From: Treponema sp. CETP13
GTDB taxonomy: Bacteria > Spirochaetota > Spirochaetia > Treponematales > Treponemataceae
Length of the DNA stretch: 64,000 nt
Direction: 5' to 3'
NCBI GenBank assembly: GCA_001885315.1
Contig: MLPZ01000010.1
Span: 1-64,000, forward strand
Both the position numbers and the translations under genes were made by a program. How positions within the stretch are numbered: the stretch's first letter is position 1; each line of letters begins with the position of its first letter. Below the pieces are notes generated by a model. That model searched no databases. It was not told where the DNA came from and was given only the letters and a program-made list of their open reading frames with translations. Positions 1 to 64,000 of the stretch are shown one piece after another.

Positions 1-2205
1 CTGGTCAGTTCCTATTTTTATTGTTGAAAAAGGAGTTCCTGAAGTAGAAGTAGCTTCTCGTGTGCCGTCTTCTGCTTTCATGTGAGAACTTAATAAACGA
101 TATTTTACACTTTTAATTGCAGCTTCAGAAGAAATTTCCCCTTCGATTTTAACATCAGAAAATCCATCAAAAGATTTAGTATTATTCAATTTTAGAGTTG
201 CTGGAATTGTTTTCGTTTTTACTGTTAATTTTTTAGAATCATATGTAAGACCTTTTTCTGTGGTTACTCGTACTATAAATGAATCCGAAGTACCATGATT
301 TGATCCGGGTTTTAAAATGATACAATTATTATTTAATTTTACAGTTGCAAAATCAGTTTGAGGAACTAATTCGACAGAATCGGCTTTACCACCAGTAAAG
401 AAGCCACTAACAGAAGACTGTTGCGTAAAATCTATAATATTATCTGCAGATATTGTACTATCTGTGAAACGAACTTCTGGTTCACTATGAATTTTTGTTA
501 AATCTGTAATATTTAATAAAAGAGTTTTCGTTGTTTCTCGATTACAGATATCTATTGCATGGATTGTTAAACGCGAAATCCCCCACGGAGAGGTGTTTAA
601 AGGAATGTTTAAATCGATAGTTTCTTTAGGTTTATTTATTGCAAAGGGGATTTTTGCTCCATCATTAAATTGCCAATATACTTCTTGTATATAGCATTCA
701 GCACTAACAGATGTTTTTATTGAATAATTATCTTCTGGATATACATCCATTCCATATGTGTACGGAATTTGTGCTTCTTTTTTCTTTGTATCTCCTATTG
801 TTGTTTCACCAAATACAGGCTTTTCACCAATAGAAAAAAACTTTACTTGATACGGATTTCCTTTTTGACCATAGATATCGACTCCGGTAACAGTTACTGT
901 ATGCTCTCCAAAAGGAAGAACCTGACCAGGTTTTAGCAATACATCACTAAAAACACTGTCTACAGCCATCGTTTTTTCTTCTTCATCATCTATAGAGTAG
1001 ATAATCGAAGCAACACCATCATCATCAAACGCTTTTCCACTTAAATATACATCGTCATAAACCTGTTGATCGGGGACAGGACTTGCTATTGCAATTGTTG
1101 GTTTATCTGCTTCAAAATCAAAAGGAATTATTCGTTTTTCTATTGTTTTGTTACCAACGGTATCAGTAGCAATTATGCTTATCTTACAATTTTTACCACC
1201 CAATTCTCTTGCATCAAAGGTTGTTGTCCAATAAGGATCCCCAGGTATAATTTCAAAATCACCACTTAACTCTCCAGCTTTCCAAGACAAACTTTGCATG
1301 GCTACCGTATCACGTACCAATCCTGCAATAGCAAACTCGCCATTTACAGCAGCATCTTGTGCTGGATAAATAAATTGTAATTCAGGAGCCGTGTTGTCTA
1401 TAAAATATAAAAATGAATACACTCCATAAGACCCCTGTTCATCAAGTCCTTTAAACCAACAAACTTGAGGACCATCATCCATTTTTTTTGTATTTATTGG
1501 TAAATCAAAAGTCCAAGCTTTAATTGATTTATCATATTTAAGTTTTAATTCTCGAAAAATAGCACCTCTATCAAGAGAATACCATAACTTAGAAATTCCA
1601 TTGCCATCAAAAACGGAACCTTTCAAGTGTATATATCCAGAGACAAGTTCTCCTGTTCCATGATTCTCAACTTCTGTTTTTGGAGTCTTTCTATCTAAGT
1701 TCCATGTAATTTGTGTTAAATGTCCTTTTAATCCATTTATATCGTATCCGTAAACACCAATTGTATGAGGCCCTTCAGCCATGTTGGTTGTATCAAGATA
1801 ATATGACCAGAAATCAGTCCCCTCGGCTTGTTTTGGATTATCTTCATCACCATCAAAAATAAGTTCTACTTTAGAAACACCATCATCATCAATACAAGTA
1901 CCTACAATATTAAGATTACCAGGTACTCTCTGTTGAGTAAGAGGGTTTGTTATAGTTGCGGTAGGGAAATCAGATTCAGGATCTATATAGAGGTTATAAG
2001 GACCAGCAACAGTCGTGTTACCACCTTGATCAGAAGCAGTAACCATAATGTTATATTTGCCAGTTTTTTTCTCAGAAACATCTATGCTTTCTTCCCAGCT
2101 GTCAAGGCTTTTAGTTTCAAGTTCATCTATTTCTTTTTTACCACTTGCAAAAACTACATTAAATGTAATTAAAGTCAAAAACAAAGAAACTACTACTTTT
2201 TTCAA
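1..2205 (-). CDS. Exported Ig-like repeat protein, 3' end outside the window
   Basis: An open frame of 735 codons runs from a TTG start at 2205 to the window edge without a stop. The TTG is chosen because an AGAGG ribosome-binding site lies about 8 bases upstream and the product begins with a good signal peptide (two lysines, hydrophobic core, ...VVFAS). The mature protein is a chain of bacterial Ig-like/cadherin-like modules with the usual phrases (GVSKVELIFDGDED, LYIDPESDFP, FIDNTAPELQF, GVASIIYSIDDEEE). These modules normally build extended adhesins or envelope scaffolds. It resembles the giant Ig protein at the other end of the window in style, but is a separate gene. The partner or ligand cannot be read from the sequence. 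The C-terminus is not visible. Confidence 0.85.
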   Translation of the reverse strand, partial: MKKVVVSLFLTLITFNVVFASGKKEIDELETKSLDSWEESIDVSEKKTGKYNIMVTASDQGGNTTVAGPYNLYIDPESDFPTATITNPLTQQRVPGNLNIVGTCIDDDGVSKVELIFDGDEDNPKQAEGTDFWSYYLDTTNMAEGPHTIGVYGYDINGLKGHLTQITWNLDRKTPKTEVENHGTGELVSGYIHLKGSVFDGNGISKLWYSLDRGAIFRELKLKYDKSIKAWTFDLPINTKKMDDGPQVCWFKGLDEQGSYGVYSFLYFIDNTAPELQFIYPAQDAAVNGEFAIAGLVRDTVAMQSLSWKAGELSGDFEIIPGDPYWTTTFDARELGGKNCKISIIATDTVGNKTIEKRIIPFDFEADKPTIAIASPVPDQQVYDDVYLSGKAFDDDGVASIIYSIDDEEEKTMAVDSVFSDVLLKPGQVLPFGEHTVTVTGVDIYGQKGNPYQVKFFSIGEKPVFGETTIGDTKKKEAQIPYTYGMDVYPEDNYSIKTSVSAECYIQEVYWQFNDGAKIPFAINKPKETIDLNIPLNTSPWGISRLTIHAIDICNRETTKTLLLNITDLTKIHSEPEVRFTDSTISADNIIDFTQQSSVSGFFTGGKADSVELVPQTDFATVKLNNNCIILKPGSNHGTSDSFIVRVTTEKGLTYDSKKLTVKTKTIPATLKLNNTKSFDGFSDVKIEGEISSEAAIKSVKYRLLSSHMKAEDGTREATSTSGTPFSTIKIGTDQ

Positions 2206-2239
2206 TTTTTATACCTCTTTTTTTTTAAAATCCTCTTAT

Positions 2240-2268
2240 ATTTTATATCCAAATATTCTAGCTGACAA
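2240..2268 (-). promoter_or_regulatory. Candidate sigma-70 promoter for the partial Ig-like gene
   Basis: On the minus strand a TTGTCA -35 box (2263-2268) is separated by 17 bases from a TAAAAT -10 box (2240-2245), about 35 bases before the TTG start at 2205. Spacing and position fit a vegetative promoter. This is motif reading only. Confidence 0.45.
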
Positions 2269-2323
2269 GGATTAATAATTATATTATTATATGTTTATGA
2301 TTAATTCTAAAGGGGGAAAAATC

Positions 2324-3472
2324 ATGAACATCACAAGCTACTTAAAACGTATTTTTTTAATCTCTGTACTTGCTGTGGTTTTAATAGTATTCTCATTTTT
2401 AGTAATCATTTACGTTCAAAATTCTAGAAAAATACACATTGCATTTTATAATATCCCAGAATCAGTTCAGCAGACTCTAGAAATGCAAATTGATTCCTAT
2501 TTTATTAATAACCAAAACAAAAGATCTCCAAGCTATTTAACAATTAACTCTAACGAATCTTTAGCTACAAGTGAAATAAAAAAAGCCTCAATTATAATTT
2601 GTTACACCGGCAAAAACCTAGCAAATTCTCAAAAACAAGAACTTCCGTTGTCATTATTTTCTAACATCCCTCGAACATTACGTTCTGCAAGTATAAAGGA
2701 TGGGAAAGCCTACTTTTTGCCTTTGCTCATTGACCATTTTGAACTCGCTGTAAATACAAAAAAATATTCAAAGATGGAAGAAAGCACTTCTCTTTCAGAT
2801 TTTCTTAACAAAGCAGAACAGATATCTAAAGAAACAAATAAGCCTTCTCTTTACTGTGCAGGAGCCTCTGATAGTCAACTGTTACAATTTGTAGGAGCTC
2901 TACAAGAAGCCATTACAGGCAAAGTCCCGTTAGATAGCTCTCTAAACTCTGTTTCTGAAGCAATCTCTTTATTGCAAGAACTCCGTTTTAAAGGAGTTGT
3001 CCCAAACGAATGGGTTAATTTATCAAATAAAGATATTGCTTATTTTATGCAACAAGAAAAAATTCCTTTTGCACTTTTGCCATTATCAGAACACCGTAAT
3101 CTTTCATATAATGTTTCAAAAAATTACAAAACTTTTTTTATTCCTGCAAATAATAACGTAAAGATAAGAACTTTTACCGCTCCAACAATATCTGCTTTTA
3201 TACCAACACATGCAGACAAAAAAAATACGGTATTAGCAAATGCTTTATTAGCATATCTTATATCACGACCGGAACAAGCTATTTTAAGTACTAAAACAGG
3301 GCTTGCCCCTGCAGATGCAACAGCAAATACACCTGATATCGAAGCTGATAACGTACGTTATTGGATAGCCGCCTCTTCTAGTCCCTATCCAGGATTGGAC
3401 AAAACTACTTGTACTAATACTGAAGAACGTAACATAAATGCAAAATTATTACGTCAACACTTAAATAACTAA
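2324..3472 (+). CDS. Membrane-anchored extracellular solute-binding-like protein
   Basis: The start at 2324 (MNITSYLKRIF) is preferred over an in-frame ATG at 2291 because AGGGGG sits 7 bases before it. The 382-residue product has one N-terminal hydrophobic segment (about residues 8-33) that could be a membrane anchor or uncleaved signal. The body resembles bilobed carbohydrate ABC-transporter binding proteins: a central region around ...SDFLNKAEQ..., a GxVP segment, and a C-terminal run ending ...STKTGLAPADA, which recalls the late helices of family-1 solute-binding proteins. No permease or ATPase is adjacent, so it may act as a receptor or use an unlinked transporter. The family call is by pattern only; function is uncertain. 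Confidence 0.6.
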   Translation: MNITSYLKRIFLISVLAVVLIVFSFLVIIYVQNSRKIHIAFYNIPESVQQTLEMQIDSYFINNQNKRSPSYLTINSNESLATSEIKKASIIICYTGKNLANSQKQELPLSLFSNIPRTLRSASIKDGKAYFLPLLIDHFELAVNTKKYSKMEESTSLSDFLNKAEQISKETNKPSLYCAGASDSQLLQFVGALQEAITGKVPLDSSLNSVSEAISLLQELRFKGVVPNEWVNLSNKDIAYFMQQEKIPFALLPLSEHRNLSYNVSKNYKTFFIPANNNVKIRTFTAPTISAFIPTHADKKNTVLANALLAYLISRPEQAILSTKTGLAPADATANTPDIEADNVRYWIAASSSPYPGLDKTTCTNTEERNINAKLLRQHLNN

Positions 3473-3525
3473 GACCTTCTATTTAAAATGTCGGCATGGT
3501 TTCTGTAAAAAAACACCGTTTAAAA

Positions 3526-3557
3526 CAAAAAAATCACAATATTCATTGTGTTTTTTT
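3526..3557. terminator. Bidirectional intrinsic terminator
   Basis: A CACAAT/ATTGTG stem with loop ATTC is flanked by an A-run on the left and a T-run on the right, so it can end transcription from both sides. It lies between the convergent solute-binding-like gene and parB. Confidence 0.7.
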
Positions 3558-3587
3558 GTAAAAATATAAAATTAAAAATTTATGACC

Positions 3588-4520
3588 TTATTCACCAATA
3601 ATAATAGTATATAATCTATCTAAATCATCCTTAGAAAAATAATCTATCAAAAGAGATCCTTTTTCAAAATTTCCTTTTATCGCAACTTTTGTTCCAAGTT
3701 TTTCAATAAATTGTTCTTCAATATGTACTAAATCAGGGTCTCGTGATTGTAACTTTTGTTTAGTTTTTTTCGTTCCTTTAGAAACAATATTTGCATTTAA
3801 AGAGAGTGCTTCTGCTTCTGCTTCGCGAACAGACAAAGAACTACCCATTATTTTGCCAAATAGAATCCGCTGATCTGTAGCGTTATTTACAGAAAGCAAT
3901 GCGCGTGCATGTCCTGCAGAAATTTTACCATTGGCTAACTCTGTTTGCATATCCACGGGGAGTTTTAATAATCGTAAGCAGTTTGCAACAGCAGACCGAC
4001 TCTTACCAACTTTTCTTGCAACTTCATCTTGATTAAGATTGCCAAGCTCCATTAAGTTTTTATATGCTAAAGCTTCCTCAACTGCATTTAAATCTTCACG
4101 CTGGATATTCTCTATTAAAGCTACTTCTAGTTTTTTTTGATCAGTATATTTTTGAACTCGAACAGGTACTTTTTTTAATCCTGCTAAGCGAGCAGCTCGA
4201 GTCCGGCGTTCCCCAGCAATGATATAAAAACCACCTTTATCATTTTTTTCTACGATAATTGGTTGAATAACTCCATGTTCTTTTATACTTTCAGCAAGTT
4301 CTTTTAACGATATTTCATCAAATTCTGTACGAGGTTGTCGTGGATTTGGCTCTAAAAGATCTACATTTACATAGGTATCACCACTAATATTATTATTTTT
4401 ATTTGCAGAAAAAGCCGTATTATTTAACGCTAAACTTGAATCAATCGACTCATTTACTTCTTCCTCAGCCTCAGACATTAATGCGCCCAAACCTTTTCCA
4501 AGACCATTTTTTTTAGCCAC
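3588..4520 (-). CDS. parB: Chromosome partitioning protein ParB (Spo0J-like)
   Basis: ParB loads at parS sites as a CTP-dependent sliding clamp and works with ParA in origin segregation. The 310-residue protein has the basic N-terminal ParA-stimulating stretch (KKNGLGKGLGALM), a ParB/Srx nuclease-like domain at about 50-140 with the GERRTRA nucleotide-binding motif, a helix-turn-helix (NQDEVARKVGKSRSAVANCL) and a C-terminal dimerisation region. Length and domain order are normal. It overlaps the parA stop by 8 bases, so the two are translationally coupled. No canonical parS palindrome was noticed in this window. Confidence 0.97.
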   Translation of the reverse strand: MAKKNGLGKGLGALMSEAEEEVNESIDSSLALNNTAFSANKNNNISGDTYVNVDLLEPNPRQPRTEFDEISLKELAESIKEHGVIQPIIVEKNDKGGFYIIAGERRTRAARLAGLKKVPVRVQKYTDQKKLEVALIENIQREDLNAVEEALAYKNLMELGNLNQDEVARKVGKSRSAVANCLRLLKLPVDMQTELANGKISAGHARALLSVNNATDQRILFGKIMGSSLSVREAEAEALSLNANIVSKGTKKTKQKLQSRDPDLVHIEEQFIEKLGTKVAIKGNFEKGSLLIDYFSKDDLDRLYTIIIGE

Positions 4521-5268
4521 GGGTTAGCACCTCCGAAGCAAGCATTTTATAACTTTTTGCACCTGTACAATTAGCATCATATTCACAAATAGGGACACCA
4601 TGTGAAGGAGCTTCTGATAATCGAACATTTCGAGGAATAATCGTATCAAATACAACATCTTTAAAATACGATTTAACTTGCATTACAACATCTTGGGCTA
4701 GTCGAGTTCGAGAATCGTACATCGTAAAGAAAACACCACCAATTTCAAGTTTTTTATTTATTGTTTTTTGAACTTTTTTTACAGTTTGTAGTAAAAGAGA
4801 AACTCCTTCTAATGCAAAATATTCACATTGCATCGGAATAAGCACTGAATCTGCTGCGGCAAGGCCATTTAGGGTTAATATACCAAGAGAAGGAGGACAG
4901 TCAATAAGAATATAATCATACAAATTTTTTATAGGATCTATGGCGTTTTTTAGATAATACTCACGATCTTCCTGATCTACTAATTCAACGGCAGCTCCAG
5001 AGAGATCTATAGATGCAGGAATTGCATCAAGATTCTTTACACTCGTATGTTTTATAACTTTATCTGGAGTAACCATATCTGCCATAAGCTCATAAACAGT
5101 TGGTTTTTCTTTAGATAGACCAACTCCACTACTCATATTGCCTTGAGAATCAAAATCAACTAAAAGTACCTTTTTACCTGCTATTGCAAGATATGCACCA
5201 ATATTCACTGCTGATGTTGTTTTTCCAACACCGCCTTTCTGGTTTACAAAAACATATACCTTCGCCAT
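4513..5268 (-). CDS. parA: Chromosome partitioning ATPase ParA (Soj-like)
   Basis: A MinD/ParA-type Walker ATPase that binds DNA non-specifically when ATP-loaded and is released by ParB. The deviant Walker A motif KGGVGKTT is at residues 11-18, with the signature lysine at 11; Walker A' (VDFDSQGN) and Walker B (ILIDCPPSL) follow. The 251-residue length matches chromosomal Soj. It is the first gene of parA-parB. There is no Shine-Dalgarno before the ATG. A TATAAT lies with exactly 6 bases between it and the start codon, so a leaderless transcript is plausible. Confidence 0.97.
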   Translation of the reverse strand: MAKVYVFVNQKGGVGKTTSAVNIGAYLAIAGKKVLLVDFDSQGNMSSGVGLSKEKPTVYELMADMVTPDKVIKHTSVKNLDAIPASIDLSGAAVELVDQEDREYYLKNAIDPIKNLYDYILIDCPPSLGILTLNGLAAADSVLIPMQCEYFALEGVSLLLQTVKKVQKTINKKLEIGGVFFTMYDSRTRLAQDVVMQVKSYFKDVVFDTIIPRNVRLSEAPSHGVPICEYDANCTGAKSYKMLASEVLTRG

Positions 5269-5274
5269 AATGCA

Positions 5275-5280
5275 ATTATA
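5275..5280 (-). promoter_or_regulatory. Candidate -10 box of parA, placed for a leaderless mRNA
   Basis: TATAAT on the minus strand is followed by TGCATT and then the parA ATG. A start point 6-7 bases downstream of the -10 would fall on the ATG itself. No convincing -35 box is seen. Confidence 0.35.
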
Positions 5281-5306
5281 TCATTTTATTTTAATCGAGT
5301 ATATAT

Positions 5307-5729
5307 ATGACAGAATTTGAATTACTTTTACCAACTATTATTTCACAAATAGAAACGTGCACCCTTTCTAATCCAAAAAAAGATGTAAAATATTTAAAAA
5401 TAACTATTCGCCGTAACAAAGAATGTAACGCTGCAAAAGAAAATTGTTTTTTTATAGAACGCTTTACCCAAAAACAAGCTTTTCAAAAATCACTTACAGA
5501 GACTGAAACTGCAAACTTGCTTCTTTTAGAAACTGGTATTCATTATAAAAATGTTGCTATTTTTACAGAAACAGAATTTATTACCGTTTTAACAAACAAA
5601 AGAGGTAAACAAACACTATTACGAAAACCTATAAAAAAACGAGAATCTACCATACCATCAAGTTCACAAGCCGCGAATTGTTGTTGTAAAACAAGTACAC
5701 CCCATAATAAAAAAAGCACTACCTTTTAG
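5307..5729 (+). CDS. N-terminal fragment of a frameshifted SAM methyltransferase
   Basis: The 140-codon frame encodes the N-terminal region found in Firmicutes-type SAM-dependent methyltransferases of about 390-400 residues. The YLKITIRR segment, a RFTQKQAF segment and a TVLTNKRGKQTLLRK segment match my memory of that family. It then runs out of frame at an A7 tract (5709-5715) and ends within five codons. Adding one A restores the frame into HYLLEEDIPVPFLIELG and the downstream methyltransferase. This is therefore one gene broken by a single-base shift, or one needing slippage. No ribosome-binding site is evident before the ATG. Confidence 0.7.
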   Translation: MTEFELLLPTIISQIETCTLSNPKKDVKYLKITIRRNKECNAAKENCFFIERFTQKQAFQKSLTETETANLLLLETGIHYKNVAIFTETEFITVLTNKRGKQTLLRKPIKKRESTIPSSSQAANCCCKTSTPHNKKSTTF

Positions 5730-5770
5730 AAGAAGATATTCCTGTACCATTTCTTATAGAACTTGGTATT

Positions 5771-6565
5771 ATGACAAAAGAAGGGAAAGTTGTTCACTCC
5801 AAATATAGTAAATTCAAACAAATTAATAGATATCTAGAATTTATTGATGACATTATAGACAATTTAATTATTCCAGAAATTCAAAACAAAAATAAAAGTC
5901 TTGAAATAGTAGATTTTGGTTGTGGAAAGAGCTACCTTACCTTTGCCTTACATCATTATCTTACCCAATTAAAAGGATTAAAGGCCAATATCACAGGATT
6001 AGATTTAAAACAAGAAGTTATAGAACAGTGTTCTATTTTAGCTAAAAAATTTAAATTTGAAGGATTACATTTTTCTACAGGTGATATTGCAACATATAGC
6101 AAAGACAATCCAAACGCAAAAGATCCTGACATGGTCATAACGCTTCATGCTTGTGATACGGCAACTGATTTTGCACTCGCCTATGCAGTCGAGCACAATG
6201 CAAAAATTATATTGTCTGTTCCGTGTTGTCAACACGAACTTAACAGCAAATTGGGTAAACAGGCACCAAGTAATGCTTTTAACAGCCTATTAAAATATGG
6301 GCTTATTAAAGAACGTTTTTCGGCTCTTGCAACAGATGTTATGCGTGCAGAAATTCTTGAACAAAACGACTATTCGGTTCAACTTCTCGAATTTATCGAC
6401 ATTGACCATACCCCTAAAAACATTCTAATTCGTGCTGTCCTTAGAAATTCACTTGAGAAGACTAGTAATTTAGTAACAAAGAAAAAAACTACTTCGACAG
6501 ATTACAACAATTTATGTACTGCGCTTGGCCAAAAAAACACATTAGCTAAACTCTTACATACATAA
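5771..6565 (+). CDS. SAM-dependent methyltransferase catalytic part (Methyltransf_32-like), separated by a frameshift
   Basis: The frame is open from 5711; the first ATG is 5771. The product holds a Rossmann methyltransferase core: motif I VDFGCGKSYLTF, an acidic loop LDLKQEV, and a TLHACDTATDFAL segment followed by a VPCCQHEL motif characteristic of this family. Residues upstream of the ATG (LLEEDIPVPFLIEL) are conserved in relatives, so 5771 is unlikely to be the true start. The substrate is unknown; members are often annotated only as class I methyltransferases. See the preceding N-terminal fragment for the A7-tract frameshift. Confidence 0.75.
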   Translation: MTKEGKVVHSKYSKFKQINRYLEFIDDIIDNLIIPEIQNKNKSLEIVDFGCGKSYLTFALHHYLTQLKGLKANITGLDLKQEVIEQCSILAKKFKFEGLHFSTGDIATYSKDNPNAKDPDMVITLHACDTATDFALAYAVEHNAKIILSVPCCQHELNSKLGKQAPSNAFNSLLKYGLIKERFSALATDVMRAEILEQNDYSVQLLEFIDIDHTPKNILIRAVLRNSLEKTSNLVTKKKTTSTDYNNLCTALGQKNTLAKLLHT

Positions 6566-6600
6566 TTTATTGCAATCTAAAAGGCCTATAAAATCTATAA

Positions 6601-8406
6601 TTACTCAACAGTGACTGATTTAGCAAGATTTCGAGGTTTATCTGGATTGTTACCTCGTTGAATAGAACAGTAATAGGCAAAAAGCTGTGCTGGTATCACA
6701 GATAACATTGGACTAAAAGCATCAAAAGTTTCTGGAATTACAAAAGTTTCATCAACAGTGTTGTCAAAGAGACCACTATGATCTGTTGTAATTGCCAGTG
6801 TCGAAGCGCCTCTAGTAGCTACTTCTTTTATATTTGATGCTAATTTTTCATATAGTTTTTTTTGTGTCGCAATTGCGACAACCAAAGTTGAATTGTCAAC
6901 AAGAGCTATAGGCCCATGTTTTAATTCACCTGCAGCAAAGGATTCTGAATGAGTATATGCAATTTCCTTTAACTTTAGAGCACTTTCTAAACTAACTGCA
7001 TAATCATATAAACGTCCCATAAAAAACACTTTATTTTTATTAAATTGCCGTGCTGCAAATTTTTGTATAGTTTCCTTATTATCAACTATCTCTTGTGCTT
7101 TTTCTGAAATTGTTGCTAACTCGGTAAGATTTTTTTCTAGTTCTGTTTTGCTCATCGTCCCGCGAATTTCGGCTGTTTTTAAGGCTAACATATACATACA
7201 CATTAATTGTGTCGTAAACGCCTTTGTAGAAGCAACAGCAATTTCTGGACCAGCACGAGTATAGATTACTTCATCTGCTTCTCGTGATAAGGTAGACCCT
7301 ACACAGTTAGTAATAGCCAAAATACGTGAGCCATGTGATTTTGCAAGTCGAACAGCAGCTAAAGTATCTGCTGTTTCTCCAGACTGAGATATCACAATAA
7401 ATGCATCGTTTTTAGAGCAAACAGGATTTCGATATCGATATTCAGAAGCAACATCTACTTCAACTGGAATACGGGTAAATTGCTCAAAAGCATATTTACC
7501 AACAACACCTGCATGATAGGCTGTCCCGCAAGCAGTTATTACTATACGTTGAACATCTTTCCAACTATCCTTTAGATCTATCTCATTCCAAAGTTTAAAT
7601 GTATCTAAAAGGGCTTTTGGTTGTTCATGAATTTCTTTCATCATAAAATGCTCATACCCATTTTTTTCTGCAGCAGCTATATCCCAATCAACATGGAATG
7701 GTTTTCGTATGAGTTTTTCACCTTTATCAGTAAATAAATCGATTCTATCTCTATATAAAACAGCTACTTCATGATCATTTAAAAAATGAACTTCTCGGGT
7801 ATGTTCCAAAAGCGCTGGAACATCTGAGCCCATAAAATTTTCTCCATTACCAAGACCTACAACAAGAGGGCTATCTTTTCGAGCAACAATAATACGATCT
7901 GGAAAGTCTTTACACAAAACACCAAGAGCATAACTTCCCTCTAAATGGTTTAGTGTTTTAAGCACAGCTTTAAAAATGTCTTTTTGTGTTTTTTCATAAT
8001 GATAATTAAGTAAATGAGCTATTACTTCTGTATCGGTTTCGCTACGAAAAACAACGCCTTGATTTTGCAACCAACTTTTAATTTCAGCATAATTTTCAAT
8101 AATACCATTGTGTACTACTGCAATTGTTCCAGAAACATTTGTTTGCGGATGAGAGTTTACATCACTTGGCTCGCCATGAGTAGCCCATCGAGTATGTCCA
8201 ATCCCCATAGTACCAGAAATTACTTCATCAGCTATTTTTGCCTCAAGCGATTTTATCATTCCTTTACATTTTCTAACAACAATATCTTCTTTATCTAAAA
8301 CTGCAATTCCAGCAGAATCGTAGCCTCGATATTCTAGTTTTTTAAGAGCATTTATAAGAATAGGGGTCGCGTTTGTATTCCCAATATAGCCAACAATTCC
8401 ACACAT
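6601..8406 (-). CDS. glmS: Glutamine--fructose-6-phosphate aminotransferase GlmS
   Basis: Makes glucosamine-6-phosphate from fructose-6-phosphate and glutamine, the first step toward UDP-GlcNAc for peptidoglycan. The start is fixed by the N-terminal nucleophile cysteine (MCGIVGYIG; Met removal exposes Cys1). The glutaminase domain covers about 1-240 with HTRWATHG and HNGIIENY. Two SIS isomerase domains follow (SQSGETADTLAA and the later SLESALKLKEI region), and the family C-terminus NLAKSVTVE is present. At 601 residues it is full length. It appears to be a single gene, and I do not see a glmS ribozyme in the short upstream region. Confidence 0.98.
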   Translation of the reverse strand: MCGIVGYIGNTNATPILINALKKLEYRGYDSAGIAVLDKEDIVVRKCKGMIKSLEAKIADEVISGTMGIGHTRWATHGEPSDVNSHPQTNVSGTIAVVHNGIIENYAEIKSWLQNQGVVFRSETDTEVIAHLLNYHYEKTQKDIFKAVLKTLNHLEGSYALGVLCKDFPDRIIVARKDSPLVVGLGNGENFMGSDVPALLEHTREVHFLNDHEVAVLYRDRIDLFTDKGEKLIRKPFHVDWDIAAAEKNGYEHFMMKEIHEQPKALLDTFKLWNEIDLKDSWKDVQRIVITACGTAYHAGVVGKYAFEQFTRIPVEVDVASEYRYRNPVCSKNDAFIVISQSGETADTLAAVRLAKSHGSRILAITNCVGSTLSREADEVIYTRAGPEIAVASTKAFTTQLMCMYMLALKTAEIRGTMSKTELEKNLTELATISEKAQEIVDNKETIQKFAARQFNKNKVFFMGRLYDYAVSLESALKLKEIAYTHSESFAAGELKHGPIALVDNSTLVVAIATQKKLYEKLASNIKEVATRGASTLAITTDHSGLFDNTVDETFVIPETFDAFSPMLSVIPAQLFAYYCSIQRGNNPDKPRNLAKSVTVE

Positions 8407-8572
8407 ACGAAGTTCTCCAAATATTTAGATTTACGCGATAAATTTAACACAAAGGTAAAATCAGCACAAGCTAGTAACACAAAATTGCAAATGTCAGTTT
8501 TAGGTTTCTTTTTTTTAGATTTTAAACAAGTTTTTGCACTTTTAAAAAAAAGACCTCTTTAATAAGAACTCA

Positions 8573-9697
8573 TCAATCCTTATCTTCTCCAGATTGGGAA
8601 TCATAAGACATATTCTTCCCTCCTTCTGTTTTTTTAGTATCACTCTTACCATTTTTTTTAGCAGCTTGTGCTTCTAGAGCTCTCTTTAGTTCTTCAAGTT
8701 TTTCTTTTCTTTGTTCTTCTTTAAGGAGTTCTTGCTTGTCTATACCAGCTTGTTTTAACGTAGCAACAAATTCTTTTTTAGCCGCTTTTTGTTTTTCTGC
8801 CTGCTCTTTTTTTTCACGTTGTGTAATTTCGGTATCTTTCATATTAATATCAAGTTGATTAAATGGAATCTCAATTCCAGCAGCATCAAAAGCTGTTTTT
8901 ATATTCATAAAAACACTATTTCTCGTTTCCCAGTAGTATTCTCGTTTAAACCAAACAGCAAGAACCATTTTTATACTCGAATCCCCAAACCCGTCAAAAT
9001 AGACTAACGGAAGAGGAGTATCTAATACTGTTGGACAGCTTGCCGGAACAGATTCTAAAGCCGCTTTAGCTTCTTCTAGGTCTGTATCATATGAAACCCC
9101 TACATTAAACAGCATTCGTCGTGTAGGGAAATACGTATTGTTTTGCATATTCGACTGAATAACCGTTTCATTAGGAATTCTAATCAATTGATTATCAAGT
9201 GTTAATACTTTGATAGACATTAAATCTATTGAATATACAGTACCAACTACATCAGCAATAGTAATATAATCGCCAATTTTTATAGATTGATCACTTAAAA
9301 CAAAAAAACCAGAAATAATATTACTTACAGATGTTTGCGCAGCAAAACCAACAGCAATTCCAACTATACCAGCTGCTCCTAACAAAGCATTCAACTTTAT
9401 GCCAAACAAATTAAGTACATAAATTACTACAAGGATTTCATATGCATATTTAATTACTTTATCAATAATTAATGCAGTTTGAGGCTTTAATTGTTTATGT
9501 GCCAATTTGCTGACATATTTTCTAGCTATTCGATATACAATATAAAATAGAATGAGTGCAACTATCGTTTCTAAAACGCGCGTTGCAAATGCAAGAGAGA
9601 AATATTGTTTTAAATTATCAAAACTACCAAAAATTTCTTCTGCAACATTTGACATCGAGGAACTATCCCCTGCTACAGATACTATTTCTTCTCCCAT
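8573..9697 (-). CDS. MscS-family mechanosensitive channel with a charged C-terminal tail
   Basis: A small-conductance mechanosensitive channel that opens under membrane tension to release solutes. Residues about 35-110 carry the transmembrane helices. The pore-lining TM3 is seen as GAAGIVGIAVGFAAQ followed by the family motif SGFFVLSDQSIKIGDYI. The beta domain and alpha/beta vestibule follow (PNETVIQSNMQN, PFNQLDINM). After about residue 285 an approximately 90-residue Lys/Glu-rich coiled-coil-like tail extends beyond normal MscS. The start has GGGAG six bases upstream. It follows nth by 10 bases, so the two are probably co-transcribed. Confidence 0.93.
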   Translation of the reverse strand: MGEEIVSVAGDSSSMSNVAEEIFGSFDNLKQYFSLAFATRVLETIVALILFYIVYRIARKYVSKLAHKQLKPQTALIIDKVIKYAYEILVVIYVLNLFGIKLNALLGAAGIVGIAVGFAAQTSVSNIISGFFVLSDQSIKIGDYITIADVVGTVYSIDLMSIKVLTLDNQLIRIPNETVIQSNMQNNTYFPTRRMLFNVGVSYDTDLEEAKAALESVPASCPTVLDTPLPLVYFDGFGDSSIKMVLAVWFKREYYWETRNSVFMNIKTAFDAAGIEIPFNQLDINMKDTEITQREKKEQAEKQKAAKKEFVATLKQAGIDKQELLKEEQRKEKLEELKRALEAQAAKKNGKSDTKKTEGGKNMSYDSQSGEDKD

Positions 9698-9707
9698 ACA
9701 TATCTCC

Positions 9708-10352
9708 CTATTTTTTAGCTATGTTGTGAGCACATAAATCTTGAATTAAACACTCTTCACAATGAGGCGTACGAGCAACACATACATATCGTCCGTGCAA
9801 TACAAGCCAATGATGTGCATGATTCATATATTCTGAAGGAATTTTTTTTATTAGTCCAGCCTCTATTTGAGCAGGAGTCTCCCCCGGACAAAGTCCTATT
9901 TTAGGAGATATACGTAAAATATGTGTATCAACTGGCATTGTAGGCTGATTATAAACAACATTCATTATAACATTCGCTGTTTTTCGTCCAACACCAGGTA
10001 ATTGCATAAGAGTTTCTCTGGTATCAGGTAAATTACCATTAAACTCATCGAGTATCATTTGTGACAAACCAATGATAAATTTTGTTTTATTTCGATACAA
10101 TCCTATCGATTTTATAAAATGTGTAAGCCCTTCAGCCCCTAGATCAAGCATTGTTTGAGGAGTATTTGCAATGTCAAATAAAGATGCTGTAGCTTTATTT
10201 ACAGCTTTATCTGTTGTCTGAGCAGAAAGAACAACCGCAACCAAAAGACAGAAATCATTTGGAGCAATTAACTCCGTCGCTGGATGTGGATTCTGTTCTT
10301 TAAAACGCCTAAAGATTTCATTTATCTTAGAGGCTGATAACTGTTTATACAT
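9708..10352 (-). CDS. nth: Endonuclease III (DNA glycosylase/AP lyase)
   Basis: Excises oxidised pyrimidines and cleaves the abasic site. The 214-residue protein has the helix-hairpin-helix LPGVGRKTANVI with the catalytic lysine, and the VDTH motif with the catalytic aspartate. The [4Fe-4S] ligand pattern C-x6-C-x2-C-x5-C lies near the end (CVARTPHCEECLIQDLC). Length is typical. It lies between metK and the MscS gene on the same strand, with 47 bases to metK upstream and 10 to the MscS gene. Confidence 0.97.
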   Translation of the reverse strand: MYKQLSASKINEIFRRFKEQNPHPATELIAPNDFCLLVAVVLSAQTTDKAVNKATASLFDIANTPQTMLDLGAEGLTHFIKSIGLYRNKTKFIIGLSQMILDEFNGNLPDTRETLMQLPGVGRKTANVIMNVVYNQPTMPVDTHILRISPKIGLCPGETPAQIEAGLIKKIPSEYMNHAHHWLVLHGRYVCVARTPHCEECLIQDLCAHNIAKK

Positions 10353-10399
10353 ACATATATTATAACATATAAAATATACATAATTGAGGGCTATTTACA

Positions 10400-11569
10400 T
10401 TATTTTATAGCATTTTTAAGAGCTTGTACTTTGTCCGTTTTTTCCCAACTAAACTCTGATCGTCCAAAATGTCCGTAAGCGGCTGTGGCCTGATAAATTG
10501 GACGTTTTAGATCTAAAGTTTTGATAATCCCTGCAGGAGTACAGTCAAAAACATCTTTTACAGCTGCTTCAATTTTTTCGTCAGGAACAACTCCAGTTCC
10601 AAAGGTTTCGACCATGATAGAAACAGGATAAGGAACCCCTATTGCATAAGCTAATTCAATTTCACAACGGGTTGCAAGTCCAGCTGCAACAATATTTTTG
10701 GCAATATATCTAGCCATGTAAGCTGCAGAACGGTCAACTTTAGAAGGATCTTTTCCACTAAAAGCTCCACCACCATGACGTCCCATTCCACCGTAGGTAT
10801 CTACAATAATTTTTCGACCTGTAAGTCCTGTATCACCAAAGGGTCCACCAACAACAAATTTTCCAGTAGGATTAATAAAATATTTTGTATTCTTGGTTAA
10901 AAGCCCAGTAGATTCCAATACCGGTTTTATTATTTCTTGAATAATTCCTTCTTTTAAATCATTATATTTTATAGAAGGATCATGCTGATGTGAAACAACC
11001 ACAGTATCAATTCCAACAGGTTTATATCCTTCATAAGCAATAGAAACTTGACTTTTTGAATCTGGACGAAGCCAGTTCAGTTTTCCACTTTTTCGCATTT
11101 CTGTAGCTCTTCGTAATATTTTATGAGAATACATAATTGGCGCTGGCATTAACTCTGGAGTCTCGTCACAAGCAAACCCAAACATCATTCCCTGATCTCC
11201 AGCCCCTTGCTTTCCTTTAAACTCATCTAGTCCGATTCCCCTTACACCCTGATTAATATCAGGAGATTGTGCATGAATCATATTCATTACAGCCATAGAA
11301 TCACAATCTAATCCGTATTCTGCATCTGTATAGCCAATATCACGAGCAACATCCCGCGCAAGCTGTTGAACATCAACATACGTATTTGTAGTGACTTCCC
11401 CACCAATAATTATCATAGCTGTAGAAGAAAACGTTTCACAAGCAACATGGCTATCAGGATCATCTCTTAAACATGCATCTAAAACTGCATCTGAAATTTG
11501 ATCACATAATTTATCTGGATGTCCTTCGCTAACTGATTCTGAAGTAAATAAATATTTCTTTTCACTCAT
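10400..11569 (-). CDS. metK: S-adenosylmethionine synthetase
   Basis: Forms SAM from methionine and ATP. The 389-residue protein carries the N-terminal [15 protein letters not shown] motif, the [12 protein letters not shown] nonapeptide region and the glycine-rich [19 protein letters not shown] loop. All are intact. Its promoter is divergent from the CBM48 gene. No SAM riboswitch-like structure is seen in the short upstream interval. Confidence 0.98.
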
Positions 11570-11600
11570 TCCTAATGCCCCTACTTTAACTAATTTCGAT

Positions 11601-11628
11601 ATTATAGTATACTATTATTGCTTGTTAA
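11601..11628 (-). promoter_or_regulatory. Candidate metK promoter
   Basis: On the minus strand TTAACA (11623-11628), a 16-base spacer and a perfect TATAAT (11601-11606) lie about 30 bases before metK. The -35 region sits inside a small inverted repeat, TTGCTT-GTT-AAGCAA (11619-11633), which could be an operator or may be chance. Confidence 0.5.
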
Positions 11629-11667
11629 GCAAGTTGGTAGATTTAATTTCAAAATTAGGAGATAAGT

Positions 11668-11982
11668 ATGCCTATATCTAAAAAGTTCTATAAAACTAAA
11701 AATACTTGTGAAGTCACATTTACTCTTTCAGCAAAAGCTGCAAAAGGAGCTGAAAAAGTATGGCTTGCTGGAGATTTTAATAGTTGGAGTAGTTCTGACA
11801 CACCTATGAAAAAAGCAGCAAATGGTTCGTTTTCAGTTAAATTAAAACTTGAAAAAGGAAAAGAATATCAATTCCGTTATTTACTTGACGGAAAACAATG
11901 GGAAAATGATTGGAAAGCAGATAAATACATTCCAGCTCCGTTCTCATGCACAGATAACTCAGTAGTAAGCACCATCGAATAA
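11668..11982 (+). CDS. Stand-alone CBM48 (isoamylase N-terminal/AMPK-like) glycan-binding protein
   Basis: The 104-residue protein is a single early-set Ig-like domain. It shows the CBM48 signature VWLAGDFNSWSS followed by MKKAANGSFSVKLKLEKGKEYQFRYLLDG. Such domains bind alpha-glucans or glycogen in branching and debranching enzymes. Here no catalytic domain is attached and there is no signal peptide, so it is cytoplasmic. An AGGAG site precedes the ATG. It ends 4 bases from the convergent apbE stop. A role in glycogen metabolism is plausible but unproven. Confidence 0.85.
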   Translation: MPISKKFYKTKNTCEVTFTLSAKAAKGAEKVWLAGDFNSWSSSDTPMKKAANGSFSVKLKLEKGKEYQFRYLLDGKQWENDWKADKYIPAPFSCTDNSVVSTIE

Positions 11983-11986
11983 TATT

Positions 11987-13096
11987 TTATTCTAAGCTAA
12001 AAGAGGAATCAATAACGGCTATTTTTAACCTAAGATTAGAAGTCGCCGTTATATTTTTATCCTTATCGACACATAATCCTTGAACATCATATAACACTCC
12101 TTCAGAATCTTTACTTTCTGTATTCAATTTTTCTAGTAGCGCTATTCCTTTTTCCTTTCCTAATATAAAAACAGCAGTAGAAAGAGCATCTGCCATCATA
12201 GAAGAATTAGTAATTATTGTAGCTGACATAAGGCCATTTTGCTCAGGATAACCTGTTTTTCTATCAATTAAATGATGATATCTAACCCCATCTTTTATAA
12301 AAAAACGCTCATACACTCCTGAAGTTACAACTGTCTTGTTTATAAGGGAAGCTACAATAATAGGAGCCCCTGTAGAATCGAAAGGATTTTTTATACCTAC
12401 TTTCCATGGAATAGCATCTGTAGTGTTAGTAGCAGGTGCTTTTGCCCCATATGCATAAATATTTCCGCCAAGATCGATTATTGCTTTGGAGACTCCATGC
12501 TGCTGTAAGATTTGTACAATCATATCTGCTGCATACCCTTTTGCAATACCACCTAAGTCAAGACTCATCCCTTTTACAGGTAAATATACTGTCTTTTTTT
12601 CTGGATCTAGTTGAATTTTCGTATAATCAACAAGAGCTTTGGCAGAATCTATTTGCGCTTGAGAGGGAACATGTTCTTTATCTGTTCCTATTGCCCAAAG
12701 TTTTACAAGAGGCCCTATAGATGGATCAAAAGCTCCACCAGTAAGGCTTGCATATTTAATAGCAGCCTGCAAAATATACAATGTGTCATCATTAACTGTA
12801 ATTGGATTATTTGTACCCGCTGCATCATTGATTTTTGCGATATCAGACGTCGCTATATTGACACTAACATGTTGTTCTAACAAATCGAGGGCAGCAAAAA
12901 TCTCATCAAAAAGACTTTCTGCATTTTGTTCATACAATGTAATTGTACAAATCGTACCAATAGCACTTTTTGTTTGCACAACCTTTTCTGGAGCTTTTTC
13001 TTTACATCCCGTACAAACCACTAAGACTAAAGAAAAAAGTATAATTGATATTAAAAACTTTTTTTGAAATATCAATTTAGTTTTAATGCTATTCAT
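11987..13096 (-). CDS. apbE: FAD:protein FMN transferase, ApbE-type lipoprotein
   Basis: Attaches FMN to threonines of partner flavoproteins such as Rnf/Nqr subunits outside the membrane. The N-terminus is a lipoprotein signal with Cys31 in a CTGC lipobox. The body has the ApbE features: an early GTICTITLYE segment, SLDLGGIAKGYAADM, IDLGGNIYAYG, and the Mg/FAD region with HHLIDRKTGYP and TNSSMMADALSTAVFILG. It is full length at 369 residues. It starts 15 bases after aspS and is likely in the same transcript. Its flavoprotein clients are not in the window. Confidence 0.95.
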   Translation of the reverse strand: MNSIKTKLIFQKKFLISIILFSLVLVVCTGCKEKAPEKVVQTKSAIGTICTITLYEQNAESLFDEIFAALDLLEQHVSVNIATSDIAKINDAAGTNNPITVNDDTLYILQAAIKYASLTGGAFDPSIGPLVKLWAIGTDKEHVPSQAQIDSAKALVDYTKIQLDPEKKTVYLPVKGMSLDLGGIAKGYAADMIVQILQQHGVSKAIIDLGGNIYAYGAKAPATNTTDAIPWKVGIKNPFDSTGAPIIVASLINKTVVTSGVYERFFIKDGVRYHHLIDRKTGYPEQNGLMSATIITNSSMMADALSTAVFILGKEKGIALLEKLNTESKDSEGVLYDVQGLCVDKDKNITATSNLRLKIAVIDSSFSLE

Positions 13097-13111
13097 ACGG
13101 GAAAATCCTTA

Positions 13112-14944
13112 TTATTTACTATCTGTTTGTTCAATTATTTTTAAATGCAAGTCCTTAATTTGTTGTGCATCGACAACAGAAGGACATTCATCCATTGGAC
13201 TAACCGCGAAAGTGTTTTTAGGAAAGGCAATAACTTCTTTTATAGAAGTTTCGTGGCACATAAGCATAACTAAACGGTCAAGCCCTAGAGCAATACCCCC
13301 ATGCGGTGGAGCACCAAACTTAAAGGCTTTTAGCAAAAATCCAAATTTTTGTTCTGCTTCTTCTCTACTAAAACCAACAATATTAAAAATGCGCTCTTGC
13401 AGTTCTGGATCATGTATACGAATTGAACCAGAAGCCAGTTCGTATCCATTGAGTACAAGATCGTATAAATCACCTTTTACACTACCAGGATCGCTTTCTA
13501 ATGTACTATGATATTTTTCTTGTGGCATAGTAAACATATGGTGTGCTGTATCCCATTTATTTTCATCTTCGTTCCATTCAAACATAGGGAAATCTACAAT
13601 CCAAGCAAATACAAAAGAATTTTGATCTATAAGATTTAAGTCCTTTCCTAATCGAGTTCGTACAGCCCCAAGAGCAGTACAAGCTGTTTTATAATTGGTA
13701 TCCGCTACAAAAAGAAGTAAATCACCTTCTTTTGCCCCCAATTTTGAACAGATTTCATCTTTTTTATCTGCAAAAAACTTACTAATTCCACCGGTCAAAC
13801 CATCTGCTGTTACTTTCATCCATGCAAGGCCATGGGCTTTGTATATTTTGGCAGTAGCTTCTAAGTCTTCTACTTTTTTTCGACTGTAATTTTCAGCTTG
13901 TCCAGGGACTACTAGTGCTTTTATAGTTCCAGTATTGCGTGTTTGCCCAGGCTTTTTTTCTTGTGGTTCGAGAGCTGCTCTAAAGGCTTTAAAATCTGAG
14001 ATATCAGCCATAAACTCAGCATCTTGCATTTTTAAATCAAACCGAAGATCTGGTTTATCGGTTCCATACAAATCGATAGAATCATCATACGCAATTCTTT
14101 GAAAATGTTCTGGAAGTTTTATTTCCATTGTCTTTTCAAAAATATAGTGCATTAATCCTTCTGTCATACCAAGTACATCATCTCGGTCAACAAAACTCAT
14201 TTCCATATCAATCTGTGTAAACTCTGGTTGACGATCACCACGGGCATCTTCATCTCTATAACAGCGTGCAATTTGAAAATACTTATCAAACCCTGAAACC
14301 ATCAAAATCTGTTTATAGAGCTGAGGAGATTGTGGTAATGCATAAAATTTACCAGGATAAAGGCGAGAAGGAACTAAGTAATCTCTAGCACCTTCTGGAG
14401 TTGATTTAATAAAGGTTGGTGTTTCTAATTCGTAAAATCCGTTATCTGAAAGATAGTTTCGAGTTGCTAGAGCAACCTTATGGCGCAAAGCTAGATGATT
14501 TTGCATAGAAGAAGAACGTAAATCTAAATACCTATATTTTAAACGTAAATCTTCATTAGGAATAACTGGAGTCCCATCTTTTTGAACTTCATCTATCATA
14601 AAAGGAAGCGTTTCTGATTTAGATAGAATTTCTATTTTTGTTGCTAGGAGTTCTATTTCACCAGTAAGCATATCTTTATTAACCATATTGTCAGGGCGTG
14701 CACGAACAGTACCCTCGACAGCAATACAGTATTCCATATGCAAATCATGTGCTAAATCAGCTAACTGAGCAGGAGAACTTGAATCGATTACTACCTGCGT
14801 AATTCCATATCTATCTCGAAGATTAATAAAGGAAATCCCACCATGTTCCCGTATACGATGTATCCATCCATTTAATATAACTGTTTTTTTGTCATCACAC
14901 TTTCGCAATTCGCCACAAGTATGTGTTCGTTTCATATTTTCCAT
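13112..14944 (-). CDS. aspS: Aspartyl-tRNA synthetase
   Basis: Charges tRNA-Asp. The 610-residue bacterial form has an N-terminal OB-fold (GELRKCDDKKTVILNGWIHRIREHGG), class II motif 2 (ARCYRDEDARGDRQPEFTQID), a GAD insertion in the middle and motif 3 (GGIALGLDRLVMLM). Two in-frame ATGs (14944 and 14935) are possible starts; neither has a strong ribosome-binding site. The second begins at the conserved MKRTHTCGEL. apbE follows closely downstream. Confidence 0.98.
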   Translation of the reverse strand: MENMKRTHTCGELRKCDDKKTVILNGWIHRIREHGGISFINLRDRYGITQVVIDSSSPAQLADLAHDLHMEYCIAVEGTVRARPDNMVNKDMLTGEIELLATKIEILSKSETLPFMIDEVQKDGTPVIPNEDLRLKYRYLDLRSSSMQNHLALRHKVALATRNYLSDNGFYELETPTFIKSTPEGARDYLVPSRLYPGKFYALPQSPQLYKQILMVSGFDKYFQIARCYRDEDARGDRQPEFTQIDMEMSFVDRDDVLGMTEGLMHYIFEKTMEIKLPEHFQRIAYDDSIDLYGTDKPDLRFDLKMQDAEFMADISDFKAFRAALEPQEKKPGQTRNTGTIKALVVPGQAENYSRKKVEDLEATAKIYKAHGLAWMKVTADGLTGGISKFFADKKDEICSKLGAKEGDLLLFVADTNYKTACTALGAVRTRLGKDLNLIDQNSFVFAWIVDFPMFEWNEDENKWDTAHHMFTMPQEKYHSTLESDPGSVKGDLYDLVLNGYELASGSIRIHDPELQERIFNIVGFSREEAEQKFGFLLKAFKFGAPPHGGIALGLDRLVMLMCHETSIKEVIAFPKNTFAVSPMDECPSVVDAQQIKDLHLKIIEQTDSK

Positions 14945-15009
14945 AGTGCTATGATTTTAACGCGAAGGACACTTTGTGGCAAGATGTGCAAATTCTAAAT
15001 TATTGTGTC

Positions 15010-15417
15010 CTAAAAGACACCTTTATCATTAAGAAAAGCTGAATAATTTTTATCAATCCCATTAATATGATTTTTTAGCCAGTCACTAAGGAAATCCATG
15101 ATTTCAATAGACAATCCAAATTTATTTTTTTTATAACCTTCTTGAAAATCAGAAACTTTTTTTACAAATAAAGCATGTGCTTTCTTCTGAACAGGAAGAT
15201 CAGGATAGTTGTATTTTTCAAGAAGGGCTTCTTCTTCGTTAAAATGAATAACGGTATAATCGACTAAGCTTTTTAATATCTCGCTAATAATCTCTTTACT
15301 CTTACCTTTTAACATTGCTTCATGTAAATCATTTATTAATTTAATAAGCACCTTATGCTGCTCATCACTTTTACTTACTTTAACACTTAAATCATCAGAC
15401 CAAACAATTAGAGCCAT
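15010..15417 (-). CDS. Bacteriohemerythrin
   Basis: A four-helix-bundle diiron O2-binding protein, used in anaerobes and microaerophiles for oxygen sensing, delivery or scavenging. The 135-residue single domain shows the expected iron ligands in order: H in DEQHK, H and E in HFNEEEALLEKY, H in KKAHALF, and H and D in LKNHINGIDKNY. An ideal AGGAGG lies 5 bases before the start. It is a single gene. In an apparently anaerobic organism with hydrogenases it probably protects against oxygen (inference). Confidence 0.95.
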   Translation of the reverse strand: MALIVWSDDLSVKVSKSDEQHKVLIKLINDLHEAMLKGKSKEIISEILKSLVDYTVIHFNEEEALLEKYNYPDLPVQKKAHALFVKKVSDFQEGYKKNKFGLSIEIMDFLSDWLKNHINGIDKNYSAFLNDKGVF

Positions 15418-15532
15418 ATAAACCTCCTAGATTAGTATAGAAATAGAATTATTTCTTTACTTGTTTCTATAATAATAAGTTGTATGTTTTGTGGCAAGGG
15501 AACGAATCTTTTTATGCATAACAAAACATTAC

Positions 15533-15561
15533 TTGCAATTATTGCTAAATCGTTATAACAT
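15533..15561 (+). promoter_or_regulatory. Candidate promoter of the small exported protein pair
   Basis: TTGCAA (15533-15538), 17 bases, then TAACAT (15556-15561). An alternative -10 TATAAC overlaps. It lies just before the ribosome-binding site of the gene at 15590. Confidence 0.3.
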
Positions 15562-15589
15562 AATGAAAACAATTTTAAGGAGAAAAGAG

Positions 15590-16075
15590 ATGAAAAAATT
15601 GGTATTAGCAGTTATGCTTATCACAAGTGTGGCAGTGGGGAGTATTTTTGCTCAAGAGACAGAAGCAGAAGTAGCCACAGCCGTTACCCCTGAGTACTTT
15701 ACATTTAACATTGGTTCAATGGGAGCTTATGGGTTTGAATCACAAGATTTTACTGTTGTAAATAATTTTGGAGTTCAATTACAACTAAATGAAAAATTTT
15801 CAACAGGATTTAGTGTTTCTGATTCATATACATTTGTAAATATTACAGCTTCACCTAAAGCAAATTTAACTTTATCCTTCTATACTGGACAAATAGCTTC
15901 TAGTGTAGCCTTTGGAATAGGTACTGGATATGACTTTTTCACCAATAAAGATAACTTTTTTACTGCAATGGGTCTTTATGCTGATTGGTATGCATGTAGC
16001 GATACTGCTCAAGACGAAGCACTCAAAAATGGTGGAGTAATAGCATTAGGTCTTAAAGCAAAATTAGGTTATTAA
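15590..16075 (+). CDS. Small exported beta-strand-rich protein (copy 1 of a tandem pair)
   Basis: The start at 15590 is chosen over 15491 because AAGGAG lies 7 bases upstream and the product then begins with a clean signal peptide (MKKLVLAVMLITSVAVGSIFAQ). The mature part of about 140 residues has alternating hydrophobic and aromatic strands (YFTFNIGSMGAYGFES, LTLSFYTGQIASSVAFGIGTGYDFF). It ends in a strand-like LGLKAKLGY, as many small outer-membrane barrels do. I do not recognise a named family. It is clearly paralogous to the next gene. Confidence 0.75.
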   Translation: MKKLVLAVMLITSVAVGSIFAQETEAEVATAVTPEYFTFNIGSMGAYGFESQDFTVVNNFGVQLQLNEKFSTGFSVSDSYTFVNITASPKANLTLSFYTGQIASSVAFGIGTGYDFFTNKDNFFTAMGLYADWYACSDTAQDEALKNGGVIALGLKAKLGY

Positions 16076-16114
16076 TTTTATTAAATTAATTTTATTAAAA
16101 TAAAAGGAAAAAAA

Positions 16115-16555
16115 ATGAAGAAAATATTATTTATGGTTTTACTTATTACAAGTGTTACCTTTGGAACAGTTTTTGCAGAAACTCCAGATTATTTTGCATT
16201 TAACGTAGGAACAATGAATTCATATGATTTTGATACAAATGACATTTCATCAGACATGGTTTATGGTCTTCAATATCAGATGAATGAAACATATTCTGCT
16301 GGTTTTGATTTTATGAATAATGGAACTTTTCTTAACGTTACCATTAGCCCAAAATCAAAAACAAGCCTAACAATTTATACAGGAGAAATTAGATCCGCTT
16401 TAGCCATGGGTATTGGTGCTGGTTATGATTTTTTTCAAAAAAAAGATACAGTATTTGCCGCAATGGGTCTATACACAAGTTGGATAGCAACGGATACATC
16501 AATTAAAAAAGGTGGAATCTTAAACCTTGGATTGAAAGCAAATTTTGGTATGTAA
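16115..16555 (+). CDS. Small exported beta-strand-rich protein (copy 2 of a tandem pair)
   Basis: A 146-residue paralogue of the preceding gene, 39 bases downstream. Signal peptide MKKILFMVLLITSVTFGTVFA, then the same block order (YFAFNVGTMNSYDF, LTIYTGEIRSALAMGIGAGYDFF, and the end NLGLKANFGM). Likely an outer-membrane or periplasmic partner produced from the same mRNA. The spacer between the two genes is a short direct repeat of TTAATTTTATTAAA. Function is unknown. Confidence 0.75.
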   Translation: MKKILFMVLLITSVTFGTVFAETPDYFAFNVGTMNSYDFDTNDISSDMVYGLQYQMNETYSAGFDFMNNGTFLNVTISPKSKTSLTIYTGEIRSALAMGIGAGYDFFQKKDTVFAAMGLYTSWIATDTSIKKGGILNLGLKANFGM

Positions 16556-16586
16556 ATTGATTTTTGTGTTATTTTGACACATTTTG

Positions 16587-16632
16587 AATGAGCTTTTTTG
16601 ACCCTATCGGTCAATTAGGCTCATTTTTTTTT
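16587..16632 (+). terminator. Intrinsic terminator, copy 1 of a repeated palindromic element
   Basis: Outer stem AATGAGC (16587-16593)/GCTCATT (16619-16625), inner palindrome TTGACC-CTATC-GGTCAA (16598-16614), then a run of eight or more T. It ends the small exported gene pair. The inner palindrome recurs at 17512-17528 and 27515-27531. Confidence 0.85.
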
Positions 16633-16808
16633 CTAATATTTTACTGTTGCTACTTTTAAGCCAAACATATCTAATTTTCATACAATCAAACAAAAAAAAT
16701 ACATAATTTCATTCAAATCTTATTCAAAACCTTGATTTCCCTTCCTTTTTATGTAACTTTAACTACTTTTTTTATAAAAATCACTCCGATTATCTCACAA
16801 TCTAAAAG
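16633..16808. other. AT-rich non-coding stretch upstream of hsp20 copy A
   Basis: Together with the flanking terminator and leader this makes a gene-free interval of more than 300 bases. It contains no credible ORF. It is A/T-rich and could hold activator sites for the -24/-12 promoter that follows, but no clear inverted repeat was identified. Confidence 0.4.
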
Positions 16809-16825
16809 TTGGCACACTTTTTGTA
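16809..16825 (+). promoter_or_regulatory. Candidate sigma-54 (-24/-12) promoter of hsp20 copy A
   Basis: TTGGCAC followed by TTGTA, giving GG-N10-GT with GG at 16811-16812 and GT at 16823-16824. The second hsp20 copy has the same arrangement with a perfect GG-N10-GC. A start about 12 bases downstream (near 16836) coincides with the left edge of the highly conserved leader, which supports the call. Confidence 0.6.
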
Positions 16826-16830
16826 ATAGT

Positions 16831-16889
16831 ATTAGTGTAAGCCGTTAAGAGCGGCTGGGTAGTTTACCCAATGAACGAAAGTTCTAAAA
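16831..16889 (+). promoter_or_regulatory. Three-hairpin 5' leader of hsp20 copy A
   Basis: Three consecutive hairpins: AGCCG/CGGCT (16840-16856), GGGTA-GTT-TACCC (16857-16869) and GAAC-GAAA-GTTC with a GNRA tetraloop (16873-16884). The 59-base block differs from that of copy B at a single base, while the coding regions have diverged far more. It is probably a structured 5' UTR for stability or heat/stress control. The GGAGG site lies outside the hairpins. Confidence 0.65.
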
Positions 16890-16919
16890 TTATTTTGTAT
16901 TTATTTATGGAGGTTCATT

Positions 16920-17405
16920 ATGAACACAGTATCTTTATTTAATCCTTTATTTAACACAGATTTTTTCGATGCATTTGATAATTGTCTTGCTGGCAATTGT
17001 GAATCCAAAACTACTTTTTCACCAAAAGTAGATGTCCGTGAAAACGAACACGCATATCTTTTTGACATGGAGCTTCCTGGAATGAGCAAAGAAAATGTTG
17101 ATATCAGTCTAAAAGATAAGATTCTGACTATTAACTCTCATAAAGATGAAAAACTTGAAAGTGCTGATACTAACAAAAAAGAAACAACAAAAGAAGTTGC
17201 CAAAAATGATGAGAAAACACGTGAGGCTGGTGAACGATGGTTGATACGAGAACGGAATTCGGTTGAATTTACTCGCAGTTTCCATTTACCAAAGGATATT
17301 GACGGAGAAAATATCTCTGCCTCCTTTGAAAACGGATTATTGCATATAAGTATTCCACGACTTCCTGAAACACAACCAAAAACCATTAAGATTACAGCTG
17401 CTTAG
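16920..17405 (+). CDS. Hsp20/alpha-crystallin small heat shock protein, copy A
   Basis: An ATP-independent holdase that binds unfolding proteins and passes them to the Hsp70/ClpB system. 161 residues. The alpha-crystallin domain spans about 35-155 (PKVDVRENEHAYLFDMELPG, then SFHLPKDIDGENISASFENGLLHISIP). A charged insertion of about 30 residues (KLESADTNKKETTKEVAKND region) lies in the middle. The start has GGAGG six bases upstream. It is near-duplicate to the gene at 27775, with which it shares promoter, leader and terminator type. Confidence 0.95.
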   Translation: MNTVSLFNPLFNTDFFDAFDNCLAGNCESKTTFSPKVDVRENEHAYLFDMELPGMSKENVDISLKDKILTINSHKDEKLESADTNKKETTKEVAKNDEKTREAGERWLIRERNSVEFTRSFHLPKDIDGENISASFENGLLHISIPRLPETQPKTIKITAA

Positions 17406-17438
17406 AACCAAGCACAAAAGAACCCCTTTTGAAATATA

Positions 17439-17480
17439 AGAAGCCCGGCAAGAAAAAAATCTTGTCGGGCTTCTCTTTTG
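17439..17480 (+). terminator. Intrinsic terminator of hsp20 copy A
   Basis: A long GC-containing stem AGAAGCCCGGCAAGA/TCTTGTCGGGCTTCT with an A-rich loop, followed by a T-rich run. The corresponding terminator after hsp20 copy B has a related stem. Confidence 0.85.
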
Positions 17481-17500
17481 TATTATTTTAACCCAATTAA

Positions 17501-17548
17501 AATGAGGCTAATTGACTCAATCAGTCAAATAGCCTCATTTTTTTATTT
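17501..17548. terminator. Palindromic terminator-like element, copy 2
   Basis: Outer stem AATGAGGCTA (17501-17510)/TAGCCTCATT (17530-17539), inner palindrome TTGACT-CAATC-AGTCAA (17512-17528), then a T-rich tract. It lies between hsp20 copy A and the convergent end of the restriction-modification operon. It has the same architecture as the element at 16587. Confidence 0.7.
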
Positions 17549-17553
17549 TTTTT

Positions 17554-18141
17554 CTATGGGTTCCATACAAGATTATACCTTGTTATATTATTAGAAGAAG
17601 TTTTTTTATGATATAATTCACACCCAAAATGCTGATACATATCAGAATATTCTTTCATATCTGTATCAAATAGCAGTGGAACATTTCTTGATTTTGCCAT
17701 TTTTTTTGCAAAATCTACAAGTTCCCTTGCCCTACCTTTACCCTGTATTTGTTTACTAACACATACCATAAGAACCTCTATATATGTGGTTTTTGTATAT
17801 GTGGTATCTTCATTTTTTATTTCCTTAATAAATTTTAAAAATCGTTTATTAATTTTAAATGGAATTATTTTGACTAAAGAAAACAGCAATTTTAATTGCG
17901 GTATAATAACTTTTTTATCACTAAAGGATAATCCAATAAAAGCCTGGTTATCATCACTTTGATATAATGCTTTTGATTCATAAACACTTGTAACATAAGC
18001 TTTCATGTATTTTAAAACTAATTCTCGTCTTTCTTCAATAGTGCCAAATTCAGTAAACAAATTATTTGTAACAAAAGCTTGCCCTATAATTTCTGATATT
18101 TCATTTAACCTTTCTTTTGATATATTCTGAACTAATTTCAT
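17554..18141 (-). CDS. GNAT-family N-acetyltransferase
   Basis: The start at 18141 (MKLVQNISKERL) is chosen because AAGGAG lies 7 bases before it; a longer frame to 18177 would overlap the preceding gene. The 195-residue protein has the GNAT acetyl-CoA site, seen as VLMVCVSKQIQGKGRARELV (V-x-x-x-x-GxGxA), then a late strand around PLLFDTDMKEYSDMYQHFGCEL. The substrate is unknown. It is the last gene of the defence operon and may be a passenger. Confidence 0.8.
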   Translation of the reverse strand: MKLVQNISKERLNEISEIIGQAFVTNNLFTEFGTIEERRELVLKYMKAYVTSVYESKALYQSDDNQAFIGLSFSDKKVIIPQLKLLFSLVKIIPFKINKRFLKFIKEIKNEDTTYTKTTYIEVLMVCVSKQIQGKGRARELVDFAKKMAKSRNVPLLFDTDMKEYSDMYQHFGCELYHKKTSSNNITRYNLVWNP

Positions 18142-18151
18142 AGCTAACTCC

Positions 18152-19189
18152 TTATTCTTTCTTTGTTTCTTTCTCAAACTTTAACAGGAACTTATCGTAA
18201 TCAGATATGAATGTTTTATCTTGAACAATGCGGTATTTTTCAAATTCTGTTTCCGCATAAAGCTTTGCCTGCTCGGCACTCACTTTTCCGGCTCCAATCA
18301 GCAATTCATTACCATTAAATTCCAAGAAACCATCAAGACGCTTTGCCCAGTCCTCCATACTCATTGGAATTTGACGCTCTGCCTGTAACTCTGCATAATC
18401 GAGATACAGTGAAACAATTCTCTCCAAATAAGACATCTCTTTATCATTTAAATAATTCTTTGCAATAGAAACATCTGTTTTGACTATTTTACCTTCTGGT
18501 GCCGCATCCCAGGTGGTCAGTCCCATATGCTCTTTGCCTGCATCTGCACGCTCGACAATTAATTCTGCTGCTGTGTGTCGGTGAACAGCCCAATGCATTT
18601 TGTTTTGAACCGTTTGAAAAAACTGTCTAGTAGTCTTTGCATTCTTGTCGTAATCAAAGGCGGTAGCATAAAGGTCTGTGATTTTCTGATAAAATTTGCG
18701 CTCTGATAGACGAATTTCGCGAATACTTTGCAACTGGCGCTCAAAGTATTCATCTGTAAACATATGCCCTTTTTTAAGGCGCTCTTTATCCATCGTCCAG
18801 CCTTGGATTGTATAATCCTTGACTATTTGACCTGCCCATTTACGAAAGCGTACCGCACGATCATTATTGACCTTAAAGCCAACAGCAATAATCATCTGAA
18901 GATTATAATGCTTTGTACTGTATGATTTACCATCTGAGGCAGTTATAAAGTATTTCTTTATAACTGCTTGCTCCACTAATTCACCATCATCAAATATTTT
19001 TTTAATATGTTGCCCTACGTTTTGAACAGATACATCATATAATGCAGCCATCATCTTTTGTGTTAACCAAATATTCTCATCTTCATAACGCATTTCTACA
19101 CTATCAGTGTTATCACCAACAGCAGCGACATACGTGAGATATTCGGCAGCAGAGCTATGTATGGTTATTTCATTTTTAATTTTTTTCAT
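18152..19189 (-). CDS. RhuM-family (virulence RhuM) protein, copy 2
   Basis: The start at 19189 is preferred over 19195 because AGAGG is then 6 bases upstream. The approximately 345-residue protein has the RhuM pattern: an N-terminal winged-helix-like segment (IWLTQKMMAALYDVSVQNVGQHIKKIF), YSTKHYNLQMIIAVGFKVNNDRAVRFRKWA, and a C-terminal half with MGLTTWDAAPEGKIVKTDVSIAKNYL. RhuM proteins are often encoded in or beside type I restriction loci and pathogenicity islands; their biochemical role is not established. A second RhuM sits between hsdM and hsdS. Base composition looks higher in G+C than its neighbours, suggesting acquisition. Confidence 0.88.
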   Translation of the reverse strand: MKKIKNEITIHSSAAEYLTYVAAVGDNTDSVEMRYEDENIWLTQKMMAALYDVSVQNVGQHIKKIFDDGELVEQAVIKKYFITASDGKSYSTKHYNLQMIIAVGFKVNNDRAVRFRKWAGQIVKDYTIQGWTMDKERLKKGHMFTDEYFERQLQSIREIRLSERKFYQKITDLYATAFDYDKNAKTTRQFFQTVQNKMHWAVHRHTAAELIVERADAGKEHMGLTTWDAAPEGKIVKTDVSIAKNYLNDKEMSYLERIVSLYLDYAELQAERQIPMSMEDWAKRLDGFLEFNGNELLIGAGKVSAEQAKLYAETEFEKYRIVQDKTFISDYDKFLLKFEKETKKE

Positions 19190-19206
19190 CGTCATCCTCT
19201 GCCGTA

Positions 19207-22200
19207 TTAAACCTCTCCACCGACACCTTTAAATTTGTCTACAAAGGCTGCAATTTTGTGAAAAACGCTTTGTTTTTTTGTTAAATATTTAGGATTGAGT
19301 GGGCTCATTTTAGGAAGTATTTCATTTAATTCTGTGCCATTTTCACTTGCATATTCTCTTTTTAATGAAGCAAGAATGTATCGTTTTGCAGCTTCTTCAT
19401 TAAGTTCTTCTTCTGTAATTAGTTGTTGTGCTTCTTTTTTTTGCTCTTTTTGTGCAAATGAGAAAAAGGCATCAATAATAGTTGCTTTATCTTGAATTTC
19501 ATCTAAATCAGTTTGGTTAATAAAATCTACAACCAAACTTTCTTTTGCTCTATTTCCGGTGCTAGATCTAATTATACGCCGTACTTCGTCTAGTAAAGCG
19601 TCTTTATCATTTACGTTTTTGTTTTTTTCAAAAATCAGCTCCAAAATATAATCCAAGTTTATTTCTTGCGATTTTAATAAATCTACTTCGAAAACAACGT
19701 CATCCCAATCTATTGTAGAGTCATCTTTATCTTTTTCAGCTTTTTCTTTGCGTAGCCAATCACGAATATCATTGTATGTTGAGCGATAATCTTGAATAAC
19801 TCTTTCTTCTGGTATGGTAATGCCTTGCATAGTTTTAATGTCTTGGTCACTAACATAATGCGTTGTTTTAAATTCTTGCAAGGCCTCAGTATCGTCTATA
19901 TTAATTGACTGTAAATCTTTTAATGTAGTAAATTCATCATAATTTTGCAGCACATTTTCTATCCGCAAATATTCACCAAACAGCTTAGCAAATTCTTTTT
20001 TATCTTTTTGGGTAACAATAGCTTGCGCATCTGGAAAGCGTGCATGTAATTCGGTAACAACTTCTACATATCCACGACGAGCTTCTCCGGTAGCAATATC
20101 GGTAAACCCTTCCATGTATTCTCTGTAACTTTTTTCGAGCACTACGTTTTTAGTATTTTTATCACCAAACAGTGTAATGGCATCTATTGTTGCTTGTTCC
20201 AGATTTCTAAAAGTTACAATATTGCCAAAGGTTTTGGTTGTATCATAAATACGGTTAGTGCGTGAAAAAGCTTGCATTAAACCATGATACCGCAGATTTT
20301 TATCGACAAATAGGGTATTGAGTGTAGGAGCGTCAAATCCTGTTAAAAACATGCCTACTACAATTAAAAGATCCACTTCTTGATTTTTTACCCGATTAGC
20401 AAGGTCTCTATAATAATTTTGAAACTCTTTACTATCTACCCCAAAATTGGTTTTAAACATTTTATTATAATTAGAAATAGCAAATGTTAAAAACTCTTTT
20501 GCACTACTATCCATAGCAGAAGTCTCAAAAGATTCATCAGAAATTTCTCCAATTGCACTTTGCTCTTCGTTAGCAGCAAAAGAAAAGATTGTTGCTATTT
20601 TTAAGGGTTTTTCGCTCTCTTTTTGCAAGTTGTTTAAAGATTCATAATACAACTTTGCTGCATCAATATTGCTTACCGCAAACATTGCATTAAAACCTTT
20701 TGCTCCAATATGTGCACGGTGCGTTTTTAATCTAAAATTATTTAGAATGTACTCAGATACTTCTTTTATTCTTTCAGGGTGCAATAACGCTTCTTTTGTT
20801 TCTGCTGCAGATAATTTTTTTTCGTCTTGTTCTAACTCTATAGCTTTGAACTTAGGGCGAACATCGTTATAGTCGACTTTAAACTTTAAAACTTTTTCAT
20901 CTCGAATAGCATCCGTAATAACATAAGAATGCAACTCTCTACCAAAAACACTCGCTGTAGTTTCTGCCCCGAGTGCATTTTCTGGAAAAATTGGGGTTCC
21001 AGTAAAACCAAATTGATAATACTGTTTAAACTTCTTTTTAATGTTTTTTTGCGCTTCACCAAACTGTGAGCGATGAGCCTCGTCAAAAATGAACACAACT
21101 TGTTTATTATAAACAGGTAAAGCAGTTTCTGCTTTTATAAGGTTGTTTAATTTTTGAATGGTAGTAACTATAATTTTGTTATCATCTTTTTGAATATTTC
21201 GTTTAAGCCCAGCTGTATTTTCTGATCCATTAACACTATCTGGAGAAAAACGCTGATACTCTTTCATTGTTTGATAATCTAAATCTTTTCTATCTACTAC
21301 AAAAAATACTTTATCTATAAAATCAAGCTGTGTGGCAAGGCGAGCTACCTTAAAACTGGTCAGTGTTTTTCCAGAACCTGTTGTATGCCAAATATACCCA
21401 CCACTTTCGGTCGTTCGCCATTTTTTAGCGTTGTACGCACTTTTTATTTTCCATAAAATTCTTTCTGTTGCTGCTATTTGGTACGGTCGCATAATAAGTA
21501 AATTATCGCTCGTATCAAACACCGAATACTGAAAAAGAATATTTAGTATTGTGTTTTTTTGAAAAAAAGTAGCGGTAAAATCTTTTAGATCTTTGATAAG
21601 AGAATTATCAGATTTTGCCCAGTTCATGGTAAAATCGAAACTATTTTTATCTCTTTTTGTGGTATTAGCAAAATAGCGGCTATCGGTGCCATTCGAAATA
21701 ACGCAAATTTGTAAATATTTGTATAGAGAGTTTTCAGAATTAAAACTTTCTTTGCTGTATCGATTTACCTGATTAAAGGCTTCTCTAATTGCAATTCCAC
21801 GTTTTTTTAGCTCTATCTGAATGAGTGGCAATCCATTTACCAAAATAGTTACATCATATCGATTAGCTTGAGTGCCGGTTTGCTCAAACTGTGAAATTAC
21901 TTGCATTGAGTTTTTTGTTATATCTTGTTTATTTACCAGATAAATATTTTGTATGTGCCCATCATCAAACACAAAATCATAAATGTAATCGTTGTGAATT
22001 TTGCGCGTTTTATCTATATGATTATCGCTTGGCTTATCTAAATACTCCTCACAAAACCGTTTCCATTCAGCATCACTAAAGGCTACCGTATTAAGCCTTT
22101 GCAACTGCTCTCGCACATTTTTTAGCATGAGTGTGGGCGTTGTTAATTTTGGCACATACTCATACCCTTGATTGACTAAGTCTTGTATAAATTCGCGCTC

Positions 22201-22314
22201 TAGAGAAGCCTCGGTCTGATACACAGCAGCTGTCTCATGCAAAACGGAGTATTTTGTATATTTATCTAGGACAATAAAATTGTTTGTTTCTGCAATGGTA
22301 GAATATTCATACAT
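19207..22314 (-). CDS. hsdR: Type I restriction enzyme, motor/nuclease subunit HsdR
   Basis: HsdR translocates DNA and cuts it when HsdS finds an unmethylated site. The start at 22314 ([13 protein letters not shown]) has GGAAGGAA upstream and directly follows the prrC stop; a longer frame begins at 22332. Motifs: nuclease core around residue 165 ([19 protein letters not shown]), Walker [11 protein letters not shown] at about 311, DEAH at about 408, FGFTGTPIF, and motif [15 protein letters not shown]. At about 1,035 residues it is full length and looks intact. It is encoded after hsdM-rhuM-hsdS-prrC. Confidence 0.96.
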
Positions 22315-22316
22315 TC

Positions 22317-23477
22317 TTACACTTCCTTCCAAAAACTATAAGTATTTATTAAGTGTTCCAGTAATAGCTTTACTGTTTGTTTTTCTTGCGGAGTTGGTTC
22401 CGCTACACCTTCATTTGCTATAGTTGAATGACTTGTAAAATTTGTTATTCGTTTATAATATGCATCTTTATCACCTGGTAACAAGTCGCCCCAATCTTTG
22501 TATCCTAAAAAACTGGCAGTTTTCTCATATAAATTTCTCAAATATGTAAAGTGCTGTCTTTTTACTTGATTACTCGCCACTGCTGTCTCTAGTTCAGTTT
22601 TTAAATACAAATGATAAGAGAGGCACCTATTTGAATCACCTTTTACCTCTTCTAATTCAAATGTGTTATCTTCTAGTCGATTTAGTATATATCCACTGTT
22701 TTGCCTTGTTTCGTTATACATAACATTATAAAAATTAATATTGTGGGTTGTAATGACAAATTTGATCTTGTTAAGATTAAAGTCACTAGACTTAATTAAC
22801 TTTGCCAAGTTCACCGCAAGTTCTATCAAATGGTTTTCATCTAAAGAAGTTACAGGGTCATCTATAAACACATATTCCAAATTATTAAATTGATCTGTTT
22901 CTCTATCGCTTTCTTCCGATACATTTAACACATTAATTACTTGCTCGAGCAAGGCATAGAAAACACTCCAAACAAAACAACTTTCTTCACCTTTAGAAAT
23001 CTTAATATTGTCTGTATTTGTATCATGTCCACGCCCATATGAAAAGGACACTTCTGTATAAGCATTTATTGTTGTTTCTTTATCATCACTTTCTTTGATC
23101 GTATACTTGGCATTAAAATTGGGACTTAATTTTTCATCAGTGTAGTGTTGAAAAAATCTAATCACATTATTATCTTGCCCCTGCTCTTCAAATACCCATT
23201 TCGTGAAAACATTGGGATGTATTTTTAGTATTGGTTTGGCATCTTCTTTCAAATCATTGTCCCAATAGAACAAATCTTCTGTAAAAGCATTATAGTAAAG
23301 TATTTTCTTGCTTAATAAACCTATTTCTTCAGATTCTTCATCAACTTTCGGTGAGACTAAGTTTTTGAATTCTCTTGAAAGCCTTGTTTTACCAGTACCG
23401 TTAAAAGCATAAATTAATTGAACCTTTTTGCTATTATCATTTAGTTTCTTTGCAATTTCGTTTAAACTTTCCCCCAT
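22317..23477 (-). CDS. prrC: Anticodon nuclease PrrC (tRNA-Lys-cleaving suicide toxin)
   Basis: PrrC is an ABC-ATPase-type RNase held silent by a type IC restriction complex. It is released when phage disables that complex, and then cuts tRNA-Lys in the anticodon loop. The 386-residue product has a Walker A ([11 protein letters not shown], about 24-34), an [18 protein letters not shown] block, an ABC signature (ISKGEES) and a Walker B ([15 protein letters not shown]). The C-terminal nuclease domain has Arg314, Glu318 and His350, the same R-x3-E and R-x35-H spacing as Arg320/Glu324/His356 of E. coli PrrC. It lies between hsdS and hsdR, as in the E. coli prr locus. Compared with my memory of E. 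coli PrrC, about 16 residues are missing just before Walker A. Confidence 0.93.
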
Positions 23478-23479
23478 AT

Positions 23480-24745
23480 TTATACCTCAACATCAAGCTT
23501 TTCAAAAGTTAAAAGCTTGTCTCTGTAGTATTCATATTGCTTTTGTCTCTCATCAATTTCAGAAGGTAACCCCTTCGAAATATCATTGCAAAGAGTATCG
23601 AAACGATCAAGAATATCGACAATACGTTGTTGTTCTAGGAGGGACTTATCTGTATCGTTCGGATACGGAATGGGTATTTCTAAACTACGAACAAACGATA
23701 AATTAGCCATAGCAAGTTTACCCTTTCCCAAATCTAAAAACTTAGAATATAACATTGTACACGCATAGTAAATATAAGATGGTAAAACCTTCTTATCATC
23801 TAATGGGTATACACCCGCAATATTTTGATTTATTGTTGCTTCAAAAGGTAAAAATGCAACCTTTCCAATTGTAGCTCCAACCAGTGCTATTAAAGTAGAG
23901 TCTTTCTGCATTAGCCTGGCAGATGACTTTTTCAACCCTAATTCTGTAATATAATTAGTTATTTCATCTACTGTTTTTTGATTTTTACATACTGTAGAAC
24001 CTAACCATTTTATTGTACCATTCTGCCAATAGTCAATTTCATTTTTAGATGGTGTACCTCCAGCTTGAACACTGCATATTTCACCCAATTGCTTTAATTC
24101 AAACTCACCTTCAAATGTCAGTAAACTTTTTTTATAATATTCATACTGTTTTTTTCTATCTGTAAGCTCCGCTGTAAGCTCCGCTGTAAGCTCCGTGAAA
24201 TTGTCCAAAATACGAACAATTTCACTCTGAACAGGTAGTGGTGGGAGGGGTATTTGAATTTTTGCCATCTTTTCTTTCGAAACATTAAATCTAGTAACAC
24301 CATTTGCTGTCTTTCCAATTTGACGCCTTAGACTATGAGAACGAAACAAGTGTTTCAGAAAATCAGGTTCTACGCCACTAATATCATAAAAACGAAAGAA
24401 AAAACAAAAACTATTAAGGTATAGTGCTTTTTCTGGGATTTTAGTTACTACAGCTGAAAATCCACATTCATTTGGCGTTTCAGATGAACCTGTAAACACA
24501 ACATCTCCATACTCAAGTGTTCTTTGATTTTCATCCTCACCAATTTTTACAGTATCCTCTGGATCTATATCTAAAGCAGGGTTAGAATATACATTTTTAT
24601 AAGTAATAAACGCTGCATTTCCATCTGTAAAATCATCTTTAGATTTACCAGTCAAACCGCCATAAAACTTACCTAATTCTCCTAACACTATATACTCAAC
24701 CCCATTAGGGCAAAGCTCGTCAATCAAATCATCTAATTTACTCAT
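23480..24745 (-). CDS. hsdS: Type I restriction specificity subunit HsdS (type IC-like)
   Basis: HsdS reads a bipartite target through two recognition domains. The 421-residue protein has TRD1 (about 1-170), a central conserved helix region (PLPPLPVQSEIVRILDNF, then QYEYYKKSLLTF), TRD2 (about 215-370) and a second conserved helix (QQRIVDILDRFDTL, then QYEYYRDKLLTF). The central spacer contains TEL-TAEL-TAEL, the repeat that sets spacer length in the EcoR124/EcoDXXI type IC enzymes. Both halves look intact. It overlaps the upstream rhuM by 8 bases and precedes prrC by 2. The target sequence cannot be read from this. Confidence 0.95.
   Translation of the reverse strand: MSKLDDLIDELCPNGVEYIVLGELGKFYGGLTGKSKDDFTDGNAAFITYKNVYSNPALDIDPEDTVKIGEDENQRTLEYGDVVFTGSSETPNECGFSAVVTKIPEKALYLNSFCFFFRFYDISGVEPDFLKHLFRSHSLRRQIGKTANGVTRFNVSKEKMAKIQIPLPPLPVQSEIVRILDNFTELTAELTAELTDRKKQYEYYKKSLLTFEGEFELKQLGEICSVQAGGTPSKNEIDYWQNGTIKWLGSTVCKNQKTVDEITNYITELGLKKSSARLMQKDSTLIALVGATIGKVAFLPFEATINQNIAGVYPLDDKKVLPSYIYYACTMLYSKFLDLGKGKLAMANLSFVRSLEIPIPYPNDTDKSLLEQQRIVDILDRFDTLCNDISKGLPSEIDERQKQYEYYRDKLLTFEKLDVEV
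24161..24196 (-). repeat. Three 12-bp tandem repeats in hsdS (TAEL spacer)
   Basis: Units at 24161-24172, 24173-24184 and 24185-24196 read TGTAAGCTCCGC, TGTAAGCTCCGC and TGTAAGCTCCGT on the plus strand. On the coding strand they give T-E-L/T-A-E-L/T-A-E-L. In-frame gain or loss of a unit would change the distance between the two half-sites recognised. Confidence 0.9.
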
Positions 24746-25763
24746 TCTTTCCCCCTCCTTTTTCCAGCAGTTTTTTTACTTGCTTATCAAAGTCAGAATT
24801 AATTTTTTGGGTTTTATTAAACTCATCATATTCTGCTCTAGCTTTTTCATCTGCCTGCTTTTTACTTATACGACCTTTGCCTTCAAGAATATCGTACTTT
24901 CTAAATGCCAGAAATTCATTAATACTAGCGGCAAACTCTTCCATTGTAAAAGTATTTTCACGTTCAATCAAATCTTCAATATAATCAAAATATCCTGTCA
25001 CAGCTCTTTCTAGTTGACGGATTTGCTTTTCTTCTAAATAATTTTTACCAACTGTAACATCACTTTTTAAGATTCTACCTTCAGGCGCATTTTTCCAAGT
25101 GGTAAGACCCATGTTTTCTTTTGATTTATCTGCCGATGTATCAATAATTTCAGCCGCAGTTTTACCTGTAATTGCGTAATGGAATTTATTTTGCACCATG
25201 GCATAAAAGTCATGAGTTACTTCTGCATTTTTATCATAGTCAATACTACATTCTTGAAATATATCTGTGATTTGTAGCCATATTCTTCGCTCACTTGCTC
25301 GAATAGAACGTACGCGCTCTAACAGTTCTTTGAAATAATCTTTACCAAAAGCAGTTTTACCTTGCTTTAAGCGTTCATCGTCCATTGCAAAGCCTTTTGT
25401 CATATATTCTTTTAAAATCCCTGTTGCCCATATTCTAAAATTGGTAGCCTTTCGTGAATTAACACGATATCCAACAGAGATAATTGCATCAAGGTTATAA
25501 AATTTCGTTGATTTAGTTTGAGTTTTTCCTTCAATTGCACCATGTTCAGTGGTTGTTTCCAAAATGGAAACAACCACTTCTTCTACTAATTCGCCTTCTT
25601 CAAAGATGTTTTTTAAATGCTTTGAAATAGCTGGAACACCCACATCAAAAAGCTCAGCCATTGCTTTTTGTGTAAGCCAAATAGTCTCATCTTTTACTAC
25701 TGCATTAATCGATATATTTTCTTCGGGTGTATTATAAATTAAAAAGTTTAATTCCTTATCCAT
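24738..25763 (-). CDS. RhuM-family (virulence RhuM) protein, copy 1
   Basis: A 341-residue protein with the same plan as the gene at 18152. N-terminal helix-turn-helix-like IWLTQKAMAELFDVGVPAISKHLKNIF, then KFYNLDAIISVGYRVNSRKATNFRIWA, a central coiled-coil-rich region, and MGLTTWKNAPEGRILKSDVTVGKNYL. It is inserted between hsdM and hsdS with a 2-base gap and an 8-base overlap, so it is translated with the restriction-modification subunits. A role in regulation or DNA contact within the restriction complex is conceivable but unproven. The two RhuM copies are diverged, not a recent duplication. Confidence 0.9.
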   Translation of the reverse strand: MDKELNFLIYNTPEENISINAVVKDETIWLTQKAMAELFDVGVPAISKHLKNIFEEGELVEEVVVSILETTTEHGAIEGKTQTKSTKFYNLDAIISVGYRVNSRKATNFRIWATGILKEYMTKGFAMDDERLKQGKTAFGKDYFKELLERVRSIRASERRIWLQITDIFQECSIDYDKNAEVTHDFYAMVQNKFHYAITGKTAAEIIDTSADKSKENMGLTTWKNAPEGRILKSDVTVGKNYLEEKQIRQLERAVTGYFDYIEDLIERENTFTMEEFAASINEFLAFRKYDILEGKGRISKKQADEKARAEYDEFNKTQKINSDFDKQVKKLLEKGGGKNE

Positions 25764-25765
25764 AT

Positions 25766-27313
25766 TTATCCCTCAATTTCTGCAACAATTTCATCTATTT
25801 CAGCACGAAGTCTATCTATATTTGATACTGTAGTTTTAATCTTAGCATTCAGCACATTAATATCAATAACTTCTCTTGTGTCTTTCGCCTCAACATAAGA
25901 GCTTACAGAAAGGTTGTAATTTTCTTCAGCAATTGTATCGTTATCTACCGATTTGCAAATATAGTCTGTATCTTCCTTTTTATCAAAAAGGTTTATAATT
26001 GCTTCGATATGTTCTGATGTTAAAATATTATTATTAGTTTCTTTTTTATAAAAGTCCTCTCCGCTTGCGTCTATAAATTGCGTTTTTGTAGTCGTTTTAT
26101 GTTTTGAAAGTACTAAAATATTTACTGCAATAGAAGTGCCATAAAAAAGATTTGGCGCAAGTGAAATAACTGTTTCGACAAAGTTATTATCGACTAAATA
26201 TTTTCTTATTTTTTGCTCTGCTCCTCCCCTATAAAATATACCAGGGAAACATACAATAGCTGCACGTCCTTTACTAGAAAGATAACTAAGAGAATGAAGC
26301 ACAAACGCAAAATCGGCCTTAGATTTTGGTGCAAGCACACCAGCAGGAGCAAAACGCACATCGTTAATAAGGGTGGGATCATCACTCCCAATCCAATGTA
26401 TTGAATACGGAGGGTTAGATACAATCGCATCAAAAGGCTTTTCGTCGCCAAAACGAGGGTCTAAAAGAGTATTACCCAGTGCAATATTAAAGTTGTTATA
26501 GTTTACATTGTGCAAAAACATATTCATGCGAGCAAGGTTATAGGTCGTATGATTAATTTCCTGCCCATAAAAACCATCTTCAATAATATGCGCATCAAAT
26601 TGTTTTTTTGCTTGTAATAGCAGAGAACCAGAACCGGCTGCAGGATCGTAAATTTTATTGATGGTTGATTGCTTGTGTATTGCTAAGCGTGCTATAAGTT
26701 TTGAAACACTTTGCGGTGTGAAAAACTCTCCCCCAGACTTTCCTGCATTAGCGGCATAATTTGAGATTAAAAACTCATACGCATCACCAAAAAGATCAAT
26801 ATGATTATCTTCAAACTCACCAAAATCAAGCCCTTCAACTCCTTTAATTACAGCAGCTAAATGACTATTTTTATCCTTTACAGTATTTCCTAATCTATTG
26901 CTTGTCGTGTCAAAATCAGCAAATAATCCCTTAATATCTAATTCTGATGGGTATCCGTTTGCAGAACTTTCAATAGCAGAAAATATAGCCGCTAAATCCG
27001 TATTCAAGCTTTCGTTTGTATTTGCATTTTTTGCAATATTAGAAAACAACTGGCTTGGATAAATAAAATACCCTTTTGTTTTGATTGCATCATCTTTAAT
27101 TTCTTTTGTAATAATGCTATCATCTAATCCTGCGTAGTTAACGCTATCGTCTTCACCTTCCATATACAGAGAAAAGTTTTCACTTATAAAGCGATAAAAA
27201 AGTGTTCCTAACACATATTGTTTAAAATCCCATCCATCGACAGAGCCACGGACATCATTTGCTATTTTCCAAATTTGCGATTGCAATTCTGCTCTTTGTG
27301 CTGCACTAGACAA
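25766..27313 (-). CDS. hsdM: Type I restriction DNA N6-adenine methyltransferase HsdM
   Basis: HsdM methylates adenine in the HsdS target and is needed for cleavage. The start is a TTG at 27313 with AGGAG six bases upstream. The 515-residue protein has the N-terminal HsdM helical domain ([33 protein letters not shown]), motif [12 protein letters not shown] at about 219, and the catalytic NPPYS at about 299. The C-terminal part is helical and ends ...[17 protein letters not shown]. It is the first gene of the operon and appears complete. Confidence 0.97.
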
Positions 27314-27514
27314 TGCGTTCTCCTGTTAAAATCCGAGAGTTACTAATTTATAAATAAGTATATTGTACTATTGTCTTGTTCAAAACGCAATAAATGCTAA
27401 TACTGCATAAAGCCAATAAAATGGTTTGCAGAAAAGTTTGCCCTGTCAATATACAGAAAAGCCGTCTCTTAAATTTTACTTGCGTATTTTTTGACCCACT
27501 TAGATTGCCCTTTT
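27314..27514. other. Non-coding gap upstream of hsdM
   Basis: With the next entries this gives a 461-base gene-free interval. The open frame at 27394-27660 has no ribosome-binding site or family features and crosses the palindromic repeat, so it is not called. A weak hsdM promoter (TTGAAC, then TATACT or TACTTA) may lie near 27355-27385 on the minus strand. Confidence 0.4.
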
Positions 27515-27550
27515 TTGACCCAATCGGTCAATTTTCCTCAGTTTTTTTTC
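27511..27550 (+). repeat. Degenerate palindromic terminator-like element, copy 3
   Basis: The inner palindrome TTGACC-CAATC-GGTCAA (27515-27531) is intact. The outer stem is decayed (only CCTCA remains on the right), followed by T8. A partial duplicate, TTTTTTGACCCA, starts at about 27487. It matches the element that precedes hsp20 copy A, marking the left end of the duplicated hsp20 unit. Confidence 0.65.
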
Positions 27551-27664
27551 TCAAACTTGTTCAAACAGGCATTTTTACTCTAATTTTACATCTAAAAGCA
27601 TACCTCTTCTTACTTTGGCCACACAAAAAGCCTCTCAACCCTATAAAACCGTACATTTAAAAAG

Positions 27665-27682
27665 TTGGCAAGCTATTTGCTA
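27665..27682 (+). promoter_or_regulatory. Candidate sigma-54 (-24/-12) promoter of hsp20 copy B
   Basis: TTGGCAA followed by TTGC, giving a perfect GG-N10-GC (GG 27667-27668, GC 27679-27680). The distance to the conserved leader is the same as in copy A, 7 bases from the -12 element to the start of the block. Confidence 0.65.
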
Positions 27683-27686
27683 TAAT

Positions 27687-27745
27687 ATTAGTGTAAGCCG
27701 TTAAGAGCGGCTGGGTAGTTTACCCAAAGAACGAAAGTTCTAAAA
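27687..27745 (+). promoter_or_regulatory. Three-hairpin 5' leader of hsp20 copy B
   Basis: The same three hairpins as copy A: 27696-27712, 27713-27725 and 27729-27740. The last is extended by an A-T pair (AGAAC-GAAA-GTTCT). There is one base difference from copy A over 59 bases. Confidence 0.65.
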
Positions 27746-27774
27746 ATTATTACGTATTTTTTTGGAGGTTCAAT

Positions 27775-28260
27775 ATGAACACAGTATCTTTTTTTAACCC
27801 TTTATTTAACAGTGATTTTTTTGATGCTTTTGACAGTTCTGTATCTGGAGATCGTTCTACCGGTTCATCGTATGCACCAAAGGTTGATGTCCGCGAAAAT
27901 GAAAAAGCGTATATTTTTGATATGGAACTTCCTGGAATGACAAAAGAGAATGTTGACATTAGCCTTAAAGACAAAGTGTTAACAATTAATTCTCACAAAG
28001 AAGAAAAACTTGAAAGCGCTGATAGTGACAAAAAAGAAAAAGGCAAAGAAGTTGCCAAAAATGATGAACAAACAAGAGAAGCTGGCGAGCGTTGGTTGAT
28101 TCGAGAACGCACTTCAAGTGAGTTTACCCGAAGTTTCCACTTGCCAAAAGATGTTGACGGTGAAAACATTTCTGCAACCTTTAAGAATGGTATGTTATCC
28201 ATTACTGTTCCAAGAAAACCAGAAACACAACCAAAAACCATTAAAATTTCTGCTGCTTAG
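27775..28260 (+). CDS. Hsp20/alpha-crystallin small heat shock protein, copy B
   Basis: 161 residues, same length as copy A and roughly three-quarters identical by eye. Most change is in residues 20-35 and in the charged mid-domain insertion. The alpha-crystallin core is present (PKVDVRENEKAYIFDMELPG, SFHLPKDVDGENISATFKNGMLSITVP). GGAGG is about six bases before the ATG. It sits on the far side of the restriction-modification island from copy A, in the same orientation. The two may form mixed oligomers or serve different stress conditions. Confidence 0.95.
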   Translation: MNTVSFFNPLFNSDFFDAFDSSVSGDRSTGSSYAPKVDVRENEKAYIFDMELPGMTKENVDISLKDKVLTINSHKEEKLESADSDKKEKGKEVAKNDEQTREAGERWLIRERTSSEFTRSFHLPKDVDGENISATFKNGMLSITVPRKPETQPKTIKISAA

Positions 28261-28282
28261 TAACAACACTCGTGTTGTAAAA

Positions 28283-28320
28283 AAGCCCGGCAAGAATAAT
28301 CTTGGCGGGCTTATTACTTT
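28283..28320 (+). terminator. Intrinsic terminator of hsp20 copy B
   Basis: Stem AAGCCCGGCAAGA/TCTTGGCGGGCTT with a short loop, then TTATTACTTT. It is related to the terminator after copy A. A separate perfect inverted repeat, ACAACAC-TC-GTGTTGT, lies just upstream at 28263-28278. Confidence 0.75.
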
Positions 28321-28336
28321 AGATAAAATGTATTAA

Positions 28337-29845
28337 TTAAAAATCTATATCATCTATTGTTACAGAAATGGTAAAAGCTGTATTGCTATTAAGATAATCA
28401 GAAAGTTCTGATGCATAAGCAGTCTCTAGCTCATTAACTGTTATCCCGTAAGAATCTGCAATAGAGTGTTTTAAATATTCACTATAATCAGTTCCGATCC
28501 AAGTAAAAGAAGGGCCAGCACTAATAGAAACGTGATCTATAATATCATACGAAACAGTTGCTTTTGCTAATCCATAAGCTGTCTGTCCATCAAATGAATT
28601 GTTTATGCTTCCCATACCAAAAAGAGTTGCACTCCAATCCTCGTTATTAAACAAAGCCCCTCGAGATAAAATGAAAGCCAAAGAATGCTGAGGGTTAAAC
28701 ACTTCTGAACTAGTATAATCCTCAATTTTTGCTCCTGCATTAGAATCAAATAGATATTGTGCAGACAATGTTACAGTTTTATTATTTTCATCATTATCCC
28801 AAGTATACATTGTTCCAACTGTAGCTTGAAAAACTGGTGTTAAATCTGCAAAATCAGAAGCATCACTGTCGCCATCTTCTATAGCATCCCATTCATCATC
28901 TGTACCCCAACTAAAAACAGATTCACCAAAAACAGTTATAGAATTATCTATGACAGAACCACTTGCAGTAAATAACGCTTTTAAGGGATCGTCATATCCA
29001 GCCCAGGCTCCAAGTCCTAACTCCCAATCATTTACCAAAAAATCATATTTCCCTGCAAAACGAGTATATTGCGCTTGAGTATCACCATCACTATCTATTT
29101 CGGGTACAACATACAGCCACAAACAGTTTTGTGTTCCCGGAAACGTAATTTGAGTTCTAATGTTTATATTAGCATCGACTGTTTCGTCTGGATCTTCAAC
29201 ATCTATAGCCGAAGCATTAATAATATCACTTGTCGGACTGTAAAAATAGCCGGTTCCCCAAGTAACGGTATGTTTACCTGCTCTAAAAGAGACATTGTCA
29301 TTGTATGCAACATCTACAAATAGTTCAGAAACATCTAAATTAGGAAGAGATACAGATCCATAAGACGTAATAGCATTAAAAGAAGAATCATATCCCGTAC
29401 TTGTTACCATAGAAGAAACTGCATAGGGATACCCTAAATCGATACTTGCGTAACCGCGAAGATTGTCATACGGGCGTGCATCTACAAAAAAAGAAGCAGC
29501 TAAATCTGGAGAACCAGAAAATTCTTCTAAACCATCTAGCCAAAAATCAGAATCTTCATAATTGTCGGAATTTAGAGGATCATACCACGTCGATGAAATA
29601 TCAACCGACGCAGAAATTGTCCCTCCGGCCCGAACAATTTTATCTCCAAAAATATCAGAAACATCCCCTGCTTCTTCATCCGAAATTGATGCATCTTCGA
29701 ACATATCATCAAAAGAATCATCTCCAAACATATCATCTTCAGTCGAAACTCCAAATAATTCATCATCTGAATTTGCAATGTCTTGTGCAAAGGCTCCAAA
29801 AGTTAGAATCCCACAGATTAAAAATCCGATTACTATTTTTTTCAT
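28337..29845 (-). CDS. Probable outer-membrane beta-barrel protein with acidic N-terminal segment
   Basis: The start at 29845 (MKKIVIGFLICGILTFGAFA) is chosen because AGGAGG lies just upstream; a TTG at 29860 is less likely. After the signal peptide come about 50 very acidic residues with repeated LFG/MF motifs (DELFGVSTEDDMF, DDMFED). A roughly 420-residue domain rich in alternating strands and aromatic residues follows (RAGKHTVTWGTGYFYSP, TQITFPGTQNCLWLYVVPEID). This resembles large porin-like barrels. It is the last gene of the ABC/LolA-like operon, so it may be the outer-membrane client or exit component. No precise family was recognised. Confidence 0.75.
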   Translation of the reverse strand: MKKIVIGFLICGILTFGAFAQDIANSDDELFGVSTEDDMFGDDSFDDMFEDASISDEEAGDVSDIFGDKIVRAGGTISASVDISSTWYDPLNSDNYEDSDFWLDGLEEFSGSPDLAASFFVDARPYDNLRGYASIDLGYPYAVSSMVTSTGYDSSFNAITSYGSVSLPNLDVSELFVDVAYNDNVSFRAGKHTVTWGTGYFYSPTSDIINASAIDVEDPDETVDANINIRTQITFPGTQNCLWLYVVPEIDSDGDTQAQYTRFAGKYDFLVNDWELGLGAWAGYDDPLKALFTASGSVIDNSITVFGESVFSWGTDDEWDAIEDGDSDASDFADLTPVFQATVGTMYTWDNDENNKTVTLSAQYLFDSNAGAKIEDYTSSEVFNPQHSLAFILSRGALFNNEDWSATLFGMGSINNSFDGQTAYGLAKATVSYDIIDHVSISAGPSFTWIGTDYSEYLKHSIADSYGITVNELETAYASELSDYLNSNTAFTISVTIDDIDF

Positions 29846-29865
29846 TTTTCCTCCTAACAATTAAA

Positions 29866-30639
29866 CTAGTTAATATTTTCGAGGTAAGCTTTTGTAAAAA
29901 CTTTATCTGGAATATTAGTAAAAGAGACCTCACTAATAAGAATTTGGGTCTGTTCGCCTTTGTTTACTTCATCTCGTTGAATAATCTGAGTAGGTATATA
30001 ATAGCCATTAACTTTAGTATATTTAGGTAAAAGTTGAGTACGCATTAAACGACCATTTGCACTATAGTCTTCTACTTTTAAAGTTACTGGATAATCAGTT
30101 CGCACATATTCAACTTGTTTTGCATATTCTGGTTCGGTAGTTATAGCTTCTAAAGTTATTATATACACAGAATATTTACCAAGCATTCCTTTTTCGAATC
30201 CTGTAATTTGAAAATCATCTCGCCATGTATCATTGTTGTTTAAATCACCTGTACTTGTATCAGAGTCTCCCAACTGTTCTTTTAATGATGAATGGCTAAA
30301 CTTACGACCAATAGGATCATACACCCAAAGATTATCCCCATCTTGTAAATATCCAGTCCCCTTGTCTGCTTCTGGAAATAGCTGAATCATAGAAAACTGA
30401 TCCTGACTTGAACGCTGAAACAGTTTATATTTCATTTGTTGAGTTGCTTCATCTGGTTTTTCTATAATCAGCGATACCGTTGCAGAATAATCTTCATCTC
30501 CAAATTGAGACTGTATTTCTACTTGATCCATTATTTTACCAGCTTTTTCATCGACACCATCTATAACATTTGCATCCATGGCAAAAAAGCTACTGCCTAA
30601 TACCACTGCGACGATAAAGCTGCTTAAAATTTTTTTCAT
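29866..30639 (-). CDS. LolA-like outer-membrane lipoprotein-sorting family protein
   Basis: 257 residues with a signal peptide (MKKILSSFIVAVVLGSSFFA). The body matches the PF17131-type family of LolA-fold periplasmic proteins (GTGYLQDGDNLWVYDPIGRKF, TDYPVTLKVEDYSANGRLMRT, GYYIPTQIIQRDE). These are thought to shuttle hydrophobic cargo such as lipoproteins or lipids and are commonly encoded beside MacB/LolCDE-like ABC permeases, as here. The gene lies 13 bases after the permease gene and 20 before the barrel gene. Confidence 0.88.
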   Translation of the reverse strand: MKKILSSFIVAVVLGSSFFAMDANVIDGVDEKAGKIMDQVEIQSQFGDEDYSATVSLIIEKPDEATQQMKYKLFQRSSQDQFSMIQLFPEADKGTGYLQDGDNLWVYDPIGRKFSHSSLKEQLGDSDTSTGDLNNNDTWRDDFQITGFEKGMLGKYSVYIITLEAITTEPEYAKQVEYVRTDYPVTLKVEDYSANGRLMRTQLLPKYTKVNGYYIPTQIIQRDEVNKGEQTQILISEVSFTNIPDKVFTKAYLENIN

Positions 30640-30652
30640 ACTGTTACATCTC

Positions 30653-31975
30653 CTATTTTACTGTACGTAACGCTTCTGCAGGATTTAACTTTGCAGCACT
30701 TTTAGCAGTACCATTCACAGCTAAGAGTGTAAGTAAAATCATTACTATAAATTTCCAAATTAACGAAAAAGCCGATAATTTCCATGTCCAATATCCATTC
30801 TTAATAAAAAATGAGAGTCTTGGATCATTAACAGGAAAGAATCCTACAATTTCCATAACCACAATACCCAAAATGAGTCCAGTTAAAGCCCCCATTATCG
30901 AGAGCAAAACTGCTTCCCACCTAAACAGGCTTTTTGCGTCTTTTTTTCGCATACCAACAGCGCGCATTGTGCCAACTTCTCGAATTCGCTCATACAATAC
31001 CATACGAAAAGTATTGGATATTCCTATCATTACAATAAGCATTATGGCAAGCAAAACACCAAGCGAAACATTTGATACTATAATTGGGATTGTCTTAAAC
31101 TGAGGTACAATATCATTAAAAGAATAGACTTCATATTTACTACCTTCCCAAGGTTCACTGTCTTTTATTTGCTTACTAATTTCAGAAATCGGACTATTTG
31201 CGTTTTTCTTTCTAGCACTTTGAATATCTGTAACTGGCAAGTCTTGAGCAGCAAATAGATTTTGTATTTGTAAGGCCGCAAGCTCTTGCTCTTCAGGTCT
31301 TTTTAGCATAATAGAATAGTAATTTGTTTCAGATGGTTCTAATCCAATTAATTCATTAGTATAGGCGCGTTGAGTATATGCCGCTATTGAGCCTAACAAT
31401 GAAATATCTTTAGAAACGCCCTTTAATATTAATTCTCCTAAGGTCTGTTGTCCTGTTACTGTTTCTGTTTTATAGAGAATTGTATCCCCTAATTCTGCTT
31501 TCATGGCTTCTACAGTAGATTCACTCAAAATAACCGAACGAGGTTCCTCTATAATATCATCCCATGATCCTTCGACTAATTGTAAACTATCTCGTAAATG
31601 TGATTCTTCTATAAAATCACAGCCAAACGTATTTGTAACTGTTTTTACACCATTAAAAACTAAAGTCCCTTGGGTTTGAGTTCGTGCCGAAGAATAGGAA
31701 ATTTCTAGATTTGCTTTTGCAACAGTATTCTTTACTAAAGCCATATCTGTAATTTTGTCTATATTCTTATCTTCATTCAATTGAACAACACCAGAAACAA
31801 AAACATCGCCACCAAACATATCTGAAAATTGATTAGACATATTTTCTATTGCGCCAGACGCTAACCCATCTACACAAGTAACTATTAAAAATCCAAAAGC
31901 AACGGCAGTGGCAAGTAAAACACTTCTTTTTTTTGTTCGTGCTAAATTTCGAAATGCCAATTTTGGCGTATTCAT
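30653..31975 (-). CDS. ABC transporter permease, MacB/LolC-type (second permease)
   Basis: 440 residues. N-terminal transmembrane helix after an LAFRNLARTKKR segment, a large periplasmic MacB-like core (about 45-270), then three C-terminal helices forming the FtsX domain, with the family phrase MRAVGMRKKDAKSLFRWEAVLLS. Such permeases use ATP hydrolysis as a mechanical lever on periplasmic cargo rather than transporting across the inner membrane. It probably pairs with the permease encoded upstream and the ATPase. Confidence 0.92.
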   Translation of the reverse strand: MNTPKLAFRNLARTKKRSVLLATAVAFGFLIVTCVDGLASGAIENMSNQFSDMFGGDVFVSGVVQLNEDKNIDKITDMALVKNTVAKANLEISYSSARTQTQGTLVFNGVKTVTNTFGCDFIEESHLRDSLQLVEGSWDDIIEEPRSVILSESTVEAMKAELGDTILYKTETVTGQQTLGELILKGVSKDISLLGSIAAYTQRAYTNELIGLEPSETNYYSIMLKRPEEQELAALQIQNLFAAQDLPVTDIQSARKKNANSPISEISKQIKDSEPWEGSKYEVYSFNDIVPQFKTIPIIVSNVSLGVLLAIMLIVMIGISNTFRMVLYERIREVGTMRAVGMRKKDAKSLFRWEAVLLSIMGALTGLILGIVVMEIVGFFPVNDPRLSFFIKNGYWTWKLSAFSLIWKFIVMILLTLLAVNGTAKSAAKLNPAEALRTVK

Positions 31976-31989
31976 TATTTTCTCCTTAC

Positions 31990-33564
31990 TTACTGATTCT
32001 CATTCATAGCTTTAAGCGGAGTTATGCGTAAAGCAACTGCTACTGGATAAATATTTGCAAGCAACGTTCCCACTATTATTATAAGTACAGTTGTTAGAGT
32101 TGTCCCAACTTGTGGTAACAATCTAAAATGGCCTCCACCTAAAAACATACGAGCCGTTGTATCTGTAATTGTTATCCCAATTGCATTAACAATTGCAGAA
32201 GTAATTAATGCTAAGAGAATGCCAATTAGGGAAGATACAATTGCAATACTTATTGTTTCTGTAAAAAACATTTTACGAACAAAAGGTCTACGCGCACCAA
32301 GAGCTCTCATTGTTCCAATCTCAGCAGTTCTTTCCAAAATTGAAACGACAAGAGTGTTCATAATAACAATGAAAACAACAATTGCCAAAATAACAATTAA
32401 AATAGTAAACAAAGCCTCAAGTAAATCTGATGTACTAGAAAATCTTCCGGCTGCATCTTTCCAATTAATTGCTTTTACATTAAGATTTTTTGCAAGAAAA
32501 ATATCATTCAATTCTTTTATAACATCATCTGCTTTTTCTGGATTTTTAAGCTTGATAGTAAAAAACTGCCAAGCCCCATCATCAACTTCGTTCAATTTAT
32601 CCCGAAGAGTTGTATCACCTAACAAATTATCAAGAGAATCAGATGTTAAGCCTTCTTCTGCTATTGCACTATCTGACTCAACAAACATAGAATCATCACT
32701 TGCTATTTCTCCAAAAAGGTCATCTTCATCTAGTGAGGCAATCGATAAATCTGCTGTTTCTGTAAACTCATCGGTAGACAACGTCCCAACCGTTAGATCG
32801 GCTAGTCCTCGAGCTGTAGTAGGATCTAAATAAAGTAAACTACCCATCGACGTTAACTCATCTGCTGGTGTATAAAATCCACATACCGTAACTTCTCTAA
32901 TTCGTGGATTAGATCCATAAGCTGTTAACAAAATTTTATCACCGACATTTAATGGTATTTGATAATACTCTTCAAATGTTTTTTTTGCTCGCTCATCTAC
33001 CAAAGCACTTGGTATGTTAGGATCTGGCAAGGTACCTTCAATAAGTGTTTGATCGTTAAAAGTATTATAATACCCTTCATCCCCTGCAAAACTAAAAAGA
33101 AACAAATCAACGCGTGAAACTCGCTCGTTCGCTTCATCTTCATCCCAATCTTCCGGTAAATTTTCTAAGCTCATTTGAATATACGAATTAGAGATCGTGG
33201 TTCCCATTGTAGCGATATCGTCGCGCTCATTAAGTATTTTTTTTACTTCATCAACGTGTAAAATTGCAGGGATTGATTCAGGCATTCCTACAGAAACACT
33301 TTGTTGAACCCCAAATAACGTTACTTCACCCTCTTCTTTATTTTTAGGCAAATTTCCTGTTATTACTATATCACCAGTATAGTTTTTAGAAAAATCGTCT
33401 TTTAAACCTCTTAGTGATGACTCCAAAAAACCATATCCTAGAACCATGATAAAAACACCAATTGTAATCATTAAACCCAAAATAATAGTTTTTTGTTTGT
33501 GCTCTCTTAGATTACCAAACGCACACCGCATATATGCAGGAATTTTAAACTTCCTTGTTTGCAT
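31990..33564 (-). CDS. ABC transporter permease, MacB/LolC-type (first permease), with acidic loop insertion
   Basis: 524 residues with the same FtsX/MacB plan: helix 1 after RCAFGNLREHKQKT, a periplasmic domain, and three C-terminal helices with MRALGARRPFVRKMFFTETISIA. It is longer than the partner permease because of an acidic stretch at about 270-315 (LDEDDLFGEIASDDSMF and following). That stretch closely resembles the acidic N-terminus of the barrel protein encoded in the same operon. It is separated from the ATPase gene by 2 bases and from the second permease by 14. Confidence 0.92.
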   Translation of the reverse strand: MQTRKFKIPAYMRCAFGNLREHKQKTIILGLMITIGVFIMVLGYGFLESSLRGLKDDFSKNYTGDIVITGNLPKNKEEGEVTLFGVQQSVSVGMPESIPAILHVDEVKKILNERDDIATMGTTISNSYIQMSLENLPEDWDEDEANERVSRVDLFLFSFAGDEGYYNTFNDQTLIEGTLPDPNIPSALVDERAKKTFEEYYQIPLNVGDKILLTAYGSNPRIREVTVCGFYTPADELTSMGSLLYLDPTTARGLADLTVGTLSTDEFTETADLSIASLDEDDLFGEIASDDSMFVESDSAIAEEGLTSDSLDNLLGDTTLRDKLNEVDDGAWQFFTIKLKNPEKADDVIKELNDIFLAKNLNVKAINWKDAAGRFSSTSDLLEALFTILIVILAIVVFIVIMNTLVVSILERTAEIGTMRALGARRPFVRKMFFTETISIAIVSSLIGILLALITSAIVNAIGITITDTTARMFLGGGHFRLLPQVGTTLTTVLIIIVGTLLANIYPVAVALRITPLKAMNENQ

Positions 33565-33566
33565 TA

Positions 33567-34379
33567 TTATGCCTCCTGCCCATCTACTTTTTGATTAATC
33601 TTATAGTTTTTGGTAATTTGTCCATCCAAAAGGCGAATAACATGGTCTGCAATATCGGTAACTTTTTTATCATGTGTCGAAAAAATAAAAGTTGTTTCCA
33701 TTTCACGATTAATATCTTTCATTAATTGTAATATGTTATCTCCTGTTTTTGAGTCTAAATTTGCAGTTGGTTCATCTGCTAAAATTACAGGAGCTTTTGT
33801 TACCAACGCACGTGCAATAGCAACACGCTGACGCTGTCCTCCAGAAAGTTCATTTGATTTATGATTTTTCCATTCTGAAAGCCCAACTTTTTCGATAAGG
33901 TAGTCAATCCACTCTTTTTTTTCTTTTGACTTCATAATCTCTTTTCCTAAAAGGAGAGGAAATTCAATGTTTTCATACACATTAAGAACGGGAATAAGAT
34001 TAAAATTTTGAAAAATTATACCTAATTTTGTACGACGAAGTTCAGTAATTCGATTATCAAATTTTGCTGGAAGAGTTCCAGCCTTGTGTTCTTTTGCAAT
34101 CATTTTTTGTTGTTTTATTGATTCTGAACTATCTGGATTTGATGCTATTTCGTAACGTCCGTCATAAATATCAACGCCATCTATTTGAATCTTACCAGAA
34201 GTAGGGGTGTCAATAAGACCAATCATATTTAATATTGTAGATTTACCAGAACCAGAAGGCCCAGTAATTGAAACAAAATCACCTTTTTCTAAATCAAAGC
34301 TAACCCCTTTTACAGCTTCGACTTCTGTTTTTCCAAGTGGATACACTTTTCTAACATTATCTAATGAGATAATTGACAT
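33567..34379 (-). CDS. ABC transporter ATP-binding protein (LolD/MacB class) with an insertion
   Basis: 270 residues. Walker A GPSGSGKS (about 41-48), Q-loop [20 protein letters not shown], signature [16 protein letters not shown] and Walker [14 protein letters not shown] are all intact. Between Walker A and the Q-loop there is an extra stretch of about 35-40 residues ([18 protein letters not shown] onward) that ordinary LolD/MacB ATPases lack. It is the first gene of the five-gene envelope operon. Confidence 0.95.
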
Positions 34380-34509
34380 AGCTACTCCTCAAATTCGCTT
34401 ATTGTAAAATTAATTAAAAATAAACTATGTCTTAAATATAACGTTAATGGTTTAGGAATTCAAGTGCCCTATCACTTTAGTACACTAAAACACCAATGGC
34501 AATATCTAT

Positions 34510-34863
34510 TTATTTTAAAGGAGTTTTTTTACCATCTTTTCCGACTGCCACAAAAGTGACACAATTTGAAAAAATTATTTTTTCTTTAGAGGCACCTACT
34601 TCATCTGCAAAAACATCAACATGATATTTTACCGAAGTAGTGCCTAGCAATTTTTGGGTTATATCAAAACGTAATATAGAACCTGAATGAGCACTGTATT
34701 TAAATTCGACCGTGTCCATAGCTCGTGTCACAAGTTTTTTACCAGGGAAATCTAAAGAAGCTGCCATCCATGCATATTCATCGACCCATAATAATAGCTG
34801 TCCACCAAATAAAGTTCCATTATGATTTAGATGTTCTGTTCTTACTACTGCATACGTTTCCAT
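34510..34863 (-). CDS. Hotdog-fold acyl-CoA thioesterase
   Basis: The start at 34863 (METYAVVRTEHL) is preferred over 34872. It forms a TAATG stop-start overlap with the preceding gene and has AGGATGG upstream. The 117-residue protein has the YciA/BFIT-type motif NHNGTLFGGQLLLWVDEYAWMAA and a downstream strand (RFDITQKLLGTTSVKYHVDVFA). Such enzymes hydrolyse acyl-CoA esters; chain specificity cannot be inferred. The coupling to a membrane-protein gene is curious and may be incidental. Confidence 0.88.
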   Translation of the reverse strand: METYAVVRTEHLNHNGTLFGGQLLLWVDEYAWMAASLDFPGKKLVTRAMDTVEFKYSAHSGSILRFDITQKLLGTTSVKYHVDVFADEVGASKEKIIFSNCVTFVAVGKDGKKTPLK

Positions 34864-35723
34864 TAATACCATCCTGTTTTTTTAGTAAGTGTTAATCCGC
34901 CACTCTGAGAAACATAAATTCTGTACGTGACCCCTTTTTGAGCCACGAAATGAATTGCAGAACCAGAAGTACTACGTAAAATTCCATCTAGTTTACTCTT
35001 TTGTGGATCGTTCATTATTTTTACTAATTCTTTAACTCGTTTTGTATATACTTCAGGGTCAATGCCCCAAACCGTATCTTTTGTACGCTCAAAAATATAT
35101 GGTACGCCATCTTTATTATATGGATTCAGTTCTATTCCATTGTTAGCAGATACAGTATTAGAAAAAATACGATACGGAAGAGCAAGATTTTTGTTTTCTC
35201 CGGTTTCTATCGATGAATATTCAAAATTATATTGATTGCAATCTATATAGACTGTAGATCCCTTTATTGTAACTGGTTCGGTAAAAATTGACTTTTGATT
35301 ATCCCCATAAGAATAATAAGAAATATCTAAAGTAAGGGTCGAGTCAGAATTAATATCTATGACAGTCACATCTGCAAGTAAATAATCTTTGTTTATATTT
35401 TTATATACAGTCTGCAATTCTTGCAATTTTTGAATTTTTTCTAGATATTCATCTATTTTTACAAAAACATTTGTAGCAACACAGAGAATAACAAGCATAA
35501 GAATTGAAACAAAAAAATTTCTTATACTTTGGATAATTTCTTTTGGTAAAATTACTTTTATATTTTTTGGGTATTTTCGATACGGTAGAATTCTGATTAT
35601 AAAAAACAATACACAAATTGCAAAAAGTATTATGACTGTTATAACCATAGTATTTACACTTTTTGTAATCCAATTAAATACACTCATAAGAAACTGTAAT
35701 ATTTGATGAACATAATCTGGCAT
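34863..35723 (-). CDS. Membrane protein of unknown function, related to its upstream neighbour
   Basis: 286 residues. Two transmembrane helices at about 25-46 and 68-90, then a coiled segment (KIDEYLEKIQKLQELQTVYKNI) and an extracytoplasmic domain. The C-terminal half shares blocks with the product at 35741: LPYRIFSNTVSANNGIEL versus FPYLIFTDQIAPDDGIYI, and VTYRIYVSQSGGLTL versus QEYRILVHSKGGIEI. I do not recognise a family. The gene lies 17 bases downstream of its relative and overlaps the thioesterase gene by one base. Confidence 0.7.
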   Translation of the reverse strand: MPDYVHQILQFLMSVFNWITKSVNTMVITVIILFAICVLFFIIRILPYRKYPKNIKVILPKEIIQSIRNFFVSILMLVILCVATNVFVKIDEYLEKIQKLQELQTVYKNINKDYLLADVTVIDINSDSTLTLDISYYSYGDNQKSIFTEPVTIKGSTVYIDCNQYNFEYSSIETGENKNLALPYRIFSNTVSANNGIELNPYNKDGVPYIFERTKDTVWGIDPEVYTKRVKELVKIMNDPQKSKLDGILRSTSGSAIHFVAQKGVTYRIYVSQSGGLTLTKKTGWY

Positions 35724-35740
35724 TTTTCCCTCCTAAGAAA

Positions 35741-36334
35741 CTATCTATCATTTGGTACTATTTCTATACCACCCTTTGAATGAACTAAAATCCGGTATTC
35801 CTGTCCAAGGATAAACTCACCTAGTTCACTTGTATCATGTACTGCATTACCATAAGTATTTTTTAGATTGTTTCTGTTAAGAATATCTGTATAAACAAGT
35901 AACAACTTTTTATTATATTTTGTAGAAGAAGTTTGAGAAAATATTGCAGGGAATCCATTTCTTTCATATTGTTTTGCAATATATATCCCATCATCTGGAG
36001 CAATTTGATCAGTAAAAATAAGATATGGGAAAACCACTTTTGCATTATCTAAATCAGCAATAATAAAATCAAAAAAGACTTCATTTCCAGGCATATTAAA
36101 AGTATGAGGTTCACCAATTACTTCATTATTATCATTGTAAAATATGTATTTTCCAGAGACACTTGTTCCATCCCGCTTAGTAATAACAAAATGCAGTGGA
36201 TAGGTTTCTTCTTTTAGAGATGAAATATCTTCTCCATATTGGGCAATATATTTATCTACTATCTTAGGAGCAACAACAACAGCCCCTACCACAATAAGTA
36301 GTATAACTACAATGCCAATTATTTTACCTTTCAC
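35741..36334 (-). CDS. Membrane-anchored protein of unknown function
   Basis: 197 residues from a GTG start with GAGGAG upstream. One N-terminal hydrophobic helix (IIGIVVILLIVVGAVVVAP) is followed by an extracytoplasmic domain shared with the downstream gene (see 34863). The pair probably forms a complex. ftsK is about 40 bases upstream on the same strand, so co-transcription with ftsK is possible. Confidence 0.7.
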   Translation of the reverse strand: MKGKIIGIVVILLIVVGAVVVAPKIVDKYIAQYGEDISSLKEETYPLHFVITKRDGTSVSGKYIFYNDNNEVIGEPHTFNMPGNEVFFDFIIADLDNAKVVFPYLIFTDQIAPDDGIYIAKQYERNGFPAIFSQTSSTKYNKKLLLVYTDILNRNNLKNTYGNAVHDTSELGEFILGQEYRILVHSKGGIEIVPNDR

Positions 36335-36375
36335 TTGTGACTCTCCTCAAGACTATTTATAGTTTATAAAAAAAT

Positions 36376-39351
36376 TTAAACTGTTCGCAAAATTTCACGT
36401 GGCTTCGATCCATTTGGCGGGCCAACTATTTTCTCGTCTTCCATTTGTTCAACAAGGCGAGCGGCTCTGTTATACCCTATTTTCAGTCGTCGTTGAATGT
36501 AAGAAGCAGAAGCTTTACCTGCTTGCATAACTATTTCGATTGCTTCAGAATACAAGGGATCTTCGTCTCCATTTATATGAGCAAGACCTTCCGATTCATC
36601 ATCTTCATCATCCATAAAAATTTCATCATCTATGTAATCTGGTGGACCAAACTGTTTAACATAATCCACAACATTTTCGACTTCATCATCACTGACAAAC
36701 GTTCCCTGAATACGAGAAGGGAAAGGTTCTGTAGAACTTGTATACAACATATCTCCCTTTCCTAGAAGTTTTTCTGCTCCCATCTGGTCAAGAATAATGC
36801 GACTATCTGTTTTTGATGCAACCATAAAAGCAATTCGACTTGGAATATTAGCTTTTATAAGACCCGTAATTACATCAATAGAAGGACGTTGGGTTGCAAG
36901 TACAAGATGGATACCAACCGCCCGACTCATGGCTGCTAGACGAGCAATGGTTGATTCTAATTCTTTTCCCGTAGTAGCCATTAAATCTGCAAACTCGTCA
37001 ATAATTATAACAATATATGGCAGTTTTTCTGTCGCAATGTGACGGTCTTTTATACGGCGATTATAATTTTTAATATCTCGGACTCCCATTCCATCAAGTA
37101 AAGCATACCTTCTCTCCATTTCACAGAGCGCATACTGCAAAGCCTGAAAAGCTTTTTTGGGTTCAGTAATAACAGGTGTTAATAAGTGTGGGATATCATT
37201 GTATAACTTTAATTCTACTATTTTGGGATCTATCAAAATCATACGTACTTCTGATGGAGCACGATTATATAGTAATGACAAAATCATTGTATTAACACAA
37301 ACGGATTTACCAGACCCAGTTGCTCCAGCAATTAACATATGAGGAGTCTTTGCTAAATCAATTATTTTTGCATCACCATTAATGTTTTTACCCAAAACAA
37401 CAGGAAGAGCCATTTTTTTATATTGAACTAAGTCTTCGGATATTATTTCACGAAATCCTACTATTGCCCTGTTTTCATTTGGTATTTCGATTCCAACAGC
37501 ATGTTTTCCAGGTATTGGAGCAACAATACGAACACTTTGAGCTGCCAATCGTAGAGCAATATTATCTGCAAGAGCTACTATCTTATTTAATTTGACACCT
37601 GGAGCGGGTAAAATCTCGAACATGGTAATTACAGGTCCCTTTCGTATTCCCGTTACTTGAGCTTCGATTTTAAATTCTTTTAAGGTATCTTTTAATGCAA
37701 CTGCGGCTTGTTTTGTTTTTTCATCAATTATCCAGTATTCACCGCCATGATATTCTTCAAGAATACCTTCTACAGGAATTGCATATCCTTTTTTATACCC
37801 GTTATCTAAAGAACTTTTTAATTCAGTTTTTTTTTCTGGCGAAAGTTCTACGCCCGTTTCTTTTCGCGCCTTTTTTAATATACTTTGCACAAAATCATCA
37901 GCCAAATCTAATGACCCATCTTTTTCATTGTCTTCATTGACATCTATATCGTCGTCTAATTCTTCCGTGATATCTTCATAATCTTCTAAGTCTTCACCTA
38001 TATCTAGTTCTTCTTCGACATCACTATCTTCTATCTCTTTTAAATCTTCTAGATTATCTAAATCTTCGCTATCTTCTATATCTTTTATATCTTCACGGTC
38101 CCCTAAGTCATCACTATCTTTGTCTTCTATATCTTCTAGCTTATCCAAGTCTTCGCTATCTTCTAGCTTATCCAAGTCTTCGCTATCTTCTAGATTATCT
38201 AAGTCTTCACTATCTTCTATGTCTTCTATGTCTTCCTCAATTATCAAATCATCGTCATTATCTTCACAAATTTCTAAATTTACCTCGTCTCCATCTTCGT
38301 CTTCATTTTCTTCTATATTTTCACTGAGGTCAAAATCATTCCCATCCTCTACTGTTTCTATTTTTTCTGCATTATCTTTATTCTCTTCTATGTTTTTTTT
38401 GCCTTCACCTTGTGATAAATTTAAAGAATCTGTCATTTCTTCTAGTTTATCTAATGCTTTTTCAATTTCTGCTCGAGTTAAACGAGTTTCCGTTTGTTTG
38501 TTTGATTCCACTTTTTTTTCGAAATTTTCTGGCGAAACGTCCTTAAACGGCATTTCAACTTTATTTACATCAAAATCTACAACAATTGGAGTCTCTGATA
38601 TTTCTCCTATTTCTGGAATCTCTGGTGTTACAAAAGTACTACATTCTGAGAATTTTTCATCCAAACAATTTGGCATCTCCGAAATACCAGAAGGTTCGGA
38701 CACTACTTCTTTTACATTATGGTCATTATTATCATCATTTGAATGAGTAGATAACATGATTGAATTGTTAGAAGATTCTTCAATATTTAATTCTTCAGAA
38801 ACATCATCTAATAAATCAATCATTTTATCATCCTTTAAACTTGTTTCTGTCGGTGTCTTTTTATTATTATTTGCTATTTTTTTATTTTCTATCTGATCTA
38901 GAAAATACCCAATTAATAAATACTCTATTGCAACAAGAAGAGAACTTATTAATAGAAATGTCAAAACACCCATAATAATCATACTACTTGAATTTATCGA
39001 AAATATGGATTTGCTTAAATGTTCTACCAAAGCAATAGTAAAAAAAGGTATTATTGAACTTATATAATATACACCTTTACGCTTTGTCCATACTGGAGAA
39101 AAACACAAAAGAGCACCCACCAACAGATACAATGGAACTAGGATAGATGTGTATCCATAAGCAGAGAATATTAGTAATCCAACAATTTCACATGCAAATT
39201 TAAAGCCATGGGTTGACGTCCCAAAATCTAAGAACTGTAACATAAGCCCAAGTGAAAAAAACGAAGCAAATGCTAGAAGTATAAGTCCAATAGGAAAAAC
39301 TATTTTATTGTTTTGTTTCATACTTGGAATATCGGTAAAAAATGATTGCAA
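36376..39351 (-). CDS. ftsK: FtsK/SpoIIIE DNA translocase with a very acidic repeat linker
   Basis: Pumps DNA at the septum and helps resolve chromosome dimers. The 991-residue protein has four N-terminal transmembrane helices (about 15-160) and a linker of roughly 300 residues dominated by Glu/Asp with repeats of LEDSEDLDK. The RecA-like motor follows, with Walker A AGATGSGKSVCVN and Walker B YIVIIIDEFADLM. The gamma winged helix is at the end (QAGKASASYIQRRLKIGYNRAARLVEQME). The start is uncertain: TTG at 39351 or ATG at 39321; neither has a strong ribosome-binding site. Motor and gamma domains look intact. Confidence 0.96.
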   Translation of the reverse strand: MQSFFTDIPSMKQNNKIVFPIGLILLAFASFFSLGLMLQFLDFGTSTHGFKFACEIVGLLIFSAYGYTSILVPLYLLVGALLCFSPVWTKRKGVYYISSIIPFFTIALVEHLSKSIFSINSSSMIIMGVLTFLLISSLLVAIEYLLIGYFLDQIENKKIANNNKKTPTETSLKDDKMIDLLDDVSEELNIEESSNNSIMLSTHSNDDNNDHNVKEVVSEPSGISEMPNCLDEKFSECSTFVTPEIPEIGEISETPIVVDFDVNKVEMPFKDVSPENFEKKVESNKQTETRLTRAEIEKALDKLEEMTDSLNLSQGEGKKNIEENKDNAEKIETVEDGNDFDLSENIEENEDEDGDEVNLEICEDNDDDLIIEEDIEDIEDSEDLDNLEDSEDLDKLEDSEDLDKLEDIEDKDSDDLGDREDIKDIEDSEDLDNLEDLKEIEDSDVEEELDIGEDLEDYEDITEELDDDIDVNEDNEKDGSLDLADDFVQSILKKARKETGVELSPEKKTELKSSLDNGYKKGYAIPVEGILEEYHGGEYWIIDEKTKQAAVALKDTLKEFKIEAQVTGIRKGPVITMFEILPAPGVKLNKIVALADNIALRLAAQSVRIVAPIPGKHAVGIEIPNENRAIVGFREIISEDLVQYKKMALPVVLGKNINGDAKIIDLAKTPHMLIAGATGSGKSVCVNTMILSLLYNRAPSEVRMILIDPKIVELKLYNDIPHLLTPVITEPKKAFQALQYALCEMERRYALLDGMGVRDIKNYNRRIKDRHIATEKLPYIVIIIDEFADLMATTGKELESTIARLAAMSRAVGIHLVLATQRPSIDVITGLIKANIPSRIAFMVASKTDSRIILDQMGAEKLLGKGDMLYTSSTEPFPSRIQGTFVSDDEVENVVDYVKQFGPPDYIDDEIFMDDEDDESEGLAHINGDEDPLYSEAIEIVMQAGKASASYIQRRLKIGYNRAARLVEQMEDEKIVGPPNGSKPREILRTV
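38140..38220 (-). repeat. 27-bp tandem repeats in the ftsK linker
   Basis: Two identical 27-bp units (38140-38166 and 38167-38193) and a third with a few changes (38194-38220) each encode nine residues of the LEDSEDLDK type. More diverged copies extend to about 38035. The unit is a multiple of three, so copy-number change keeps the frame. Confidence 0.85.
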
Positions 39352-39426
39352 TGTTAGAGAGTTTTTTTCTTAATACCTCTTAAATAATATTAAAAAATAC
39401 TATAGAATACTCTCTCAAGGATATCT

Positions 39427-40656
39427 ATGAGTAACAACGCATATTTAGTGCTTGAAAATGGGCACGTCTTTGAAGGGAAAAGTTTTGGCGCTTCCGGTTG
39501 TGTAACCGGCGAAGCAGTATTTACAACCGGTATGACCGGCTATTTAGAAACGCTTACAGACCCCAGCTACTATGGGCAGATTGTCGTTCAGACATTTCCA
39601 CTCATTGGTAACTATGGAGTAATTCCAGCTGATTTTGAAAGTGAAAAACCACATGTTCGTGGCTATATAGTTCGTGAAAAATGTGATACACCTTCCAATT
39701 TTCGCTGTCCTACCGACAAATTTGGCACTTTAGATAATTTTCTAAAAACAAATAACATTATTGGTCTTTACGGCATCGATACTCGGCAACTTACAAAAAT
39801 CATTCGTGAATCTGGAGTTATGAATGCCCGAATTTTTTCTTTGTCAGGTGACAAGAAAAAAGACGAAGCAATCTTGTCCGAATTAAAGCATCCCGATTTT
39901 GAAAAAATTAAATCTTATACAATAAAAGATGCTGTTAATTCTGTAACATTAAACGCAGATAAAGTAGAAAAAACAGCAGCAGAAGTTTTTACTGAAAGTG
40001 CTCAATATCGAGCTGTACCTGTAACAGCTGATGGACTTAAAATAAATGACCCTAAAAAAGCAATGGAAAGAGGAATTAAGCTTGACGGAACAAAAAAACG
40101 CATAGTTTTGTGGGATTTTGGTGCAAAAGCAAATATCCGACGAGAATTGTTAAAACGAGGGGTTGAAGTTATTACCGTCGCTGCAAATTCAAAAGCAGAA
40201 GATATACTAAAACTCAAACCAGATGGAGTTATGCTTTCTAATGGACCCGGTGATCCAGAAGAAAACACCGGTATTATAAAAGAGCTTGCAACCTTATGCA
40301 AACAAAAGACTTTGCCTATTTTTGGTATTTGTCTAGGACATCAACTACTTGCACTTGCAATGGGTGGAAAAACCGAAAAACTAAAATACGGCCATCGTGG
40401 TGGGAATCAACCAGTTAAAAACCTCGAAACAAATCGTGTATATATTTCAAGTCAAAATCATGGCTATGCTGTTTCTAATAACGGCCTTCCGGCTAATTCG
40501 AAACCATTTTTTATAAATGTAAACGATGAGACTAATGAAGGCTTGCGATACCAAAATATTAATGCCTTTACAGTTCAATTTCATCCTGAAGCATCAAGCG
40601 GACCATTGGATACAGGGTTTTTGTTTGATGATTTTGTTAAAATGATAGGAGCATAA
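39427..40656 (+). CDS. carA: Carbamoyl-phosphate synthase small subunit
   Basis: Hydrolyses glutamine and channels ammonia to CarB for pyrimidine and arginine synthesis. The 409-residue protein has the N-terminal CPSase domain (LENGHVFEGKSFGA, TGMTGYLETLTDPSYYGQ) and a class I glutaminase domain with nucleophile GICLGHQ and the catalytic pair FHPEA. It is longer than most CarA because of an insertion between the two domains (about residues 165-215). AGGA precedes the ATG. carB starts one base after its stop. Confidence 0.97.
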   Translation: MSNNAYLVLENGHVFEGKSFGASGCVTGEAVFTTGMTGYLETLTDPSYYGQIVVQTFPLIGNYGVIPADFESEKPHVRGYIVREKCDTPSNFRCPTDKFGTLDNFLKTNNIIGLYGIDTRQLTKIIRESGVMNARIFSLSGDKKKDEAILSELKHPDFEKIKSYTIKDAVNSVTLNADKVEKTAAEVFTESAQYRAVPVTADGLKINDPKKAMERGIKLDGTKKRIVLWDFGAKANIRRELLKRGVEVITVAANSKAEDILKLKPDGVMLSNGPGDPEENTGIIKELATLCKQKTLPIFGICLGHQLLALAMGGKTEKLKYGHRGGNQPVKNLETNRVYISSQNHGYAVSNNGLPANSKPFFINVNDETNEGLRYQNINAFTVQFHPEASSGPLDTGFLFDDFVKMIGA

Positions 40657-40657
40657 A

Positions 40658-43600
40658 ATGCCTTTAAATAAAGATATAAAAAAAGTTCTCGTTATTGGAT
40701 CTGGTCCCATTATTATAGGACAAGCTGCAGAATTTGATTATGCAGGAACACAAGCATGTAAAGCATTAAAAGAACAAGGATTAGATGTTGTGCTCATTAA
40801 TTCTAATCCAGCGACTTTAATGACTGATCCAAGTATGGCCGATGCAATCTATATAGAACCCCTTATTCCAGAAACAGTAAAACGTATCATATTAAAAGAA
40901 AAACCAGATAGTCTTCTTTCGACTCTTGGTGGACAAACAGGATTAACCCTTTCGATGCAATTAGCAAAAGAAGGTTTTTTAGAAGAAAATGGAGTAAAAC
41001 TGTTAGGTGCAAACCCTGAGACGATAGATAAAGCTGAAGATCGACAAATGTTTAAAGATACCATGGAAAGTATTGGAGAACCTTGTATACCTTCAAAAGT
41101 CGAAACTTCTGTCGAAGGAGCTATCAAATTTATAGATGATGTCATAGGATATCCTGCAATAATTAGACCTGCATTCACGCTTGGTGGCACAGGTGGTGGA
41201 ATTGTAAATAATCTTGCAGAATTAAAAGAGATTGCACAGAACGGCATACATCGTTCTCCTATACATCAAATTTTAGTTGAAAAATGTATCTCTGGTTGGA
41301 AAGAAGTTGAATACGAAGTAATTAGAGATGGAAACGGAAATGTAATTACTGTTTGTTCCATGGAAAACTTTGATCCCGTAGGAGTTCATACTGGAGATTC
41401 TATAGTTATTGCTCCAACAGTAACATTAGCAGACAAAGAATATCAAATGCTCCGCTCCGCTGCATTAAATATTATTTCTGCACTTAAAATTGAAGGTGGT
41501 TGTAACTGCCAATTTGCATTAAATCCAGATACATTTGAATATTCAGTTATCGAAGTAAATCCAAGGGTATCGCGCTCATCGGCTTTGGCTTCTAAAGCAA
41601 CAGGATATCCAATTGCAAAAGTAGCCGCACTTATAGCTATTGGTTATACATTAGATGAAATCCCAAATGCAGTAACAGGTAAAACAAAAGCTTGTTTTGA
41701 GCCTACCTTGGACTATGTTGTTGTTAAAATGCCAAAATGGCCTTTCGATAAGTTTGTTTATGCCAAAAGAACCCTCGGTACCCAAATGAAAGCTACCGGT
41801 GAAGTTATGGCAATCGGCACTGGGTTTGAACAAGCTCTTATGAAAGCTGTTCGTGGCTGTGAAATTGGACAAGACGATTTAAACCTTTCGACAATCGAAA
41901 ATGCCTCAGAAGCAGAAATAGAAGAAAGATTGCATCAATGCACTGATTTACGCTTATTTGTTTTATACGAAGCAATTAAACGTGCTGTTTTTGCAGATGC
42001 CTCATTAACCTTTGAAAACACAAATGCTGCTCGTCCAGATGTTATGCAACTTAACGATGCTAGTTCTATTTGTGTAAATCATATTCATGAAATTACCAAA
42101 ATTGACAAATGGTTTTTAAACAAACTTGTAAACATAGCTCGTGTCCAAAAAGCTTTTAGAGCAGTAAAAATAGGACAGGCAAAATTTAGCCAAGAACTCT
42201 ATGACATTGCTAAAAATCGTGGATTTACAGATAAAACAATTGCAAAATATTGTAGTCTTCCTCTAAATGGAGCTCAAGAACTAACTAATTTACATCGCTA
42301 TCCTGTCTACAAGATGGTAGACACTTGTGCCGGCGAATTTAAAGCTGAAACTCCTTATTTTTATGCTACCTATGACACACAAAACGAAGCTGCAGAGTTT
42401 TTAGAGCAACGAGAATTAGCGTGCAAAAAAAATGGTACACAGCCTAAAAAACGCATTCTTGTACTTGGTTCTGGTCCAATAAGAATTGGACAAGGAATTG
42501 AATTTGATTATGCTTCTGTTCAATGTGTTTGGGCTCTTAAAAAACTTGGCTATGAAGTTGCTATCATAAATAATAATCCAGAAACTGTTTCGACCGATTT
42601 TGACACCGCAGACCGATTATATTTTGAACCTCTCACTCCAGAAGACGTTATGGGAATAATCAAAGTAGAACAACCAGAAGGCGTTGTAGTTGCTTTTGGT
42701 GGTGGTACAGCAATAAAACTTACACAATATTTATCTGATCAAGGAGTTTCAATACTTGGTACTAGTGCTGATTCTATAGATCTAGCAGAAGATCGTGAGC
42801 GTTTTGAAGCTTTATTACAAAGTTTACATATTCACCGTCCAAAAGGGATGTCGACACTTACCACAGACGGAGCACTCGAAATTGCCGAAAAAATTGGCTA
42901 TCCTGTTTTGATGCGCCCTTCGTATGTTCTTGGTGGACAAAATATGATTATCGCCTTTAACGAAAGCGATATTCGTGAATACATGCAAATTATTTTATCA
43001 CAAGGTATCACAAACCCTGTTCTTATAGATAAATATATGATGGGAATCGAACTTGAAGTTGATGCTATCTGTGATGGAGAAAACATTCTTATTCCTGGAA
43101 TTATGGAACACATTGAACGAACAGGTATTCATTCTGGCGATTCAATTGCTGTTTATCCATCTTGGAATATAAACGATATAATGACCGAAAAAATCATTAC
43201 CCAATCACGCCAACTAGCACTTGCACTTGGTACTAAAGGGCTTGTAAATATTCAGTATTTAATTTATGAAAACGAATTAAACATTATCGAAGTTAATCCA
43301 AGATCTAGCCGAACAATTCCTTACATAAGCAAAGTAACAGGTGTTCCGATGGTTGAACTTGCTACTCGAGCAATGTTTGGTGAAAAACTTTTAGACATGG
43401 GATACGGAATTGATCTGTACCCTGTCGCACCCAATGTTGCAATCAAAGTTCCTGTCTTTAGTTTTGAAAAATTGAGTGATGTAGACACACATTTAGGTCC
43501 AGAAATGAAATCTACCGGTGAAGTGTTAGGAATCGCTAGAACTATGGATGAAGCCTTATACAAAGGTCTTATTGCAGCCGGATATAAAATGAAAAAAACT

Positions 43601-44929
43601 GGAGGACTCTTAATAACTGTTCGAAAACGTGACCAGTTTGAAATTGTCGCAGTTTCTCGTATATTTTATGAACTTGGATTTAAATTGTATGCAACCGAAG
43701 GAACTGCAGCTGTTCTAAAAGATTTTGGAATGGATGTAGAAATTGTAGAAAAAATTCACGAAAATAAAGAAAGAAATTTATTAACTTTACTCGATACTGG
43801 GAAAGTAGATTATGTTATTTCAACTTCTGCAAAAGGCCGTATTCCAACAGCTGACAGTGTTATTTTACGTCGAAAAGCTGTCGAAAAAGATATCCCTTGC
43901 TTAACATCTGTTGATACAGCAAACGCACTTGCTCTCAGCCTAAAAAGTCGCTTTACTCCTGAAACATTAGAACTTGTTGATTGTAACCGATTGCGTAAAA
44001 CAAAAGAAAAGTTCGAATTTACAAAGATGCAAAGTGCAGATAACGATTTTATAATTTGCAATGGAATTAATTCTCCAATACAAAGCCCAGAAGCACTTAC
44101 TGTACGTTTATGCGAGCGAAGAACAAGCATAGGAGCTGATAGCTTAATTATTGTAGAAAATAGTACAAAAGCAGATGTTAAAATGCGTATCTTTAACTTA
44201 GACGGAACAGAAAGTCCTGTTGCAGGAAATGCAATTCGCTGTGTTGCAAAATATGTCTTTGATAAAAATTTAAATGACATCGCTTCTCTCTACGGTTCTA
44301 GCTATCACACTGCAGATATAACTATCGAAACAAAAGAAGGTGTTCAGCAATTAACTGTATATAAATCAGCCGGAACGGTTACAAGTGTCAGTGTAAACAT
44401 GGGCAATCCAATATTTGAAGCAAAGAAAATTCCAACGAAACTTGCAGTACATCCAGTACCTGCAGCTGTAACTGATAATCCACAAAATCAAGCACTTCCA
44501 AAACATGCAGTTGTTAGTTCACCTATAATTGTATTAGATAAAGAATATCTAGCAACTTCTGTTTCTATTGGAAACCCTCATTGTGTTGTATTTTGTAGCT
44601 TTGTTGATAAGGTAAATTTACCTGCAATTGGTCCTAAATTCGAAAATCATGCACTATTTCCAGAACGAGTAAACACAGAATTTGTCCGTGTTATAGATAG
44701 AACCGCATTAAAAATGCGTGTTTGGGAAAGAAGTAATGGTGAAACACCTGCCTGTGGAACAGGAGCTTGTGCCGCTGTTGTAGCAGCAGTTCTTAATGGA
44801 TATTGTTCTATGAACGAAGATATCACTGTTAATGTTGCTGGAGGTAAATTAATTGTTCGTTACACAGATAACGGAATAATTTTAACGGGACCTGTAACAA
44901 AAGTTTTTGAAGGAACAATAGAAGTTTAA
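40658..44929 (+). CDS. carB: Carbamoyl-phosphate synthase large subunit fused to a DapF-like domain
   Basis: Residues 1 to about 1110 are a complete CarB: two ATP-grasp halves (IGSGPIIIGQAAEFDYAG and LGSGPIRIGQGIEFDYAS) and an allosteric MGS-like domain (GLLITVRKRDQFEIV). From about residue 1121 (44018-44929) a full-length diaminopimelate-epimerase fold follows. It keeps the Asn of the N-terminal DNDF motif, NPHC, the ERSNGE glutamate and the second catalytic cysteine ACGTGACA (Cys1366). The first catalytic cysteine of the usual CGNG motif is Ala1189 (PVAGNAIRC). Epimerase activity is therefore doubtful, and a structural or regulatory role is possible. The join is in one continuous frame. Confidence 0.93.
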   Translation: MPLNKDIKKVLVIGSGPIIIGQAAEFDYAGTQACKALKEQGLDVVLINSNPATLMTDPSMADAIYIEPLIPETVKRIILKEKPDSLLSTLGGQTGLTLSMQLAKEGFLEENGVKLLGANPETIDKAEDRQMFKDTMESIGEPCIPSKVETSVEGAIKFIDDVIGYPAIIRPAFTLGGTGGGIVNNLAELKEIAQNGIHRSPIHQILVEKCISGWKEVEYEVIRDGNGNVITVCSMENFDPVGVHTGDSIVIAPTVTLADKEYQMLRSAALNIISALKIEGGCNCQFALNPDTFEYSVIEVNPRVSRSSALASKATGYPIAKVAALIAIGYTLDEIPNAVTGKTKACFEPTLDYVVVKMPKWPFDKFVYAKRTLGTQMKATGEVMAIGTGFEQALMKAVRGCEIGQDDLNLSTIENASEAEIEERLHQCTDLRLFVLYEAIKRAVFADASLTFENTNAARPDVMQLNDASSICVNHIHEITKIDKWFLNKLVNIARVQKAFRAVKIGQAKFSQELYDIAKNRGFTDKTIAKYCSLPLNGAQELTNLHRYPVYKMVDTCAGEFKAETPYFYATYDTQNEAAEFLEQRELACKKNGTQPKKRILVLGSGPIRIGQGIEFDYASVQCVWALKKLGYEVAIINNNPETVSTDFDTADRLYFEPLTPEDVMGIIKVEQPEGVVVAFGGGTAIKLTQYLSDQGVSILGTSADSIDLAEDRERFEALLQSLHIHRPKGMSTLTTDGALEIAEKIGYPVLMRPSYVLGGQNMIIAFNESDIREYMQIILSQGITNPVLIDKYMMGIELEVDAICDGENILIPGIMEHIERTGIHSGDSIAVYPSWNINDIMTEKIITQSRQLALALGTKGLVNIQYLIYENELNIIEVNPRSSRTIPYISKVTGVPMVELATRAMFGEKLLDMGYGIDLYPVAPNVAIKVPVFSFEKLSDVDTHLGPEMKSTGEVLGIARTMDEALYKGLIAAGYKMKKTGGLLITVRKRDQFEIVAVSRIFYELGFKLYATEGTAAVLKDFGMDVEIVEKIHENKERNLLTLLDTGKVDYVISTSAKGRIPTADSVILRRKAVEKDIPCLTSVDTANALALSLKSRFTPETLELVDCNRLRKTKEKFEFTKMQSADNDFIICNGINSPIQSPEALTVRLCERRTSIGADSLIIVENSTKADVKMRIFNLDGTESPVAGNAIRCVAKYVFDKNLNDIASLYGSSYHTADITIETKEGVQQLTVYKSAGTVTSVSVNMGNPIFEAKKIPTKLAVHPVPAAVTDNPQNQALPKHAVVSSPIIVLDKEYLATSVSIGNPHCVVFCSFVDKVNLPAIGPKFENHALFPERVNTEFVRVIDRTALKMRVWERSNGETPACGTGACAAVVAAVLNGYCSMNEDITVNVAGGKLIVRYTDNGIILTGPVTKVFEGTIEV

Positions 44930-44933
44930 AAAA

Positions 44934-44968
44934 AGGCATATATGATAAAACCTTTATCATATATGCCT
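44934..44968. terminator. Perfect 16-bp hairpin between carB and the hemolysin III gene
   Basis: A 16-base perfect inverted repeat (44934-44949/44953-44968) with loop ACC. On the minus strand it is followed by a T-run, making it a strong terminator for the hemolysin III-like gene. On the plus strand it follows the carB stop but lacks a good T-run. Confidence 0.8.
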
Positions 44969-44990
44969 CTAATAATATAGCTAAGATTAT

Positions 44991-45875
44991 TTATATGCTT
45001 AAGTAAACTGCAAAAAAATGACAAATACTACCAGAAAGAACAAATAAATGCCAAATTGAATGTGTCCACTTATTATTTTTCTTAACATAAAAGAAGACTC
45101 CAGCTGTATAGCCAATACCACCTGCAACTAGAAAAAGAAGACTTACAAGAGGTAAATTTGCTATAAGACGTTTAATTGGAATTATAATCATCCATCCCAT
45201 GAGAATATACGTTAGTGCAGAAGCAGATCGTAATCGGCTACCAAAAACTGCATACAATGTAATTCCACAGATAGCCAATGCCCATATTATACCAAATATT
45301 GTCCAGCCTAGAGGGCCATATAATGTTGTTAAACAAAAAGGTGTATAAGTACCAGCAATTAGAAAATATATAGAAGCATGATCAAAAATAGCAAATACTT
45401 TTTTAGCTTTTTGGGGGGTGAGTGCATGATACAGAGTAGACATCGTATACAAGATAATTAGTGACGCTCCAAAAATAGACCACGCCGTAACATATTGTGC
45501 GCGCATCTCAATAGGAGAATACATAACTGCTCTTACAATAAGCAAAACTGTTGCTGCTATTGCTAGACCTATCCCAATTCCATGAGTTATAGAATTAAAA
45601 ACTTCTTCACCAGTAGTATATCTTTTTGATCTAAGCATATATTCTTCACGTTTTGCTTCTCTATAACGTTTGCGATTTTCTTTTTTGCATGCACGATCAA
45701 TTGCTTTTGTATTATCAGCAAGTTTTTCCAATTTCAACTCGTATTTAACTTTGTGAACTGATTTCTTGTACTGCTCTTTTAGCTCTTTAATTTTAATTTT
45801 TGCCTTTTCGCGAGGAGTAAGCTCTGTTTCAGTACTTTGTTGTGTCACATTCCCTTCGTTTGTATTTTCAGACAT
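44991..45875 (-). CDS. Hemolysin III/PAQR family membrane protein with a charged N-terminal extension
   Basis: 294 residues. The first approximately 85 residues are hydrophilic and Lys/Glu-rich (AKIKIKELKEQYKKSVHKVK), unlike typical HlyIII proteins of about 210 residues. The remainder has seven predicted helices with the family motifs GEEVFNSITHGIGIGLA, STLYHAL and FDHASIYFLIAGTYTPF; the conserved His, Asp and Ser are a likely metal site. Bacterial members are described as hemolysin III or YqfA, with poorly defined physiological roles. Confidence 0.92.
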   Translation of the reverse strand: MSENTNEGNVTQQSTETELTPREKAKIKIKELKEQYKKSVHKVKYELKLEKLADNTKAIDRACKKENRKRYREAKREEYMLRSKRYTTGEEVFNSITHGIGIGLAIAATVLLIVRAVMYSPIEMRAQYVTAWSIFGASLIILYTMSTLYHALTPQKAKKVFAIFDHASIYFLIAGTYTPFCLTTLYGPLGWTIFGIIWALAICGITLYAVFGSRLRSASALTYILMGWMIIIPIKRLIANLPLVSLLFLVAGGIGYTAGVFFYVKKNNKWTHSIWHLFVLSGSICHFFAVYLSI

Positions 45876-45949
45876 TAAGACCCCCTAATATGGTTTTCTA
45901 TGTTATCAGACACACATAAGTGTGCAAAGTTGCATAAATTACAAAAATA

Positions 45950-46813
45950 CTAGTTACTTATTCCTGTATACTTTTGACGATGCACTTCGTACATAAGAAT
46001 CCCAGCAGCAACAGAAACATTTAAACTATCTAGTTTTCCTACTGTAGGAATAGATACAATGGTATCACATTTTTCTTTTAATAATCTATGTATCCCAGTC
46101 CCTTCACTTCCCATAACTAGTGCTGTATTTTGAGCAAACTGGATTTTGGTTGTAGGTTCTCCTCCTGCATCCGCTCCGTATATCCAAAAATTCTTAGATT
46201 TTAATTTTTGAACTGCTCTCGTAAGATTTGGTACTATAGCTATAGGAATCCAAGCATTTGCTCCAGCACTTGACCGAGCAATTATTTCACCGTCTTTTGG
46301 ACTATTACTTTCCGGAACTACAAATAAATCAACACCTAATTGATCACAACTCCTTATTATGGCTCCAACATTATGAGGATCAGTAACAGAATCAAGTAAA
46401 ACTACTGTTATAGAGCTTGTAGTAGAAACTCCATTTTCGTTATCACAAAGCTTATCCAAATAAGTATCAAAATCAACCACATTGTTTTGCTTTTCTTGAA
46501 CCCCAGTAATTTTAAGAACAATTCCTCTATGATCCTGCGCTGTTGTATCTAAATTTATTACAAGTTCATCAAGTTGTTTGTTCTCAACTTTTTCACATGT
46601 AATGTTTGCATCTTTTGCCATAGCAAGTATTTTTTTTACTCGAGGCCCAATCTTACTATAATAAATAGTAAAGACAGCCAAATCTGTCTTTACTGCAATA
46701 GCTTTTCGCAATCGCTCTTCAATGGCATGGAAACCTGTAATTACAGTTGTATGCAAACTTTTAACACGAAGAGACTGACTTTCATTCATGCTATCAACAG
46801 TTTTTTTAGACAT
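45950..46813 (-). CDS. rlmB: SpoU/TrmH-family rRNA 2'-O-methyltransferase (RlmB-like)
   Basis: Probably methylates the ribose of a conserved guanosine in 23S rRNA using SAM. The 287-residue protein has an N-terminal substrate-binding domain (HTTVITGFHAIEERLR) and the knotted SPOUT domain with motif 1 DPHNVGAIIRSCDQLG, motif 2 LVMGSEGTGI and motif 3 IPTVGKLDSLNVSVAAGILMYE. The start directly abuts the stop of the YchJ-type gene (TAAATG), so the two are coupled. Assignment as RlmB rather than another SpoU member rests on architecture. Confidence 0.88.
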   Translation of the reverse strand: MSKKTVDSMNESQSLRVKSLHTTVITGFHAIEERLRKAIAVKTDLAVFTIYYSKIGPRVKKILAMAKDANITCEKVENKQLDELVINLDTTAQDHRGIVLKITGVQEKQNNVVDFDTYLDKLCDNENGVSTTSSITVVLLDSVTDPHNVGAIIRSCDQLGVDLFVVPESNSPKDGEIIARSSAGANAWIPIAIVPNLTRAVQKLKSKNFWIYGADAGGEPTTKIQFAQNTALVMGSEGTGIHRLLKEKCDTIVSIPTVGKLDSLNVSVAAGILMYEVHRQKYTGISN

Positions 46814-47320
46814 TTATCTACCACAACATTTTTTGTATTTTTTACCACTACCACAAGGGCAAGGATCATTACGACCGACTTTTTCACCTTCACGGACAAC
46901 AGTAGTAAGAATAAGCTCTCCTGTTTCATATAACCATTCGCCAGTTTTTTTTGTGAAGTAAGATCGCTCTTTGTGTACTTCTTTCATACCTTTTTTTGTA
47001 GTATAAACGGCTGTAAATTCTACGATACCCTCATCATCATCTACACCACCTTTTTCTGTACGTAAGATTGTTAAACCATGCCATGTAGATTCTTCTGCCC
47101 ATTTGCGAGTCTCTTCGACATCTATGTCGTTATTCCCCTCTTTAGGTTTTGTACAAGAATTTATAATAAAATCTACAGCATCTTTTTCGTATGATGAGTA
47201 GCGAGCACGCATTAAAGCTTCTGCAGTCGGGGCTTTAATTTTTCCAGTTATTATTGGTTCACAACACTCTGCATATTTTTTCCCAGAACCACAAGGGCAT
47301 AAATCAGTTTTAATAGCCAT
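46814..47320 (-). CDS. YchJ-family SEC-C motif protein
   Basis: 168 residues with two SEC-C zinc-binding motifs, [13 protein letters not shown] near the N-terminus and [13 protein letters not shown] at the end. They flank a YchJ central NTF2-like domain ([35 protein letters not shown]). The function of YchJ is not established. It is directly upstream of the rlmB-like gene in the same transcript. Confidence 0.93.
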
Positions 47321-47423
47321 AATTTCTCCAAACAGTAATTAAATTGTACGTTACACATGCTTTAGTTTGCAAGATATTCAATTTAATTTTTTTTAGTATA
47401 GCGCAAAATAAATATATTGGCTA

Positions 47424-48893
47424 TTAGATTTTATCAGATGCTCCAGCTTCTACATATTTCTTTAGTTGTACTTGAGCTATTCTTGGATTAGTAATAACAG
47501 AAGGACCACCAATACAACCACCTTCACAGGCCATTACTTCTACAAGATTTGGAGAGTCTTCTTTATATGGAACTATTCCAGCTTTCATTTTGCCATACAT
47601 AGCAAGTTGCAACATTCCTTTTTTGTCGAGCCCATTAATAACTGCAGGACGAAGGATGGACTGATCATTCAATCTGACTTTTACAGCATTGGCAACACCA
47701 CCTGTGACAGCAAAATTTCGACCAGAAGCAGTTGGAATTATGTTCTCTGGTTCTGGTGTTGTTTCAGCTATTTCGATATTTTTTGCCATAAATAAAGCAC
47801 CCATCTCTTCGACAGAAAGTACATAATCTACTTTATCATCGTCCATGCCTTCTCGTCGTTTTGCAAGACAAGGGCCTATAAAGACAGTAATACAATCAGG
47901 ATCAGCTTTTTTTGCAAGTTCTGCAGTATAATGCATGGGTGTTTCTGTATCTGAAACACAATCGAGCAAATCAGGTACATGTTTTTGCACTGCTCTAACA
48001 TAGGCGGGACAACATGAAGTTGTCATTAGTTTATCACCTTTTTCCATACGTTCTTCAAACTCAACTGCTTCTTTATCAGCCGTTATATCTGCTCCAATTG
48101 CAACTTCCCAAACCCTATTAAAACCACATTCACTCAAGGCAGCTTCTAATTGCCCTGGGCGAGCTTTAAATTGAGCCGCAATAGAAGGAGCATATAAGGC
48201 ATGCACCTTTTTCTTACCTTCCATAATGTGTTTAAGAACATCAACCAACTGGCTTTTATCCATCATTGCTCCAAAAGGGCAATTACTCATACATTTACCA
48301 CAAAAAATACATTTGTGATAATCAATTGTTTCTTTTCCGTTTTCGTCCTTTGTAATTGCCCCTACAGGACATGCTTCTTCACAGGGAACAGGGATTCGAA
48401 TAATTGCAGTATATGGACAATTTTTCATACATAAACCACAGTTTATACATAAATCTTTGTTTATATGTGCTCGCCCATTTGTAATATCTATAGCATTTTT
48501 AGGACAGTTCATCTTGCACGGACGAGCAAGACAAGCTTGGCACGCGTCAGTAACAAGATACTGTGTTTTTACACAGGCATTACAAGCATCATCCAAAACA
48601 GTAAGAATAGGCCAAGTTGGTTTTTCCCTTTGTAGCGCTTCAGCAGCAAAAGATCCCAAAGACCTATTTATATCTGCTTCTTCAAGAGAAAATCCAAGCC
48701 GAGCTATTATGCGCATTCGAATAACCTCTCGGTCATGATAGATGCAACACCGTATTGGTTCTTTTCCATCAGGGAAAAGCAAACGTGGTAAAGCATCAAG
48801 CTCTTCAACTAATTTACCTTCGAGCTGAAGATTGGTCATATGGACTAAAATATCCCGTTTTAGATGTGCTGCATTATTATTAATATTAAGCAT
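47424..48893 (-). CDS. [FeFe] hydrogenase, group B type
   Basis: 489 residues. The N-terminal half carries an unusual cysteine-rich region (DDACNACVKT, DACQACLARPCKMNCPKNA) and two ferredoxin clusters (CINCGLCMKNCP, CIFCGKCMSNCP). The H-cluster domain has L1 TSCCPAY (about 290), L2 IGPCLAKR and L3 EVMACEGGCIGGPS. Both L1 cysteines are present, so catalysis of H2 production or uptake is possible. The TSCCPAY and CEGGC variants mark it as group B rather than the classical group A. It is the last gene of a probable five-gene hydrogen operon, and its electron partner is likely a ferredoxin. Confidence 0.88.
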   Translation of the reverse strand: MLNINNNAAHLKRDILVHMTNLQLEGKLVEELDALPRLLFPDGKEPIRCCIYHDREVIRMRIIARLGFSLEEADINRSLGSFAAEALQREKPTWPILTVLDDACNACVKTQYLVTDACQACLARPCKMNCPKNAIDITNGRAHINKDLCINCGLCMKNCPYTAIIRIPVPCEEACPVGAITKDENGKETIDYHKCIFCGKCMSNCPFGAMMDKSQLVDVLKHIMEGKKKVHALYAPSIAAQFKARPGQLEAALSECGFNRVWEVAIGADITADKEAVEFEERMEKGDKLMTTSCCPAYVRAVQKHVPDLLDCVSDTETPMHYTAELAKKADPDCITVFIGPCLAKRREGMDDDKVDYVLSVEEMGALFMAKNIEIAETTPEPENIIPTASGRNFAVTGGVANAVKVRLNDQSILRPAVINGLDKKGMLQLAMYGKMKAGIVPYKEDSPNLVEVMACEGGCIGGPSVITNPRIAQVQLKKYVEAGASDKI

Positions 48894-48905
48894 GTATTTC
48901 TCCGT

Positions 48906-49160
48906 TTATTTTGCCAGTTTTTCATATATTTTTTCGATAACTGTTTCTATTGTGGCATCAGAAACCAGTTCTTTATCTACTAGAACAAAAGGGGATTTAC
49001 CGTTCGACGCGTTTTTGCATTTGCCTAAACACATTACCCCTTCAATTTCTACCTTATCTTTTAAATCTGTAGGCAGCTTTTCCTCTAGGAGTAAGAGCTC
49101 AGAAGCCCCCATAACGTAGCAAGCTGTCCCTGTACAGATCGAAACTTTAATCTTTTTCAT
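48906..49160 (-). CDS. Thioredoxin-like [2Fe-2S] ferredoxin (NuoE-like)
   Basis: 84 residues with four cysteines in the NuoE/HydC-type arrangement: CTGTAC near the start and CLGKC in the second half (C-x4-C...C-x3-C). It is a small electron carrier domain seen beside [FeFe] hydrogenases. It lies between the phosphatase gene and the group B hydrogenase, 12 bases from the latter. Confidence 0.88.
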   Translation of the reverse strand: MKKIKVSICTGTACYVMGASELLLLEEKLPTDLKDKVEIEGVMCLGKCKNASNGKSPFVLVDKELVSDATIETVIEKIYEKLAK

Positions 49161-49189
49161 GCGTTTTCTCCTTGGTATCTTTTATTTTT

Positions 49190-50407
49190 TTAGTAATACG
49201 TTATGTATACTTCTTTTAGATATTTTTTTTCGAGTAATCCTGCTATTTTTTTAACTATATTTCGACGAATTTCTAATTCTACAGGCATATTTGGATCCTG
49301 ATGTGCTTCGTTTATTTTTGTTCCTACCATAAAATTTATCCTATCGCAATCTAACAAAATATCAAACATTTTGGTAGCAGCATTTATATGTTTTGGGACA
49401 GCACATTCTCCATTTTCGAGAAGATTAGAAACAGCCCCGAGTGTAATAATTCCTTCTGTTATCATGTCAGAGCCTTCCATATAAGACACTGGCGGAATTT
49501 TCGGATCAAGATTCTTTAAATCAACAGTAATGGGTCTATTTAATTCACGAGAAATTATGTTCGCTGTCGTTCCTCCACAAACTATCTTACGCCCACCAAA
49601 CATAGAAAACGAACGCGCAAAATCAGTATCATTTTCTCTATGTAAGGGAGGCCCTGTCAAAACAAGCAAGTCACGAGGTTTTCTAAAATATATTACACAA
49701 CAAGTTATATCATCTTTTGCTTTGTAACCATCATGATATTCAGCTTTTTGAACTATTTTTCGTGCTAAATCTCGTGCACTAATCTGTGGGTTTTCATAAA
49801 TAGTATTTTCTATAAAAGTTTGAACATTTGCACTTCCCCAACCAAAAGGTAATTTTGGGGTTCCCATGCCTGCTTGAGTTACCCCATCAGAAAAGAATAT
49901 TAATCGATCCCCCGGCTTTGCCATATACTTTGAATATTGTAAAATAGCCTCTCGCTTTGGACCAGTCGCCTTATTTTTGCGCTGAATTGTAGAAAAATCT
50001 TTTATGGGCTCAACAACAGTCTGTTGTCTAATAATTACATACGGAGGATTATCATACTCCATGATACGTACAGCCGCGCTCGGTTCAATATCTACAAGTG
50101 TAAAAGTAGCATAGCTAATTCCACGTTTTTTGCAAACAGGCAATGTATTCATAATAACTTCGGCGGCTCTTTTAATAGGAATATCAGCTTCAATAAAACT
50201 TGTCGCCATCGTTGCTGTTAGAGTTGCAAGAACCCCTGCTTTTATGCCTGATCCTAAACCATCAGACAAAGTTGTTATAACACGACCATCAGCTGGATTT
50301 TTGCGAGATAAAAAATTGTCTCCATAAGCATGTTGATTATATTTACATACTTGATAGTGACCAACTTCTATAAAAGTTTCATCATCACCAGAATATGCTG
50401 TACTCAT
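49190..50407 (-). CDS. SpoIIE-type (PP2C) serine phosphatase of the hydrogenase sensor operon
   Basis: 405 residues. The N-terminal approximately 250 residues form a SpoIIE/RsbU-like PP2C domain with the metal-binding aspartates in TTLSDGLGSGIKAG, FFSDGVTQAG and KDDITCCVIYF. A C-terminal region of about 150 residues of unknown role follows (SMFGGRKIVCGGTTANIIS, then EVYITYY). Its start overlaps the end of the group C hydrogenase gene by 4 bases, so the two are translated together. The likely output is dephosphorylation of a partner-switching or stress regulator in response to H2 or redox state (inference). Confidence 0.88.
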   Translation of the reverse strand: MSTAYSGDDETFIEVGHYQVCKYNQHAYGDNFLSRKNPADGRVITTLSDGLGSGIKAGVLATLTATMATSFIEADIPIKRAAEVIMNTLPVCKKRGISYATFTLVDIEPSAAVRIMEYDNPPYVIIRQQTVVEPIKDFSTIQRKNKATGPKREAILQYSKYMAKPGDRLIFFSDGVTQAGMGTPKLPFGWGSANVQTFIENTIYENPQISARDLARKIVQKAEYHDGYKAKDDITCCVIYFRKPRDLLVLTGPPLHRENDTDFARSFSMFGGRKIVCGGTTANIISRELNRPITVDLKNLDPKIPPVSYMEGSDMITEGIITLGAVSNLLENGECAVPKHINAATKMFDILLDCDRINFMVGTKINEAHQDPNMPVELEIRRNIVKKIAGLLEKKYLKEVYITYY

Positions 50408-52197
50408 TCAGCATCCTCATTATCATCATCACCCGAAAATGATTCGATAATCGATTCTAGCATGGATTCAGTTTCCGCTGCATTTTCACCAAGTAAAAAA
50501 GCTATTTTTTGAACCACTGACAAGTTTTTATCAATTACTTTATGAGCTTGATTTACAATTCTATCTCGTTGAATCTGAGGTGCAGTAACGTCTTGAATGA
50601 CTGATCCCGCAATTTCGCCTTTTTCGATAGCAAAAACAGTAACATGAAATATCTTCTTGCCATTATGTACTTCTCTCTCAATAACATCTGGGCCATTTTC
50701 TGTTAATACATCTGCATAAAATCGATGAAAATCTATAAGTTTTGTAACGTCCGCACTTTCAAGTCCCGGTTTTGCATCATACATTGCGAGTATATCTCGT
50801 CCCATAAGCTTTGCAAAATTATAGTTACATTCAACAACTTGCATTTTAGAATCACAAATAAGAACGCCACTTGGGATAGCTTTTATAAGACCGTTTGCTT
50901 TTTTTTGTGCCAATTTTCGCATATACGAAACACACATATTCTTTTCGGCATTCCCAGCAAGTATTGCTTTTGCAAAATCACGACAAGTATCGTATCCACA
51001 ACAAGAGCAATTAAGTTCATCTTCAACAGTATATTTACCAACAGACCTCAATGCACCTTGTATTTCTTCTTCACTATACTCTTCAACTGAGTCTGCAACA
51101 ACCGGCAAAGTCCCTGTCAAATCAACTTTGTCAGAAAGAACTTTATCAGAAAGAGTTTTCTCTGCTGATTCTGCATAATCTAGTAATTGTACACGTTTAA
51201 TGGCTGCAGATTTACCATTCCTTGTCCCAGGTCCATTTATACAACCACCAGGACAAGACAAAAGTTCTATAAAAAGAGGTCTCTTTAGTTCCTCCGGTTT
51301 TAATCCACCAAAAATGTCAGGGATAGAATCCAGACCAGTTACCGTCATAAAACGAGCATTAGATGACTTTATATAATTTTTAACAGAAGCAATCATTCCA
51401 CCATCAACAGGATACATACTTCCACCTGCAGCTCTAAAGGGAACAAACGAATATTCTTTATTATCTAAATCTTTAGTACTTGAATCTGCGTTTTTTTTAA
51501 GAAGTTGTGCCATAGCATTAGGAGTAATTTGTTTTTCTTCAAACCAGTCATGTAAATCATTAAAAGTTAATGCTACATCAATAGATCCCCATACATCTGC
51601 TTCTCGTTTTTTAGCAATACAAGGCCCAATAAACACTACCCCAATATCCTCACCATAGGTTTTATGTAAAAATCGAGAATGTGCAAGTAAAGGAGAAGAC
51701 CTGTCTGTTATATAATTAGCATAGTATGGGTATAATCGTTTTATATACTCTACAGCACTGGGGCACGCCGAAGACAAAAACAGTTTTTGTTCTATTTTAC
51801 CCGATTCAATACCTTGTAAATCTTCTGCTATTTGTGCAGATACAAGATCAGCTCCGATTGCAGTTTCGCTCACACCATAAAAACCTAGCTTTTTAAGAGC
51901 TGCACACAATTGCTCAGATGTAAATTCTGGAAATTCAGAAGCAAAAGAAGGCGCCAAAGAAACAAACACTTTTTCTTTTTGTTCTATCACTTGCAATGCA
52001 AGCGGTAAATCATTTCGAATGCGTTTTGCATGTGCCGGACAGTTTACTACACAGCGTCCACACATAACACAAAGCTCTGCAACTATCATTGCATGCCCTT
52101 GCTCTACTTTTATGGCATTTGCAGGACAATTTCGCACACATTTATAACAATCTTGGCACTCTGTCTGCTCTGTGTAGATCGGAGATACATATGTCAT
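50404..52197 (-). CDS. [FeFe] hydrogenase-like H2 sensor, group C (HydS type), with PAS domain
   Basis: 597 residues. Two N-terminal [4Fe-4S] motifs (CQDCYKCVRNCP, CVMCGRCVVNCP) precede the H-cluster domain with L1 SSACPSAVEY (about 141), L2 IGPCIAKKRE (about 187) and L3 LLSCPGGCINGPG (about 312). In L1 the proton-relay cysteine is replaced by Ala while the cluster ligand remains, a group C trait that fits sensing rather than turnover. A CSCCGYDTC iron-sulfur motif and a PAS domain (about 430-545, IPSGVLICDSKMQVVECNYNFAKLMG) follow. It overlaps both neighbours by 4 bases. Confidence 0.9.
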   Translation of the reverse strand: MTYVSPIYTEQTECQDCYKCVRNCPANAIKVEQGHAMIVAELCVMCGRCVVNCPAHAKRIRNDLPLALQVIEQKEKVFVSLAPSFASEFPEFTSEQLCAALKKLGFYGVSETAIGADLVSAQIAEDLQGIESGKIEQKLFLSSACPSAVEYIKRLYPYYANYITDRSSPLLAHSRFLHKTYGEDIGVVFIGPCIAKKREADVWGSIDVALTFNDLHDWFEEKQITPNAMAQLLKKNADSSTKDLDNKEYSFVPFRAAGGSMYPVDGGMIASVKNYIKSSNARFMTVTGLDSIPDIFGGLKPEELKRPLFIELLSCPGGCINGPGTRNGKSAAIKRVQLLDYAESAEKTLSDKVLSDKVDLTGTLPVVADSVEEYSEEEIQGALRSVGKYTVEDELNCSCCGYDTCRDFAKAILAGNAEKNMCVSYMRKLAQKKANGLIKAIPSGVLICDSKMQVVECNYNFAKLMGRDILAMYDAKPGLESADVTKLIDFHRFYADVLTENGPDVIEREVHNGKKIFHVTVFAIEKGEIAGSVIQDVTAPQIQRDRIVNQAHKVIDKNLSVVQKIAFLLGENAAETESMLESIIESFSGDDDNEDAE

Positions 52198-52439
52198 TTA
52201 TTAATTCCTAGTTCTCTTTCGAGTAGACCTTCTATCGTTTCTGGTAAAACATTAGAAAAAAATTTGTCGTTAATCTTTATGTTAGGACCAAGTTTACATT
52301 GCTCACTACATAAACTTCCTTTTACAACTACAGTGTCTGTTAAATTATTATTTTTTATAAATCTTTGAATTATTTCTGCGTTTTGCGAATTTCCTTTGCT
52401 ATAACAAGAACTTCCCATGCACACTGTAATTGTTGTCAT
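52194..52439 (-). CDS. Thioredoxin-like [2Fe-2S] ferredoxin, first gene of the hydrogenase operon
   Basis: 81 residues with CMGSSC and CSEQC motifs (C-x4-C...C-x3-C) of the NuoE-like [2Fe-2S] fold. It starts with GAGG upstream and overlaps the hydrogenase gene by 4 bases (ATGA type). It is probably the electron entry or exit partner of the group C protein. Confidence 0.88.
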   Translation of the reverse strand: MTTITVCMGSSCYSKGNSQNAEIIQRFIKNNNLTDTVVVKGSLCSEQCKLGPNIKINDKFFSNVLPETIEGLLERELGINK

Positions 52440-52454
52440 TCAATACCTCGGCAT

Positions 52455-52483
52455 ACTGTATAAAATTTTATCGATACTGTCAA
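52455..52483 (-). promoter_or_regulatory. Candidate promoter of the hydrogenase operon
   Basis: On the minus strand a consensus TTGACA (52478-52483), 17 bases, then TACAGT (52455-52460). The predicted start near 52448 would fall on the ribosome-binding site of the first gene, giving a very short leader, so either the -10 or the start needs testing. Confidence 0.4.
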
Positions 52484-52546
52484 TTGTAGCAGTTTTATTC
52501 CCAAACTGTCTTTACCAATACACATAAAATCACAATATTTCAATTT

Positions 52547-52834
52547 TTATGATTTGACGTTTTCAGTGAGTAGCTCTTTTTTCTCGTGTAAATCATTGTT
52601 TATGACATTTTTTTCGCAAAACTCGTCAATATACATTTGCTCAACTTTAAGCCTAGCCCAATTAGTTTTTCGCAAAAAAGTCAGGCTCGATTTAACACTT
52701 GGGTTAGAATAAAAACAATTTATTCTAACCAGCCGATTCATCTCTTTCCAACCTAACTTTTCAACTAGCTCGGTTACAATCTGCTTTAAAGTTATCCCAT
52801 ACAACGGATTGTTCGCTTGTTTAGTCTGTTTCAT
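52547..52834 (-). CDS. VF530-family small DNA-binding protein
   Basis: 95 residues matching the VF530/DUF2132 family: [42 protein letters not shown] and [11 protein letters not shown]. The family has a small helical fold reported to bind DNA. The C-terminal approximately 25 residues are an extra charged tail. Its start overlaps the 3' end of the giant Ig-repeat gene by 14 bases. The pairing of a cytoplasmic DNA-binding protein with a surface protein is unexplained. Confidence 0.9.
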
Positions 52835-55800
52835 CTAGCCATTTACCAAACTCAATGTTCGTACCAAGATAACCAACAACAGGTTTTCCTTTAGAATCAA
52901 AGCCTAAGTTTACTTGCTTAAACTTATCACTTCCACCTTGAGCCGCTGTAATAGAAGGAACAGTCATGTATTCCCAAGCACCAGTTGTATAGTCATTATC
53001 ATCTACACCACCTTCTGTTACAGTTGCACTATTTGCATACGCAAGTTTTATTGCATCATGAGATCCGGTCTCTGTAGAATTATAATATGCAATATATGGA
53101 ATATCGCTACTATTAAGTTTAATCTGAGTCCAGTTACCAACACTTCCTGCCTGATCTACTGTGCAATCGAAAGAAGGAGCTGTTGCTGTTTTATAATCCT
53201 CAACACGCATGTATCTTAAATCACCATCATTAGCATCATATGCTGCTATATGTAGATTATCACTGCTGTCTATAGTCATAGATACATACTGGCCAACATA
53301 ATCAGGGAAATTAAGAAGAGAAGAAGTGGTCCAACCTTGATTTGTAGTAGGGGCACTTCCATCAACTGGACTCGTTGAATATGCCAATTTCAATTTTCCA
53401 GCTGACTGGTCATAGTACACAATTATTACAGTACTATCAGACGCAACTACCATAGCAAAATATTTAGAGGCACTAGAAACTGCAGTTTGCCGACCAGAAG
53501 TGTTTTCCTCGGATAGATTTGAATACCTAGTAACATAATCTGTAGTATCATAATTCAAAGTATTTGTCATAGAACTAGTTCCGACCCTAAAATCTCTAAA
53601 TATAATATTTTTATTAGTTGTATTAGCATCATAATACGCCATATATACTTGTGCTGTTGAATTTGCATTACCTGTAACTACCATTTGAGGATTCTGATAA
53701 CGTCCTATAAAAGTGCCATTCCCATAATCTACACTTTCAAGTGCTATAGCATTGTTATTTTCGTACTGACACCAATCCCCAGAGTAACCCGAGTAACCAA
53801 TTCCATCACCCCATCCATCACCTTCATCTTCAGCAAAACTGTCATAAATGAAAGCCATATGTCCTCCAGATCGATCATAAACTGTAACATGATAATAATC
53901 TCCATTATCGTCTTCTGCCATACCCATTCCTGACCAATTTGAAGCTCCAATCAAATATTCTATATCTGTAACCTTTTTTTGAGCTACATCATAGTATGCT
54001 CTTTGTGGCATATAAGACGTAGAATAGCTTGTAGAAAACGAGCTTAAAGAATTTACACCATTCAAATCTACATATCCAAATACAGGATTATCACCATCCA
54101 TCAACATATTTGGATAATATCCATTTGCTATTCCGGTATCCTTCATATCAAACATTCGTAAATAACGATCATCGGTTAACTGTATATTTTTAGTTTCATA
54201 TACATCAGGCTCTCTATTATACATTTGCTGATAATCAGTACTATTTGTTCCTGTTATTGTATAACTGCCCGCAGCACTATTGTCGTTTATATTATTGAGA
54301 GTTCGAATTCCATTTGTATATACATCCAAATAACCAGAATTAGAAATATTATTAGAAAAAGATATTTCGCTACTTGAAGTTGCTGTAGCATCAATGCCAG
54401 CATCAGTAAGGGTTTCTGTTAGTACATCTGTTGAGTTTGTAATATATACATCAGAATCTTCTAAGTTAAATCCACTAGCAGTTATAAAGTCTGTATCAGT
54501 TGCAGAACTATCATAAAGAACTGAATACTTTCCACTTGCGCTTCGTATATTGTTGTCTTTTAGACCACTATCACTACGATTAGTTGTGTGTATAGCTGTT
54601 ATATACGGTACAACATCAATTTGATACTTACTGGTATAATCATCAGCATCAGTATCCTCATCTGTGCTTGTATCAACTTCACCTGTTTGACCTGTTATCG
54701 GAACAAACGTGTTAGATGTATAATTAACAGTAGTACCATCGTCATCTAAGTCAGGCGTACCTTGATCAGTTGCTTCTACAGAAATAGCTATATCCGTATC
54801 TGCTACATTCGTGATTTTTGATGAATCAAAATATAATTTCCAATGTACAGTATGTCCGGTATCCTGCGAAGCATAATCTACCAAATCATCACCAGTTTTA
54901 TCCGAAGGAATATCCCCAAGATTAGCTGCTTCATATTCACTGTATGTTGCTTGTGTAATTTCACATGCCCAACCATTCGTATCAAAAGCTGTTAATTCAC
55001 TCCCAGAAGTCCAAGCCCCACTGTCATACGTTGCAATAGTCAAGTCTGCACCACTCTTAAAAGTTTCAATGCTTGCAGTAAGTCCAGATAACAAAGTATT
55101 ATCATGGGCAATACCCTCTATAACAATTTGTCCAGAAACTTTTGGATCTGTATCATATTCACCACTAGCATCTATAAATATTGTTTCAGGTAAATCTTCT
55201 GGTAATTCTATGTGACCATTATCAGTACTATTTTCGTACAATGAATTATCATCACTATCATTCCAATAGAACGGAATAATGACGTTTGTTGCTGCTGTTG
55301 CATCCCTTATTGCAACATCCATAATAATATTCATTGTTACATATTGACTATCTGTTCCAGATGTTGTTCCCGGTGTCGAATCCCACAATTTAAAACTGAA
55401 CTTTTGTAGATTTGCATCCACAATCTCATCACCTGTTCCAGTATCATCAGCACTCAAGAAATCTGCAACATCAAAATCTATTTCAGAAGTAAGAACGGTA
55501 TCATCTGTACTTCCAGATCCAAGCGATTCAACACCATCCACCTCATAATATGGATCATTCCAAACTAAACCAGAATCATAAGTTGAAACTGTATAATTGT
55601 ATTTTATAACTCCATTTCCACCAACAGTTTCTGGTTTAATAACGGTCTTACCTTTTATTGATAACAACGAGGTTGCTTCAGTACCATTTTGAATAGGGAA
55701 GGTTGCATTTGTTACTTTACTTCCAGAATCATAATAGCCATTTTCATACAAACCGCTCATAGAAACATATTCATTATCATCCGAATCTGTAACAGAGCCA

Positions 55801-58800
55801 TCTCCGTTTTCATCAGTTCCAACAGAAACACCAACTATTCGAGGTTGATTATTTTTAATAAATGCATCATCGATTGTCTCTACATTACTATTTCCTGCTT
55901 CATCAAAAACTACATAGTGAATGACAACAGGTCCATCAGAAATATTTGTTGAATTAATATTTGCTTCCCAATAATATGTAGTAGATTGTTTTATGATGCT
56001 TTCAATCATAAGGTCGCCATCATCATATGTTGCGTCTGTATAATAACCTGCATCATTTTTTGTCGATCCAGACCCCTCTGCTGTAAAATTATCTACAACT
56101 TGAGCTACTGCAAAATATGCAGTTGTTGCATCCCCAGGTTCACTGTCTAAGGTTATGGTTAATCCATCATCAGAAACACCATCGATTCTATAAATAACAC
56201 CATTTACTTTTACAAGACCGCCTTCATGTATATTTTCGTCTTCTGTAGAGAGTGTAAGAGCAGAACCACTTACCGTAATACTTGAGTGAGTTTTCCAATA
56301 TAAACCATCATCTGCACAATAACTTATCGTGTAATCACCAGAGTTATAAGAATCACCACTTGTATATTCAATAGCACTAGAATCAGAATCTAGCATTACA
56401 TCATAGATATTACTTACCGTGATGTCTTCGGTTGTTGTTGTATCTGTGTCCGCATCATACGTTTCTTCGGTATAACTAAGATTTCGAGTAAAGTAGAAAG
56501 CAATTCTCTTTACACCAGTTTGGTTAGTCCCATCCACAGAATCTTCATTTGCAATTCCACTTAAACTATAAAAACCATTGCTATTTTGAACGGTCGAACT
56601 AATATAATAGTCATCATCTGTACTTAGTTCTGGTGGTTTATTATCATAATAAATAGTAAATTCTTTTGTAGAAGACGATGTCGAATTTGTATTATTATCT
56701 GTGGCCTTAATACTAATTTCTGTTGTTCCAACTGAATCTGTCGTAGAATCACCGACAGGAATATTCATTTTATAATTGGTCACCCCTGTCTCAGAATCTG
56801 TATATGCAGTAAATTCTTCACTTGTTGTGTCAGAATCAGCAACAATAGATCCATCTTTTCTTATCTCGCTAATACCACTTTCATCTGTAATATTACCAAT
56901 TAAATACCAAACTCCACTTATACTCATGTCTTCTGTATATTTCTGAGAAACTACAGTATCCCCAGAAGAAACAGACCCATCTGTACAAGCCGTACCGTCT
57001 CCATCATCATATTGCACTAGATATAATGAATCTTGAACAAAAATTGGTATATTATTATCAATCTCTACAGTACATTCTACAGAAGCACTTTGATTGTAAG
57101 CTTCATCTGTTGCATAAATCCATAAATTAATTGTATTAGTACTTGACTCTTCAGTCGAGTCAAATTCGCCAGATTCATTAATTGTTAAGTTCCAACTTCC
57201 ACCAGATAAACTTACCATTATTGCAGTATTATCCGGTTCTAATGTACCAGACAATTCAGTCGAAGTATATGCAGTATTCGTTGTCATATTTCCAAGTGTG
57301 TAATCGTCAGTATAGTTTTTTAAGACTGCAATATCATCAGAATCAAAGGTACCATCATTGTCTGAATCAATTTGTACCCAAGCATATTCCGCATCATTAT
57401 TATTATCATCAACTGAACCGATTAATCTTATTGAACCACCAAGAACGGCTCCATTATCTGGATAACTTAAACTAACAGTAGGACGATCACCTTGAGGATC
57501 AATTGTTAATTCTTCATATTCATAGGAACTATTTCCATTTTCATCAACAGCTTTTATCCATAAGTACAATGTAGTTATTGTATCATATTGATTTGAATCG
57601 TCGGAATCTGCATCGATATTTTCTTCTGTTGTTATCCCAAGTGTACTTATATAATATTTAAGTAAATCTGTATGGGTCTCCGTTGTAGTAGAAGAATCAC
57701 CATCAAAGTATATACTCCAAGAAAGAGAGCTCGCTAAAATTTCTTCCCATGCAGTAGAGCCAACATCAGTATCGGTTGTAACTAAAGCATCAATTTGATC
57801 AGATGTTACCGATGGAGATCCAGAGCTTTCAGTTGATACTGCATAATATAAGGTAACGGTCTCGTCAACAGAACCACGAATTGTTTCTTCACTATTAATT
57901 GTACTAGAAGGAGTAATTATTGTAATTTCTGGGCTTGTATTATCTACTTGCACAGATAGAGATGTTGTCGCCGTTAATCCAGCATTATCCGTAGCAGTTA
58001 TTGTAATTGTCATGTATCCAGAACCGTCTGAACAGTCTATAGAATCAAACACATAATAATCTACATCATCGATTGTCTCTTCTGTAGCAGAATAAGTTGC
58101 ATCATCCACGTCAGATCCATCAGAATCGACCAAACCAGAAACAGAAGCGCTAACATCTGCTATCCCATTTGCATCACTTGCAGTTACTCGTAACTCTATT
58201 GAAGGAATATCACTTCCTCCAAGCGTTAATTCATTATATGCAGTATTCCATGTAGTCCCATTATCAGAGCTTAGCCCTTGAGTAGATAAAATAGGTTGAT
58301 TCGTATCTACCTTAACATATACATTTGTATTTACACTTGAAGAATCGGTATATCCAAATGTGTTCGGAATATCTTCTGTATCAGAAATTTTTGGAGTTGG
58401 AACACTTGTTGTTGAAGCTTCAGTCGAGGATGTAAATACCGTACCATCGTCATCAGTCACAACAAATGTCAATAAATAAGACCCATCGCCCTCTGGTAAT
58501 GTATAATTCCACGAACTACCAGAAACAGAAACAGTTGCAGTTGTATAATCTGAGGAATCCTTGTATTTATATTTAATTATTAAAGAGTCAACACCATCAT
58601 CATCAGTTACAGTTCCATATAATGTACTTGTTTGTTCTAACCAAACATAATTACTTGATGTCATGTCAGCTAATTGTAAGTTAGATATCTTTATAATAGG
58701 TCTATCTGTGTCCTGATCTACCGTAATTATAATGTCATCAGATGCAGTATTTCCTGCAGCATCAGTTGCTGTTGCTTTAATACAAACCTGTGTTCCATCG

Positions 58801-61800
58801 GTTGAAGAATCACAATCATAGCTTAAACTAGAAGTATCAATATCTGTAGTTTCCCAAGAATAAGTCCCCGTAATTGTACCTAAATCTGTCCAGACATCTG
58901 CCCCACTTTCATATTGAAGTGTGACCGTGCTTAGAGTTTGATCATCACTCGCAGTCCCGTTTATAGATATGGTACCGTTTACTTGAGTACCCTCCGTATC
59001 ACTATCTGCATCAGCTATAGAAGTCACACTAATTGAAGGATCCTCTGCATCAAGTTGTAATGTAAATAGATTAACAGTAAAGGAATTACCAGCTTTATCA
59101 ATTGCTTGAGCCCATACAGTACCACTTGCCAGTTTGTCTGTAGGGATTTCTGCAGTCCAAGTATCACTTGTAAAATCAGTTACGGTAACATCAGGGCTCG
59201 TAAAATCATTACTATTGACTTTTATCTTTACAGAAGAAATACCACTTGCACTATCATCTGCTGTTCCTTTTACAATAACGCTTTCTTCTCCATTTACAAG
59301 CTTTGTTGCACTTGGAGTAGTAGAATTCCCATCTACACTTGTTAGTTCACATGTAGGCGCTGTCGTATCAACTTTTAATATGTATTCTGTTGAAATTGCT
59401 TCATTTCCAGCAGCATCTGTTGCTTTCAAATATACAGAATTATCACCCTCCGTCGAACACGATACATATCCTGTCCAAGTACTGTCTCCTTTCGTCAGAC
59501 TGACCCAATTACCAGTTTCAGTATCAGTGTCATAATCTGTACTATAAGAAACAGATGAAACCCCTGAACCAGCAATAGAATTTGTGCTATCCATATCTTT
59601 GGTTGTAATTTCTAATCCAACTTGTGTTGAACCATAATAGGTCCCTTCTACAGCATCCTCAAAGTCAATAATTGTCATAGAAGGCGCATTTGTATCTAGA
59701 GTTACAGTACGTGTTTTTGTTGCTGTCTTATTTGCAGCATCAGTGAGTGTAATTGTATAAACATGCGTACCATCATCAGCCGGTGTAATGGCCTGTGTCC
59801 AACTAGCAGGAGAAGCACCTAATGTACTATCTGATGTCAGGAAACTCCACGTATCATCAGATGAATCATCTGTAATTATTACAGAAGTTAATCCATTTGA
59901 ATCAGTTGCTGTACCTGATAAAGTAAAAGAGGTGTTTGTTGTTAACCCACTAACTCCAATTGCCGTTTCAGTAAGAGTAGGTGCAGCTTTATCATAGTAG
60001 AATGTTATTTCCTCTTCTTCTGCAACATTACCAAGTTTATCTTGTGCATTAACTTTTAATACAATTGTACCTTCTGTAGAACCTAAATCAACATTTTCAG
60101 CTGTCCAAGTAGAACCTGTTAGCTCTGCATTAACCGCATCTTCACTATTGAGTTGATAGGTAACTGTTACTCCACCACTACCAGCATCTATAACTGTTCC
60201 TTTTAATGTATATGTTGAAGAATCTGTTGATTCACCACTTCCAGGATAGGTTACACTTAGTACAGGAGCTGTAGTATCAACGCGAACTGAAATTGACTTT
60301 TCATACTCACGCCCAGCTTTATCTGTTATAGAAATTGTATATACATATAATCCGTCGTTAGTACCATCTGAATTTGCGTCTTGCTCATATGTCCAATCCC
60401 CTTCAACTGCGGTACCCGATGAATCACCACCAGTAGTGAAGGTTGCTCCATCAACTGCAGATCCATCTTTTGTTACTGTTAACGTTGCCGTATCTAAATA
60501 GGTTTCTGTAATTGTACCTTTAAGCGTAAAAGCTTCTTTTGCAAGATAACTAGATCCCCAAACAACATTGTCAGAAACATCTGTATCTGTTATTTCGGTA
60601 CCATCTGAAGTATATAAGCCAGAAGTTGTAGAAGTATCAGTATCATTTGAGTAGATTGTAGTTGTAGGGGCTGCATCATCTATATAGATTGTTTTATAAA
60701 TTGCTTCTGCTTCATTTTCTGCAACATCTGACCCTATAAATGAAATTGTCTGTTCTCCGCTAAGAGTGCTTACATCAACATACACATACCAAGCAGTACC
60801 TGTTATTGTAGCGTCCCCTGTCAGTTCATCATCACCACTACCTATTGTGTAGATAACTCCATCTTCACCACTACCACGATCATTATCTTTAATAGTACCT
60901 GAGAATTTATATTTATCTTCTTTTTTAATATAAGGATTCGTTAAATCAGCAACAGTTACTGTTGGAGCTGTTTTATCTACAACATAAGAGATAGCATACG
61001 AGGACTCCTGTCCATATTTATCTGTTGCTGTATATGTTATCGTATAATCACCAGTTGCATCTGGAACATCACTATCGTCACTCCAACTTGCTCCAGCCGT
61101 AACATCACCGCTAATTTCAGTTTCAGTTAAATAGTGACTATCACTGCCAGCAACACTTGTTTCGGTTGAAGAGTCATTTGTAATTTTTGCAACTAGGCTT
61201 ACAACACCACTAGCATCTGTTAAAGTTCCTGTAATAGGAATACTGCTTGAATAAAAATTGCCATCAGTTGGTGTTACATTTGTAAATGAAGGAGCACCAC
61301 TATCTACTCCAACAACAAAAGCAGATGTAGTTGTATTATACTCAGCTGTTGTATCAACACTGTCCGTTACTGCAATTTTTATATCATAAGTACCTTCAGT
61401 AGCTGGTAATACATAACTTATCGATTTTGTTGTTGGTTTAGCTGTTAAAGTTACTTCAGAAGAATCGCTATTCCCATCTTCGTACGTATAACTTCCAACA
61501 TCATTACTGTCATCTTCATCAAAATTAAGAGCATTATACGTACGATAGCCAATTTTATAAGATGCAATCCCATCATCATCACTAATTGTCCCAAGAATTT
61601 TATTATTACTTACAGTACCAAATAAGTTACTTGATGTATCTATGTCGTCTGAATCATCTATAGAGCTATCAGCATTACTTAATGAAACCACTGGGTTATC
61701 GGTACTTTGATCTATAGTATATGAAATCTCTTCACTACTTGTATTACCACCTTCATCTGTAGCAGAAAGCGTAAAAGTAAGAGTTTGTCCATCGGTATAT

Positions 61801-63017
61801 TCTGTCGTATCTATGCTTTTATCAAAAGAATATACCGCTCCCAGATCATAAACATTCGTTTTCGGTGTATCTGCATTATCACTTACGGTCAAAGTTACAG
61901 AAGCTAAATTTGTTTCCGTTATTTTCCCGCTCACGGTGACTTCACCATTTACACAAACTTCACTGTCTGAAGTTCGTGTAACTGTTGGGGTAACTGAACT
62001 TATTGAAACAACAGGATCTGTCGTATCGATATGGACTCGGCTTGTTGTTTTAGATGTATTGCCATTATTATCTTCTGCAGTAATAGTTGCTGTATACAAA
62101 TACTGTTCACCTTCAGAAACTTCTGTATATTCCTCTCCATCTCTTACATCAAAACTCCAAGCATAAGGATTACTGGAACCTGTTAAGACAGCATCACCTG
62201 ATATGGTATACAAAGTCGAAGTATCACTTGCATTTTCATCTGTAACAGAAATGCTATATGCAACAGAAGATATACCTTCTGTTTCCGTTGTAACTGTTCC
62301 AGTAAATGTCTTTTCTCCAGAATTTACAACAGAAAGATCTTCCGGTGAAGTCACCGTGATCGTAGGGGGATTACCTGAAACTGTCCCAATAAATCCATAG
62401 TAATCACCACTAGGTTCTATTTCGATACCATTTTTATCTTCTCCGGTTTCTACGATAAAGTAATATTTATCAGAAACAATTATGCCTCCATCATCCGGAT
62501 CTATTGTAACAGCATAATTATACGATTCTACAGAACTACCAGAATAGTCACTATTTGATGCAATTTGAATAGCATCATTATATGTATCTTCGGTTCCATC
62601 ATCAGCAACAATTCCATCATAATTTTCTGGGTTTTCATAGAGATCATCTAAATAGTCAGGCACAGAGTCATATGGTCCAAAAATATATACTGTAAAAGAG
62701 TTTGGATAAAAGTAAGTACCATCTTCACCAGCAACCGTTTGAACAGTCAAAGTATAATCTAAAGATGCATTACTTGCATTTTCATATTTATCTTTTGTAA
62801 TGCTAAACCCAGCAACATTAAATGTAGGACCTGCTTCTGGGTTTAACGTAAAATACGTATTTGTAATAGCAGTATCAGTTTCGACCCCTGTAGAAGTCGT
62901 GTCACTAGGATCTCCATATAAAAAATCTAAAACAGTATCAGAATCAGTTGATCCAGTATATGTGCCGTTTATTATATTTTTTATTTCCGAAGCTTCTAAA
63001 CCATCATTCCCACTCAT
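52821..63017 (-). CDS. Giant Ig-repeat surface protein, downstream part after an in-frame stop
   Basis: The frame is open from 63113 and the first ATG is 63017, which has no signal peptide and is unlikely to be a true start. The gene is continuous in frame with the piece at 63114-63878. It encodes at least 16 Ig-like modules, marked by hinge phrases such as [30 protein letters not shown] and [10 protein letters not shown]. Acidic loops of the D-x-D-x-D-G type ([12 protein letters not shown]) may bind calcium. The last 450 or so residues switch to repeated blade-like units ([29 protein letters not shown]) suggesting a beta-propeller. Probably an adhesin-like envelope protein; the ligand is unknown. 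Confidence 0.85.
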
Positions 63018-63113
63018 AATGTCATCAAGAGCATCATTTAAAAAACAGAGAGATGTGGCATTCCCTGTTTCTGAATCATCATCAGAATTTGTATATTGTT
63101 TTGCAGAATCTAC

Positions 63114-63878
63114 TTATTCAACTGAACAACTAAATTTTTGTGTGCTATCCGAACTTGTAAAATCATATATTTTTTCATAGTTTTCATTTTCTGTGGTTGT
63201 CGAATCACTATCATATTCAGCAATTTTTACACTCGTACCACCAGCGGTTTCTATATTGTTTTCTGAAAAAGTGTGTTTTAAATTTCCTTCTGTATCGTAT
63301 ACAGAAACATTCATTGTTTTTACTGTATTATCATCAGCAATTGTCCCATTTACTTTAAATGTTTTACCATACGCAGTAGGACTATCACTATCTATCGAAG
63401 CAGGACTACTTAAAATAAAAACAGGTGCAGTATTATCAATTGTAAAAGAGCGAGAACTAGTACCCGAACTTCTATCAGCATCATCATATGCCACAACATC
63501 TACTGTATAATTACCATCAGGAAAAGACCACGTTTCTCTTCCCCAGTCATCTATTCCGGTAGATTGATTTAAGTATATAGACCATGTGTTTTTATCTTCA
63601 TTTATTGTTGCTGAAAAAGTGCCATAACTAGTATTTGTATCTGTATTTGTAACAGTAACTTTTACAGATGACAAGCCTTTATCATCCGAACAAGTACCGG
63701 AAAAAACAAACTCATCTCTAATAACAACATCAACAGGAGGGTATGTAATCGCTAAGCTAGGAGATTCTGTATCTACAGACTCTCCCAAACCAATATTACA
63801 AGAATTTATTGCAATTGCAGTAAACAAAATAATTATAATACTTGTACAAAAAACTGTGATTTTCTTTGTTAGATTCAT
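63114..63878 (-). CDS. Giant Ig-repeat lipoprotein, N-terminal part ending at an in-frame TAA
   Basis: 254 codons with a signal peptide and probable lipobox (IAINSC, Cys27), then two Ig-like modules (VDTESPSLAI, FTIDNTAPVFIL). AGAGAGGTG lies upstream of the ATG. It stops at a TAA (63114-63116), after which the same frame continues without another stop to 52821. The continuation (VDSAKQYTNSDDDSETGN) has the same composition. The intact gene would be about 3,685 codons, with the TAA as codon 255. Confidence 0.8.
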   Translation of the reverse strand: MNLTKKITVFCTSIIIILFTAIAINSCNIGLGESVDTESPSLAITYPPVDVVIRDEFVFSGTCSDDKGLSSVKVTVTNTDTNTSYGTFSATINEDKNTWSIYLNQSTGIDDWGRETWSFPDGNYTVDVVAYDDADRSSGTSSRSFTIDNTAPVFILSSPASIDSDSPTAYGKTFKVNGTIADDNTVKTMNVSVYDTEGNLKHTFSENNIETAGGTSVKIAEYDSDSTTTENENYEKIYDFTSSDSTQKFSCSVE

Positions 63879-64000
63879 TTTTACACACCTCTCTAATTTC
63901 TTTTCGGCTCGAAAATGAAAAAATATAATGGTGCAAGTAAGAAAAATATTTTTATTAGAACTGTACTTTTTTATTTATTAGTCGGACATTAGAGTAGAAT

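Follow-up and report, generated by a model that had tools for sequence, protein, structure and literature searches.

A conserved sigma-54 promoter and a 5′-terminal hairpin with a probable role in mRNA protection at hsp20 genes of Treponemataceae

INTRODUCTION

Stem-loops at the 5′ end that stabilize bacterial messages are known from ompA, papA, recA, and vacA (PMC7509114, PMC3997798). RppH of Bacillus subtilis requires at least two unpaired 5′ nucleotides (PMC3997798), and the hbs message of the same species is protected by a ribosome against RNase J1, according to a study referenced in that paper. For spirochetes, the RNases listed for Borrelia comprise RNase Y, RNase III, and others, with no RppH or RNase J named, and a riboswitch of Treponema denticola is described as the sole one characterized to date in Spirochaetes (PMC10319736).

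Leaders of small heat-shock genes are structured in other bacteria. IbpA represses its own translation via a multi-stem 5′ UTR, which is established for gamma-proteobacteria (PMC10474464), and in proteobacteria small heat-shock genes are controlled by thermometers of the ROSE type, which comprise two to four stem-loops (PMC3669281, PMC10474464). As for their transcription, genome-wide mapping gave only a background sigma-54 signal at E. coli ibpB, the promoter of which was called misannotated (PMC4591121). According to a large computational survey of sigma-54 regulons, a heat-shock cluster that includes COG0071 is enriched in Planctomycetota and Bacteroidota, the same cluster not being reported for Spirochaetia in the accessible part of that survey (PMC12316311). 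The hsp20 gene of T. denticola (TDE1029) responds to other oral species, alongside grpE, dnaK, and clpB, with no promoter described for it in the accessible part of the report (PMC3914990). We found no description of sigma-54 control of a spirochete hsp20 in the open-access literature, to which our search was confined.

Here, we describe two hsp20 genes of Treponema sp. CETP13 and compare their upstream regions with those of other spirochetes. The genes lie in a stretch of 64,000 nt (contig MLPZ01000010.1, positions 1 to 64,000, assembly GCA_001885315.1), hereafter the window. An earlier note on this DNA had drawn attention to their promoters and to a leader of three hairpins.

RESULTS

Two hsp20 genes share a promoter and a nearly identical leader

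The source genome is a 2.54-Mb draft in 21 contigs; its relatives are Treponema and other Treponemataceae, and its genus is represented by this single genome in the comparison set. Both hsp20 copies lie on the (+) strand, with the predicted +1 placed at the -12 element plus 12:

16810-16825, (+) strand: sigma-54 -24/-12 promoter of copy A, TGGCACACTTTTTGTA (GG at 16811-16812, GT at 16823-16824)
16836, (+) strand: predicted transcription start of copy A (± ~2 nt, from the spacing to the -12 element; hairpin starts of the family cluster there)
16840-16856, (+) strand: 5′ hairpin 1 of copy A, AGCCGTT-AAG-AGCGGCT, the family-wide element
16857-16869, (+) strand: hairpin 2 of copy A, GGGTA-GTT-TACCC, specific to this genome
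16873-16884, (+) strand: hairpin 3 of copy A, GAAC-GAAA-GTTC with a GNRA tetraloop, specific to this genome
16909-16913, (+) strand: Shine-Dalgarno GGAGG of copy A, predicted not to be sequestered
16920-17405, (+) strand: hsp20 copy A, small heat-shock protein (161 aa, PF00011)
27666-27681, (+) strand: sigma-54 -24/-12 promoter of copy B, TGGCAAGCTATTTGCT, overlapping TGCTATAAT, an extended -10-like string
27692, (+) strand: predicted transcription start of copy B (± ~2 nt, from spacing)
27696-27712, (+) strand: 5′ hairpin 1 of copy B
27713-27725, (+) strand: hairpin 2 of copy B
27729-27740, (+) strand: hairpin 3 of copy B
27764-27768, (+) strand: Shine-Dalgarno GGAGG of copy B
27775-28260, (+) strand: hsp20 copy B, small heat-shock protein (161 aa, PF00011)

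The PF00011 scores of the two proteins are 80.8 and 84.5 bits (cut-off 20.8), and 125 of their 161 residues (78%) are identical. The genes show a dN of 0.137 and a dS of 1.27 (NG86), the synonymous sites being near saturation, with differences at 17 of the 43 fourfold sites common to both. The leaders (16833-16889 and 27689-27745), on the other hand, agree at 56 of 57 bases, as expected from the earlier description of a near-invariant leader before diverged proteins, and the core AGCCGTTAAGAGCGGCTGGGTAG occurs exactly at 16840 and 27696, which is not expected by chance. The conserved block begins a few bases before the predicted +1 at 16836, close to where it had been placed before, and each leader folds into three tandem hairpins, with the GAAA tetraloop closing the last at both copies, again in agreement with the note. 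The two copies are likewise well conserved over the first ~36 nt of their coding sequence and in the terminator stem. Since the likeness of two copies in one genome could stem from local gene conversion, the case for selection rests on comparison with other genomes.

A type I restriction locus (HsdR, HsdS, and HsdM; 18152-27313) sits between the two copies. Within it, 22317-23477 encodes a PrrC-like anticodon nuclease, and two RhuM/PDC-S05 proteins are encoded at 18152-19195 and 24738-25763. Three similar palindromes, TTGAC[C/T]-N5-[A/G]GTCAA, were found at 16598, 17512, and 27515; at least two of them lie inside longer terminator-like stems and two are upstream of hsp20 genes. They may represent a dispersed terminator-like repeat or a protein site.

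The sigma-54 promoter is conserved at hsp20 across the class

Upstream regions of hsp20 genes were gathered by protein search across the phylum (an alignment query of the genome collection returned hsp20 loci, a single-protein query none) and scored for TGGCAC-N5-TTGCA, with a threshold of ≥17.5 out of 21 that 4.3% of Markov-resampled upstream regions reach by chance. A near-consensus TTGGCAC-N5-TTGC[AT] site was found upstream of 121 of 124 hsp20 genes of Treponemataceae, in 19 genera (101 of 104 upstream regions at ≥17.5, then 20 of 20 further ones); among the named loci of the genome collection, a set overlapping the 104 regions, the promoter was present at 77 of 78. It also preceded all 13 hsp20 genes from other families of the order and all 15 from the remainder of the class. 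Other classes of the phylum had it in 5 of 14 cases, a count that leaves out one locus (L192) with an above-threshold site within coding sequence and in which one region is incomplete; absence of the site there is not strong evidence because weaker hits in those classes may be paralogs. The compared genomes are related, so that none of these counts represents independent events.

The element is rare, the exact string TTGGCAC-N5-TTGCW occurring only two to five times per genome in six genomes of the family, and hsp20 bears one of these copies in four of the six. The sites at hsp20 display GG-N10-G[C/T] with the TGGCAC-N5-TTGCA-like consensus of an RpoN promoter, and it is the sigma-54 element that is kept in other genera, whereas TATAAT is not. 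Gapped word counts and inspection by eye revealed no conserved motif for an upstream activator site at the hsp20 promoters; the word counts yielded TTGACA-like strings upstream of hsp20 in part of the genomes only, at no fixed position. The conservation of the promoter is well supported, and we judge that hsp20 is almost certainly transcribed from a sigma-54 promoter in Treponemataceae and many other spirochetes. The note's assignment of a -24/-12 element to both genes is borne out by this conservation across the class and by the presence of rpoN and activator genes (see below).

A search of the whole source genome for CIRCE (TTAGCACTC-N9-GAGTGCTAA) at ≤3 mismatches returned none, and none was seen in leaders read directly. 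A CIRCE operator at hsp20 was therefore rejected, as the note had done, and groEL/dnaK control in this genome would be either not of the usual HrcA type or strongly diverged. In a family of another class (f33), a perfect CIRCE stands before hsp20 and there is no sigma-54 site (L182); hsp20 control thus appears to have switched within the phylum.

RpoN, its activators, and other sigma-54 genes

The source genome encodes rpoN and four clear sigma-54 activators (a PspF-like protein beside pspA, an NtrC-type response regulator, a protein of the GAF-domain type, and a fourth that lacks a DNA-binding domain). It contains 111 sites with ≤1 mismatch to the sigma-54 pattern, compared with 10 for the reversed pattern. 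All 30 spirochetes tested have rpoN, including those without the hsp20 site, and its co-occurrence with the site is therefore uninformative.

In the Borrelia RpoN-RpoS cascade, a sigma-54 promoter precedes the gene of a sigma-70-family factor. A gene for such a factor in the source genome (C19:53632-54486, L198/L252; 285 aa), which is RpoD/RpoS-like and scores below the NCBIfam cut-offs, is preceded by a sigma-54 promoter close to consensus in 29 of the 30 Treponemataceae genomes compared (orthologs L253-L281; the remaining one was unparsable). Another gene for a sigma-70-family factor of the source genome (L207, 271 aa) has a sigma-54 site with one mismatch. On the same contig as the first factor gene, pspA (L228) has the sigma-54 site TTGGCATACTATTTGCA and is divergent from the PspF-like activator gene, the product of which scores 435.7 bits against TIGR02974, just under the cut-off of 443.55; judged by sequence, the pair is a phage-shock module in this spirochete. 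The activator encoded at C13:32826-33320 (L229) has an N-terminus resembling a receiver domain and lacks a DNA-binding domain at its C-terminus, which makes it a candidate for activating promoters without an upstream site.

Hairpin 1 keeps its pairing across the family while its sequence varies

The note had presented the three-hairpin leader as a conserved unit, and this claim has to be narrowed. A BLAST search of the leader against 195 genomes of the family found no sequence similar to hairpins 2 and 3; it returned the promoter part (query 1-37), upstream of hsp20 in other genera, and not the hairpins. Some other genomes have a second hairpin of their own, unrelated to these. Only the first hairpin is general, being usual in Treponemataceae and its order.

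Predicted stem starts are enriched several-fold at +1 to +6 relative to the rest of the leader and to upstream DNA outside the promoter, and 39 of 80 predicted hairpins start exactly at the predicted +1. The hairpins comprise 4 to 8 bp with an A-rich loop, at or a few bases from +1 (e.g., TGTAAGATAAAAAATCTTACC, TGCCAGGGAAAAACTGGCA, TGTCGGTTATAAACCGACA, and TGAGCCTTGAGGCTC). A makes up 62% of their loops, compared with 38% of the leaders, and the most frequent loop is GAAA. Approximately one-third of the leaders show no simple hairpin by the strict scan, which misses bulged stems; some of these have a stem that is bulged or nested. In the window, the first stem starts 4 nt inside the predicted +1, an offset that, as reported by Emory and colleagues in 1992, lies at the limit of protection in E. 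coli.

Because neither sequence nor loop length is fixed in the hairpin, we employed a mate-shuffle test, in which the first 9 nt of one leader are joined to the rest of another, rather than a covariance model. Among 102 family leaders, the strongest simple stem with a start between +1 and +8 averaged −4.29 kcal/mol, compared with −0.91 kcal/mol (sd 0.16; 100 rounds) for mate-shuffled leaders. With a single leader from each of 18 genera, the values were −4.7 and −1.34 kcal/mol, respectively (sd of the latter 0.50; best of 200 rounds, −2.8). The pairs at positions +5 to +8 include each of the four Watson-Crick types, and most of these recur in several genera. Arms that change while their complementarity is kept very probably reflect, in our judgment, selection on RNA pairing and not on DNA sequence. 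Selection at the RNA level, which the note had proposed from the two copies, is well supported for the 5′ hairpin by such compensatory changes in many genera.

The sigma-70-family factor gene served as a same-promoter control. A stem at −4 kcal/mol or better was predicted for 56% of the hsp20 leaders and for 4 of 29 control leaders (mean −1.56). Since the hairpin is much weaker at this second sigma-54 gene of the same genomes, it is a feature of hsp20; a general property of sigma-54 transcripts was rejected, the control leaders mostly having no 5′ hairpin. In a family of another class (f24), two hsp20 leaders (L184 and L185) have a long-range 5′ closing stem around an inner hairpin, behind a sigma-54 site.

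5′ pairing accompanies long leaders

Among 132 leaders, from the family to the phylum, 5′ pairing was predicted for 104 of 113 leaders of ≥42 nt and for 5 of 19 below that length (Fisher p = 2e-9, with no correction for relatedness). Long leaders are paired in 92% of cases, compared with 58% in shuffles; as shuffled long leaders also pair more, part of the difference reflects length alone. Bare short leaders were found in several families of the class (f7, f9, and f11) and in some members of Treponemataceae.

DISCUSSION

Protection of the 5′ end as the preferred reading

The reading that we prefer, with a probability of roughly 0.6 for the account as a whole, start site and stabilizing function included, is that hsp20 is driven by sigma-54 and that a 5′-terminal stem-loop protects its mRNA. 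RNA polymerase with sigma-54 would transcribe hsp20 from a strong -24/-12 promoter, so that synthesis would depend on an activator that uses ATP and on a stress signal. The hairpin at or near +1, maintained by compensatory change, would serve as a cap that shields long leaders from 5′-end-dependent decay (pyrophosphohydrolase and RNase entry), and the capped burst of chaperone mRNA would stay translatable during stress. With a short leader, a ribosome at the Shine-Dalgarno sequence would cover the 5′ end and no hairpin would be needed. A 5′-end stabilizer is the most likely role of hairpin 1, in which structure is conserved and sequence is free, as in known stabilizers. Several observations weigh against the account: the first stem in the window starts 4 nt inside the predicted +1, approximately one-third of the leaders show no simple hairpin by the strict scan, the search upstream of hsp20 gave no conserved activator motif, and the RNases listed for Borrelia include neither RppH nor RNase J (PMC10319736).

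We propose more tentatively, giving it somewhat less than an even chance, a wider picture in which sigma-54 control of hsp20 is standard in this class of spirochetes and possibly ancestral in the phylum. The gene would belong to a small sigma-54 stress regulon with the sigma-70-family factor (and pspA in this genome), and its mRNA would carry a length-compensated 5′ cap, the terminal hairpin having been acquired where the leader outgrew ribosome cover and short leaders being bare.

Other explanations of the leader

The leader might instead be a docking site for a protein, e.g., Hsp20 itself, a reading that finds a precedent in the self-regulation by IbpA (PMC10474464) and a further point in its favor in the leaders of the two copies, which are far more conserved than their synonymous sites. 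It is rather unlikely, however, since loop and stem sequences are not conserved across the family, only pairing and an A-rich loop, and the hairpin is far from the Shine-Dalgarno sequence. The GGA core of CsrA sites is not enriched in the loops (9 of 80, compared with 20% of windows), and CsrA binding was rejected on this ground. A little less likely again is that the hairpin acts in transcription, such as in promoter escape, or is an inverted repeat in the DNA to which a repressor binds. Its position from +1 to ~+25 is where operators such as CIRCE sit, but a DNA-binding protein would conserve sequence, and here sequence shifts and complementarity stays; the lack of CIRCE at ≤3 mismatches in the source genome and the same-promoter control genes, mostly without the hairpin, also argue against this reading.

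Another reading is that the two leaders are alike only by recent gene conversion, with copy B using an extended -10 promoter of the sigma-70 type. The first codons are alike too in both copies, and TGCTATAAT directly follows the -12 element of copy B, but other genera retain the sigma-54 element and not TATAAT, and the hairpin evidence is independent of the two copies, which leaves this reading very improbable. At least as improbable is an RNA thermometer melting at high temperature, for which the ROSE-type leaders of proteobacteria would be the model. The predicted accessibility of the Shine-Dalgarno sequence is nearly flat at 0.42, 0.44, and 0.46 at 30, 37, and 42°C, respectively (74 leaders), and is not below that of shuffled leaders (0.40). 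With no predicted shift of the Shine-Dalgarno sequence from paired at low to free at high temperature and no match to an Rfam family, ROSE and fourU thermometers were rejected, in line with the view in the note that the Shine-Dalgarno sequence is not sequestered and that this is no classical thermometer.

Significance and comparison with known systems

Heat-shock control in spirochetes is little known. A sigma-54 promoter at hsp20 in nearly every genome examined of the family, order, and class provides a strong, testable rule for chaperone induction, which comes as the E. coli precedent is being questioned. The hairpin, which covaries across the family and is found mainly with leaders longer than ~42 nt, offers a natural test of whether a ribosome or a hairpin guards the 5′ end of a bacterial message.

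E. coli ibpB resembles the present genes in encoding a small heat-shock protein behind a -24/-12 element. The note had cited it as a precedent, which is a weak one given the background signal and the verdict of misannotation (PMC4591121); the spirochete element, by contrast, is conserved over a whole class. CIRCE/HrcA likewise involves an inverted repeat near the +1 of a heat-shock gene, whereas the sequence of hairpin 1 is not conserved and the source genome yielded no CIRCE. The ROSE-type thermometers of proteobacterial hsp20/ibpA share a structured, multi-stem 5′ leader of a small heat-shock gene; the spirochete leader differs in having no Shine-Dalgarno sequestration, no Rfam match, and a minimal predicted response to temperature. 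Treponemataceae resemble Borrelia with its RpoN-RpoS cascade in having a sigma-54 promoter before the gene of a sigma-70-family factor, although the Treponema factor is judged by NCBIfam scores alone, which fall below the cut-offs. Closest to hairpin 1 are the stem-loops of ompA and papA (E. coli), recA (Acinetobacter baumannii), and vacA (Helicobacter pylori), which are also at or next to the 5′ end, away from the Shine-Dalgarno sequence, and independent of sequence. Unlike those stabilizers, the hsp20 hairpin, known here from sequence alone, is tied to one gene across a family and its order rather than in one species, and it is coupled to a sigma-54 promoter.
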